A DNA stretch of 64,000 nt from Pascua guehoae (Eukaryota > Basidiomycota > Tremellomycetes > Trichosporonales > Trichosporonaceae): NCBI GenBank assembly GCA_001600415.1, contig BCJX01000009.1, positions 213,088 through 277,087 on the forward strand, given 5' to 3'. Below the pieces are notes generated by a model. That model saw only the letters and a program-made list of their open reading frames with translations. It did no database searches and had not been told where the DNA came from. The position numbers were made by a program, and so were the translations under genes. This document shows, in pieces, positions 1-64,000 of the stretch (position 1 is the stretch's first letter; every line of letters begins with the position of its first letter).

Positions 1-2119
1 CCCTTCTGGGTGTGTGTGACGACCACATCGGGAGCCCTGTGCCCAGCGGGTGCCACACAACTCTGTCACCCGAGGCTGGGCGATCGAGGCTAGCTCTCGC
101 CTCCCATATGACCCCGTTTGCTGCAGCTACTGTATGTACTCGTGCTAACACCCAGCGCTCGACCTCTCGAACCCGCTCCCACCATCCGTCGGCGCGCTGT
201 CCCGCTGGGCCGCCGAGCCGGTCAAGCACATCTGGCTCCCTGCGCGCTCCTTTATCCCGAACGCCAAGGGCTATCCTGTGCTGTCCAAGGCGTGCCAGGC
301 GTTCCTGCGCGGCCTGACGCGCCAGAGCCCGACATTTATCCTGTCCGACACACATGCGGCGCGGCACCCGTCGGGCGGCCCCACGGCCTACCTCCAGTAC
401 GTGCGGCACATTACGTCGCAGCCTGTGCCGAATGCGCCCGGCGCGCTGTCGCCGCAGGGACCTGCAGAGGTGGCGACAGGCTACGGCGACTATCTCCAGG
501 CGCCGCTCCAGCCCCTGATGGACGACCTGGGGAGCGCGACGTACGACGTGTTCGAGCGGGATCCCGTAAAGTACAGGCAGTACGAGGAGGCCATCTTCCT
601 AGCCCTCGCCGACCGCGAGCCCGAGCCCGAACCCGACGGCGACAGCGACGACGTCGTCATTGTCGTCGCCGGTGCAGGCCGTGGGCCCCTCGTCGCATGC
701 GCCCTCCGCGCACTCGCACGCGCCCAGCGCCCCGCGCGCATATACGCCGTCGAAAAAAACGTAAACGCATTCACCACCCTCCAGGAGCGCAAGGCGCTCG
801 AGTGGGGCGACGCGGTCGAGATTCTCTTTGGCGACATGCGCACACTAGCCGTCCCCGAGCTCGCCGACATTCTCGTCTCCGAGCTCCTCGGCAGCTTTGG
901 CGATAACGAGCTCAGCCCAGAGTGTATCGATGGCGCGATGCGGTTTTTGAAACGTGAGTGACCGGCGACGGCGAGCCGCAGGCGAGCCGGCGTGAGCGAT
1001 GGCTGGGGTAGTAGAAGTCTGAGTTAGGGGTTGAGTCGAGGGTTGAGATAGTCTTGACAGTCTTGAACTGGCGCTCGAGCGAGCAGTTGTGGCTCTCTGC
1101 GTTTCTGAAGTGGTCACCCCGATAATGGGGTTGCTGCAGAGTTGGACTTCTGTCGGCGTGACGCGTATTTGCAGCCTGGTGCGGTAGCATGGCAGCGTGG
1201 TTGGTGCCTGGCACGGCTGTGGCAGTTGGTACAAGATGCCACAGTCAACGCCACTGCCATGGCTTGGGTGTGGTGTCTCTGGCTGCCAGACACGACTGGC
1301 AAAAGTGCCAGAATCTACCCATTCTCCCGTGCTTGTGCGCGAGCACTGTCATGTCCCTCTCTTCTGCATTGAACTTTGCCTCCATGCTAACCCCCAGCCG
1401 ACGGCGTCTCGATCCCAACCTCGTACACTGCGCACCTGGCACCACTGGCGTCTGCAAAGCTGCACCACGACGTGACGCAGCCGTCGCGCGCGGCGGGCGC
1501 GGCCGAGACGCCGTACGTGGTGATGATGCAGGCGGTCAACCTGCTGTCTGGCGACGGGGGCGGTGCGTCTGGTTCGTGCGGCGAGCGGATCCAACAGTGC
1601 TGGCAATTCGAGCACCCGCGGCGCGACCTGGTGCTCGACGACAATGGGTTGCCCGTGACAAACTCGCACAATACACGCAGTGCGAGCCTGACGTTCCACA
1701 TTCCGCACGCGTCGCCGTGCCACGGGTTTGCGGGATACTTTGAGGCACACCTGTACGGCAATGTGGGGCTCAGTATCCATCCGGACACGGCGTACCGCGT
1801 CTCGCCCGACATGTTTTCGTGGTTCCCCCTCTTCTTCCCCCTCAAGCAGCCGCTGTACCTCCCCTCGGGCGCCGAGCTCGAGGTCAACATCTGGCGTCTG
1901 GTCGATGCCCGCTCGCGCAAAGTCTGGTACGAGTGGAGCGCAGAGGCATACCTCCCCGTCGCGAGCTCGGTCGTCGCTAGCCCCAGTCGGTACTCGTCCC
2001 CGACACCCGTGGGCGGGCTGGCGACGACGCCAGAGGAGAATTCGTCCCTCGGCAGGGTCAAGATTGCCCAGACAACGTTGCATAATCCCGGCGGAGTGCA
2101 TTATTGGGTCGGGCTGTGA
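1..2119 (+). CDS. PRMT5: Protein arginine N-methyltransferase 5 (PRMT5/Hsl7/Skb1), 5' end outside window
   Basis: Type II arginine methyltransferase that makes symmetric dimethylarginine on histones, Sm proteins and cell-cycle regulators. Exons read as <1-9 (tentative), 156-953 and 1398-2119; intron 954-1397 starts GTGAGT and ends CTAACCCCCAG, and the join restores the frame. Visible family landmarks: the linker ending RWAAEPVKHIWLP and the VLSK block before the Rossmann fold; SAM-binding motif I as AGAGRGPL (near 675-700); the double-E loop ELLGSFGDNELSPE (about 880-920); and the C-terminal beta-barrel with the block DMFSWFPLFFPLKQP (about 1810-1850). The N-terminal TIM-barrel part lies upstream of the window. 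The 444-nt intron is long for this genome. It is convergent with the next gene. The family call is firm; the first 9-nt exon is only a proposal that makes LLALDL across the junction. Confidence 0.93.
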
Positions 2120-2565
2120 TGCATGCATGCTGGTGCTACCCGGGATGTACATGGACGTGGTTGAGAGAGAGTGGCGGGGTGGTGGGCGTGGGGGTGTTCA
2201 GGTGGAGACGCGATGAGGATAGTGATGGTGATGAGAAACATAATGTGGATGCGACGGCTCTGACACGCCTGATTACAACTACGAAAATGTGGGTTTGGAG
2301 AAGGTGAGATGGTATGGACAGTGCGGGGATGAGACTTGATGCGGTGGATGGAATGGTCGCCACTAGGTGACGAGTTGCGGTGTGTGTATGTGATTGCGTT
2401 TTCGTTTTCGAGCGTGGAGTGCAGTGTGGAGTGGACTGAGGCAGGAGAGTTGATCGAGACTCGGTTCGAGGTTGACTGGGTCGCGAGCGGGGTGGGGGGG
2501 GACACGAGAGGACGTAGGTCGAAGCCAGCGAACAAGGCGCTGGTGACAACTTGCGATTGAAGACT
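2120..2565. other. Intergenic, 3' regions of two convergent genes
   Basis: This 446-bp gap lies between the PRMT5 stop codon and the stop of the disordered-protein gene on the other strand. It is G-rich on the plus strand, with GTGGCGGGGTGGTGGGCGTG-like stretches. I see no conserved coding pattern, tRNA or clear hairpin terminator. Confidence 0.6.
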
Positions 2566-5500
2566 TCACAACTCGACTTGACGTGGCTGGGCACTGGGTG
2601 GGCGCGACACATCAGCTCCCGCACGCTTGGCAGTGGCGGCGCCCTCGCTCCGCCAGCGTGCACGCGCGCCCAGAGCCGGCGGAGGCGGCGGCTTGTTCCG
2701 CGGGAGTAGGTCACCAAATGAGGGGAACTTGGCGGCCAGTCTGGACGTGATGAGGTCGGCCGCCGTGGGTTCCGGAGGGGGTGTCGCGTTCATCCGTGTA
2801 GGCTGTTTGAAAGCTGGTGGGTTAGAACAGGCCGCTGTTATGAACCCACGAGTATAGAGTGACTTGGTGCGGGTACGGGGAGCGGCTGGCGCACGCCGTG
2901 GTTGGCTCCCGGACGGGAGCGACCTGGTCTGACCACACGGACCCGCATTGGCTTGGTCCTGATTCTGCTCGTTGAACTGTGGGGCACGTGTAAGGTGCAG
3001 CTGGTAAGGGTCGCCTTGAGAACGCTGCCGCGGAACGGGGCGTTGGGGGAGCTGCCTCTGTCTGTGACGAGGGGCGTTTTGCTTAGACGCATTGTGATTT
3101 TGCTCACGCGTACGGGCTGATGCAGTTGCGAAAGTGTTTGACCGCTCTCGCCTTGCTTGAGACTGCTGGATCACCACCTCCTCGGTGCCCGCATCTCTGC
3201 TAAGGTTTCGTGTGCTGTTACCCTCTTGTACACCCTCGGTCGACGATCCGCCGTCTTCTCGTGCGCGCCCGGCGGGGTGCTCATCGTTCCGCCTCATGCG
3301 CCGCCTGGGGTTCCGCCCCCTCGCATTATTCACAGTGTTGCGGCTTTCTTCGGCGAGGCGGAGCAGGTAGTCGGTCATGTTTAAGCCGGACATGTGACCG
3401 TCGGGAGCTTGGGGTAATGCGGTATTGGCCGTAACATCACCGAGTGGCATCCGTTCCTTCTGTGAATTCGACTGGCGAGGCTGGGAGAGCGGACCAAAGT
3501 CTTCGTTGTTGATCGGGTCAGCGTCGTGGAGACCTGAGGCGGAACCGACTGGCCTGTCGATCGTGGGGGGAAGGTATGGCTGGAATGCCGCGGCTTGCTG
3601 TTGAGCGGGTGTACTGCGAGTCCGTAAAATGCTGAGCAGCGACGGCTGTGGTTGAAGTCTCTGCGAGTCCGTGTCATGGGATGTGGCGGGCTGGGAAGTA
3701 ATGACACTGTCCGCAACGCGCGACACCTCTTCGCTCGTGGCGGACGTGACGGTTGGAACGTTGGAGACAGTGCGAGATGGGTGCGGCGTGAAGTGATGGC
3801 TGCTCATTCGCGGGGGAGGATCCTTGGCCGTGAAGTGCAGCCGGGGATACTGGCCTTTCTTTGGGCGAAGATTGATGCGCCCAGGGGCGGGGGAATGGAA
3901 TCTCTCGGTGGGCGTGCTTGTCACCCCGCTGGCGATGGGCTCGCTGGGGGTGTCGCTTGGGTGCGCAATGCGTGGTAAATGGGACTCAGTCCTTGCTGGC
4001 CGGTCATCATCGTCCATCCAACGATCGCAGCGCGGCCGCTTGTATGGAGAGTGCAATGCCGCACGATGGGTCAACTTGAGCAGCTGAGGATCGACGGGGA
4101 AGCCGTTGTTAAAGTCTTCATACCGGGCCACAAAATCTTGCACCGGCACTCGAGGAATGTGACGGACATAGCGCTCTGGTAAATAACGCACGTTGGCTAA
4201 GACCTGTCGGCGCTTCCGCGAGGGCTTCGATTTAGGATGGTTCTTGGCCCTGCAGTGTTAATAGTCAAGCAGATGCTGAGCCTGATACTCACCTGCCGTG
4301 AAGGTGAAGGTCGCGAATAGTTTGCGTGAATTCCAAGCGGAGTGGAATGTCCTCCTCAAATATCACGGGAAGCTCTGGTCCCTGCCAGCCGCCACGAGCA
4401 GGGTATCTGTTCTCCTGGGGTGGGTCTGGGCGAGCATCGTAGCGGTAGCGATCGGCCACAAAGGCACGAGTAAAGGGAACCATATTTGCTGGAGCATGGC
4501 GCTGCTCGTAATCCCATGACGACTCTGCCGATGGGAATAAGTTCTGAGTAGGTTAGGATCCGTAAACTCCCAAAACCTACCGCAAGCCTGGCAAGCTCAT
4601 TGTCCGTATCACTGGCTGGCTCTTCCTCGTCGAACTGAACTCGACCACTTGCGTGCGTGTCGTTGGTGTCAGGTGACATGGGATAGTCCCCGTGATACGA
4701 TACTGTTCGCTGACGCGGTAGTGGAAGGTCACGCACACTCTCTTGGGTGGAGTGTTGCGTGCGGGCATCATGCTGCGAAAAGCGAGGCTCGTCGAACGGC
4801 TCCTCCAACCGAGGGTCGCGGTACGTGTATCCTACGCGCCTCGAGTACGTCTTGTGTTTCGTTCGCTTCGTGACACGGTGGTTTGAAACCACGATATTGT
4901 CATTTTCGTCTTGCTCCTCCTCACGGTCCTCCTCAGCAGTAATGGTAATTTCAGATAAGATACGGCGCGGCTGCCAGACGTCGCCCCTTGGAGGAGCAGT
5001 CGGTTGAGTTAGGATGCGGAATGGAGCACGCGGGTGTGGATTTCCATGTCTGTCCGTCGAATGCGTACCCATACGATCGTGAACAATTTGTCCTTCATCT
5101 TCGTCCTCGATAGTATAGTCCACCAGGCTTGGTTTGGAGAACGAAGGTGTAGGGTACTCAAAGTCGGGCGAACGCGGGAGGAACAGTGGCTCAACGTCAT
5201 TCTTGCGCTTCCGTGACTTCAAACCAAGGGGTGATGAAGCGTGAGGCCTGTGATCGGGAGGGGTGGAGTGAGGGAATGCCGAAGTCGGAGGTGAGGTTGG
5301 TCCGTCGTGGAGAGGTGGTGTGTTGTGAAGTGCGCGTTGGGCATGATGAGGCGCAACCCCGCCTGGTTGTCAGCTCCCTTCGCGTTCGGACTAGCTCACC
5401 TGAAGGGTCGTCACTGTCCATCTGATTGCCTTCCTCGACAGGCTCTGGCTCGGGCGGCACTTCAACCCACAGGCCATTCTCCCAGTACCCGTCCTCTGGG

Positions 5501-5873
5501 GTTGCCAGACGCGTTCGGACCTCGTTTACATCCTCTTGCTGGCGCGCTGGAAGCTTTGCAGCCTTCTGATTCTTTGACGGCTCTCGGCGAGGTTTCTTCT
5601 TGGGCGCAATCTGGCGAAGGGCAGCCGCGCTCGGGAGAGCGCGTGCCTTCCCTTTGGCGCTGGATGAGCTGGGACCAGCGTCTGATTGACGAGGGGCGAC
5701 ACTGGTAAAGATGGGGTTGTTGCTATACTTCCTGCGTTTCCTCCTGAGCGGCTGAAAAGAGTTAGTACTTGATGGAGGAGATGGTGTTGGGGAGTGACGG
5801 GGAGGTGAGGACGAGTGATTGTACTCACCACAGGCTCTTGAGAGACGCTAGCGGCCCTCTGTGAAGAGGGCAT
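2566..5873 (-). CDS. Uncharacterised 1037-residue largely disordered protein
   Basis: Function not recognised. Five exons on the minus strand: 5873-5829, 5751-5400, 5362-4581, 4543-4293 and 4249-2566. All junctions have GT...AG ends and keep the frame; introns are 77, 37, 37 and 43 nt. The start ATG opens MPSSQRAASVSQEPV, followed by a strongly basic stretch (PLRRKRRKY) that could be a nuclear localisation signal. A second basic patch (LKSRKRKND) follows. The best-ordered part is the middle: an acidic DEEEPASDTDNELARLA segment, then NLFPSAESSWDYEQRH, an FVADRYRYD block and the block RYLPERYVRHIPRVPVQDFV, which looks like a conserved core. The C-terminal 450 residues are Ser/Pro/Arg-rich and low complexity. 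Composition suggests a nuclear or chromatin-associated scaffold, but this is inference. Two introns of only 37 nt are near the lower limit. Confidence 0.7.
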
Positions 5874-7129
5874 GGCCCAAGGGATGCAGCAATAGTCGTG
5901 AGTGAGGTGCTGAGATGGGTGATAGGATGGGGTAATGCCAAAGTGAATGATTGAGGAAGTGACGGGCGGGTGGAAGTGGACAGACGGGTGATAAGACGAA
6001 GGTAGAAATGATGAGAGAAGGGAGAATGAACAAGCAGGGGAGAGGTGAGAAAGGAAGGAAGATGAGAGAGAAAGGGAGGGAAGGAGGGAAGACAGGAAGG
6101 CAAGACCGAGGAAGGAAGGCAAACGGGGGAAGGTGCCACAACAGGTGTAAGTGCTAGTTGATGCGTATTCGATATCCTGCACTCTTGGTGGTTGGTTACC
6201 AACTCGGTTCCCGCTGTCCGTGCCCTCACCTACCTGGATGTACTATGACTGTAGTATTAGTATCTGATCTCCGAGGCGGGTCCTGGGGGCAGTCCCGAAG
6301 AGCGCAGAAGCAGGCTCGTTTTGGTAAACTGCCATGCCATGCTGGACGGACATAGAATGGGCTGCTACTTTAACCGGCGGCATCGAACGATATGAGTAAT
6401 CGAGGATCCTCCATGTATACAAGTGGGGTCTCGCACATGTGTGTCTGGCAGCTAGCAGGTGCAGCTGACACTCCGTGAGTGCATGAATCTGGTACGAGAT
6501 GAAGGAGAGGCAAGACGATCACCGCGGTGACGATGAGAAGGGCGCACCTGCCTCGGTTGTCGCGTACATCCGGTCTCGTTTGCACGTTGCCATGCGCCTT
6601 GATTCTTCCATCTATCTAATCTTTGTGTGGCTGCGGAGGGGCATGTTTGGATGGGCGATGATCAGACAACGACGGAGCGTGAGAGACGCGATGCGTTAGA
6701 GAATTAGACATTGTGGAGCGCGATGGTGGAGCTGGCTGATAAGCCTCCACTGCCACAATGCTTACGATGACCGAGCCAACCACGGTCGCCAGTTCTCACG
6801 GACGTGGAAGGTCGAGATGGGAGTGGCGTGCGTCGTCGCCAACCAGTTGGCGTTTCTCTGCATGCACTGGCGTGCCTGCATATGGCCATATGGTAGGCTT
6901 GTTGTGACTGGCATCTTGCTACTGGTGGGGTAAATGGCGCATCTGGGTTTGATGGGCGGCCGTAGGGTGGTGCGGGGAAATGTTGGCCGGCAAGTCCGGG
7001 CGATCGGAATCCGAGTTGCCGGCCGAGTCGATATTTTGGTGGGCACTTGTTGTTATCGTGCACTTTCTCTCTTCTCTCTTTCTCTCTTTCCACGCCGCCA
7101 GTTGCCAGCTGCCAGCGAGCCCGACAACC
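5874..7129. promoter_or_regulatory. Divergent intergenic region with purine/pyrimidine tracts
   Basis: This is the shared upstream region of the minus-strand disordered-protein gene and the plus-strand NAGS gene. A long purine-rich stretch (about 6000-6120) means a CT-rich tract just upstream of the minus-strand start, typical of fungal promoters and 5' leaders. A second CT-rich tract (TCTTCTCTCTTTCTCTCTTT, about 7070-7090) sits 40 bp before the NAGS start codon. I see no gene in between. Confidence 0.5.
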
Positions 7130-9052
7130 ATGAGCGCCCTCGGAACGGTCCTGCGGAGTGCATCGCGCACGGCGGCACCGCGTGCATCGTCCTCGTATGC
7201 TTCGAGCGAGCTCGCGAGGGCAGCCATGGCCATGTCGCCTGTGATTCGTCTGGGGTCGCGCGGGTACCATACGCGTATGCAGGCGCTCAAGGAGGAGGCC
7301 GACTTAGGCCAGACTGATGCGGTGGGTTGTGATACGTGTAGCGTTCTACCACCACTGTTTGCATTGTGGCGAATGGTTGTATGCAAGGTGCGGAGCTGAC
7401 GGAGACAGGAGTTTGTGCTCTCGATTCTCCAGACGTCGCCATCGGTGCGCGATTCGCGCTCGTATATGGCTTCATTCGCGCCCACACCCGCCGAGAAGGA
7501 CTTGCACCTCCCAGACGCCGAAGTGCCCGCTGTCAAGCCCGCCGAGCCTGATGCGAACCCACTCGTCTCGTCGCTGCTGAACCCAATCATGCGGCGTCCG
7601 GCGCTCGTCAAGATCCAGGGGCCGTTTACGGATGTACAATTGGCGTCGGTTGCGCGAGGCATCAATTCACTCCAAAAGCTGGGGTTAGTGAGCGTTGTCG
7701 TCATTGACCGCGACGACATTCCGCCATTCGAGTCCGAGGACTCGGTTGCGGCCGAGGCACAGCGGACGCTCATGCTGCGTGATGTCGAGCGGACTGTGCA
7801 TTTCCTCACAAAGGGGCGCGCGCCGGCGCGCCCGATTCTGTCGACTGTGGCGCGTCTCAGCCCAGACGGAACAGTCTACGTGGAGGCAGAGGGACTCGAC
7901 CATATCCGCCGCGCAGTGGAAGAGGGCGAGATCCCCGTCCTCATGCCTGTCGCCCTGGACGAGGGATGCCGGTCACGCCGAATCAGCTCAAACGCCGTCC
8001 TCGCAGCACTCGCCGAAGCCATGGCGACATCGTCCAAGACGAGCGAAGGCGAAGGCAACTCTGACCTCACCCCTGGACGGATGGACCTGACCCCCCTGCG
8101 CCTGCTCATCATCAACCGCGAGGGCGGTATTCCATCGTACGCGCGTTCGGGTCTGCCGCACCTCTCGATCAACCTCTCGAGCGAACTTGACTATATCAAC
8201 CGCACCTGGCAGCCTCACTGGCGGCAGACCCACCCCACTGCGCTGTCCAACTTAGCCCTTGCCGACACATGTCTGAGCCACATGCCGCGTACAGCCAGTG
8301 CGCTCTTGGTGTCCCACCGTTCCCCAACGGCCCTGATCGCCAACCTCATCACCAACAAGCCCGCCCATTCAGCCTCATTGCCACACGCATTGCTTACCCA
8401 AAGCGAGGGCCGGATCACGCGTGACACGCCCACCATTATTCGCCGCGGTCTGCCGGTCCGCATCCTGCGCTCGCTCGACGACGTCGACAAGCCAAAGCTC
8501 ACCCAACTCCTCGAACGCTCTTTTAGCCGCAAGCTCAACCAGGACGCATACTGGGCGCGATTAGAGCGCGACCTCGACTTTGTGATTGTCATTGGCGACT
8601 ATGTCGCCGCCGCCGTCGTCACCGTCGAGGGCAAGAGCATGGGCCAGAACATTTGCTACCTCGACAAGTTCGCCGTGCTCCCCAGCAACCAGGGCGACGG
8701 TACAGTCGACTTTTTGTGGGTCGCTCTTCGCGACGAGACGTATGGTCTGGGTCTGCTCGATGCCGCCAACCCAAGCGAGGGCTCGCTCTCGGGTGTCGGT
8801 CGCGGTCGCGACCTCGTGTGGCGTTCGCGTGTCGACAATGGCGTCAACAAGTGGTACTTTGAGCGCAGCAACGGCTTTGTCACGAGCGAGGACGGCAAGT
8901 GGAAGCTGTTCTGGTGCGACGCCGAGCAGCGTCTCCGCGAACTGGCCCAGGAGAACGGAGGCGTCATGCGTGTCGTCGAGCCGACCGAGTTGGGTCGTCT
9001 CGCCGGGTGGGCTCCTGCCATTGAGAGCATCAAGTCGGCATGGTCAGACTAG
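7130..9052 (+). CDS. ARG2: Mitochondrial N-acetylglutamate synthase
   Basis: Transfers acetyl from acetyl-CoA to glutamate, the first step of arginine and ornithine synthesis in mitochondria. Two exons, 7130-7321 and 7409-9052, give 611 residues, close to the fungal NAGS size; the 87-nt intron runs GTGGGT to GACAG in phase 0. The N terminus ([20 protein letters not shown]) is rich in Ser, Ala and Arg without acids, as expected for a mitochondrial presequence. The middle part is a degenerate amino-acid-kinase domain. The C-terminal NAT domain (about residues 410-600) shows [19 protein letters not shown], the block [20 protein letters not shown] and the end pattern [14 protein letters not shown]. 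It converges on argininosuccinate lyase with only 173 bp between the stop codons. The symbol follows yeast usage. Confidence 0.9.
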
Positions 9053-9225
9053 AGATCTCCGCAAACAGTGTAGAAGTATGACATCCAAAGGAGGCAGAAG
9101 GAGAGCAGAAAAGAGTAGTGTCAATCTTGCCCGCATACAAATAGAAAGCATGTGCTGTGGTTGTTGAGAAATGCATTTGTGCTGTCTGCTATTTAAAATG
9201 CGATTTTTGTGCTGCTTCTCACACT

Positions 9226-10764
9226 CTAGTTGCCGGCGATGCGCTGGCGGGCAATGTCGACCTGGCGCTGGATCATGGAGCGCGCGGGGCCACCGATCGC
9301 GCTGCGCTTCTCGACCGACGTCTCAAAGTTGAAGACGTCCTGGACGTCGTCGGTAAAGTGCTCCGAGAGCTCCTTCCACTGGGCCATGGACAGGTCGGAG
9401 ATCTGGACCTTTGTGTTCTCGGCGAGGGCGACGGCACGGCCCGAGATGTGGTGCGTCTCGCGGAAGGGCACGCCCTTGCGGACGAGGTAGTCGGCAATGT
9501 CGGTCGCGAGCATGTCCATGGTGAGGGCAGCGGCCATCTTGTCCGCGTTGATCTGATTGTCAGCTCCGGTCGAACCCCATTAGCTCACAGTGAGAGTACC
9601 AATGACACCCTCGGCGATCTGAAGGGCAGCGGCGACCGTGTCGACGCAGTCAAAGAGAGGCTCCTTGTCCTCCTGGAGGTCCTTGTTGTAGGTCGAGGGG
9701 ATACCCTTGACCGACATCATAAAGCCTGCCATCTGGCCAAAGACACGTCCCGACTTGCCACGGAGGAGCTCGAGCGAGTCGGGGTTCTTCTTCTGGGGCA
9801 TGATGGACGAGCCGGTCGAGTAGGCGTCCGAGAGCTGCACAAAGCCAAACTCTGCGCTCGAGTAGATGATGAGGTCCTCGGCGAGGCGGGACATGTGGAT
9901 CATCATGAGCGACGCCCACTGGAGCCACTCGACGACAAAGTCGCGGTCGGCGACGGCGTGCATCGAGTTTTCGCCAATGGACTGGAAGCCGAGCTCCTTG
10001 CGGAGGAGCTCACGGTCAAGGCCGTAGGGGTTGCCTGCGAGCGCGGCCGAGCCGAGGGGCAGGACCGAGATGCGCGGCACCATTTCGCGGAGACGGCCGA
10101 GGTCGGTGATGAAAGACTGCGCGTGCGAGAGGAGCACGTGCGACCAGCGGACGGGCTGTGCGCGCTGCAAGTGCGTGTAGCCGGGCAAGATGGCGTCGAC
10201 CTCCTTTTCGGCGCGCGACACCATGACACTGAGCAGGTCCTTGAGGAAGCCCTCGACCTTTTCCGTCTCGTCCATGAGCCAAATGCGCATGTCGGTCGCG
10301 ACCTGGTCGTTACGGCTGCGGCCAGTGTGCAGCTTGCCGCCAATGTCCTTGCCAATAATCTCAGACAGACGGCGCTCGTTGGCAGTGTGAATGTCCTCGT
10401 CGTCGGCGAGGATCTTGAACTCGCCACGAGCCCACTCGCCCGCAACCTCGTTGAGGCCACGCTCAATCTCGGCCTGCTCCTTGGCGGTCACAATGCCCGC
10501 CTTGAGGAGCGCCTTGGAAAAGGCAATAGAGCCCTTGACATCGGCAGCGTACATGCGCTTGTCGTACTTGAGCGACTGGTTGAACTCGTGCATCCTGGCA
10601 ATTAGGTCCATGCTCGTACTCCTGGATAGGATTGGAAACTTACAAGGGGTCGGTGGCGCCGGTGAAGCGGCCGCTGCGCTTGTTAGCACAGTGCTTTGCC
10701 TTCCGGTGCGCAATATGCCTCACCCCCAGAGCTTGCGCTTGGTAAAGTCCTGCTCAGCAGACAT
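9226..10764 (-). CDS. ARG4: Argininosuccinate lyase
   Basis: Splits argininosuccinate into arginine and fumarate, the last step of arginine synthesis, as a cytosolic homotetramer. Four exons: 10764-10724, 10673-10644 (only 30 nt), 10594-9589 and 9552-9226, giving 467 residues, the usual size. The exon 2/3 intron (49 nt) was set by its CTAAT branch site; this choice gives the conserved reading [19 protein letters not shown]. Signature motifs are intact: [19 protein letters not shown] and the fumarase/lyase signature [12 protein letters not shown] (residues 285-296), which carries the flexible catalytic loop Ser. The last intron is 36 nt with a CTGAC branch site. The ATG opens [14 protein letters not shown], the standard start for the family. 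Confidence 0.96.
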
Positions 10765-11965
10765 TGTGACGTTGTTGTTGGGAGGTGTATGGAGAAAGAG
10801 AGCTTCCAAACTGGCTGTTCATTTCTTTCTTTCTTTCGTCAGTGACTCGTCAGGTCCACCCACCTCTCGACTGACTCGTGACGGACTGTGGCGGACCTCC
10901 GTCCACGTGATCCTTTATTTGTGCCCTCCATCAGGAAGGAAATCGCCGGACCCTGGTCACGATGTGTTTGTTTAGCCATTAGGCGGTTGTAATCGAAAAC
11001 AAAGTCGAGCTTATTGGCCTAGTCTGGTTCTTCTTATTACACGTGGGCCCCCTCCCCTTGCGCCTGCTGCCTGACGCCCGTACGCCCGAGTGCCACCAGG
11101 GTAGCCACTCACATCACCCACCTGGCCACCTGGACTGCTGAACTGCTGTGCCTCTTGTGCCTTCAGAGGTGGTCGTGTGTGGGGCCTGTTTGGCTTTGAG
11201 CGGGTCCTGGGGTCAGGAACCCCCACACTTTTGCTTTCAACCGACAGGCGGACCCCGTGACGCGTCAAACAGCCACCCAACTCATCATCATCACTGACGA
11301 CGCTCTCGCTGGACACTCACCACCTTCCCCCCCCCCCCCCCGCCCACACGACCACAAGCCCCATCAGACAAAAGCCCCGACACATGTGAACCGAACAATC
11401 TTTGTCCATTTTATCATCTTTCATGTTCATTCACTGAAACCCGACAACTAGTCTCGCCCACCCCCTCGATCGAGTCTACGCGACACTTGTCAACTCGTTC
11501 CAGACGTCACAAGAGCGCCCCCAAAACACGCCCCTATTTTTTCGCTTGGCCTGCACTACTCGTGCTGCTGCCGCCGCTTTGACCAGCTCGCTCCAAGGAT
11601 CCAAAGGTCACCACCATCCATCAGCCTCGGACCGGGCGCCGAAAAAATCCCAATCTCGTCTAGCATCGTTCTCTGTCCCCATCTTTACCGTCTAACCGTC
11701 TGTGCTCTGGCTCGACGCGCAGCACGCGCCGCTCGCAATCGACAAGCATCCTCTTGTCCCGACACTGCATTTTCCAACATTACCATTCATTCCATCTCCT
11801 TTATCCCACCCACTTGAACTTGCCACTCCTTGAACCCCCTCCCCCACCTTTCAATCCTCCAACCCCGACCCCCCTCCCACCAGTGAGTTGCGCGTTGGAG
11901 AGTCGCAGAGGTCACCGTCGTGATCTTCCCACCGCCACCCCGAGCCTCCCGCCACTTGGCCCCAC
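10765..11965. promoter_or_regulatory. Divergent intergenic region, ASL and membrane-protein gene
   Basis: A 1.2-kb upstream region shared by two divergent genes. It has a run of 15 C at 11327-11341 and a long CT-rich stretch (about 11450-11950) leading into the plus-strand gene, probably promoter plus a long 5' leader. A GTGAGT at about 11882 could open a leader intron, but I cannot assign its acceptor. No gene is visible. Confidence 0.5.
11327..11341 (+). repeat. Poly-C tract (15 C)
   Basis: An uninterrupted run of 15 cytosines in the upstream region of the membrane-protein gene. The opposite strand is an equally long G run that could form a quadruplex. Length may be polymorphic or affected by sequencing. 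Confidence 0.95.
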
Positions 11966-13176
11966 ATGAACACTCTCACCTCAGTGTTCTCTGCGGGCCA
12001 GTCCGAACTATCTGACACTGCAGTGCGGCCCCCCGGGCGACCACACATATCCCCGCGCGCGTCAATGTACCCAGGCGTTGACGTGCCGCTGACGCGTCCA
12101 CGGCGACGGTCAACAGCCACATCGGCCGGTCCGACGCGCCCTGGCCTAGCCGGCGACCGCACGTCCTTTTACAGCGACGGCGGCGCATTCTCAGACGAGT
12201 GGTTCGACGACGAATACGACGATGAACTCGAACCTGATCTTGAGTATGAACCAGATCATACTCGGTCCAGAAAGAAGAAACGTGACGAACCCATGAGCCC
12301 CGTCGTCGTTGTCCGTGAGTTTGAGAGGTGTCGCCACCAGCAGAAGCAACCTCCATCTGCTGGGCCGCTCATGGGTCACACGCTAACAGGGCCGCAGTCT
12401 ACGTCGTGTTCTTCTACTTCGTGTGGCAGATTCTCACGCGCTCCGACGAGTCTGAGATTCTGGAACACCTCCCCACGACGTCGCCGTTGCTCGGCCCGCA
12501 CGCCATGGAGCAACGCACCTCGCCGTCACCTCTGCAGCAAGCGGCTTACCAGCTCCCCTACGCGCTGCCTCAGCTCCCCGCGGCTGTCCAGTCCAAGACG
12601 GATGCGTCGTCGTCAACCTGGCGCATTGTGCTCAACAGCATCATCTACCCCGTCTACCTCGGCATCACCCTCGTGGTCATCCCGCTCCCCTTCCTCCTCC
12701 AGGCCTTCAAGCTCATTCTCAATGTTCTCTCCACCATTCTTTATCCATTCACGTCGACCGCACGCCTTTTGATGCGCACCTTTGTCTTCGGACCTCTGGG
12801 CGTCGTGGGCGGGTTCCTCCAGGCCTTGTACCCCGTGTACGTCTTTGTCGGCGGTGTCGTTGGCGTCGGCACCTTCCTCGGCGTCGCACTGGGCTGGATT
12901 GGCAGGGTCCTCCTGTCGATTCTTGTCGGCCGCAAGTCGTCGTCGTCGTCCCGCCGCCGCCGCTCATCTCGCCGCTCAAAGAAGCATGCCTCGGCGCCCG
13001 CCGCACGCCCTTCGCACCACCGCGAGCGCCGCCCCTCGTACGAGTACGAGTATGAGCGTCGCTACGTGCCGATCATGGACGTTGTCCTTGATGACGATCT
13101 CGTCGACGGCCAGGTCCGCGGGACCGCCCGCGAAGCAGTTGTGCTCGGCCTCCGCCGCCGCGGCGCCATTCTGTAG
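11966..13176 (+). CDS. Multi-pass membrane protein, resembles Ldb16-type seipin cofactor (tentative)
   Basis: Two exons, 11966-12314 and 12398-13176, give 375 residues; the 83-nt intron has a GTGAGT donor and a CTAAC branch site and joins in phase 1. Residues 1-116 are soluble, with an acidic DEWFDDEYDDELEPD stretch and then a basic RSRKKKRDEP stretch just before the first hydrophobic segment (LYVVFFYFVWQIL, 117-129). A long hydrophobic region at about 193-234 (IIYPVYLGITLVVIPLPFLL and following) and a Gly-rich one at about 248-293 (ALYPVYVFVGGVVGVGTFLG) follow. The tail is Ser/Arg-rich and basic. This order, with paired hydrophobic hairpins containing YPVY motifs, reminds me of fungal Ldb16-like partners of seipin at lipid droplet/ER contact sites. 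That assignment is inference; a general ER membrane protein is the safe reading. Confidence 0.72.
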
Positions 13177-13208
13177 CTGAGCTACGCGCTGTGCTGTAGC
13201 TGAGCTAC
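13171..13208. repeat. Two copies of the palindrome GTAGCTGAGCTAC
   Basis: The 15-mer CTGTAGCTGAGCTAC occurs at 13171-13185 and again at 13194-13208. Each contains the near-perfect inverted repeat GTAGCT-G-AGCTAC. The first copy contains the TAG stop codon of the membrane-protein gene. The position between two convergent genes suggests RNA 3'-end formation or simple slippage. Confidence 0.85.
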
Positions 13209-13519
13209 AGTCGCAATCTTAAACGCGAGGCGCAGTTAGCTTACATCCTTGGGGATGGCCACACCGCAGGCAGGCTGCCACGCCTCGCCAACCTTCGTCC
13301 CGTGATACCCAGTTGTTGTTGTATACAATTTCGGCCTCCCTGGGCCGGTTTCCAGGAGAACACCGCACGATTCTCGAACACACGAGGTCCTCAACACTTT
13401 TTTTCCCACATACACTCGTTTGACGACCTCGACAACGTCTGTGAATATGCTACCGAAATGCATGGTGGTCTATTGATGCCTGTGGGATGTCTTTTCCTCT
13501 CTTCTTCATCTTCATCTTC
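13209..13519. other. Convergent intergenic region
   Basis: About 310 bp between the palindrome repeat and the stop of the minus-strand methyltransferase gene. Nothing coding is seen; it should hold the two polyadenylation regions. Confidence 0.5.
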
Positions 13520-15350
13520 TCAGAACATGATCTTTGCGTTGTCGTACATGCCCAGCATGGGGCTGAGACGGTCGCGCGTGCGCGTGGGTGCAACCACTTC
13601 GTTGCCGCCAAAGTGGCTGACAAAGTCTGCCTGCGAGTAGACGCTAATCTGGCGGCGGCGGAACCCGCGCACGCCCGACGACGAGAAAAAGTCTGATCCG
13701 AGTTTCTGTGCCGCATTCTTGCCCTTTGGTCCCCGCGGCTGCTCGTCGGGCGCTGCACGACGCGCGGGCGAGTTCATAATAAGCGAATAAGTGTCGCGGA
13801 GGAGCTCAAAGTCGGTCGGGAAGAAAATGTCAAAGTAGCCCTGCTTGACGAGGAATGTCTCACACGGCACCATGTTCCCGCCGTAGCGCGTCTGGACGAC
13901 GGGGCCGTTGCGCCCGGGAACGGCGTCGGGGAGCTCGGAAAAGTCGGCAACCAGCAGGCGGTGAGCAGGGAGCTGGTCACGCAGGCGCTCGAGGAACGCC
14001 GTCGCCTTGGTCGGGATAAAATCGGGTGGTGAGAGGTTGGGCGCGAACGGCATTTGGGCGTAGACGGAGCGCAGCGTCTGCGATGCCAGCAGAGGCTTGG
14101 CGAGTGGTGGGTGCGTCGCGGGGCTCGTCGGCAGCAGTCGGCGGTATGCCATGACTCGGCGCAGAAGTGGGTCTATCAGAGGCTCGTAAAGAAGCGTAAA
14201 GTCGCCCGTGGCGTCGATCGAGACCACCGCCTGCAGCGGCTGGAGCGTGGCAAGGTCGTACCGGATCATGTCGTGGGCAAAGTTGTCCTGGGCGTAAGAG
14301 ATGGGCACAGCGAGTCAGCATCTACTCACAAAGACCTCGAGGGCGACGACATAGCATGGGTCCGTCCCTCCGCCCTGCCACTTGAACACGTCCTCGTTGA
14401 TGACCTCTACGACGTCGTCTAGCCCCTCCTTGCGCGCACGCTCACGCTGACCCTTTGCGAGCGCCGCTGAAATCTCGATGATGCGGTACTTTGTCCGCGC
14501 ATAGATCTCGGGGTGGTTGTCACGGATAAACTTGAGCGAGTCGACCATGAACGAGCCGTTTCCCGCGCCGACCTCGTAGATGATCAGGTCCTCGTGTGGG
14601 AAATGGTTGCGCTTGTACTGGCTTAGAAGCGCCGACGTGAGGGCGCGCGCATAGTAGGGCTTGAACAGCTCGGTCGGTGTGTGCCACACTTGCCGACTCA
14701 ATCCCCCACCCTCTCCGCCATACTCGGCCTCGTACCGATCGGCCACTGCCTCCTGGAACGCGTTCTGGTCCGCAAAGCTGCCAAAGTCGTAGCCTTCGTC
14801 GGATGGCGGGGTGAAGATGGTCACGTTCTTTGAGAAGTAACCGTAGTGTGGCTGCACAGTGTCAGCTTACCGCCTATCTTGCTCAAGCTCACGTTGTACA
14901 AGCTGTCGTCGATAAAATCACGGACGAGCATCTTCACCCGTGTTGGTGGCTCGCGGAAGTTTGCAGTCTCGGCCGCCGTCATATGGCGGTACGTCTCGTG
15001 CTTGTTGTCAGCGAGGTGTTCTGCGCACGGCAACCGCGAGGAAGGTAGTGGGTTGTACTCACGTCTGGGTCTGGTTCTCCGGTGTATGACAACGACGTGT
15101 TAAAGTTGAATCGCTGCTTGGCTGTCCCCTTTGCAAAGCTCCCCTTCTCTCTGCTGTTGGGCTTGCCCCCATCTCCGTCCGACGCGTAACAACGGACATG
15201 GCGGGGCGTTGCTGACAGCGAGGGAGTCGCTCGTGGCCGCGAAGTCGATGCGTGGCCCGTGGCAGTGGCAGAGGATGCCAGTACACGAGCCCGTCCGGCA
15301 GTCGACGAGGTGGCCAGCTCACGCAGAGCGCGGCGCGAGATGGACGTCAT
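13520..15350 (-). CDS. Mitochondrial NDUFAF7/DUF185-family SAM-dependent methyltransferase
   Basis: NDUFAF7 (MidA) proteins methylate an arginine of the complex I core subunit NDUFS2 during assembly. Four exons, 15350-15063, 15000-14893, 14851-14330 and 14287-13520, give 561 residues; introns are 62, 41 and 42 nt, all in phase 0. The N terminus (MTSISRRALRELATSSTAGR) is an Arg/Ser-rich mitochondrial presequence. Family blocks: MLVRDFIDDSLYNPHYGYFS, then WHTPTELFKPYYARAL, the SAM-binding EVGAGNGSFMVDSL, YRIIEISAALAKGQ, and the EVFDNFAHDMIRYD block. The fungal form is longer than bacterial MidA. One acceptor (AAG before HETYRHM) is non-CAG but gives the only open frame. The gene shares a 432-bp divergent promoter with the RecQ/SGS1 gene. 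The family is firm; the NDUFS2 substrate is carried over from animals. Confidence 0.85.
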
Positions 15351-15782
15351 GCGAGTGTTGTGTGTGGTTGTTTTCGAAGCTCGAGTTCCAAGACCAGACC
15401 GCCGAGACGGCCGACGAGTTGACGGGTGGTGACCACCTCCACTGCTAATCGTGCCTTGAATCGACAAGCATCCACAATGTACTAGGTGCCACACGGATAT
15501 CGCCGTCGGTATCAACCACGTGAGCACACAGTCGGAGTGCAGGGCAGACTGTTTGGTTCCGCCACATCCGCCATTGTACACCATTGTTGCCACCAAGTCT
15601 CCCTGGGATCCCTGGGTCCGCGGAAGTGACGCGTTTGATGACTTTGTGTCCAAGACAACAAACTCGGCTCAAACGAGCATCACCACACCCATACTCGGTC
15701 TTGTCCCTTGTCGATACCTCCTTTCGACATGCTCCATTAACCATTCACCTCAACATCAACTGTACACAACACCCACACCATC
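15351..15782. promoter_or_regulatory. Bidirectional promoter, methyltransferase and SGS1
   Basis: A 432-bp space between two divergent start codons. It contains CACGTG-type sequence (ACCACGTGAG near 15517) and a CT/CA-rich run before the plus-strand start. No other feature is seen. Confidence 0.55.
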
Positions 15783-20112
<4,330 letters not shown>

Positions 20113-21837
20113 CCCAATCATGCATGTCCTCGCATGGAGTCATGGCCGTCATGGGTTGGGTCGCGGCGTGTGCAGTGTGTCTGGGTCCAGTGTGCAGCGG
20201 AGTACGGCATGCATATTCGATGGCGGCGTCCATGTGATTCGATTGGAGCGGCGATGTGAGCGGGAGGGTATATTAAATGCACGCGTGCGGAAGGAATGAG
20301 GGAGAGTGGTATTGTGACCATGTCTGGCTTGGCAATGGTAGGGCCAGCAGGGTGCAGGGTGGCCAGGGCGGATGAATGCATCCTCCCTTTGATCGATCAA
20401 ACAGTTGATCAATCGTTAGTGGGGACCGGATCTGGACGGGCCAGCATTGCGCACACTGCGCCGTGGTTTGGTTCCCGCCGGTGTGAGTATGTGCAGGGTC
20501 GTGGAACAAGCAGAGCCGAACAGATGAGCCACTCTGTGGGACTCAGGACGACGGACAGACACGCAGACGTATTCCTCGACTCGGGCGGCAGGAGTAAGGA
20601 TTACAGAATTGCACGAGTGTCCAGGATTGCAGAAAAAGGAGTGTAGTGCGTGCAGGATTACTGTCCACGACGTATTCTCGGAGCATTTCCACGACCCCAT
20701 TCGGCGCCTACCCCCAGATGCCGTCAGGCCCACCATACGACGTCGACTCCATCCTGTAAACAGGGCCGGCCGTACGGGTTGGGTACAGTGTGGGTTTTGG
20801 TGTGCAAGGGATCAAGGGCAGGTTGATCGGTGCACCGGGTGGACGCGATAGCGATACGCATGCAGCGGCCTTGGCGTAGCCGGCGGAGCGGCGGTGCGGG
20901 TGTAGTCGGTGTGGTGTAGACCACATGCATGTGCTGCGTGGTGCGGTGCATGGCGCATGGTGCTGTGCAATCGACACCATACCAATTCCGAACGTGCAGG
21001 GAGGGGTACACCCCACGGACGACCACGCGACACGGCCTGCGACACGGCCTGCGACACGTTGGACAAGGCTCGAGGGAGGCACCATGTGGTATACCTTTGT
21101 AGCTGTGGCTTTGGGTATACCGGCCGGTACGCGCCCATGCAATGCAAGGAAAGACCGGCAGAGCAGAGCAGAGCCAAGCAGAGGATACGCCATGCCGGCC
21201 CATAGGGGACGTCGCAGAATACCCAGAACGCGTGCGTCGCTGTCGTGTGCTGCGCGCCGCGGAAGTGGAGGCGAGGGCGGGTAGACGATGCCGACTTGCA
21301 TGGCATGTGGCATGAGGGCATGCGGGCGTGGCTTGGTATGTGCGAGCTTCATAGTCGTCTCAACGCACCGCGAGAACTGGGCCCGGGACCATGAGAGCAG
21401 ATGGCGGGGGTGAACAGCCGACGAGCTGACGAGGGATGGCGGCGTGGACGAGTCGTTGGTCGATGGATCACGGTTTGTCATGCTAGTGTGCCGCGTGCCG
21501 CCAACACAAAGGGTAGCAGAGGTAGCCAACCAGTTGTAGCAGCTAGCAAATGCAGAACGAATGCCATGCCGGTAAGTCTAACACGCGTGGTACCGCCATT
21601 GTGAGTGTGTGCTTTGTGCGCATGCTGTACAGGCGAAGCGGGCATGGCTGGCTTGGGTGCCAGTGTCTGGTCGATTCCGTCCACCCAGTGTGGCCGAAGG
21701 GTCCGTCCCACGACGCGCTCGTCGAGCTGGCAGTGCCCGTTGCGGGGAGGGGGTGGTTGGTCGGGTCATGAGCGGTCGGAGCAGGTCGAGCAGGTGGGTG
21801 GGGTAAGTGGGATCAGCAGAGATGGGATAGAAAGAGT

Positions 21838-21912
21838 AAGCGAGACAGGCAGAGTGGGACAGGCAGAGTGGGACAGGCAGTGGGACAGACAGAGCAAGTC
21901 GGACAGAGACCA
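21838..21912 (+). repeat. Short tandem repeat, GACAGGCAGAGTGG unit
   Basis: Three to four imperfect copies of a unit GGGACAGGCAGAGT run in tandem, ending in degenerate GACAGACAGAG. It lies in the gene-free region after SGS1. Confidence 0.8.
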
Positions 21913-22380
21913 AATGGGGACGACTTGGCAATGGCAAAGACCACACAGCACCGCCTACGTGAGTATCCCCCGCTCAATGGACTACCGAGGCGAGAGTCCC
22001 CCATGGCGTCGCAGCACACCACGCCCCCTCCCGTTGACATTCGGACCTCGGACTGAACGCAGAGTTCGGAGCGTGAGGAACATGGTTATCCTCGAGTGCA
22101 CTTGTGCCACATCCACATCCACATCCGCCACTGCGGTCCCCCACCTCCACTCCGACGTCATCATCGACCACCTCCCACACCACTGACTACCAGTGACAAG
22201 CTGTAGCTGGTAGCACGAGTCGCGAGTACGCGAGTCGACACACCCGTGGGGCGGTACTCGGCTCCCGGCCACAGAACATGACATGCATACCGCATGCCGT
22301 TTCCAGCGTTTCCAGTGCCCAGCAACTGTGAAACTGTGCAACTGGAAGGAGGCAGTAACGCGTCTGTTCCTCGCCCCTCG

Positions 22381-22437
22381 CTGCCCTCGACCCCTCGCCG
22401 CCCTCGCTGCCCTCGCCGCCCTCGCCGCCCTCGTTCC
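22381..22437 (+). repeat. CCCTCGCCG tandem repeat
   Basis: About six imperfect copies of a 9-nt unit (CCCTCGCCG/CCCTCGCTG). It would encode Ala-Leu-rich peptide in one frame, but no gene surrounds it. Confidence 0.8.
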
Positions 22438-23159
22438 TCTGCGCTCTTGTTCGCGTTCGGGTCCGGCAGCAGGTCCAGCGGGCACGTCGTTTATTTACTT
22501 CCGGTACGGCCGCGAGGCGCGTACGGCTACCTACGGTACCACACGGTACGGCCCGCTGCCCGTTTTCCGTGTCGTCGTGTCGGTTTCGTCGTTGTCGCAT
22601 GTTGTCGGTCGTTTCGTTTCGTGTTTCCCGTTCTGGTGTGGGGGACGGGGCATGTGATGTGGGGTGGTTCGTGGGGCCTTGCTCTGTTCCTACCGCGGGT
22701 GAGCGCTCTTGCATGCTTGCATCTTGTTTGGTCCTCTGTTCTCGATGGGTGCGGGAGGATGCTGGTAGTTGTGTGCCTTGTAATGACCACCGAGGTCATT
22801 TAGCACCCCAGTCGAAATACTTGTGCCCTCTTAGACTTATACCTCGGAAGTACAACCCCGGCTTTACTATGCACCACCATGCACATGCACCATGACGGCC
22901 ACGCAGCGCAGACGTCCAGAGCCCAGCTAATTAGCTACCCCCAGCTGCACGCATGCCGTAACACTTCACTCCCGCAAACCCACATATTCTCCAAAGTTTG
23001 GATCCAGGAGGGTTCAGGACGCGGCGTGCCAGGGCCCAGCGTGCGGGAGCGGGTGGGTGCACGTCGTCCCACGTCGTACTGTTGTTGGCCGTGGATGCAC
23101 AAAAGTGCGCACCCCGGGATGGCCAGGTCACCCACCACCCTTGTACATGCCAGGCCACC

Positions 23160-23255
23160 AGGCTCGCCACCATGCCCAGCCTGCCAGCCAGCATGCCAGC
23201 CAACCTACCTGCCTGCCTGCCTGCCAGCATACCAGCCAGCAGCAGCCAGCATTCC
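23160..23255 (+). repeat. GCCAGC/CTGC-rich simple repeat
   Basis: Alternating GCCTGCCAGCCAGCATGCC-like units and a run of CTGC tetranucleotides; imperfect, about 95 bp. Confidence 0.75.
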
Positions 23256-24475
23256 ACCCAGCCACGATGGCTCGACCCAGCCCTCCCATTCCTCGTATTC
23301 GGCCATTCCTCATCCCGCGCCCAGATTCGCCGTTCCCAACTTCTCAGCCCTTGGAATCTGGCCGCGTTCTCATTCACGCACAGTCACGTTTGCATTCGCG
23401 TCCACATTCACGTCCTCATTCACGTCCACCATGGCGTTTGTCACCCTTGGACAGTTGTACCGGTACACACACATGCACACACACCCACGCCCTAGATCCT
23501 ATGCAATGCGAATGCCACCGTTTCCTAATCCCCAGTCTCACCGAACAGGCGCATGTTTCGCGCACGCGTATCAGTAAATCCGCAACTGGCACAATGGCAA
23601 ATTTACACGCACGCCCCCGAGCCTATTCCCCCAAGTTGCCCCCGGCCCCCGGCAGCATCCCATTCGCCGCCCCGCGCACCCCCAACCTCGCCTGCCTCGC
23701 CTAGTCACCGAGAATTTTGGGTTTGGCTCGCGCCGCTGCGTGCGTCTCCGCATCTCCCACTCGCACCCTGCCGAGAGTGCAACGGCAGAGCACGGCGTAT
23801 ATGCACCCCCGCGGGCGATTCCCGCACTTGGTACGTGTCCGAGCTGCTCTTGCTCGTCCTGGTGCGTCGGTGGCGTTTCGCGTCGAGGAACGACGTTTCT
23901 TTGCGTGCGTGCGTTTCGTGTCGCTGCGTGTTCGTTTCGTGTCGGCAGTCACCCCCGTCTCACCTCTGTCTCACGTCAGCGCGCCCCGCGCTTGTTCGTC
24001 GCCCGGCCCCCACGAACGCCACTGCTGCTCGCGGCTGCGCGCCGCTGCTGCTTCCCGAATGTTCCGGAGCGGCGCTGTGGCGCTTGTTAATTAAACGTGG
24101 ATCGTTGCGGCGGGGGGTTTCCTGTTCTTTTTTTTTTTTTGCAGCCTGCGCTCGCTGCGGCTGCGCGGCGGTCGTGGGCGGCGCGGTGACTCTGAGGGCT
24201 GCCCTGTAATATGTTTCGGCCTGTCTCGGTGCGTCGGCACCAGTTTTTTTTCCGTCCAGCGTGGCGCGGGGCTTGTCCTGCAAGTCCTGGCTGCTTGGGT
24301 TTTGTATGGGTGGTTTGGTGGTTCCGTAGATACGGAGCTGGTGATGATGTGAGATGACGCGGCGAGGTGACGAGGGGGCGAGGGTGTGGCTTGGTCAGTC
24401 ACGGCGACTGACGTGGCTGGCCGGCGACTGCGTGGATAGGACGGGGCAGATGAGGGTACCAGGGAGTGTAGGGTG

Positions 24476-24690
24476 GGTGATGCATGTGAGGGCTGGGTGT
24501 GGGCTGAGGGCTGTGTGAGGGCTGTGTGAGGGCTGGGTGAGGGCTGGGTGAGGGCTGGGGTGAGGGCTCGGTGAGTCTTGGGTGAGGGTTGGGTGTGTCT
24601 TGGGTGAGGGTAGAACCAGGCGAGGGTAGAAAAGTAGGCGACGGCTTGGGACGAGGGTGGGATGAGGGTGGGGTGAGGGGAGAAGCCGAG
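24476..24690 (+). repeat. G-rich minisatellite, unit GTGAGGGCTGGG
   Basis: About 15 degenerate copies of a 10-12-nt unit (GTGAGGGCTGGG, GTGAGGGCTGTG, GTGAGGGTTGGG) span roughly 215 bp. All G runs are on the plus strand, so the array has strong potential for G-quadruplex formation. It lies in the middle of the gene-free region. Confidence 0.9.
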
Positions 24691-27600
24691 TGTGAGAGCG
24701 TACCTACGGGTGCGGGTACGAGGGTACGACGTCCTCGGGACCCAGGATGGGGATGAGGATGTCCCGTCCCCAATGCAAGGTGCGATTTCCAGTTACCAGG
24801 GATCACCAGGCGGCGTCATTCGCGTCCTCGCAGCGAGGTGGGACAGATTCCAGCTTTCGACAACGGATGGAAATGCGCCGAGACGGGCTCGTCGCCTCCA
24901 AATGTGGCAGAGGGACATTGGCTCATCGCCTCCAAGCGTGGCAGGGCTATGTGAGGATGACTCGGTGTGTGAATCATTGCCGAGTTGGTCTGGATAACAT
25001 GCATTTTGTGGGAGCAATGATGTGCATAATTTGCACGATGTGCTGATGTGCGTGATATACTCATGTGCCAGATGTGCTCATGTGCGCTAAGCGGTGATGT
25101 GCAGGTACAAATTGGAACATAAGGAGTGTCAGTTCCCAGTTCAATCGCGGTGCCACCGTCCTAGGTACATCCTCATCCACATCATCACCATGCTCACCAG
25201 CCAAGGTGGCTTCGTAGGCAGCATACACCTTGCAGACATGCACTTGCAGGCATCTAAGCATGTAAGAGTTGCCTATGTACGAAAACCAGGGTCCCGCTGA
25301 TAATGGGGTGCATGACAGCGTTACACTGAGCGTTATCATCGAGGCACAGTCGGGCTGGGTCCAGAATGTTGCCCGATTCTTTCTTGTTGCATGCCGTCTG
25401 GCCTACCCACCAACGCACAAGCTTGTTCAGAGCTACTGTAGCGCTCTCTGTCTGACTCTCTGCTGACTGTCTGCTGACTCTCTGCGACCCCTTCTGGCAC
25501 GCACCGAAGCCCCCCACTTCTGGGCCCCTGTCCTGTTTGCGATCATTCTTGCTTGTTTCTCCTTTTGCGATTACAGAACAACGCATGCATGAGCATAACC
25601 ATGATTGCGCCTAGACATGACACGCGCAGTCGTAGAGCACACGCCGGTGAACAAGCTCGGCTTCTCCTTGTGTGCCAGGCATACAAAAGTGCTCGACGCT
25701 ACTTCTGGAGGAGGCGGCGCACTCCGCCTGCACAGTGAACATGTATACCAGGAACAGCGCACGCGTCAAGGTTTACTAGTGACTAGGCCCCAGAGGTTGG
25801 CGACGTCTGGTTGTGACCTACCTCGCAGGCATGTCAGGTTTGCTCTTCTGATTTCTGCCTTGGTACCTGTCTGTACCTCGTGCCTTGCGATGCATAAAAC
25901 CTCCCCATCTCTCCCCCGACGCTCAGTGTCAGTTTGGCCGTGCAGTTGCTAGCCTGGCACCGATCTTTCCGGCACCATGGGACATACGCACGCCCGCAAC
26001 CCTCCCCAAGGGCTAAACCGGTGCCTCATCTAAACCCAGTTACATGGCCGGGCCCAATGCAACCTAGTTGGACCATATGTCCAGCGACCATGTTGGGGCG
26101 CCCAGCTGTGTGATTTAGCTGCGGCTGGGTTGTTTGGGCACCAGGTGTGCGATATAGGCTTTTTGCATGGTTGCTTCGCTCTGTCGTCTCTGAGCCCATT
26201 GATAAACTCTGGGCGTCTGCTCAACATAAGCACAAGCGTAAACGCAGCTGTCCAAACCTACGTTGGCTCCGGGTTCCACTCTGGCTCTGTCCCTCGCCAT
26301 CCCCACCTGTGCCTCGCCAGTGTCACCGTCACTGCTCCGCTCCCTCCGTTCCCACCTCCGCCCCGTTCCGCTCCCATCCGCACAGAGTTTGCTGTGCACG
26401 TCCACTGACGACGCGCTACGGAACAATGCAGCGGGGACGGGCCGGGAACGGAGCGGGGTCGATGCGGGGTTGAACCCGGACAGTTGCTCGGCTACCACAG
26501 ATGCGGGGGCGCCATATCGCACGTCCTGGTCCCGCAGTCACTATGGGTTGCTACAAGAATTGATCCGCGTATTGATCTGATCCCTAGCATGTTGATAGTC
26601 GAGGCGACTGTGGGGGAACTGGTGCTAGTGCACTAGTAACTTCAAGCATGACCGAGATATCGACGCCAGGCTGTGGCGCATGCCAGAGCACTCACTGTCC
26701 ATCAATAATGTCTCGTGCAGGCGGCCGACGCCGCTTGCCACCTGGCCCCTCTGGCAGCTATCTGCGACATGCTATTCTGTGTGGATCTGTATCTTCTCTT
26801 CGTCTCTTGGATCTGCTCGCCAAGAGTTGCACTTTGCACCTAGCTTAGTTCTGACACGGCACGGCACGTCGTGACCGGCGTTCGAACCACTTGCCCATCC
26901 GTTCCTCCAACTTCTGTACCTGCAGTCAATGATCATGTTCGGCTTCATGGCGGCACTCTTCGCAGCTGCACACCACCATCGTGCCCCTGTCCTGCTTCGT
27001 GTGTCTGTGACCCACCGGGCGGGTCTTGTGCCTCTCCCCCCTCGTTCGGCGTACTCGTTCCGCACCACAAGGTTGTTGATATTGCCCGCTCGCCGCTTTG
27101 CAGTCGTCATCATTAGTAGTGATACTCGGACCGCTGCTTGTGGGCCCCCTCCCCCCGCGTTGACACCAACACCACCTCGCGGTCGACTAACTCGTGGACC
27201 ATGCATGCACGTATGGGGCCAACTGCACCCCACGTGTCGCGCGGCTTTGGCATGCTGGATGTTCGCGTGTCTTGTTCTGAACGCGTCGGTTTGTCTGCCC
27301 ATGTTCCCAATCTCGGCAGGCCCCTTTGTCCACCCCTCTGCCTTGTGCCTCATGCCCGCATGCCCGTCCCCTAATGTTGCTCGCAGGGTGCGGCTTGGCA
27401 CCCGCGTCTGCTCGCCGAGCAATCTAGCCCATTTGCGCGTCGGTACCGTTGTCTCGGTATAATCCGTCGTCCACCCGCGGCACCCGCGGCAGCCCTAGTG
27501 AGGCCTAGTTTTCCCTTCGGCGTTCAGAGCAGATAGGCCGTGGTGGGTGGGCTCTCGTGCCCTGGAGGCGGCGGGGGCGGGGGCGGCGCCGGCTGACTCT

Positions 27601-29760
27601 AGTTTGACCAATTTTTTTTTTTCTCTTTTTTAAAAAACCACCTCTTCATTTAGCTGGGCCGCTGGGCCTCCCTTGTCGGTTCTGTTGCATCATTCTTCTT
27701 GAGCCAGGATTTAGAATGCCTGGCTCGTGAGGCGTAGTAACCTGTGCACCTGGTTGAGCGAACAACTAGACGCGGCGCCACCAAACGCCACATCGTGGTC
27801 CCGACAGAGAGGGGGAAACCCGCAACGGAATGGAATTACCTGCAGACAAGAGCAAAATGCCCTTTGCGCTGGCCTACCTCGGGTCATTGTGCGGGCCCCT
27901 TTGATATTTCCTCGATATTTCCCTGGCACCCATTATTGCAATAATCTTAAGGTAAAGCCAGCTTGGCCAGGTGGGTTTTTCTCTTCAAACCCTTTTGTCA
28001 GTCGCCCTCCTTCGCTCCCTGGCCCTTGGGGGTTTGTGCCCTGGCGGATCTCCTAGACAGAGTTTTGCAGTACCCACCCTCGCGTCTTGGCTGGTGCCTT
28101 GCATACCCTTGCCTTGCGTCGCCTCGCCGCCTCGCCTGTGACCTTTTTTGCCATGCTGTTGCTGCGCGCTCTCACCCTCTCTCGTCCAGGTAGTGGGTTT
28201 TTGACAACTTTGTTTCGTAAGGGTGGTCGTAACTCGGGCTCATCCCACGGTGCAAATGGTGCCGATCAACCACCCATAGGGTTGTAACCCCCACACCCAC
28301 CCTCATCCACCACCCAAACCCACAAACTCACACCCACACACACACCTGCCCACAACACAAACCTCGTCCTCGTACTCGTTACAGTACCCAATCCATACAC
28401 CACACCACCCTTCTCTCAAGCCACAGACGGACCCGCGAGCAGCCTACACTTCCAGCTCGCTAGCTTGCCTGTTCTGTGTCCTTGTCCTTGTCCTTGTCCT
28501 CGCCTCACCGCCCTCCCTCGGTCAATGGTCGGTCCCTGTCCTCAACGCGACCCCACCCTAGCGTCCACACCCACCACACATTTGACTTGAGACATTCCAC
28601 GACCACCCCGTGCGCCGCCTGCGCCACACTACGCCACCCCGCACCACCACAACCCAGTGTCCAGTATATCCCACTAGGTCTACTACGTCCCACTGCGTCC
28701 CACTGTGTCCCTTCCGTGTCGCTCTCCCGCATCGGGTCTAACATACCACGTCTTTGCCCTCTCGACGCTCCCCGTCAAAGAGTTGACCCGTCACACCCGT
28801 ACACCCATGGCAATCCCAGTCTCCCGTCTTGTTGAGACCTAGAGAATCGACAAACTAGTTTGATCTTTGCATCATCTCCAGCAACACACCTGCAATTCAT
28901 CTCCCGGGCGCGCCATCGACCCGTCGTCTCTTCCCATATCAATCTCCCCTCGTCCCGGGCCGCAAATACCGAAACGAACTGGTGATCATTACCATTGTCC
29001 GTGGGCGCCACGACAATCACTCGCGCCCTCCCGTGCTGCATCCCCCTCGCCCCCCGTCCCACCTTCGTATCCGCCCGTCTCGTCTATTCCTGCACGCGCG
29101 CTGCACGGCAGCATTTATTGGATCGACCATTGATTCCCAGCGCGACTCCAGCGCACCGCACACCACGTACCCTCTGCAATATCCGGTACTAGTCCCTTTG
29201 GCAGCCTCCTCGTCCCCCTCGCTCCGCTCCCTACGCTCCCTCGCTCGCAGCTCGCAGCCATCAAGCCACCAAAACGCCACCAGGTCACCAACGCCTCGTT
29301 AGTGTCTTGCCCCGTCCCCGAGCCGAAAAGATCGGGAACGAACAAAGCAGAAGCACGAAACCCACTCTACTTGCGAGCAAAAGCGAGACACTCACCCAAG
29401 CCACCCTTGTTCTGACGCGCGCGTGCGGCTTGCCTCGTGTGTTGAACTGGCTGGTTGGTGGGTGCGGGGGCGTTTGAAGTTGGTATAACCTATTGCTCCA
29501 CTCTCGGCCGCGTCCATCCCGCCCCCTTCGACGTGACTTGAGACTTGGGACTTTCTTTGTCCATCACTCCTTTCATCTGCACAACCCCTTCTGTTCGCCG
29601 TCGCCGCCGTTGTCCGCATCGCTGCACCCTCGTCCCTCGCTGTGCGAAACGCTTCCCTCCTCCCCCCGCTCCCTAACCCGCGCGTCCCCCCTCCACCCCT
29701 TTCGGTTGCGCTGGTCGCCATTACTCTCAAGAGCGCACGTTCCTTGTCGATCCCAAAGTA

Positions 29761-32700
29761 ATGGAGACTGTCTCCGAGGCTCGTGCAGACGGAATGAGGA
29801 TCGCCCACCCGACCGACATGTCCCTGCCCGTGCCCGGACCATCAGGCGTTGTTGTCTCGTCCATCTCGACCTCGCCCTCTACTTCTCCTTGGCATGACTG
29901 CCGTCGCCAATCAGACCTGTCGTCTCTTTCTGAACACGATGACGAAGACGAGTCGCGGCCACACTCTTGTAAGTCATCTCTCTCTGTCTCTTCTGTCCTG
30001 TCCATCATTTCACTTGCTTGTCTCGCACCACTGCGCGCACAGACCGCCTCTACTTTTTACAAAGCCACCGACAACAAGCAAAGCCACCAATTCCCACCAA
30101 CCACGTCTTCTCGTCGTGTCTCGTGCTCGTGCTCGTTGCAATCTCCTAACACACCTGTACAGGGGTCAGCGACAACCAGCCGATCCCTTGGGACAACCGA
30201 CAGAATGCGAGTGCAGGTCCTTCTGCATCCCTCTCATCTGTTGCTTGGCGTATGACAAACACCACCACCACATCTTCCCATCACCTCAGTGCCAGCTCGA
30301 TTGCGGATACGGTCCGCATTCACTCCCGATCAGCTTCGATTGTTTCCACTTGTGTGGAAGCAGGTCCTTCATCCCGTTCCCGTGTATCCATGGAAGCCGG
30401 CCCCTCTCGTTCCCGTGTGTCCATGGACGCACTCCCCGCCCCCACCGCCAGCGACGACTCGGGCGCCGCCACGCCCTCGCCATCCTCGAGCACCGCCTCC
30501 CTGCCAGCAATGGAGTATGACAAGCCGCCATCACGCCCCAATGGCATTCCGGCTGCCCGCCAGCCTGTAGGCCCCGTCGGGTTGGGCTTGTCACCGGCCG
30601 TCTTTGCACGACCCCGCTGGACCGAGGTGCAGGACATTGCCAACGAGATCGACTCGGATGGCGAAACGGACAATGACCACCACGAGATGGAGTCGTACAT
30701 GGCGTCGCACCGTGCACCCGTCGACGCCGCCCTGCGCTCCATGCCTGGTGTCGTTGGACTCGGAGATGGCTGGGCAGGCGGTCCGCAACCCAAGCAAAAG
30801 CGGAAATGGTTTTCGCGACCTGGAAAGCCATCCACGCCGACAGAGCAGGACCCCCTGGCGCTGTGGGCACACGGAGAGGGGTCCGCCGCGGAACCGTTGC
30901 AAAATGAGACGAGCCCCAAAAAGTGGCGGTCAAGAATGTTCAGCGCGTCGCAGCGTGTGCTGCCAATGTCGTCGTCGTCGTCGACGACGACGACGACCGC
31001 GGCTGGAGAGTCGTCCAAGACGACCAGTCCACCACCTGCGGTCAGCCGTCGTGGGATTCTCGGGCGTAGCCGTCTCAACTTTGGTTCAATGGTCGACCTG
31101 GGCCGATCTCCTGACAGGAACCGGGAACGAGAAAACAACAACCCTGCCGCAGAGGCCACCACGCCAGTGACCCCTAGTTCATTTACGACCCCTACACCCT
31201 CGAGCGCCGGGACTCCATTGCCGACCAAGCGGCATAGCATGGCGACATTACAGCGCAAGCCACCGCCGCACCCGCTCGAGCTCACTCATGGGTCAAAGGC
31301 CAGTGCGGCCACGCGCTCGCAGCCCGCGGTTCTCACGGCGTCTTCGTCGCAGCCATCGTTTTCTGCGTCGTCGACAGCGTCTCTCCACCCCATTCTTCGC
31401 CAAGCGTATGCCCGTTCCGAGAGCAATCTTGCCGGTACCGCCATGTCGGACGGGACCCGCCCGCGTCCCGCTCCGCTCATCATTGACTCGCGAGCCTTTG
31501 TCAACACGGCACCCATGCCAACCTGGCGTCCGCCGATGATGTCGCCAACGCCATTACTCAACGTGCAGGAGGAGGACGAAGATGACGCTGAGGCAGGGAC
31601 ACCCGAGTCGACTGAGCGCCCGCAGCTCAAGCGCAGTGCGACGTTTGGCGACGAGGAGGAGCTCTCGGAGCGCAAGGCGTCGGCTGCTCCCGTGCTCACT
31701 CCAGTAGCGGCATCGCCACGGGAGACTGAGCGCGCTCTGTCCATTGCGACGACGCCGTCCACCGCCGGCGGCGGCAATGCGAACAGGAACCAGCCCTCGC
31801 CGACCCCGTCGCTTCTTGGTCGGCTCAAGAATGCGCTCACTCGCGGCAAGGGTCGCAGCAGCAGCAAAGTGCACAATGGCAATGGATCGCCACTCGTCCC
31901 TAACTCGCCCCGCAGCTTCCATTCCGAGCAGCAGAGCCTGTCGCCATCTGTACCGTCGTCCAACGGCGCACAGTCCATGGGCCGCGGCATGCGCCCACGA
32001 TCCAAGTTGTTTGGTCGTATGCGCCGCGACGCCGGCGAGTCGACGTTTGACCTTTCAAAGTTAAGGCGCCCTTCGGCCCCAGACGCGCAGCCAGGCCTTC
32101 GCCGCCCTTCGGCCCCGGAGGCACAACACGTCTTGCGGCGCCCTTCGGCTCCAGAGTCCCAGGCGTCGCCGACTCCAGCGCGCAAGGGGTCGCACCCGAT
32201 GCAGCTGGTGCCGCCCCGGCCCCTCAACCCTCCAAAGTCGGCCGACAAGGACGGCTACCGCGTCTCTCGGCATGTCGTCCAGAGCATGATCAACCTGGCT
32301 CCGAGGAGCGAGTCCACGTTTGGGTCAGCGAGCGGACACGACCTCGACCTGCCTAGTGGGTCGATTGGGCGCTCGACACGCCGCTCGTGGGCGCCGACCG
32401 TGCACGACGACGACGACGACATTGCCGACGGCAGCACGCGCGAACGCCGGGGCAGCCGCGTGTCGCTGCGGCGCTTCAAGTCGCCTGCCAAGCAGCGCCC
32501 ATCACTGGGTTCCGTGTTCCCGCGCCCGCCCGAGTCTGTCCAGCAGCCGCCGTCGCTGCACTGGGCCTTCCCTGCGTCTGGCTCGACGCCCGCTCTGTAC
32601 AAGCTGGGCGGGTCGACGCTCTCGCTCGCGCTTGACATTAGCGCCGACGGCAACGAGGTTGCAGGATTACACGACATTGCCGAGTCGCCGCCGCCGACGC

Positions 32701-33560
32701 CGCTCGACCAGACCGGTGGCGACAGCGAGGATGCGCGCGAGCGTGCGCTTGCGTCTACGTTTGCGGCACTCAACGGCAAGCCTGGTGCGCGGTCTCCGCA
32801 TGGTGTACCACACATGGTGCGCCTCCGCGAAGGCGTCGCGTCTACCACGAGTCTCCTGCGTCCCAAGGACAGTGCCAAGGACGACGAGGACCGCGCGACC
32901 GGCGACCGCCGCCACCGTCGCAGCGTGCCGCTCAACCTGCGCAGTGTGCCCATCAACCTGCGCAACCTGACGTCTGCGTCGCGCGACAATCTCGCGTCGT
33001 CGACCGACTCGCTTGGCATGCCCAACATTGTCGACTTTCCGCTCCCGCCCTCGAGCTCGTCGGGCGACGTGTCGTCGCCCGACCCGGACCAGGTCGAGCA
33101 GCTGTGCACGCCGCGCGACGCCGGTCAGTACCCGATCATCCCCGGCGATGCCGACTACTATGCCGGCCGCCTGAGCGACGAGTCCACCTCGGGTGCGAGC
33201 ACTAGCACCCACCCGCCGCTGCACAAGCAGCCCAGCTGGAGCACGTGCAAGACGGCCCTCGCGACGCCGACGTCGGCGACGACGCCCATTGCTATTACGA
33301 CCGACGCCGCGGGTGCAAAGCAGTTTGCACCCCAGCGCCACGGGTCGTTTACGTCGCTCATCACGGCAGAGTCCGTATCCGTCTCGGACGACCACGGGTC
33401 GGACCCCCACGCCGCGCGCACCGCCCCTGTCGCCCCCGCTCACGCACCCACGCACGCGCACAAACATGACGCGCGCGCGTCGGCGACGCAGAGCATTCTC
33501 GCCGCCGCAAAGCGCAGCTCGCTCACCCTCGACCAACAGCCGCGCTCCATTGTGGCTTGA
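29761..33560 (+). CDS. Uncharacterised 1201-residue Ser/Pro-rich protein
   Basis: Function not recognised. Two exons, 29761-29968 and 30163-33560; the 194-nt intron runs GTAAGT to CTGTACAG and joins in phase 1 (HSW-VSDNQPIPWD). The protein is almost wholly low complexity with no membrane segment or enzyme motif. Landmarks: an acidic SLSEHDDEDES patch, a possibly folded block FARPRWTEVQDIANEIDSDG (about 30600-30655), a KQKRKWFSRPGKPS basic segment, two modules of the type NALTRGKGRSSSK and FGRMRRDAGESTFD, and a triple repeat LRRPSAP(D/E) at about residues 705-738. Many RxxS and RRxS sites suggest a kinase-regulated scaffold (cell polarity or signalling), which is inference. The gene sits behind an unusually long upstream region. 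Confidence 0.72.
32062..32160 (+). repeat. Triple LRRPSAP coding repeat
   Basis: Three tandem copies of a 10-12-residue unit (LRRPSAPDAQPG, LRRPSAPEAQHV, LRRPSAPESQAS) inside the Ser/Pro-rich protein. Each copy has an RRxS basophilic kinase consensus, so it could be a phospho-dependent docking array. Confidence 0.85.
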
Positions 33561-34504
33561 GCGTTCCCCGACCAAATCCATCTCGCATCAAGCTCGCCCC
33601 GACTATCATTTGCTTTCCCACCACCCCCACTCGGGGTCTCGAGTCTGGACATTCACCTACCATCTCGACCCTCGAGTCCCGCTGGACATTACAGAATCCA
33701 CAGAATCCATCTCCATCTCCATTCCTTGTCCATATCATTTCACCACATTTGCAGCCACTGGCAGCCATCCGCACGCATTGCTCTCTCTTGTCCCACATTA
33801 TACATCCGTGGGGGCGGCTCGAGTTTGTCGCTATAGTTCGTAGGTGTAGGGTAGTACCCGTGTCATGTACAGTAATGTTTGTCGTCGTGTCTGTGTGCAT
33901 GTGGGTGTGAGGGTGTGGTGTGAGAATGGGTGTGTCGGTGATGCCGTTGGGCATTGCGTAGAGTACTGGGCAGGAGGCTGGGCTGAATGGACGTTGGCGG
34001 GCTACGAGGGGGCCGCATCAAGGAATCAATCGTACAAGAGCGCTCCATCCTATTATCATGGTGTTCCTTTTATCTCCAGTATGGACCCCTGCACTCTGCA
34101 GTCTATATCCTCTGAGCTCCATGGTCGAGACGCCAAGAGTCATGCATGCATGCATACAGTCAGTCGTATGGATAGATGCGTGGCAGTACTGAACAGTGGG
34201 CAAAATGCCACAAGGTTGGATAACATACAGTGGAACTACTGTACACGCCTAAACGCCACAATCCAAACACCGAAATGTCCGACGCACCCAAGCCCTCCAC
34301 CACCACCCAGCCCACCCAGCCCAGCCCAGGTGCACCCAGCCAGCAGCCAGGCCGACTCACCCACCCAGGCCGCACCCCACCTGGGGCCTGGCAGACCGCA
34401 CCTGGCTGCACTTGGCTCACTCGCGATCGGCCTACCCTCGCTACCTCTACACCCGCTCTACACTCGCTCTACACCCCCGACGCCCGACCCCGACTCCGAC
34501 CGCC
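33561..34504. other. Intergenic region
   Basis: The 944 bp between the Ser/Pro-rich gene and NDUFB7 contain no supportable gene. The last 250 bp are CA/CCCAGCC-rich and CT-rich and look like the NDUFB7 promoter and leader. Confidence 0.5.
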
Positions 34505-34998
34505 ATGGCCGTCTCCACCACCGCCTCCGAGACCGAGATGCGCGACGCGCGCCTGCCCCTCGGCTGGCGTGACCAGTGCTCGTCGTGGGTATCTACCAGG
34601 ACTCGAATTGAACCAGTGCCTCTGGGTGGCAGGCTGGCCAATCTCCGTCGGCGGATTGCACCGATACCGACACCATGCCGACGGAGACTTGGCTGCTGGC
34701 CTGTGTGGCGATGTCGCGATCGGTGTTGCGTCGGTGTGCCGTGCCCGTTGCGTCGCGAGGGGAGAGTGTTGCGAGTGTTGTGTCGGGGCGTGGTGTTGCG
34801 AGCGTTGCGTCGGGCGTGGTGCGGTACGCCGGGGAAGGTCGAGTTGAGAGGCAGGCAGGCAGGCGGGCAGGCAGGGAATACAGCTGCGAGCTCGGCTTCT
34901 GCCTCTCCTCTCCCTCGCTATTTCGCTCCCTCTGGCCCGACTCGTCGCTGCTCGACACCCCCCCCCCCCCTCCCCGCAGCCACCGTAAAGCATCTTCT

Positions 34999-35033
<35 letters not shown>

Positions 35034-36134
35034 GTTCCGCCCCGCCTCTATTGAGGGCGGAACGGGGCAATGACAGGTGGAGAGCAGACTCGCGAGGAAT
35101 CGCCAGGCGAGGTTGCTGTTGCCGTTGGGCGCTGGAACCGGAGAGCGCGGGTGGGACGGACGAAGAGGACGGGGTACGAGTACACGGAGACAAGGGAGAG
35201 ACGCGGGCAAGCGCGCAGGCGATCAGCGGGCGGGCACCGAGGTCAAGTTGGACTGTGCCGTGGTCTGCTGGCGCGGGTGTCGGCGTCGGCGTTGGTAGGG
35301 TTCGGACTTAGCTGGGTTGTGGTCGTTGGCATCGGGTTCGGACTCGACTGGCTCGTGGCCGTTGGGAGCTGGGCAAGCCGACCGCAGTGACGCGCCGTTG
35401 ATCACGGGGTGATCACGACGTAGGGTCGAGGTCTCGGCTGGCGACGATGGCCGGTGGTGCCGAGGAAGCGCGGCAGCGTGCGCCCAAGGCCGAGTAGGGA
35501 TGACCGAGAGGAGAGCTTGCCACGGGGTGCGGTCGGGCGTACCCCCGCAGTTGTGGGACGCCGTGTACGTACCCGTGTCCTTCTTGGTCCCCGGCGCGCA
35601 TGGCTTTGCGCGGTATTGTCCGTTGTCGTGCCCGATGCCTGGTCGATTCTTGTTTCCGCTGCCGTGTCTGTGTCTATTCTCGTTTCCGCCGTCTCTTGTC
35701 CTTGTCGTCTCTTGTCCGTCGGTTGCCGCGTTCCCCCGTTCCTGCGTCCGCTCTTGCACCGCGTCGCACCTCGCACCCCGCACCCCGAGCGTCTCCGTCT
35801 CACAGTGTCCACGCCCACCACAACCCACACGCACGCGCTGACCCCGCAGCCTCCTCATCCCCCTCAACGTCTGCCGGCACAAGGAGTACTACGCGACCTG
35901 GAAGTGCGACCACGAGCGCCACGCGTACGAAAAGTGCCAGTACGACGAGTGAGTTGGGCGAGTCTAGAGCCGTCGCCTAGTGTCCGCCGACTCTACACTT
36001 CCAACTTGCTCCTCGCTCCTCTCATTTTCACCTCCCACATTCCATCCCCCCGGCTGACACACAGCTACATGCGACGCATGAAGCAGCTCTCGCGCCAAAA
36101 GAAGGAGGCGGCCGAGGCCGCCGCCGACGAGTAG
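34505..36134 (+). CDS. NDUFB7: NADH:ubiquinone oxidoreductase subunit B18 (NDUFB7)
   Basis: Accessory subunit of mitochondrial complex I, located in the intermembrane space and held by two disulfides of a twin CX9C fold. Three exons, 34505-34584, 35850-35948 and 36065-36134, give 82 residues. Visible: RLPLGWRDQCSSLLIPLNVC and KCDHERHAYEKCQYDD, with the four Cys in a C-X8/9-C arrangement (QC...VC and KC...KC), then a basic MRRMKQLSRQKKE tail. The first intron (34585-35849, 1265 nt, GTGGGT to CCCCGCAG) is some thirty times the usual intron of this window and contains poly-C runs; the second (116 nt) is ordinary. Its presence shows that the organism has respiratory complex I. Confidence 0.9.
34958..35029 (+). 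repeat. Two poly-C runs (13 and 30 C) in the NDUFB7 intron
   Basis: Runs of C at 34958-34970 and 35000-35029, separated by 29 nt, lie in the long first intron. The complementary strand is a G run long enough for quadruplex formation. Run length is likely to vary between reads and strains. Confidence 0.95.
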
Positions 36135-37594
36135 AGGCACGAAAAGCGCAAGGAATAGGGCAGCAGTAGAGACGCGCATACACTGCAGTATGCATTTGAT
36201 ACCCTGATTCTCAAGGTTGTCAAGGCTGGGGACGGGGTTCTCTCTCTGTCCCTACAAGAGACACGAGCTTGACTGGGTGATACTGATGGGCTTTGGTGTG
36301 GACCGTGGCACGCGTGCGGTGGTGAGCGCGCGCGTCGGCTGCTGGGTCCTAAGGAGGCGTACGAGGGTCGACGGCCCTGCGCGACGATCATGCTCGACTT
36401 CTACCGCGACACCGGAGGCCCCGACGGCGGCCTGGCGGAGCTCTCACCGGCCCCAACTACATCAATATCGACGAGCACAGTATGGATGCTGGTGAACTGC
36501 GAGATGTCGCAACGATCTCATGGCAGTTCAGATGCGAGCATTCGTGCGAGTACTCTATAATCACAGCAGAGTTTCCACCGCCCCGCCCCCCTTGCGGCCC
36601 GCATGGGCTTTACAGCCGCTTCGCATGCTTCGCATGCTTGGTAGCAGCCGCGCCTCAGGCACCACCTGCATCAAAGTCGTCTCCACACCCACCGTCGGCA
36701 CCGCCTTGGCGCTCCATGTCGGGATCGCACTCGATCAAGTCACCGCCGCCACGCCAGTATACCCAACTTGTGCATCGTCCCTGCCCAGGTGCCCGACAGT
36801 CAACATCATGGCATCACACGAGCTTCACAAGTTCAAGTTGCAATCTAGCCAGCCCAACTTGCTGTCTTGGCAACACTGACGAACCGAAACATGAGCGACG
36901 CTATGCCGCGTCCCAAGTCGAGGTCCAGGCCGATGTCTTGGGTTGGCTTCTCAAACCCTCACCCAATGATGGCATTACCAGGCGCCGCAACGCAACCCAC
37001 CGTTCACACACCGCCACCGCGCCGACCGACACACTCACAAGTCTCATGAATCAGTCCCTCAACCCTCAATCCTTTGCTTCGCTCTCGGCGGCATGGCTCG
37101 GCGCAGCTGATGAGAGCGCAATGTTGGCTTACCCTGAGCACTCATGGCCTGGAACGCTCGAGCTCACTACGCTGCACCAATTCCGACATCTCCTTTGCTG
37201 ATGGCCATTACACAGGTACACATGCGCAGTTGATCCAGCACGGCTGTGCATGATGGATTGATTCCTCGGTACCGCCATGTCAAGAGGCGGCAGCCACGGT
37301 GCAACGCGAAGAGCACGACGCACTCCAGTTCCACTCTCGCACGGCTCCTGGTTCTGGCTCAGCGAGCTCGGGGAGGGCCAAGACGGCCAAGACGGCCCCG
37401 TTCGGGGCGCGCGGCGGCAATCGTCAATCACCCATCAGTCAAGAAGCATCAACAGCGCGAGCCGAGAACCCATCAGGCCGCTCATCAAGCACCCATCAGT
37501 ATCGCCCACTCGCGTCCTTGTGAGTGACCGTGTGGGCGCGGGCGGTAATGATCAGCGCGTACGCGCATATAATTAGGCGTCTGCGAGCCCTTCC
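36135..37594. other. Intergenic region with a possible gene remnant
   Basis: No intact gene. Between about 36350 and 36475 a short frame (ATIMLDFYRDTGGPDGGLA) has a protein-like composition but leads to no start, stop or splice structure. Near the right end TATAATTA (about 37568-37575) lies about 25 bp before the P450 start and may be its TATA element. Confidence 0.45.
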
Positions 37595-39411
37595 ATGTCC
37601 TCCACCTCTCCGCCTTCCTTCGTTCTGGACGGCCTCGCGGCCGGCGGGCGCGCGCTCGCCGCCCTCGCGGCCCTGCCCCCGCTCTGTTGGCCGCCGGGGC
37701 GGTGGGCTGGTTCCTGCTCTCTGCCCTGCTGTTCTACCTGTACCGCTTCCCGTTTACCCAGTGGGCTTTCTCGCGCCGGTTCAACCTGCGCGGCCCGCCC
37801 TCGGACCACTTCCTCGTCGGCAACCAGCGCTTCATTCTTGACCGGGTGCACCCTCGCCCGATCGTGCAGCGCTGGATTGACCGGTACGGCTACACGGGCA
37901 AGATGCACGGGCTGCTCGGCGAGCAGAAGGTGTACACGGCGGACCCCGTTGCGATCCAGTACATTGTCAACAACGTTGACGTGTTCCCCAAGGCCGCCGT
38001 CATGCGGAGCGTGTTCGGGCGCCTGTTCGGCGACGGGATCGTCACGGCCGAAGGGGACGTGCACCGCCGGCAGCGGCGTGTGCTGAACCCGGCCTTCTCG
38101 GCGCGCGCCATCAAGGACATGTCGCCCATCTTCTTTGAGAAGGGGCTCGCGGTGCGCGACAAGATCTTCGAGATGCTCGAGGGCGGCGCCGAGAAAATCG
38201 ACCTGGGCTCGCTCCTGGAGAAGACGACGCTGGACACGATTGGCACGGCTGGCTTCGACTACGACTTTGGCACGCTCAACGCCAAGCGCTCCGAGCTCCT
38301 CGAGGCGTTCCACAATGCAGTCAAGGCCGTTCAGAAGACGGCCCTCATCGCCTCCCTCCAGGGCGAGTTCTGGATCCTCAACGCAATCCCCACGCCGGGC
38401 AACAAGAGTGGCGCCGCAAGCCGCGCCACCATGAACCGCGTCGGCGACCGAATCGTCCGCGAGAAGACGGCCTTCGTCAGCGACGGCATCGAGAAGAACA
38501 CCGACCTCGGAACCGCCGACCTCCTCTCCCGCCTCATCCGCGCCAACCTCGCAAGCGACCTCGACGAGCGCTCCCGCCTCACCGACCTCGAGGTGCGCGC
38601 CCAGATCTGCACTTTTGTAAGTGAACCACCACCCCTTGCAAGCTTCTGACGAGCAGATTTTCACGGGCTCGGAGACGACCGGCGTCGCGCTCACGTGTGC
38701 ATTGTACCGCCTCGCCTGCGACCATGCGATGCAGGACCGCCTCCGCGCCGAGATCACCACTCTGGACCCCGACGCGGACCTGTGAGTTGTTACGCAGAGG
38801 CTAAGCTGATGCCCTCAGCGACCAGATCCAGGCCCTCCCCTACCTCGAAAACTTCACCCGCGAGGTCCTCCGCGTCGACTCGCCCGTGCCCCGCGCGCCC
38901 CGCGGGATCGCCGGCAAGGCCGTGATCCCCCTCTCGCGCCCCATTGTCGGCCGTGACGGTCGCACCATGGACAGCATCGTCGTCCACAAGGGCATGGAGA
39001 TTTACCTCTGTAAGTAGAATGGAGTCGAGTCGAGTCGTGGCGCGGCGTGTAACAAGTTGACGCCCAGGCCTGGGCAACGTGAACCGCGACAAAATGGTGT
39101 GGGGCGACGACGCCGACGAGTTCAACCCGGACCGCTTTGACCGCCCCGGTTTCCCCCTCGAGCCGGTGCCGGGCGTCTACGGCAGCCTCATGACCTTTAT
39201 GGGCGGCCCGCGCAACTGCATCGGGTGGCGCTTTGCAATCGCAGAGTTCAAGATCATCCTCTGCACGCTCATGCGGGCGTTTGAGTTTGACGAGCTCGCA
39301 CACCGCCCAGGCCTCGCTACCGAGAGCGTCTTTGGTGTCCTGCGCCTCCGCACGCCCGGCGAGGAGGGCGTCGTCCCCCTCCGTGTGCGCCCTGTTGGCG
39401 ACCGCGAGTAG
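37595..39411 (+). CDS. Cytochrome P450 monooxygenase, with apparent N-terminal frameshift
   Basis: Haem-thiolate monooxygenase, probably ER-bound; substrate unknown. Exons 37595-38616, 38657-38781, 38819-39009 and 39068-39411. Intact motifs: the C-helix GDVHRRQRRVLNPAF, I-helix FTGSETTG (Glu in place of the usual Asp), ExxR as REVLR, a PERF-type FNPDRF, and the haem loop FMGGPRNCIG with its Cys ligand. The only ATG (37595) opens MSSTSPPSFVLDGLAAG in a different frame from the rest; the shift lies at about 37675-37690, where one extra base would join it to the membrane anchor LAAGAVGWFLLSALLFYLYR. It could be a sequencing error, a real disabling deletion, or an unrecognised start. About 520 residues if joined, the normal P450 length. 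Confidence 0.85.
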
Positions 39412-40604
39412 GTTTACGGGCGCTCATTCATAGGAAAGGGCAAGGATCTATACTGCTACATCTTATCTTATCTACGGGCGGGCTCACAACCTCCCAAAGC
39501 GGCCCGCCCGCTCTCGTCGTGTCTGCAGCAAGCTGCTCCCAGTCCGCCGAGAACTCACCTTATCTGTGCATAGAAGAACTAAACTAAATAAGCGGGCTCA
39601 AAATCCGGAATACTTACGCAAACTCTGTCTAACAGTGTCTTGTTCTACGCACGACCAACTAACCATGCCGACAGGACGCAGCGACACTGAGCACGCCGTG
39701 CGCGGCCGGCATGGGACAACGGCGTCCTGGCTCGGCGACGGTGCATAGCTCCCCTTGTCAGTGAGGCCACAATGAGCGAGCATGCAGGATACCACCTCTC
39801 GGCGACAACCACCTCGCCGTTCTCCCGAGCGCCTTGCTCACCGCACCCCGAGAATGTCGGTTGGGCGGGCGCCCTCGCCCCCAAGAGTTGCCATGTCCAA
39901 CACCAGGCCGCCCACCCATCCCCGAACAAGGTTCGGCCGAGTACAGGTGCTCCGACCGTAGGAAGGCGTCTCCGTACCACAAGGTCCAACTCGCAGGGAG
40001 GTCGAAGAGGTGGGCGCTACGCCGAGTACCAGCATGTCAGACGCTGCGTTCCCATCGAGGCCCAGGACCGCCAGACCATGCCGAGCGTGGCCGATGCCAA
40101 GACAACGATTGTTTATCTGAAAACAAACTTTATTGCTGCGGGTGAATATTACTACTGTATGCTGTAAATGCGCCGTAAACACGACTGGTGTCACACATCA
40201 CAAGGCAAAAATCCGGTCCTGTCACAGTGCCACAGGACACATGGTCGTGTTGTTTGGGCAGTTGGAATCCTGTACCCCACCAAGTAGGGTTTACAGATAA
40301 CATTCGTGTTTATGGCGGTTTTACTGTCGCACAGTGTTCGGCAGGGAGCCTGGAAGAACCAAAGTCACCACCACCTTGACGCGTAACGAACACGACAGAA
40401 TAGACTTTGGTGCCTGGGTACCTTTGTAGCCAGCAAGCTTGTTCGGCTTGCTGTGGAACGAGGTCTAATCGATGGCGGTTGACATGGCGACGGCCGCGCT
40501 TGGCCGGCTTGGCCGACTCGTGCAGAGGGTGGTTGAGTATGCGGACTGGCGAGGACGACTATAAGAGGTGCTGGCGACGCGGCTTGACTCCCCACTGAAG
40601 CACG
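39412..40604. other. Intergenic region, lipase promoter at the right end
   Basis: About 1.2 kb without a supportable gene. Three TTATCT sites (two near 39463-39470, one near 39560) match GATA-factor sites. A TATA-like TATAAGAG (40560) lies about 45 bp before the start codon of the secreted lipase fusion, which fits an inducible gene. Confidence 0.5.
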
Positions 40605-42360
40605 ATGCGTCTTCGACTTGCCCTCCTCGTCTCTGTGGCGGCTACGGCGGTCCTGGGCCTCCCTCACGACTCTGCCGCGGGCGATTCTCTCGCCTCGCGC
40701 GAGCTTGAACACGACGCACATGCCAAGCACTCTGTAAGTCTCAGCGTCTCCACGCAGCATGCAGTTACAGTTACTGACCTGCCCAGCGCCGCGGGCTGGG
40801 CGAGCTCGGCACCGGCGCGTTCGCCGGCTCGGGCGCCTCGGCGCCCCGCATCACCGCCCTGCAGTACCTGCTGCACGACTGGGGCTACTCTCTCTCCGCC
40901 GACGGCGTATGGGGCCCCGCGACAGCGGGGGCCGTGAGCGCGGTCCAGCCGCGTGTGGGGCTGGCGGCCGACGGGGTCCCGGGTCCGGCCACGCTCGGCG
41001 GGCTCACCAAGGAGGTCACCGAGGGGTCGAGGGGCAACGTCGTGCGCGCTGCGCAGGTTGCGCTCGACGCCGGGCTCGAGGTGGACGGCGTGTTTGGGCC
41101 CGGGACAAGGGCGGCCGCCGAGGCCTTCCAGGCCGGGAAGGGGATCAAGGTCGACGGCATTGTGGGCAGGGATACCTGGACGGCACTGTTTGGGGGGACG
41201 GTCGCGACGACTGAGCAGCCGGGGACCCCGCCGGAGCCCGGGACACAGCCCGAGTCCACTCCGCCCACCACTGAGACGCAGCCCGAGACGCAGCCCACGG
41301 ACCGGCCGCCCAAGACGGCCGAGCCCACCGATCGGCCCCCCAAGACGGTCGAGACGGACCCGGGCACGCCGCGGACCACTCAGGGCCCCGGGACGCCGGC
41401 TGAGGGCACGAGCCCGCTTCCGGCCGCCGAGCAGAACCAGTGGCAGGTGTATGCACACTACGCTGCGTGAGTCTGGGATGTTTCGTTTCGCCGCTTATCC
41501 TATACTAGTGCGGGGACGTGCGCTATCGCCAAGGTCAGAGAGGGCTTCAACTGCGGACAGCACTGCGACTGGCTCAAGGCCCGGGGCGCTCACACCGTCA
41601 AACTGGCGGTAGGCCCGTCTTTGACCATAAGCCATCAGAATGGTATGTCGTCGAGTAGGGGCTTTTTTTTTTAGAATTTTTCTGGCACGTTGGTTGACCC
41701 CAGTGTACGCGGTCGAGACGGGCAGCACGCTCATCATCGTCGTGCAGGGCGCCGTGCCCATCACCTGGCGCAACTACGTGGCGACGGCGCTGGAAAACCC
41801 CACCCTCGTGATGGATGTCGTCAAGGAAGCCAAGGTGCGAAAGGGGCACACCCTCCTCACCAAGACCATTTCGGGAAGCCTGGACCCTGTCGTCCAGGCG
41901 AGCGTCGACGGGGGAATCACCCGCATTGACCTGGTCGGGCACAGCCAGGGCGGGTCCATCGTCGAGCTCCTCGGCGTCAAATACCAGCTGGCCTACCCCG
42001 GCGTGGCCGTCACGGTGCGCCAGTTCAACGCGCCCCAGACCGGCAACGCGGCGTGGGCCGACGTTGTCGACTCGACCTTCCCAACCGGCAGGTTTGCGTA
42101 CGCCGTGCGCATGAACGATAAAACCTCACACGATCCCGGGGGCGAGTACACCCACCCCAAGGGCGAGGTCTTCCTCCCCGTCGGCGCCGCAGAGGACGGA
42201 TGGGTCCAGTGTTCAGGCCGCCAGAACGCAGCGTGCTCAATGGGCGTCACGGAAAACCTCGAGTCGGCCGAGGCCGATGTGTGCGTTTGTCATGTGCATG
42301 GCATCTCTGCTAACGCAAAGCCACTCCGGCCCGTTCTTCGGGGTCACAATGGCGTGCTAG
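40605..42360 (+). CDS. Predicted secreted fusion: two peptidoglycan-binding domains plus class 3 lipase
   Basis: Five exons (40605-40733, 40787-41466, 41509-41642, 41704-42280, 42321-42360), 519 residues, every junction in frame with GT...AG ends. A signal peptide (MRLRLALLVSVAATAVLG) comes first. Residues about 65-117 and 125-179 are two PG_binding_1-type repeats, each with the (V/G)DGV(W/F)GP(A/G)T hallmark (ADGVWGPATAGAV; VDGVFGPGTRAAAEAFQ; VDGIVGRDTWTALFG). A Pro/Thr/Glu linker (180-258) follows, probably O-glycosylated. The rest is a Lipase_3 alpha/beta hydrolase: QWQVYAHYAAAG start, nucleophile elbow VGHSQGGS (Ser395), a plausible Asp453 (RMNDKTSHD) and His508 (EADVHSGPFFG), with paired Cys. 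A TATA-like box precedes it. It probably binds a cell wall or glycan and cleaves an ester; the substrate is unknown. The domain order is unusual for a fungus. Confidence 0.88.
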
Positions 42361-43168
42361 AGGTTGTTTCAACTTCTGGCCGCACGGGCTTCTTCCAGGC
42401 CCAGCCCGACATTCCCAACGTATATTGTACCGAGCCGTCTGAGCGTATGAACAAGATCGTCAAAGAAAGCGGGTGCCAGCCTACTGGGTCAAGTACTGAC
42501 GAGCCAGTCGGCCACGACCTCGTCATTCTCCGTCTCCTTACTTCCTCCCTTGCTTGCTGGCCGTGCACCGCCACTGACGCCCTGTTCAAACTAACAAGCC
42601 CAAGCTCAAGCAATGCAGCATCCACACAAACTATACTGCACGTCGATAGATCCAGCTACAGCGTTGAAAGGCCCAAGATGGGGTCCTCGCTGTCGTGGGG
42701 GAGCATGGGGACGTCTTCGAGGTCGTCCACGGCAAAGGCATGCAAACGACTGGCAAGCGCGTCTGGAGCGCGTTGCTCGAGCCCAGTAAAGGGTATCCTG
42801 CGCCAAAGCTACGTGACTCAGCTTGTGACAAGTTTTACTTGTCACCGGGCGCAACTCGTTCAGTGCGTTGTAGATGCATCCAACGGCGCCTAGGCCATCA
42901 GGACACGAGTGCCAACGATGGGGGGAAAATTGGGTCAAACCTTCAAAGCCCACTTCTCGACAAGCGAGGGCCCGAGGGAAGCTGTTACTCTGTGGGCAAC
43001 TCGTTTCATATCCAGTACCTAACCTAGGTAGTAGTAGCGCCCTCGTCCAGATCCACCGTAGTGCAGATCCTCGTCAGGCTAGCACCGCAAGGTGGCAACT
43101 CGTTTCCTGTACGTTAGTTCTGCGTTAGAGAGTGAGCGATGGGGGTAGCAGTAGGCTAGCTACTACCC
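42361..43168. other. Intergenic region with a hairpin and short repeats
   Basis: This region lies downstream of the lipase. It holds a perfect inverted repeat GTGACAAGT-TTT-ACTTGTCAC at 42825-42845 and two copies of GGCAACTCGTTTC (about 42997 and 43092), plus a related CGCAACTCGTTC near 42850. The mixture looks like a degraded mobile or repeated element; no gene can be supported. Confidence 0.5.
42825..42845. repeat. Perfect 9-bp inverted repeat (hairpin)
   Basis: GTGACAAGT (42825-42833), a TTT loop and ACTTGTCAC (42837-42845). It is 465 bp past the lipase stop codon, so it is probably not that gene's own terminator. Confidence 0.9.
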
Positions 43169-43669
43169 TCAGAGCGCGGTAGGAGCTTCGGCTGGCTTCT
43201 GGATTTGCTGGATTTGACGGATTTGCTGCAGGTGGCCTTGAAGAAGGTCGCGCAATGCAAGAACATTGCGCATGCTGATTGTGGGATTGGGACCCCCAGC
43301 CTGCCACTGTTCGTAGGGCTTGGGCACGAGTGAGGCTTGTAGGGCTGGTAGGGCTGGTAGGGCTGGCACGGTGGCTTTTGCGTGGCCTCGTGGCAAGGGT
43401 GAGGGGATGATATTTGACCTTGTATTGGTTGCGGAAGCCTCATCTTGACTCGGGCGGCATCTCGAGCTAATCGACTGGCTGGGTAGAGCTGACACAGAAC
43501 TGACAGGGGCCCCTTGCGGGTTCAAGGTACCCCACACGCTCTTGCCCGTCGCATTCATCCACTGCCGCTGATCGTCCGTTCCCATGCTAAGTTTCACTGG
43601 CACCCAGCACTTGGCCTCAGGCTGTGCCTTGTCGAATGTATTACGGTGCCATTTCCTGCAGCTACACAT
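43169..43669 (-). CDS. Possible small gene, 166 residues
   Basis: Not recognised. An uninterrupted frame begins at an ATG (MCSCRKWHRNTFDKAQPEAK) and has a protein-like stretch KLSMGTDDQRQWMNATGKS and a hydrophilic helical C terminus (LRDLLQGHLQQIRQIQQIQ) ending in PAEAPTAL. The middle has an ALPALPALQASL repeat. It lies about 210 bp downstream of the ATG26 stop on the same strand. No domain, signal peptide or splice evidence supports it; the helical tail comes from a short direct repeat in the DNA. It may be a chance frame. Confidence 0.25.
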   Translation of the reverse strand: MCSCRKWHRNTFDKAQPEAKCWVPVKLSMGTDDQRQWMNATGKSVWGTLNPQGAPVSSVSALPSQSISSRCRPSQDEASATNTRSNIIPSPLPRGHAKATVPALPALPALQASLVPKPYEQWQAGGPNPTISMRNVLALRDLLQGHLQQIRQIQQIQKPAEAPTAL

Positions 43670-43880
43670 GTGTCTACCAACCTGCCAAGTCTCCTGTTCT
43701 ATCTTGCTACGTCTGTGTCTATTCACACTCGATCAGTCTACCCCTGGCCATGCAACCCGTCCAACAACACCCCAGTCGCCTTCTACTTGTGTATCGTCGC
43801 ACCACGTTCTCGTACTCGCCCGTCGTACTCGCACACACTTCCGTTCCTCATTCTTCCCCTCGCTACCAGCCTGCCCTAAC

Positions 43881-46800
43881 TCAACTCCCTCCCCTGCCTC
43901 GACTCTGGCCCGACTTTGACGGCAGCAACTGCCCGACCAAACTGCCCAGCCCCGAAACTGCGCCCGAGACGCTCAGACGTGTTCCATTCCGCTCGTCGTC
44001 ATTGTCCGTCAAAACGTCGGTCAGCATCGCCGGTGACGACATGTGGCTAGGACTTGAGTCTGACACGACGGTCCACGACTCATCCGACGTCGGGCCGCCG
44101 ACGTGCTCCCCGGAAGGGCCTTGCAAATGGGAGCCCGAATGCGTGCGCGAATGCGTGCGCGAGTGCGTACGCGAGTGCGGGTGGGATCGCGAGTGCAGTT
44201 GGATCCGTGAGAGCGTGCGCGAGAGTGTAGGGCTAAGTGGCTCGGACGACGGCGCTGCCTTGATCATGAGTGTGGAGACGCGCTGGCTAAGCCTCTTGTC
44301 GGACGGCGGCGGCTTGATGATTGCGCGGGCATACTCGAGATCCCGGTAAATGTCCTCGATCGCACGCGCAACGCCCTTTTCCTGCAGGTGTCAGCTCGGG
44401 TCCGGTCTCAGCTTGCACCTAACACACCTGGCGGATCGCTGCACCAACAGCCTTGGCCATTGCAATCTGACGCTCATTTGTGGTCGCCTGCACAAGTGCG
44501 TCCGAGAGCTCTTGGACGCTCAGCTTGCGAATCGCAGCACCGACACCAAGGCTCTCCATTCGCTCGGCCCAGAACCACTGGTCCCCAAAGAAAGGCTTGA
44601 TGATGGTTGGAATGCCTGCGCTCAGGCTGGCGCCAGTGGTACCGGCGCCGCCGTGGTGGCATGCGGCGTCGATTCGTGGGAAGAGCCACGAATGGTCGAT
44701 TGCGTCGATGGGGCTGACGTGTTAGACTCGGACGGATGGTCACACTCACTAGATCGAGTCTGGGTATACAATGTCCTCTTCCATGGTCTGGGCCTTGCCG
44801 TCTCGAGTCCCGCGGTCCGACCAGCCCTTTGAAAGAATAGCGTGCACGCCAGATTGCACCACAGACTCGACAACCACGCGCGTCATCTCCTGGGGATCGG
44901 AGACGACAATCGAGCCAAAGCCTCTGAAAATGGTTAGCTCGCACCATCGAGGGTAGTGCGCTTACATGTAAACAACCTTCTTGCCCTTGGCATGCGCATT
45001 GTCGATAAACTCGGCAATGCCAGATGGTGGCGCCCAGTCCTTTTTGCCACTGGCGTTGTCGAGGAACCAATATCCTGATGGGTTAACCCGGTGTGGCCAA
45101 TGTTTCACTCACCCGTGACATGGACCCACTCTGTCCAGTCGATGGGTGGTGGGACAACAGTCGGCGAAAAGTTGTATAGGAACGGCACTGATCGTCAGCA
45201 TTGCTGAGACCACAGAGCCCACCACAACCCACCCTTGTCTTGTTCCAGCTTGGCCAGATTCGTCGCATCCAGCCCAAGTACATTCTTTCGCCACCGGTTG
45301 ATCTGTCCCGAGATGGCGCGCCAGAAGACCTGGTCAAACATGACATAGGTCATGTAATTATAGCTCCCACCGCGGTTGTGCTCGGGAACTGCAAACGCTT
45401 GGGGATAGGCGCGCGTCCTCGTCCACGGCATCTGAATGTCAGCTCTTACTTCTGCAATGTCGACTACGGGAGCTCACCGTGAAGGCGCGATAGTAAGGAA
45501 TGCGCAATGCTTCCGCCACATGGATTCCCGCCATGGCGCTCGGACTCTCGATAAGAAGATCTGCTCCTTGGCAAGCTTCCCATGCAGAGTCGAGAAGATC
45601 GTCAAGCCAGCTCCGGAACTGTGGTGAGCACTGCGATGCATTTGGGTCGACCCACCTTCGTTAAGCCCTCCTTGAGGAATGAAACAGTAAACATGCCATT
45701 GTCGACGCAGAGCTGCATCAGCTCGGCAGGGTCACCACCGACACTGGCAAAGCCGATGCCATGCTGGAAGCGTCAGCTTCAATTCAAAGCACCAATCAAC
45801 AAGGCTCACCCCTTCTACCCATTCCCTATACTCCCCATGTGTTGCGATCGTCGTGGTGTGACCTTCTGCATTCAGACCCTTGCACAGCGCAATGTACGGC
45901 TGTACATCACCACGGCTTCCGATAGTCAGAACAGTAATCTTCATCGGTTCGGGTTTGAAATCGAGAAGGGAACTCGTGGCCGACCCAAACATGGGCGAGG
46001 GAACCGTAGTGGAGGACGGGCTGCGCAGTAGAGGCTCATCAAAGTCCTCGGTGATGCGCGTCTCGTGGAGCTCGTCGTCTTTGGCATTCCGGAGAAACTC
46101 CATCCGCTCCTCCAGTAAAGTCATACACTCGTCCCGCCGCCTGCTTGACGAAAACTCGAGGAACATTTCCTCGTGGCCCTTGATGATGACGATCAGAGCC
46201 GAGTGACCGAACCGGAACGCTTTCTGGGGCTTTACGCCATAGAGATCCCGAATGGGCACAATCATCTGCCAGGTGAGCGTTGCTTGCGATGGTGACAACA
46301 CAACCGACCTTTGTCTTATAAAGCAGGTTTGAAGCGCGGAAACAAAAGTAGTTGGTGGAGATGAAGAAACGGCCATGGACAGGGAGGATGCGATAGAGGT
46401 ACCCGGAAAAGTCTGAATGCTCAGCATTCGCTGTGGGAAGAGGAGCTTACCAGCGAGCAACTGTTCCTTCTCTGGAAGGGCAAACGTGGAGTGGAACTTG
46501 AGCGACGTTTCGTCTTCACCACCCTGTGGAATCACCAAATGGGGTGATTTGGGTGGCAAAAACCTGCCCCAGGACTCGTTGGAACCGGTGGATGACCACG
46601 ACAGCTTGGCTCTCTTGTGGCCCTTTTGGAACGACGGGAGCGAGTCCTGTTCGCTCGTCTCGTCGTCATCGTCAGTCGACAAGGCTGGCTCGACTATCTC
46701 TGTGACGGACGACTGTCGACGAACTTTGCGAGGCGGTGGGCCACGGCGATGCAGCTCGGAAGAACTTGGTGATGACCCAAACAGCTTGGCAGCGGGCTTG

Positions 46801-49277
46801 CGGATCCACGATGGGCCCCAGGTAGTGTGGTCACCCTCCATGCCCGGCGGGGGAGGGCCTGTTTGTCTAGGGGGATAGCGTCCGTCCTCCGAGATGTCCG
46901 AGTCGGCCTCACTGTGCTCGGCGCTCGTATCATTTCCACCGGCAGGAAGTGCGGGTGGAGGAGGGGGCGCGATCGCCACACGTGTGTCTTCACCACCTCG
47001 TTCACCACCAATAAGAGGTCGGAGAACGGAGCTGATCTTGGGAAGAGTGGGCAGATGAAAGTGGGCAGATGAGGGTTCCACATGGGCGTTGATGCCTTCC
47101 TCGGCCTGCAGTGTCGAAGAAGAGGCGACACGAGGAAGATTGGTGCTGGGCCGATCTTTCACGAGCTGCTGGAGCATTGTGAATGCGTAGTCGTTGTCTG
47201 GGAACGACGCAAAGAAGTAGCTGTCGACAGACATTGAATCCTCCGCATCGACCACCTTAATCTGAAGAGGTCAGCGTGGTCCGACTTGAACCCAAACCCA
47301 CCTCGATAGTCTCTGCAAACTCTACAGTCGGACTCCGCTCCACTTCCACGACGGCATCGAGAGGGATAATGAGCTTGACACTCTCTCCCTCATGCTGGGT
47401 CTTGAAGATGACCTTGTTGATGACTCGGATCCACTCGTCGGCATTCGCTTCCGTATCGGCAGTGAATGTGTAGTTGCGTTCAGATGTTCGAAGCTTGAAA
47501 CGCGCCCCGCCCGTCTGTTCGCAACTTGTGGCATACTGGAGAGACACATTGCCCTTGGGGAAGTACGGATCCTGCACAAAGTTAGCGAGCACAGTAAGCA
47601 GGTCCTACCCACCTTGGAGCTCTCGAACCACGACAAGACATCGTTGCGCAGCATGAACCAAAACTTGGTGCTGAGCTTGGTTCGTGACGCCTTCTTCCAA
47701 AGCGGCCCACTCTTGATAACCGCATTCTCGTCTTCGTGTGGGATATGCGCAAAGAAACAGATGTTCTGATGCGTCAAGAACATGTATCCCTGGAGCACTG
47801 CAGAGTAAGCTGGGAGGAAGATATGCCAACAAGAGCCACTCACTGATGCTGTGCAGCAGCCAGCAGTGCATTTCTGCAAGAACCTCCTCCTGGTCCTCGA
47901 GGCCGAAAACCTCCTGCAATCGTTCCGCAAGCTTGCCCATACGAAGGGATCGAGCATGTTCCTCGTTTTGCTCAATAGCTGCTGCCTCGTCTGAGTGCTC
48001 GCGATGTCCCAGAGATAGTTCACTCAGGACCTGTCCTGATGTTGACACTGAGCTTTCCACATCAGTCTTGTGGACTGGCCGAATGGTGGAGGATGACGCA
48101 ACACGAGGAGGAGGTCGAGGGGGGGAAGGAGGCTGGGAAGGCTCTTGGGCAAACTGGTACGCAGTAAAGCCATGAGCTTGCCCACGCCGAGCGAAGGTGT
48201 TCTCCTTGAAGGGAAAGTCGAGTTTGCGGTGTTGATGGGTGAAAAAGCCATCCCGCGACCAGTGACGCGAGGGTGACGAGCTTGGTGCGCGTGGGGATGT
48301 TTCCATCGGCCGGATCGTGGCAAGCGAGGAGTGCAACTGCTGCTCTGAAGAACATGAACATACGATCGCGTCGTAATGGCCGCAACTCACGCTTTGGACG
48401 CCAGGCAGGTAAGATGGTCGTCCTCGACATGCGCTCGTTGACGGTGTCTCCATCCTCGTCATCGCCAGAAGACTCATCACCATCATGTGAAGACTTGTCT
48501 TCGTCGTCGTCGGCGTCCCACGGCAAGTTGGTGAGGGCCGAGACAAGAGCTGACGTTCCCACGCGGATCTGAAAGACATTAGACACGATATCACAAGTCG
48601 CGAAGCACGAATGGAGTGAATAGGTGAAAGCAATGAGCAAGGCAGTTGACGACAAGGAGAGACGGTGGCGACTCTGACCAATTTGATGAGGCGGCACCGC
48701 CACCATCAACCTGGCCACAGCGACCAACAACAGCGTATGCGTGGTGACTCACCGAGCCCATTTCGGCACTGATATCATCCGCCGACCTTGACCGGCCACT
48801 TCCGCTGACACCGGCGGAAGGGCGCAATGTGTCCCGCCGATTCGGACTCGGTGTCAATGTATCCTGCCGCCCTGGCGCCAGCTCCTCGTCGGTGATGGCG
48901 CTGGTAGTGAGCGATCGGCCGCGATGCGTGGTTCCCGAGCACTGTCCACCAGTCGCAGCGGTCCTGAATGTGTGCGATGCTTCGGGCGATGCCACGAACG
49001 TGGTCTGCGCTACAGGCGTGAGCATTGACTGTCGGTCTGAGGTTGCGGGGGATTGTGGAGCGTCCTCCGAAGGTTCTTTGGAGGCTGAGCCTTGGAACGA
49101 AGGTATAGACGTATTGAGCGGCGGTGGAGTAGGCCTGCTTGCGATGCTTGAAGTTGATGAGGCAAGTTGCCCGGCAACGTTCGTGGCGTCGGTCGTCGCG
49201 TCGGCTGCCGGCTCGGACGGCGAGTCCAGCCAAGGGCTCTCCGGAGCCGGTCGTCCAGACCAATGTGGTGCTGCCAT
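43881..49277 (-). CDS. ATG26: UDP-glucose:sterol 3-beta-glucosyltransferase (Atg26/Ugt51)
   Basis: Glucosylates ergosterol at membranes; in some yeasts required for pexophagy. Sixteen exons (49277-48753, 48568-48391, 48344-47844, 47797-47613, 47571-47302, 47261-46451, 46412-46309, 46265-45810, 45763-45656, 45618-45478, 45431-45233, 45187-45113, 45074-44966, 44923-44750, 44713-44428, 44381-43881) give 1540 residues, all in frame. Order: disordered Ser/Pro N terminus; split GRAM/PH region (about 400-520, with [19 protein letters not shown] and a PH end [13 protein letters not shown]); disordered insert; second GRAM (about 795-870, [20 protein letters not shown]); GT-B fold starting [16 protein letters not shown] (about 966); UGT signature [19 protein letters not shown] (about 1299) with the following GDQ. 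The C-terminal tail has His-Ser-Arg-Thr repeats. It is divergent from the second RecQ gene. Confidence 0.95.
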
Positions 49278-50041
49278 GCTTGTCAACTTGTGTGAAAGGA
49301 ACAATGTAGCTCCTGTTTGCCGCAAGATGACGGGGTGCCAGCTAGCGGGTTTGGGTAGTGTTGGAGCGGAACATAGGGCCGGCGGTGGCTGTCAGTCGTT
49401 GGTGGCGAAAGGCGAAAGGCGATGCGGGGCTGCGTCGACTGTGAGAATGGAGTGGGTGGCGATGGGGCTGAGAGGGGCGCCGAGATGGGCGCCGAGATGG
49501 GCAGTATGTATGTAATGCCGACGCGAATGTGATGTGTTGGGAAATGGGAGTGATGTAGAGACGAAATGGTGTTGCGAGTGGGACTGGATAGGGTTGTTGC
49601 TCGAGGTGGGTGTGTGTTGGAGGTGGTGGGTGGATGTCGGCGTCATTGATTTGATTGATACAGACAGACTGACGCCTTCCTTCGCTCTCTTCCGTCACCC
49701 TCCTTCCAGATAGGAAACACCCACACACACACTCCCCCACGGGGTAAACCCCATGCCCATCAATGTCAACAGGGACATACAAAATTAGGCACGCATATAG
49801 GTCCCCAAATATTCACGCGCCTTTTTTTTGTTTTGGCTTTTGCCACCCACCAGAGAGAGTCGCGAATGGCGCGTGACGTGACTAACTTCTTGTCGTCAAA
49901 CTCGTCTCGTCTTCAGCTGCCTCCCCACTCTCACCGTCTTCCACTTCCTCCCACTCTCGTCTTCACGCCGCCTTTTCTTACAGCATGTCTTAGGCTGCTT
50001 TGACAAGGTCGTCTCAGCACACTATTCACACTTTCTTGACC
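49278..50041. promoter_or_regulatory. Bidirectional promoter, ATG26 and second RecQ gene
   Basis: A 764-bp divergent upstream region. The part near the plus-strand gene is CT-rich (about 49900-49980), as in other promoters of this window. Two direct GGGCGCCGAGAT copies (about 49476 and 49488) lie inside. No gene is seen. Confidence 0.5.
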
Positions 50042-53000
50042 ATGGTGGACGACAGCGAACTGTCTACTCTGTCAGCCTTCCCCCTTCCTTCCTCTACCCC
50101 GGCATCATCCACCTATCCTTGCCAGCAAGGGTCACAGGTGAGTTCATCCACAGGTCTACGTGAGCTAATGTGTCAAGCATGCTAAGAATAACTTCCGCCC
50201 GCGCCAGTTCAAGCGTATCCCATCGTCTACAGAGAGCAAGGCGTCCCTCCGTCGTGCGCTCCAGAAGTGTTAGTCGTCCATTGAGGCAAGGCTAGGGAGC
50301 TCACCGCCAGACTGGGGACACAGTGACTTCCGAGGCCCTCAACTAGACATTTGTGAACATGTCCTCAAGGGCTGCGATGTGCTTGTCGTTGCACCAACGG
50401 GTCTTGGCAAATCGTACGTCTGTGCGCACAAAGGAAGGAAGACTGACACGCAGGGTATGCTTCCAGGTGCCAGCGGTGACAATGGAGTACGGTATCACAA
50501 TCGTCGTATCCCCTCTTCTTGCCCTCATGCGTGATCAAGTCTCTAGCTTGCGTGCAAAGGGCATACAAGCATATCAGCTCAGCGAGAAGACGGACGTTGC
50601 GGAGATTCGGGAGGTGGGTAGTAGGTGTTCCCTGTAGTCTCACCCACCAGATCAAGCGACAGTTGCGGATGGGGCACCCGCGCCTTCGTTTGTTATATGT
50701 CACGCCCGAAACACTGTTCAGCCCAAAGTACACTTCCGACTTTGATATCGCGTACCGTCAGAGGCAGATGGTTCGACTCGTGGTTGACGAGGTAAGCACC
50801 TGGGCAGCTATGTAGACTGACTCTGCAGGCTCACGTCATCGATGAATGGGGTTCCACTTTCCGCCCAGTAAGGCTCGACTCATGCATAGCTGACAGTCGA
50901 GACATACCGTCGCCTTGGAGAGTTCCGGCTCAAGTACCCTGGTGTGCCAATCACGGCCCTAACCGCTTCGGCGACCAGCGATGTCCGCGACGACATGACG
51001 ACCATTCTGAATATGCCCAAGACTCCTGAGCACGGACTCGCTCAATGGGTTGAACCGTTCAATCGCAAAAACCTGTTCTATGAGGTGCGCTGGAGGGTTA
51101 GAATGATTCTAACGGCAGGTTCGCTATCAAGGAGGGTATGATCGCCAGAGCGATACTCTTCAAGATATTGTCTGCTTTGTCAAGCGTTTTATTACCGAGG
51201 CCAGTGTAATCAATGAACGCAATGGTGTAAACATGCCATGCGTGTCTGGGCTTGTGTACTGCAGGTACAAGGCTGACGTAGGTTTGCGCCGTTGCCCCTG
51301 GTTGACTTGCAGTGCGACAACATCGCTTCCGTCCTCACGTCCAACGGTGTCTCTGCCCGCGCCTTCTACGCCTCGCTTCCCGAGTACCAGCGCAATGAAA
51401 CGCTCGATGACTGGAAAGCAGGACGCGTCGAGTGCATTGTGGCAACCATTGCTTTCGGCATGGTGGGTGATAAATCTTTGCACAGCTGACGGTAGGGTGT
51501 GGACCAGGCTCATGTTCGCTACGTGATTCACTACGATATGCCAAAGTCGTTTGAGGGTGAGCTGCTTTAACGGCCGTGCTGACCGTGCTGACTGTAGGCT
51601 ACTACCAGGAGACGGGCCGAGCGGGTCGAGATGGACACGTAGGTCATATTCCAGGCCGTGCTAACATACACAGAGGTCGAGGTGTGTTCTGTACTACTGT
51701 GAGTAGAGCGAGCCGCTCTCGGTGACTGACCCGCGCAGCTCGCGAGGATGCCATTCGGCTTCGTGGCTTGATTTCCAAGGAAGTGGACCGAGCAAAGGAC
51801 AATAACGACAAGGCAACCGTTGAACGGGGAAAGTTGCGGATGATCAATAGTTTCAAGGCGGTGGGTTTCCACGCTGGTTTCGTCACTGACCCACAGTTGC
51901 AGCTCTACGCTGAATCGGTGTCTACGTGCCGTCACATCGATATTTGTCGGTACTTTGGCGAGGAGATCGGCACGGTAACTGCAGAGATTAAAGAAAAGTA
52001 CTGTGACGGCATGTGTGATGTGAGTGCGGCTCGGGTGATGTGCTCTGACGATTAGGTCTGTTCCAACCGGGCTGGCGTGTTCCACCGCTCGTCAAAGCTC
52101 TCCGAGGAGGTGGACGTGGCCTCGCCGATTATCAAGCCGAAGCCTCTTGAGCCGCCTCCCGAGTACTTTGCCCTCAGCACCCAAGGCGGCTGCTCACTCG
52201 CCGCTTGGCACCGCCCGACTGCACTCCAGACCTCGTTAAGAGCCACAAACCTGCCGACCACCATGGCGTCGGGCAGTGCGGAAAGAGGCGCACCGTCTGC
52301 GTTTTTCCAGACCCCTCCGCCACCAAGAACTCTAACGGCCAGTCACCAAATGTTTTCTCGCCGCGGCTCGGCCACTCCGAACCGATTAGCCACACCCGGA
52401 CGCATTCAGACCATTGACCAGATTGCGGACAATGGACTCATGGGAGCAGTGGCCGTCTTAGAGCCACGGAGTCCCGGCCATGCGGAGCGGAAACGCAAGG
52501 CGCGAGAAGACGCTTTCAAGGACGTGGAGCCGGCAGGTGCTGGGGGTCCGTTTTCCTTCTACAACAGTGGGTGATCAAGTCGGCAACTGCTACTGCAAGC
52601 TGATCATCAGACTCTGCACCAAAGAAGAAGGGAAGGATTGGTGGTGGGTTCAAGATTCCGTCAATGCAACAGCCGCCGCCCGACGAGCCCGAGGCGGCCA
52701 TGTCGTCTTCTCCGACACGGCCTGAAGCGGATGAGATGGGTTCAAACGTGCCTGGGTCATTACGTCCCAATGAACAGGTCTCCGACAGGAAAGCGAGCCT
52801 GCTGCAACTGCAGGACGCCCTGAAGATTACCTTCGCCGAGGGTCCGCTCGCAGACAAGGTCCTGCATCATTGGGGCAGACAAGAGGCTGGCGAGCAGCGG
52901 TGAGTGCTTCTGACACTCTGTGTCCGCGCTGACACCGCCCAGAACTCAGCTATTGCGCAAGGTAGCACGCGAGCTCGAGCTGGACATGGCCAAGATGGCC

Positions 53001-53209
53001 CGCACTGGTTCTCCATATGGTGGGTGTCAGTTTGGCCGAGGTGTTTAACCCACACAGACACGTACATTGCCGACACGTGCGCGTCGCTCAAACTCGTGCG
53101 CTCGTTACGCGGGGTAGACTTGGTTGTGAGCGGCAGCCTCGCGTCGACCCAGGATCCGCGCGTGCTGCGTTTGCGCCACGTCGAGACGTGTTTCAGGAAG
53201 GTCAAGTAG
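50042..53209 (+). CDS. Second RecQ-family DNA helicase, short type
   Basis: A 3'-5' DNA helicase. Seventeen exons (50042-50137, 50178-50268, 50311-50413, 50454-50613, 50651-50791, 50829-50867, 50902-51084, 51119-51277, 51313-51462, 51496-51556, 51598-51638, 51674-51698, 51739-52019, 52056-52566, 52611-52899, 52943-53019, 53058-53209) give 852 residues, all in frame. The helicase begins only 50 residues in: YWGHSDFRGPQ, Walker A APTGLGKS (K96), VVSPLLALMRDQV, DEAH at 196-199 followed by VIDEWG instead of the usual C(I/V)SxWG, TALTASAT, and motif [12 protein letters not shown]. The RecQ zinc site is complete (CRHIDICRYFGE ... CDGMCDVC, about 481-511). There is no HRDC domain; the tail ends in a small helical domain (LLQLQDALKITFAEGP and following). 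It resembles RECQL/RecQ5-like rather than Sgs1. The ATG at 50042 is the first in frame. Confidence 0.92.
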
Positions 53210-54185
53210 AGCTCAGACGAAGGAACGGACAGCCCATAGCTAGTATAACTGTGGTAACCGGCCGTCAGGACGTGGCAAGGAAGGCAATGGGAGGAGGAGT
53301 CAACAATTCATACAGATAGAGCCAAGTATCATGACGTTGTTTGTAACCTGTAACCGTAGGCAAGTAGACCAGGGAGGTCGAATTATGAAACAACTGTGTC
53401 CATTGTGCATTCGAAGGACGTCGCGCGTACGGGAGACATGACACATTGTTATATCTTTAGCCGTATCAGTCTGCCGTTCAATCATTGGCAACAACTCCCC
53501 GACCATCGGCAACAACTCTGCACCCCAGCCTGACGAGTTTGTGACACGGACAGTCGTCGGGTTTAGCTTGGGTACAGTAGCCAGCCGCCCGCGAGACACA
53601 CAGACGAGCACTGCCAACAGCCGATATAGTAAGAGTACAGTCATATGCATACAAACCACCTAGTCGACGACCCGCGCAATGGCCTCGCGCTCGGCGTTCC
53701 ATTTCCCTTGCAACTGTTGCCGCTCTGCCTCGCCCGCAGGTCCTGTCGGGGTTAGCAGTCTCCCCGGGGGTCTTGGAGCTGCAACGTTTTGCCCTCGCCA
53801 CGATTCCTCATCAGTCGGCCCAGTGCCCGCTGGGGAATCGCCCGTGTGGCAGGGGGGGTTCCCTGGCCGCCCGTACGGCGTGTTGCTGTGGTGACAGACC
53901 TAATCGACCTCTGGTCCGATTGCCTAGCCCTCCGCTCGACTTCTAGCCCTCTGCTCGACCTCTAGCCCTCCGCTCGACCTCGCACTTGGCCACTGGGCCG
54001 CAAACGTGACTATGCCTGCCACTGCACTTGCAAGTTCTGTTCCTTTGCGTTGCACCCTCAGTCCCCATCTCACCGTCCCAACTACCTCCCCCCCCCCATT
54101 TTGGCTCCGGTCCCCGCCGCTTCCCCCCTCTTCCCCCCCCAACCAACCCACCCTTCACCTTGCCCCCCGCCCCCGCGGACAAACC
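53210..54185. other. Convergent intergenic region
   Basis: Nearly 1 kb between the RecQ and POP5 stop codons. No gene. A 20-nt repeat is listed separately; from about 54040 the sequence becomes C-rich, with CCCCCC runs that continue into the POP5 tail. Confidence 0.5.
53926..53981 (+). repeat. Three copies of a 20-nt unit TAGCCCTCCGCTCGACCTC
   Basis: Three nearly identical tandem copies (AGCCCTCCGCTCGACTTCT, AGCCCTCTGCTCGACCTCT, AGCCCTCCGCTCGACCTCG). Confidence 0.85.
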
Positions 54186-55993
54186 TCAACTGCCCCCCCC
54201 TCCCTTCCTCTTCCCCCCGCCGACTCCCACCCCAACTCGCCCGGCCCACGTCCACGCCCACTCACCCTTCGCTATCAACCCCGCCACGGCGCCCGCCACG
54301 ACGCGCCGGTGATGCACAATCGCCGCGGCCTGGAGCTTCTTAATCGTCCCGCTCACCGCCACGACGCGCGGGAGGACGGGCGTCCCGCCCACGTGCGTCA
54401 GGAGCGTGATGCCCGCCCAGAGCAGGCGGTAGTGCTGGCGCGCGACGCGGAGGATTGTGAGCGTCGTCAGGGGCGAGTGGTAGATGACTGGGGTGTAAGT
54501 GGGGGTGTGTGCGGTGGGGTGGGGGGCGGGGAGTGGTTCGGGATGCTATGGCCAAGTGTGATGGGCGATGTAGGAAGGGTGGGAAGGTGCGGGGAGGGGG
54601 TGCAGATAGAGATGGAGGTGGGGCTGAGTTGGGCTGGTCGAATAAGATAGGCAGAGCTGGGGGTAGACAGAGGTCGGTAGAAGAATGCAAAGGCATGCAG
54701 GCGGACACGGTAGACACGGCCCGACAGGCAGGAGGCAGACAGACAGGCAAGACCGAGCAGACAGACAGGCAGACAGCCAGAGAGGCAGACAGGCAGACAT
54801 CATACAGCTAGACAACCAGACAGCCAGACAGCCAGACAGCCAGACAGCCAGACAGCCAGACGGGCAAACACCCAGACAGCCAAGACCGAGCAGCAGGAAC
54901 GCAGGCGGCGCGCGAGGTCGCAAAACAGCAAAGACGCATGGCCAATACGTTCCGCGGGTGACGGTCATCAAGGCAGACCACGAGGCAGTCAAGCCACGCG
55001 CAAGGAGACGACGGCCATGACCATGTCGTGACGCCCAAGGCAAGCGCGGCACCCTCGGCCGCACCCTTTGCGCAAGCGTCTCACGATTGACCAGAACCAA
55101 GACACGACCGCACCGAGGCCAACACTGCGGCCAGCAAGTCACCAAGCCAGCCCAAGCCGTCGTTACCCAAGACCATCCTAGCCACCAGTCCAAGGCCCGT
55201 CCAAGGCCCAAGTCGACGGCCGCCATTGTTCAAGTCCACTGTCCCAATGGCCCAATATCCAATGTCCACAAGTCTGCAGCATGGCCACAATGTCCATTCA
55301 CGACGTCCCAGTCCACCCAGACCCGCTCAGTCAAACTCTGGCGTCCTCATGCTTGGTCTGCTACAACGCGCCAGCGGACACCATAGTGCCCGACGGACAA
55401 GCCCCACCCCGGCCGGCCCACTGGCCACAGAGACAGCGACTAGTCGAGTACCACCCACCCCGAGCGCGGCCATCGCACAACGTCCAAACTGCGTCCCCAC
55501 GCCAACCTCGCCGTCCAAACTGCGTCCAAACTCGTCCAAACTTGGAGCGCCCAGGCCCCCACCCCAACCCCGAGCCCAACCCCCCCACCCCAACGGCCAG
55601 CACACTCTCCCCCCACCCCCTCCTCTTCCCACCCCACACACCCACCCCACACAATCCCAACCCCAATCACACCCCAAACGCACCTTTAAAACTACTAGCA
55701 ATCCGCCCCCACCCCTCATCCCCAAACACCTCCTGCACCACCCCGCGCACGGCCCGAAACACCGCCCCCGCCCCCTCGTCGCCGAGGAGCACCCGCGAGT
55801 CTAGGGGGAGGAGGAACGGCACCTCCGGTCGGGGCAGGCGCGCCACCTCGTCCTCCCCGTCCAGCTCCAATTCTTCGTCGTCTTCGTCCCCTGCGAGGTC
55901 GGGGGCGGGGAGGGGGGTAGGGGCGGGGAGGGGGGCGCAGGCGGCGGGGTCGAGGAATTCGACTACCAGGTGGCGGTTCTTGAAGCGGACCAT
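54186..55993 (-). CDS. POP5: RNase P/MRP protein subunit POP5
   Basis: Protein subunit of nuclear RNase P and RNase MRP (tRNA 5' and rRNA processing), of the archaeal Pop5/Rpp14 fold. Two exons, 55993-55684 and 54487-54186, give up to 203 residues. The start MVRFKNRHLVVEFLDP is the family hallmark; an acidic insert (DLAGDEDDEELELDGED) follows, then VVQEVFGDEGWGRIASSFK. Exon 2 has SPLTTLTILRVARQHYRLLW, TPVLPRVVAVSGTIKKLQ and AIVHHRR, matching the core. The 1196-nt intron (GTGCGT to ACACCCCCAG) is exceptional here. The last 25 residues (from EWAWTWAG, Gly-rich) may not be real: a GTGAGT at 54265-54260 could splice to an exon I could not find. The identity is firm; the C-terminal end is not. Confidence 0.85.
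54700..54890 (+). repeat. CAGACAGC minisatellite in the POP5 intron
   Basis: At least six perfect tandem copies of the 8-nt unit CCAGACAG (about 54815-54862) flanked by degenerate ACAGGCAGACAG units. All lies inside the long POP5 intron. Confidence 0.9.
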
Positions 55994-56002
55994 TGGCGTT
56001 AC

Positions 56003-56085
56003 GTTTGTGCAGTCGGGGTGCAGTCTGGTGCAGTCGGGTGCAGGTGGGGTGCAGTTGGGGTGCAGTTGGAGTACAGTTGGGATAT
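56003..56085 (+). repeat. GGGGTGCAGTTG tandem repeat upstream of POP5
   Basis: Seven imperfect copies of a 10-12-nt unit containing GTGCAGT (GGGGTGCAGTCTG, GTGCAGTCGG, GGGGTGCAGTTG). It starts about 10 bp before the POP5 ATG on the opposite strand, so it is in the leader or core promoter. Confidence 0.85.
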
Positions 56086-56709
56086 AGGGATGGGTGGCCT
56101 TGGACGTTTGGACAACAACATTTCTTCGTTCGTTCGTCACTCTCGTTTCAGGAACGGGACCACGTGCGGGGCGCGTGGGTGTCACGTGACCGTTGGGTGG
56201 GTGGCGAGTGGCACTCGCGCTGTCCGTGTCCGTTACACTGAGGGGGTTGGAGTGCATCGTCAAAGGCTACCTTTGCGACCATGCTCGATTCCCATGATGG
56301 GAAGATACGTAGGTGCGGGAGCAATGCAGAAGCATGAAGAGGTACATTTCGCAAGCGGCTGTTGTGCCCAAGTGACATGCCGATTCGAGTGTGGCATCCA
56401 TCACGAGTTGCCAGCGACAGCATGACACCTGGTCTACGGCCGATTGTTATTCCATAGAAGGAACATTGTGCCTCACGAGCACGGCTCACGAGCACGGACA
56501 GACGACAACCACTACCTACACAAGACCCCGCAACAGACCCAACGCGCACATTTCCATAGCATATGCATAATAGTGCCGTACGGTCGTGTACTCGTACAGC
56601 CCTGCACTGGCCAGTTGGCCGCCCCAAGTTGGCAGAACGAGAAAACCTACTTTTCCTTAGAGTACAACAGAGCGAGTTGTCGTGACCACGCCCAGCGTGC
56701 GTCGTGACT

Positions 56710-56940
56710 TCCGGGCCAGCTCCAGGCCTCACCTCCGGGGCCTCACCTCCGGGCCTCACCCCCCGTCCTCACCTCCCGTCTTCACGTCGCGTCTTGATGT
56801 CCATTGACGTATGAGCAGCAAATCTAACAGCCCCGTCTTGACATCCCGTCTTGACGTCCCGTCTTGATATCCCGTCTTCACGTCCCGCTTCCACGCCCCG
56901 CCTTCACGCCCCGCCTTCACGCCCCGCCTTCACGCCCGAT
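56710..56940 (+). repeat. Minisatellite, units GGCCTCACCTCC and CCCGTCTTGACGT
   Basis: Two neighbouring degenerate arrays: first GGGCCTCACCTCC (about 56720-56780), then a 13-nt unit CCCGTCTTGACGT changing to CCCCGCCTTCACG (about 56836-56938). It ends about 30 bp from the stop codon of the minus-strand CxxC gene. Confidence 0.88.
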
Positions 56941-56968
56941 ACTCCCATCCCACTCGCCTCATCCCCCC

Positions 56969-59900
56969 CTACTGCACCTGCTCCCACTCAGCCTCGAGCC
57001 GCGCAATCTCGCTCAGCCGCCGCGAATCATTGGCGCCCATCATCTGCTGCTTGGACGACTGGCGGAACTGCTCGGCAATGGCGCCAAAGCGCGTCGCGTG
57101 GGGTGTCCCTGCAGAGCTGCCCGAACTCGTGCTCGTACCAGCAGCGTTACCGGTGCCGACGCCCACGGCGGCACCCACGGCGGCGCCCTGGACCTTTGCC
57201 TCTTCGATTTCCTTGTACATTGTGCTGAGGAGATTCGAGTGTCCTGCCATCTGCGCGTCGGCCTCCATTTGGGTGCGGAGGGCGTCTGCACGCGGAATGG
57301 TGCGTGCATACACCTGCTGGCGGCGGTCTGCAAAGGCGACGAGGGCGCGCGTGTCCGCTGGGCTGCTCTGGGTGGCGCACCACATGGCGCGCATGCGGGG
57401 CGACCAGAGCGAGCAGATGCGCCACTTGGGCGAGCGTTCTCCGCGGAGAGGCACGGCGGGCGCGAGGGGCGTGCGGCCTGCAAATGCCGTCCAGCACTCT
57501 GGGCAAATGTACAGGCTGGGCGGGAAGCCGTACCACACTGCGTCTTTGGCGCCCTTGCGGCGCGGGCAGGGTGGTATGGCGCTGAGCGTGCGTACCGTGG
57601 TGGCAAAGGGGCGCCAGACGCACGTGTCGAGCGCCTCGAGCAGGCGGTCAAAGTACATGCCCGCCCGCGCGAGCGACGGGTTCATGTCGCACCCTCGGTG
57701 CAGTGTGTCTGGGGTTCGCCGTTCCCAGAACTGTGCCGCGCCGAGGGGACGCATGATGCCCTCAAAACACCGCTCGCAAATGTCAAAGTCGCACGGTGTC
57801 CCCCGCAGGGTGTAAAACGGCGCGAGCGACCCAGTCGTGCTGCACGGCGGTGCAAACACGATGCGGTTTGCGGCCGTCCACCACAGCCCATAGTCGCCCA
57901 CTGCCAGCGCCGTGTTCATGGCAATGCGCAGCGGCAGCCGCAGGTCGCACGACCACGCTTGCGGCGGCGTCTCCGTCATGCCACCCGTGGGCACAGGGAC
58001 GGGGAAACGCACAAACTCGCCCTCAAAGCGTGTCAGGCCGATATAGTCGAGAAAACACGTCTCGCACACGACCATGCCCTCAATCGAGCGCCGCGGCGTA
58101 TACCACGCGCGCGTCGTCGGGTCCACTATTGCGCCAGTACACTTTGGGACGGCCAGGCATGTCGTGGCCGCCGTGACAAAGTCGTACCACGCATCGCTCC
58201 CAGTGTACGTCTTGCGCATCGCACGCGCAGTGTACGCATGCGCAAAGTCGCACACCCACGTCGTGCCCTCGGGCTGCTGGCCTACAACCAACTCGAATTT
58301 GCCCGCAAACGGGGAAGACAGCACCAGGTCCTCAAAGCACGCCGCGCACGCAACAAAGCCCGGCGGCTTGCCGTCACGCGGCCGGTACCACTGGATGCCG
58401 TCACCCTTGACCGTCCCCTTTAGGCCAGGGCAGTCGGGTGTCGCTTTGCGGTGCATCGCGTACGTGCGCAGCGGCTGGGAGTCGCCCGTCTGCTTGGCCG
58501 TCGGGAGGAGCAGCTTTGTGAACCGCGGTGTGTGGAAGCGACACCGTCCAGATGCAAAGCTCGCCCGCTCAAACATGGGTGCAAGTCGCGTGCCGGCCAC
58601 ATGTCGCTCGTAGCACCGCGTGCACATGAGAAAGTCGGGCAGAGATACCAGGTGGTACCACATTACTGTGTATGTGACCTCGCGGTTTTTGGGGCACGTC
58701 CACACGATCGAGCTCGGAGGGCCATCGACTTTGATGGTGGGCAACTTGTCGATCGGCTCGTCGTCCTGCGGCGCTGGTGGCGTAGAAGATGCTGTGCGCG
58801 AGTGCTGCTGCACACTCACCTGCGCCAGCTGCTGCGTCACATTCGCCATCGACGCGGGCGTGGCAGCGCCATTGCGTGGTGGGAACTGGGAGTGCTGACC
58901 TGGGCTCACCCGCGGGGCTCTGGCCACAGACTCATATGACGGTGGCAGCGTCTCGCCACGACGAGGCGGCATTGGGTGCATTGGACTGGTCGACTGGTTC
59001 GGTAACGACGGCCTGTGACCGTTCGAATAGAGCGAATCAGGTGGGGGAGAGTTTTGCCGTGCTGCAGACGAGCTCGAGGCTGCGCCACTCGCCGCCCAGA
59101 GTCCAGATGGACTAGTCGGTGTGTACGTGTACTTTTCCTGGGGGTAGCTCCACACCGGCGGCCATGGAGATGGGCCACTGGTTCCAGGAGCATTGGACGA
59201 GCTTGGTAAGAACACAGTCTCTTGCTCTGGGGACGACGACATTGGTGGCCGTTGCGTGTGGGTGTTGGTCAGTTGTGCTGATTGCGTACGTTGGTGTGAC
59301 GCCGACCAGCCAGCGCCAGTTGTTTGGGCTGCCAAGGAGCCTGCCGAATACGTTCGCGTGTGTGTGTACGTTTCAGGGGGATATGGTGAAGGACGTCGGG
59401 CATTACCTGGAGTAATAGGTACGCTTGGTACTGGTGACGTCCGCTGATCATGTGGTGATAGCAGTGGCCGGTGAGTTGTGCCACGTGGTGAAGTTGCCGG
59501 GCCATTGCCAGTATTGTTCACAGGAGACGGTGTGGGTGAACAAGGCGAGGCTGGCGCAGGAGACGTGGCTGCACCAGGTGAGGGCGGCAGGAGCCGCGGC
59601 GAGGGTAGGGGCCGAGGGGAGGGGGAGTGGGGCGCTGGGGAGGTACGAGGAGCCGGCGAGTTTGGGCTCTGCGAGACAGGGGTCGCTGGGAGACGGCGAG
59701 CGTGCGGCTGCGGCGACGGCGAGAGGCGTGCCGTGCCACTCACCGAGCCTCGAGAGGTGGCCGAGGTGGGCGTGGTCGGGTGACGGATGTGCGTTGGTGA
59801 GATGGGTGAGCTTGGCTGTGAGCTCGTCGATGCCGAGTGGCCCGTGTGGGTCGGGGAGAGGTGGACGGGCGCAGAGGGTAAGGGGTGTATCGCGGCGGTC

Positions 59901-61123
59901 GGAGAGCGGGGCGGCAACGGTGGCGGATGAGAAGGCAGCGACTGCGTGTCGGTGGTAGGTGAGCGCGGTAGCAGTGACGGCGGACGCACGGCGGCAGATG
60001 CTGTGGGCTGCGACGATGGTGCCGCCGTTGTGTGGGCGAGGGGTGATCCGGGTGCGGATGACGCGCTGAGCGGGCTGAGCGAGTCAGACGCGGCGGACGT
60101 CAATGGCGGTGAGGTAAGGGCCGCGTGAGGTGGGACGTTCAAGTGGTCAGAGGAGGTTGTCACTGGGGGCGAGGTCAGGGGCGGCCGTTGCACAGGCTGC
60201 ACCGTTTGCACGGGCGGCGCTGGCAAGCACGACGGCCACGGCTGCGCCTGCGCCTGCGCCTGCGCCTGCGCCTGCGCCTGCGCCTGCGCCTGCACCGCGG
60301 CCAACATCTGCGAGAGCGGCCGGCGCGGGGGGAGGGACGGGGGCGTCGTCGGCGTCATTGGTGACACGGTCGAGGCCTGGCTGCTGCCCCTCGTGCCCCA
60401 CGGCGTCGTGACTGGCGAGAGGGACGCGGCGGTCGCGGGCGATGTGGCTGCCGACGACAGAGGGGGGCTGGTTTGTGGCGGCAACGGCAGGCGGGGAGGC
60501 ACTGGCGGCCGGCGGAGATCGACATTTGTTTGGTCGTGTGCGCCGCTGCCACCTAGATTAACATTAGGACATGTCGCGTCTGGCGTGTACCGCGGTGGGA
60601 GGGGCGGGGGGCCTATCGAGGACGGCGAAGGGTTGCGCGGGGGCAGAGGCGGGCCTCCAGTGTGCGACAGGGACAGCGACTGTCGGGAATGGTGGCCGAG
60701 GTGAGGAGCGGCGTGGAATGCCCCGGGGGACATTGTCGAGTGAGGCGACGAGTGAGTTGGCGTGTGAGGCGGCGAGGCAAATGGTGGGGGAGGCGGGTAG
60801 TTGTACGGGCCAGCACTTGCGCCGCCAGTACCTGGCGCCGGGTGTCGGTACGGAGGTGCAGCTCCGGGAGGTAGCCCAGGTCCACCACTAGGCCTCGATG
60901 CATGGTCGGGTGCGTCCCCTCCCATCGCTTGCCCCGTGGTCGCCGGGCTGCCCCACCATGTGTGTGGTGAATGACCGTTTCCATACCCAGAAGCTGAAGT
61001 GTTGTGGGTACGTCCGTGGCCGTCTTGGCCGGTCCAGTTGCCGCCGTCCCAGCCGCTGCCAGAGCCCGTGCCGCCGCCGGCCCAGCCAGGCGGTGGGCCG
61101 TGTTCGTGGTATGGGCTTCCCAT
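56969..61123 (-). CDS. 1384-residue protein: low-complexity N terminus plus five CxxC modules
   Basis: A single exon, unusual in this window. Residues 1-790 are Pro/Ser/Thr/Gly-rich and disordered, with a Gln-Ala dipeptide run. The C-terminal 560 residues are ordered and contain five modules spaced about 90-97 residues apart, each with a CxxC followed by an aromatic residue: CTRCYERHV, CAACFEDLV, CETCFLDYI, CERCFEGIM and CPECWTAFA (about residues 835, 924, 1021, 1116, 1207). Each is followed 20-35 residues later by a further Cys block (CRFH, CDFA, CDLR, CDMN, CSLW). This fits repeated zinc-binding or disulfide modules. I recall similar Cys-rich proteins in filamentous fungi labelled only as integral membrane proteins, yet no membrane helix is visible here. 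A coiled-coil-like tail (SRRLSEIARLEAEWEQ) ends it. Function unknown. Confidence 0.85.
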   Translation of the reverse strand: MGSPYHEHGPPPGWAGGGTGSGSGWDGGNWTGQDGHGRTHNTSASGYGNGHSPHTWWGSPATTGQAMGGDAPDHASRPSGGPGLPPGAAPPYRHPAPGTGGASAGPYNYPPPPPFASPPHTPTHSSPHSTMSPGAFHAAPHLGHHSRQSLSLSHTGGPPLPPRNPSPSSIGPPPLPPRYTPDATCPNVNLGGSGAHDQTNVDLRRPPVPPRLPLPPQTSPPLSSAATSPATAASLSPVTTPWGTRGSSQASTVSPMTPTTPPSLPPRRPLSQMLAAVQAQAQAQAQAQAQAQAQPWPSCLPAPPVQTVQPVQRPPLTSPPVTTSSDHLNVPPHAALTSPPLTSAASDSLSPLSASSAPGSPLAHTTAAPSSQPTASAAVRPPSLLPRSPTTDTQSLPSHPPPLPPRSPTAAIHPLPSAPVHLSPTHTGHSASTSSQPSSPISPTHIRHPTTPTSATSRGSVSGTARLSPSPQPHARRLPATPVSQSPNSPAPRTSPAPHSPSPRPLPSPRLLPPSPGAATSPAPASPCSPTPSPVNNTGNGPATSPRGTTHRPLLSPHDQRTSPVPSVPITPGNARRPSPYPPETYTHTRTYSAGSLAAQTTGAGWSASHQRTQSAQLTNTHTQRPPMSSSPEQETVFLPSSSNAPGTSGPSPWPPVWSYPQEKYTYTPTSPSGLWAASGAASSSSAARQNSPPPDSLYSNGHRPSLPNQSTSPMHPMPPRRGETLPPSYESVARAPRVSPGQHSQFPPRNGAATPASMANVTQQLAQVSVQQHSRTASSTPPAPQDDEPIDKLPTIKVDGPPSSIVWTCPKNREVTYTVMWYHLVSLPDFLMCTRCYERHVAGTRLAPMFERASFASGRCRFHTPRFTKLLLPTAKQTGDSQPLRTYAMHRKATPDCPGLKGTVKGDGIQWYRPRDGKPPGFVACAACFEDLVLSSPFAGKFELVVGQQPEGTTWVCDFAHAYTARAMRKTYTGSDAWYDFVTAATTCLAVPKCTGAIVDPTTRAWYTPRRSIEGMVVCETCFLDYIGLTRFEGEFVRFPVPVPTGGMTETPPQAWSCDLRLPLRIAMNTALAVGDYGLWWTAANRIVFAPPCSTTGSLAPFYTLRGTPCDFDICERCFEGIMRPLGAAQFWERRTPDTLHRGCDMNPSLARAGMYFDRLLEALDTCVWRPFATTVRTLSAIPPCPRRKGAKDAVWYGFPPSLYICPECWTAFAGRTPLAPAVPLRGERSPKWRICSLWSPRMRAMWCATQSSPADTRALVAFADRRQQVYARTIPRADALRTQMEADAQMAGHSNLLSTMYKEIEEAKVQGAAVGAAVGVGTGNAAGTSTSSGSSAGTPHATRFGAIAEQFRQSSKQQMMGANDSRRLSEIARLEAEWEQVQ
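60243..60294 (+). repeat. Hexanucleotide microsatellite encoding Gln-Ala
   Basis: About eight perfect copies of GCGCCT on the plus strand; on the coding minus strand it gives alternating Gln-Ala. It is inside the disordered half of the CxxC protein. Confidence 0.92.
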
Positions 61124-61818
61124 TCTGGCCCGTGGTGAACCGAGGGCGATGCCGTGCTCTGAGCGTAGATCTGGGATGAATGGATATACAAGGAAAAGAA
61201 CGAGGACGAGGACGACTATCGGTTGAGATTGATCGGGATTCTTTGTAAAAGTAGTGGGACAGAGCGTCCGCGTTTTGCGTCATTCCTTGGCCTGCCTCAG
61301 GAACCCGGCATGCAATCCATCCATCCATCAAGACATCAATCAATCCGCAGGGCCGCAGGGCCGCAGGGGCCCCCACAAGCAAAGCGGGGGGCAGGCGCGT
61401 CTGGGCGCTGGGCGGCTCTTGGGGCTAAGATTAGAGGGGGCAAGTAGAGCAAGCAGGCGACAAGCATCCAAACTACCATGCATGCATAATGTCAGAGCCT
61501 AGAGCCCTCACTACTTGTGACACTGCCTTGCCGTCGATCACATACCTGCACTAGTGCTCTAAAACTCTACTGGTTGCATGTTTGTGTGTGTTTTGCTGTG
61601 CAAAAAGCCGCGCTACAAAGTACTGTTGGGCGTTTGTGGATCGTCTTTGATCGACGGGATCGACAGGGCCATCACATGCCGCGCCGGACATATAGCCACC
61701 ACTGCTTTTGGACCAAGGCGGTGTTAGTGGCGTCCATTATTGACTAACCACAAGCATTTACACCGCACAGCATGGCATAGATGGCTGTGTTGCTTATGTC
61801 ACCCAAGAACGTCAGGTA

Positions 61819-61957
61819 CAGAGGGTGTCGGAAAGGAACGACAAAGGCGCTGGGATGCCGAGGCATGCACATGGTGAGCTGCTGCAGACGTGCAGACCTT
61901 GCAAGAGTCTGCCAGTCTCTCCCTGCGCCATTTCTCGTTCCTTTTCGACACCCTCTG
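61819..61957. mobile_element. MITE-like TIR element A (139 bp)
   Basis: The left end CAGAGGGTGTCGGAAAGGAA and right end ...TTCCTTTTCGACACCCTCTG are inverted copies (about 20 bp with two mismatches). TA dinucleotides flank both sides (61817-61818, 61958-61959), as expected for Tc1/mariner-type insertion. It has no coding capacity. The inside shares a GGATGCCGAGGCATG-like block and a TTGCAAGA block with element B. Confidence 0.82.
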
Positions 61958-62007
61958 TACTCTTCTGGCTTTACCAGATCGCTGTTCCCCTGCGTTCAGC
62001 ATTGGTA

Positions 62008-62144
62008 CAGAGGGTGTCAAAAGGGACCGTGAGGGGTGCAGAGTGAGATGTGTCTTGCACTGCCGAGCGCTCATCCCAGTACCAACTCGGAGCTACATGC
62101 CACGGCATTCCTGCGTCCCTCACAGTCCTTTTTGGCACCCTCTG
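62008..62144. mobile_element. MITE-like TIR element B (137 bp)
   Basis: Same TIR (CAGAGGGTGTCAAAAGGGAC at the left, ending GGCACCCTCTG at the right), also flanked by TA on both sides (62006-62007, 62145-62146). The TIR extends through GTGAGGG/CCCTCAC, about 28 bp. Compared in the reverse complement it shares interior blocks with element A, so the two are related and lie in opposite orientation 50 bp apart. Confidence 0.82.
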
Positions 62145-62459
62145 TAAGACGTCGGGCCTCTGCTTGACCCCCAATGCGGTAGTTAGTTTCTCCAGCTACA
62201 GTACTCGTGCAGGGATGATGCCCATCCCGTTCTCGCCATGAACATTGGCAGATGGCTACTGTACAGCGGCGTACGCCAACCTCGCAACCTCGCAACGCCT
62301 GGCCAAATGTCGCGCCCCACGCCCGCCCGCTCGGCCACCCCATGATCAGTCGCCAGTACGTACATGCCATAGCCAGAGCCATCCTAAAGTCCATACAGTT
62401 TTACAAAAGACCGAAAATGCGAACGCTTTGATCCCAGCCACTGCTGCGTGCTGCGTCCC

Positions 62460-64000
62460 CTAGTGGTTCTGCCTGGGGATGGGCTGTGTCTGTGCGAGGC
62501 GCTGGAATTGGGGCGCGTCCTTGAGGACCATACCCTCCGAGAGCTCGCCGACGCTAGCGCGGAACATTTTCTGCCAGGGAGTCTGGTCTGCGGGCATCTT
62601 GCGGTCCTTGTACGATCCGAGCTTTTGTTTGCGCTCGTCAATCTGCTCGGGGGTGAGGAGGACGTTTGCGGTGCGCTTGTTGAGGTCGACGCGGATCACG
62701 TCGCCGTCCTCGAGGAAGCCGAGGAGACCCCCGGTGGCCGCCTCGGGGGACGCGTTGAGGATGGCGGGCGTGCCGCACGTGCCCGACTGGCGGCCGTCGC
62801 CGATACACGGCAGCTCGAGCCCCTGCTTGATGAGCTCGGCGGGCGGGAGCATGTTGACCACCTCGGCCGCGCCCGGGTATCCTTGTGGGCCTGTGCCGCG
62901 CATGATCAGGATTGTTTTCGAGGTAATGTGCGGCGAGTGGTCGATGCGCTTGTGGTAGTCTTCGGGCCCGTCAAAGACGGCGACCGGGCCCTCGAAGGCC
63001 ATTGGGTCCTCGGGGTTCTCGAGCCACTGCTGGCGGAACCGGTCGTTGATCACCGACGTCTTCATGATGGCGCTGTCGAACAGGTTGCCAGAGAGGTTGA
63101 GGAAGCCGCCGTGGCTCTTGAGCGGCTTGTCAAAGTCCATAATGACACGGCGGTCGACCGAAAACTCGCCCTTGCAGTTTTCTCCCATCGACTTGCCCGT
63201 CGCCGTCAGGGCGTCCGGGTGCGGGAGCTTGTCGTGCTTGAGCAGCTCGGCGACCACGGCTGGAGGTGTTAGTGGCGGTAGCGAGGTGGGGAGGTAGAGG
63301 GCCGTCGACGTAGAGGGCCGTTTTGAGGCGTAAACACGCCTTGGAGGACGCGCTGGCAGCTCTACTAAAAGGTAGCGCAGCTACAGTGAGCCCATAAGGG
63401 CTAACCTACTCACAAGGCAAGCCGCCTGCGCGGTAGTACTCTTCACACAGATATTGTCCTGCAGGCTTGACGTTGACAATGACGGGGAGCTCGTAGCCGA
63501 CGCGCTCCCAGTCGGCCGTGGTGAGCTCGACGCCAATGTGCTTTGCGATCGCGGCGAGGTGGATGGGCGCATTGGTGCTCCCGCCAATGGCCGTGTTGCA
63601 TGCAATGGCATTCTCAAACGCCTTCTTTGTGAGAATGTCCGACGGCTTGAGGTCGGCGCGGACCATGTCGACGATGCGGCGGCCAGTCTGGTACGCGCAC
63701 GCGCCGCGCTCGCGGTATGCGGCGGGGATGGCCGACGAGCCCGGCAGGGCCATGCCGAGGGCCTCGGCGAGCGCGTTCATGGTCGACGCCGTGCCCATCG
63801 TGTTGCAGTGGCCGACACTGGGTGTCAGTGGGTGTTATAGTGGGGTACCGTGACCTGACTCACCTTGGCGCCGAGATGGCCATGTTCTGGATAAACTCCT
63901 CGGCATTGATCTTGCCCGTGACGTAGGCCGCGCGGCTGTCCCACGCCACCGAGCCCGAACCCATGAGGCGCTTCTGGTCGTTGCTGTACCCGTTGAGCAT
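62460..64000 (-). CDS. IlvD/Edd-family dehydratase, sugar-acid type (5' end outside window)
   Basis: Fe-S dehydratase converting 2,3-dihydroxy acids to 2-keto-3-deoxy acids. Exons read: >64000-63864, 63817-63414 and 63259-62460; introns 46 and 154 nt. The window starts inside the conserved (GP)MLNG block. Visible: [16 protein letters not shown], the cluster-binding [53 protein letters not shown], and the end block [20 protein letters not shown] with [11 protein letters not shown]. The VGHCNTMG and GDGRQSGT forms match arabonate/xylonate-type dehydratases better than biosynthetic Ilv3, so a role in pentose or sugar-acid breakdown is more likely than valine/isoleucine synthesis; this is inference. 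The N-terminal 100-150 residues are missing from the window. Confidence 0.9.

What the first reader, a model, noticed from the sequence alone, without database searches (positions are those of the whole stretch)
40605..42360. Fungal secreted enzyme joining two bacterial-type peptidoglycan-binding repeats to a class 3 lipase
The sequence shows, across four in-frame introns, a signal peptide, two PG_binding_1-type repeats, a Pro/Thr linker and a lipase_3 domain with a complete Ser-Asp-His candidate triad. PG_binding_1 repeats are typical of bacterial wall hydrolases; their fusion to a eukaryotic-type secreted lipase is unexpected. It could anchor an esterase to bacterial or fungal walls, for competition with bacteria or for wall lipid/ester removal. 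The introns show that it is a true fungal gene and not contamination. Possible origin: a bacterial domain captured by a resident lipase gene.
Basis: partly seen in the sequence, partly recalled or inferred. Interest (0 to 1): 0.88.

Follow-up and report, generated by a model that had tools for sequence, protein, structure and literature searches.

The report
Fungal lipase with bacterial wall-binding tag
A yeast-like fungus carries a secreted lipase joined to a double bacterial cell-wall-binding module, and two other genes in the same genome carry that same kind of module in front of a wall peptidase and a phospholipase-like part, which points to a borrowed bacterial targeting tag that the fungus put onto several secreted enzymes, probably against bacteria.

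Summary
Window 40605-42360 holds a five-exon gene for a 519-residue protein: signal-like peptide, two PG_binding_1 repeats (85 bits, cut-off 23), Pro/Thr linker, class 3 lipase domain (25.8 bits, cut-off 22; triad S395/D453/H508). Repeats, linker and the first lipase helix lie in one exon, so the fusion does not hang on a splice guess. The same architecture occurs in four named Trichosporonaceae (three Cutaneotrichosporon, one Vanrija).

New point: the genome has three genes with PG_binding_1, each with a different catalytic part: this lipase, a VanY D-Ala-D-Ala peptidase, and a phospholipase A2-like part whose pieces lie in different frames. The fungal modules group together (99/96 in one tree, 87/68 in a second), near actinobacterial PGBD-VanY proteins. 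Best reading: a bacterial PGBD-VanY gene was acquired and its binding module was then moved onto resident secreted lipolytic enzymes, giving wall-targeted enzymes that act on bacterial envelopes, as phage LysB does. Binding, activity and antibacterial effect are inferred, not shown. Caveat: Ala331 stands where three of the four aligned relatives have Ser/Thr (the fourth has a gap) at the oxyanion position.

The parts
40605..40733 (+). exon 1: start codon, signal-like peptide (about residues 1-19) and first part of a propeptide
   Evidence: signal peptide judged by eye (hydrophobic MRLRLALLVSVAATAVLG), no predictor run
40734..40786 (+). intron 1, 53 nt, GT-AG, phase 0
40787..41466 (+). exon 2: dibasic RR (residues 44-45), both PG_binding_1 repeats, Pro/Thr linker and the first helix of the lipase domain in one unspliced frame
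40841..40996 (+). PG_binding_1 repeat 1 (residues 62-113)
   Evidence: predicted helices, block pLDDT 97-98
41075..41188 (+). PG_binding_1 repeat 2, matched part (profile 20-57)
   Evidence: predicted helices, block pLDDT 95-98
41198..41422 (+). linker, residues 181-255, 40 of 75 residues Pro or Thr
41467..41508 (+). intron 2, 42 nt, GT-AG, phase 2; two metagenome frames (P0219, P0228) end close to the same point of the protein
41509..41642 (+). exon 3: Cys-containing N-terminal part of the lipase domain
41643..41703 (+). intron 3, 61 nt, GT-AG, phase 1
41704..42280 (+). exon 4: lipase core
41751..41753 (+). Ala331 at the oxyanion-hole position (Thr in P0001, Ser in P0221 and P0223, gap in P0222)
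   Evidence: role of the position recalled from class 3 lipases
41943..41945 (+). Ser395, nucleophile of G-H-S-Q-G
42117..42119 (+). Asp453, acid of the triad
42281..42320 (+). intron 4, 40 nt, GT-AG, phase 2
42321..42360 (+). exon 5: His508 (42322-42324) in H-x-G-P-F/Y, last Cys, stop codon; a like ending is seen in frames of unfused lipases of this genome

Best explanation
A secreted, wall-targeted lipolytic enzyme of a Trichosporonales-like basidiomycete, one of a small family built on a borrowed tag. Shown by sequence: two PG_binding_1 repeats fused to a class 3 lipase behind a signal-like peptide; the same double module in two other genes of the genome, in front of a VanY (M15B-type) D-Ala-D-Ala peptidase domain and of a PLA2-like part. 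Supported by trees: the fungal modules probably share one origin close to actinobacterial PGBD-VanY proteins, and the lipase- and PLA2-borne modules are one derived group. Inferred: after export and removal of a short propeptide the repeats bind bacterial peptidoglycan, and the long Pro/Thr linker lets the lipase reach ester-bonded envelope lipids (phospholipid, lipoteichoic-acid anchor or mycolate-type esters), damaging or digesting bacteria, while the VanY sister cuts the peptide part of the wall and four GH24 lysozymes of the same genome cut the glycan.
For: PF01471 gives 6 matches in 3 genes of the 33.6-Mb genome; their catalytic parts are Lipase_3, VanY 51.8 bits against a cut-off of 25, and a PLA2G12 piece at 26 bits, below its cut-off of 34. 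PGBD tree, 71 rows, midpoint-rooted: 11 fungal or fungal-like rows one clade 99/96, in a 22-row set (96/87) whose other 11 rows all carry VanY (2 of these 11 have organism names: Propionibacteriaceae, Nakamurella); the 7 lipase- or PLA2-type rows 100/98. Best bacterial genome match to the VanY sister: Propionibacteriales MAG 58%, then Agromyces terreus 51%. H240, D247, E278 and H281 of VanY are invariant in 10 of 10 aligned rows. Same PGBD-lipase architecture in P0001/P0002, P0221, P0222, P0223. Window repeats model at block pLDDT 95-98; the first eight Foldseek rows are bacterial or phage wall proteins, though only one has E under 0.001. The lipase domain groups with the other fused lipases and next with an unfused own lipase on C13 (unstarred). 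GH24 in 4 places. A peptidoglycan-binding part on an esterase is documented for mycobacteriophage Ms6 LysB (PMC8309991, abstract).
Against: No binding, activity or expression data. PG_binding_1 need not bind peptidoglycan in eukaryotes (recalled: related folds in matrix metalloproteinase prodomains). Lipase_3 score is low (25.8 bits) and Ala replaces Ser/Thr at the oxyanion position in the window copy. In a second PGBD tree of 92 rows, without the three unassigned metagenome rows and with more bacteria, one fungal clade is still the best tree but only at 87/68, and the VanY-borne module of C1 is there about as near to some bacterial rows as to the fungal ones (paths 0.69-0.76). In the VanY tree with fragmentary outgroups the 4 fungal or fungal-like rows did not group in the free tree (one clade not rejected, p-AU 0.61); without those fragments they group at 84/94, or 97/96 without P0111. 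The PLA2-type gene may be non-functional.
Confidence: 0.6

Rival explanations
1. Scavenging rather than warfare: the enzymes digest dead bacteria as food; the tag holds lipase, peptidase and phospholipase on bacterial debris.
For: The same anatomy would serve. The set of likely targets (glycan by GH24, peptide by VanY, lipid by lipase and PLA2-like) covers an envelope.
Against: Nothing in sequence separates it from killing. The two are not exclusive.
Confidence: 0.22
2. The module has been re-used to hold a general secreted lipase on the fungus's own wall or on another GlcNAc polymer, with no bacterial target.
For: Fungal walls hold chitin, a GlcNAc polymer. PG_binding_1-like folds occur in eukaryotic proteins without a peptidoglycan role (recalled). 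The lipase- and PLA2-borne modules are a distinct derived group (100/98).
Against: The sister protein is a D-Ala-D-Ala peptidase, for a bond that fungal walls lack (recalled). The repeat core is conserved over species.
Confidence: 0.11
3. The lipase domain of this copy is catalytically weak or dead and the protein works as a wall-binding lectin or decoy.
For: Ala331 in place of Ser/Thr, Lipase_3 only 25.8 bits, long branch leading to window plus P0001 in the lipase tree (3.06).
Against: Ser, Asp and His are all kept and the C-terminal His exon is intact. Three of four aligned relatives keep Ser/Thr at the oxyanion position; the fourth has a gap there.
Confidence: 0.08
4. Two neighbouring genes or bacterial contamination read as one.
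For: All models, here and in databases, are predictions without RNA seen by me. GC3 of the exons is higher than in four other frames of the window (0.564-0.755).
Against: Exon 2 alone holds the repeats, the linker and the first lipase helix. Five records of four other species show one protein. Introns, 1.33-Mb contig, GC3 like the neighbouring P450 (0.894 and 0.869 against 0.872).
Confidence: 0.02

Closest known systems
Generic-named Trichosporonaceae proteins: C. oleaginosum alpha/beta-hydrolase (P0001, P0002), C. spelunceum CspeluHIS016_0403760 (P0221), C. cavernicola CcaverHIS002_0606310 (P0223), Vanrija pseudolonga 'putative feruloyl esterase A' (P0222)
   Same: Same order of parts: N-terminal signal-like stretch, two PG_binding_1, Pro-rich linker, Lipase_3; P0001, P0221, P0222 and P0223 are 34-49% identical to the window protein in alignment A1 (P0002 not in it).
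   Different: P0221-P0223 have a higher-scoring lipase domain (60.6-88.6 bits), with Ser at the oxyanion position in P0221 and P0223; P0001's model seems to lack the last exon.
Actinobacterial PGBD-VanY peptidases (Propionibacteriaceae P0112, Agromyces terreus P0117, Propionibacteriales MAG L028)
   Same: Near relatives of the repeats, and of the whole VanY sister gene on C1 (51-58% identical).
   Different: Catalytic domain is a zinc peptidase, not a lipase.
Mycobacteriophage LysB (Ms6)
   Same: Works alike: an N-terminal peptidoglycan-binding region on a protein that detaches the mycobacterial outer membrane; binding to peptidoglycan shown experimentally (PMC8309991, abstract and outline seen). 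That it is a serine esterase is recalled.
   Different: Phage lysis protein of another esterase family (recalled); the window protein's Pfam scan found Lipase_3 and no LysB/cutinase family.
X-Tfe effectors of bacteria-killing type IV secretion systems
   Same: A cocktail of peptidoglycan hydrolases, peptidases and lipases, mostly predicted; the domain list of its figure includes PF01471 and PF01764 (PMC6536674, section 13 read). Whether both occur in one effector was not seen.
   Different: Injected by bacteria through a C-terminal XVIPCD signal; here export by a signal-like peptide in a fungus.
Zn DD-peptidase 1LBU and phage endolysins with PGBD (5NM7, 7RUM)
   Same: Sequence and fold match to the repeats.
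   Different: Other catalytic domains.

Membership tests
PG_binding_1 (PF01471) | profile score over the curated cut-off | tested here: met
   85 bits against 23, two stretches
PG_binding_1 (PF01471) | three-helix bundle fold per repeat | tested here: met
   six helices in the repeat region, block pLDDT 95-98; SleB N-terminal domain 6tci aligned at rmsd 1.0, TM by target 0.79, E 3.5e-3
PG_binding_1 (PF01471) | binding to peptidoglycan | not testable with these tools
   needs a pull-down with sacculi
Lipase_3 (PF01764) | profile score over the curated cut-off | tested here: met
   25.8 bits against 22; relatives 47.8-88.6
Lipase_3 (PF01764) | Ser-Asp-His triad, G-x-S-x-G | tested here: met
   S395, D453, H508 by alignment; geometry not checked
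Lipase_3 (PF01764) | Ser/Thr at the oxyanion-hole position (recalled feature) | tested here: not met
   Ala331 in the window; T, S, S in P0001, P0221, P0223; gap in P0222
Lipase_3 (PF01764) | class 3 lipase fold | tested here: inconclusive
   model of P0221 has mean pLDDT 44.4; Foldseek ranks fungal class 3 lipases and feruloyl esterases first. The window's own lipase domain was not folded
VanY/M15B peptidase (sister gene on C1) | profile over cut-off and zinc motif H-x6-D ... E-x-W-H (motif recalled) | tested here: met
   51.8 bits against 25; H240, D247, E278, H281 invariant in 10 of 10 rows
PLA2G12 (gene on C17) | profile over cut-off in one open frame | tested here: not met
   26.0 bits against 34 for the H-D piece, 25.2 in the genome search; the preceding piece is in another frame
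Mycobacteriophage LysB | LysB/cutinase-type esterase domain (recalled feature) | tested here: not met
   three Pfam families matched at E up to 0.1, none of that type
X-Tfe effectors | C-terminal XVIPCD secretion domain | not tested
   no profile for it was searched; the protein ends 11 residues after the catalytic His

The most novel reading that the evidence does not exclude
After one transfer of an actinobacterial PGBD-VanY gene into an ancestor of these fungi, the double PGBD became a portable peptidoglycan address tag within a eukaryote. It was put onto a resident class 3 lipase and a resident secreted phospholipase A2, giving a eukaryotic counterpart of LysB and of bacterial interbacterial effector sets: wall-anchored enzymes that strip lipids from living bacteria.
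Probability: 0.42. Interest if true: 0.8.

Novelty: new variant of a known kind. Interest (0 to 1): 0.64.

Why it matters
A 2015 review of fungal defence proteins has sections on defensins, GH24/GH25 lysozymes and cerato-platanins against bacteria, and no word beginning with 'lipase' in its main text (PMC6272156, passages only). A family in which one acquired bacterial binding module sits on three different catalytic parts would show domain capture and shuffling making new envelope-targeted enzymes in a eukaryote. It makes a test direct: express the repeats and the enzymes, and ask what they bind and cut. It could also give lipases with a ready-made bacterial address for use against biofilms.

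Tried and rejected
Two adjacent genes or contamination: rejected (exon 2 spans the joint; introns; relatives with the same architecture). Chance domain hits: rejected by E-values and by conservation in relatives. Phage donor of the repeats: not favoured; 93 of 50,697 phage records match, all under 60% identity, at most 44% in the 20 rows listed. Other wall-hydrolase families in the genome: NLPC_P60, GH25, Amidase_2 and M23 each 0 matches; LysM 1; GH24 4. No Rfam match at gathering score and no tRNA in the window. The whole-chain model of P0221 with 5 sequences was poor (mean pLDDT 44.4), so triad geometry could not be checked in space. The lipase tree has 11 rows, two of which (L010, L012) were cut from open frames that may run into introns, and a very long outgroup; its grouping of the 5 fused lipases (87/93) is only suggestive. 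In one search I marked P0101, P0102 and P0219 (metagenome, no organism given) as fungal after seeing their sequences; one search repeats the tree without them and is weaker (87/68). P0002 was dropped from both PGBD trees and the lipase tree as a second record of the P0001 protein. In one search, 71 of the 149 extracted modules were used (the 72 best-scoring less P0002), 92 rows.

Papers: the ten searches gave no listed title or abstract start that describes this architecture in fungi; one search listed 20 of 23 papers and one search listed 12 of 33. Beyond listings I saw only the abstract and outline of PMC8309991, passages and section 13 of PMC6536674, and passages of PMC6272156. Most subscription papers and all bioRxiv preprints are outside that library. 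Protein searches were truncated (only 7998 and 7991 candidates scored; 120 of 711 and 120 of 427 hits listed), so absence from other fungi is not shown.

Full report
What is there. The gene at 40605-42360 (+) splices into one 519-residue frame through four short GT-AG introns (53, 42, 61, 40 nt). Pfam finds PG_binding_1 twice (85 bits in all, cut-off 23), PG_binding_3 (32.4, cut-off 24.6) and Lipase_3 (25.8, cut-off 22). The protein begins with a hydrophobic signal-like stretch (by eye), has a dibasic RR at 44-45, a 75-residue linker with 20 Pro and 20 Thr, and the triad S395, D453, H508. Exon 2 by itself encodes both repeats, the linker and a helix that starts the lipase domain (helix 213-225 of the exon product); several solved fungal lipases align from that stretch onwards. 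The fusion therefore does not rest on a splice junction. His508 is in the last 40-nt exon; frames of unfused lipases of the same genome end in a like H-x-G-P-F/Y motif, which supports that exon.

Surroundings. The window is bases 213088-277087 of contig C9 (1.33 Mb) of a 33.6-Mb, 28-contig genome. Neighbouring open frames look like ordinary fungal genes: a P450 (37573-38646), a sterol-glucosyltransferase-like gene on the minus strand (45735-47270 with GRAM and Glyco_transf_28 over cut-off; 47325-48023 with a PH match under its cut-off), a frame with the NAT domain of N-acetylglutamate synthase (7400-9049) and a helicase frame (17696-18349). GC3 of the gene's two large exons (0.894, 0.869) is like that of the P450 (0.872) and higher than in four other frames (0.564-0.755).

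Relatives. Of 100 proteins found with the whole protein, 2 have Lipase_3, both C. oleaginosum (P0001, P0002); the others are listed with PG_binding domains and no Lipase_3. A search with the repeats of the C17 gene listed 120 of 427 hits; 5 have Lipase_3 (P0001, P0002, P0221, P0222, P0223), from four species of Cutaneotrichosporon and Vanrija. Two metagenome frames, P0219 and P0228, end shortly after the start of the lipase domain, near the window's intron 2, as single exons of such a gene would. In the alignment of five proteins, window included, S395 and D453 are the same in all and H508 is present in four. At the oxyanion position the window has Ala where P0001 has Thr and P0221 and P0223 have Ser; P0222 has a gap. 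That substitution, with the low Lipase_3 score, is the main reason to doubt full activity of this copy.

A family with one tag. PF01471 gives 6 matches in three genes of this genome. The second, at C1:122396-123202, has one predicted intron and encodes the repeats followed by a VanY D-Ala-D-Ala carboxypeptidase domain (51.8 bits, cut-off 25); VanY has one match in the genome. Its H240, D247, E278 and H281 are invariant in 10 of 10 aligned rows. Trichosporon asahii has a relative (P0111, 52% identical; Pfam). The third, on C17:663471-664378 (minus strand), has the repeats, a Gly-rich linker with a masked stretch, and a PLA2-like part; the H-D piece scores 26.0 bits with PLA2G12, under its cut-off of 34, and the piece before it lies in another frame. 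Two other PLA2G12 matches, not near any PF01471 match, exist on C22 and C9.

Origin. In a midpoint-rooted tree of 71 double modules, 11 fungal or fungal-like rows form one clade (99/96), joined to 11 rows that carry VanY (22 rows, 96/87); within the fungal clade, the 7 lipase- or PLA2-type modules are one group (100/98), the window module is sister to that of C. oleaginosum, and the C17 PLA2-type module comes next (99/87). Without three unassigned metagenome rows and with more bacteria (92 rows) the fungal rows are still together, but at 87/68. In full-length VanY trees the four fungal or fungal-like rows were not together when fragmentary outgroups were included (one clade not rejected, p-AU 0.61), and were together at 84/94, or 97/96 without T. 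asahii, when these were left out. The best bacterial genome match is a Propionibacteriales MAG at 58%, then Agromyces terreus at 51%; these two of the 80 listed loci (of 178 relatives) match nearly the whole query, the others the VanY part. The lipase domains of the five fused proteins fall together (87/93), nearest to an unfused lipase of this genome on C13 (91/89; 11 rows, long branches). The simplest history is therefore: a PGBD-VanY gene came from an actinobacterium, and its module was then joined to resident lipolytic enzymes. One transfer is likely, not proven.

How it most likely works. Inferred: the repeats hold the enzyme on peptidoglycan and the lipase cuts ester lipids of the envelope. 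The repeats model as six helices with block pLDDT 95-98. Of 39 fold matches in the PDB, one has E under 0.001; the first eight rows are bacterial or phage wall proteins, and the protease CtpB follows. The presence of a D-Ala-D-Ala peptidase with the same tag argues for a bacterial target, since fungal walls have no such bond (recalled). The genome also has four GH24 lysozyme matches, whose frames show an SH3-like or related N-terminal stretch by eye (no profile run), and no NLPC_P60, GH25, Amidase_2 or M23 match. Ms6 LysB is a case in which binding to peptidoglycan by the N-terminal part of an envelope-detaching protein was shown (abstract). X-Tfes are a set of mostly predicted wall and lipid enzymes, two of them shown to lyse peptidoglycan, used by bacteria against bacteria (section 13). 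Killing and scavenging cannot be told apart from sequence.

Novelty. The parts are known families; the joining of a double PGBD to a class 3 lipase exists in database records of four species, but I saw no paper describing it in the listings of the ten searches made. The shared tag on three catalytic types in one fungal genome is the new element. I rate it a new variant of a known kind.

Noticed in passing
own genome G000:C1:122396-123202 (L002, L007, L020): Gene with a predicted intron, two PG_binding_1 repeats and a VanY D-Ala-D-Ala carboxypeptidase domain, 58% identical to a Propionibacteriales MAG protein: a good case of gene transfer from Actinomycetota.
   Followed up: yes
own genome G000:C17:663471-664378, minus strand (L001, L008): Double PGBD plus Gly-rich linker plus PLA2-like pieces that lie in different frames; 88 masked bases in the linker. 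Possibly decayed or mis-sequenced.
   Followed up: partly
own genome G000:C7:860633, C6:1081716, C6:1050476, C4:2089665 (L108-L111): Four GH24 (phage-type) lysozyme matches; the frames show an SH3-like N-terminal stretch by eye, and one has a long Gly/Asn-rich linker with masked bases.
   Followed up: partly
own genome G000:C9:209512-209880 (L022, L024), 3.2 kb left of the window: Group XII-like PLA2 without PGBD, with a C-C-x-x-H-D-R-C-Y motif; one in-frame TAA in the six-frame match.
   Followed up: no
own genome G000:C19 lipase (L012): A class 3 lipase frame with a long acidic, Pro/Ser-rich N-terminal part (about 250 residues, by eye).
   Followed up: no
P0001, P0002 (C. oleaginosum): Database gene models seem to lack the last exon with the catalytic His; P0002 lacks a further internal stretch.
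   Followed up: partly
P0222 (Vanrija pseudolonga): Named 'putative feruloyl esterase A' although it carries two peptidoglycan-binding repeats; its model lacks the strand with the oxyanion residue.
   Followed up: partly
window 30150-33557 (+) and 56972-61279 (-): Open frames of 1136 and 1436 codons without a Pfam match.
   Followed up: no
P0151 (jgi metagenome): Protein joining a Het-C-like domain (PF07217) to PG_binding_1 and VanY; the source's name for it includes 'heterokaryon incompatibility protein Het-C'.
   Followed up: no
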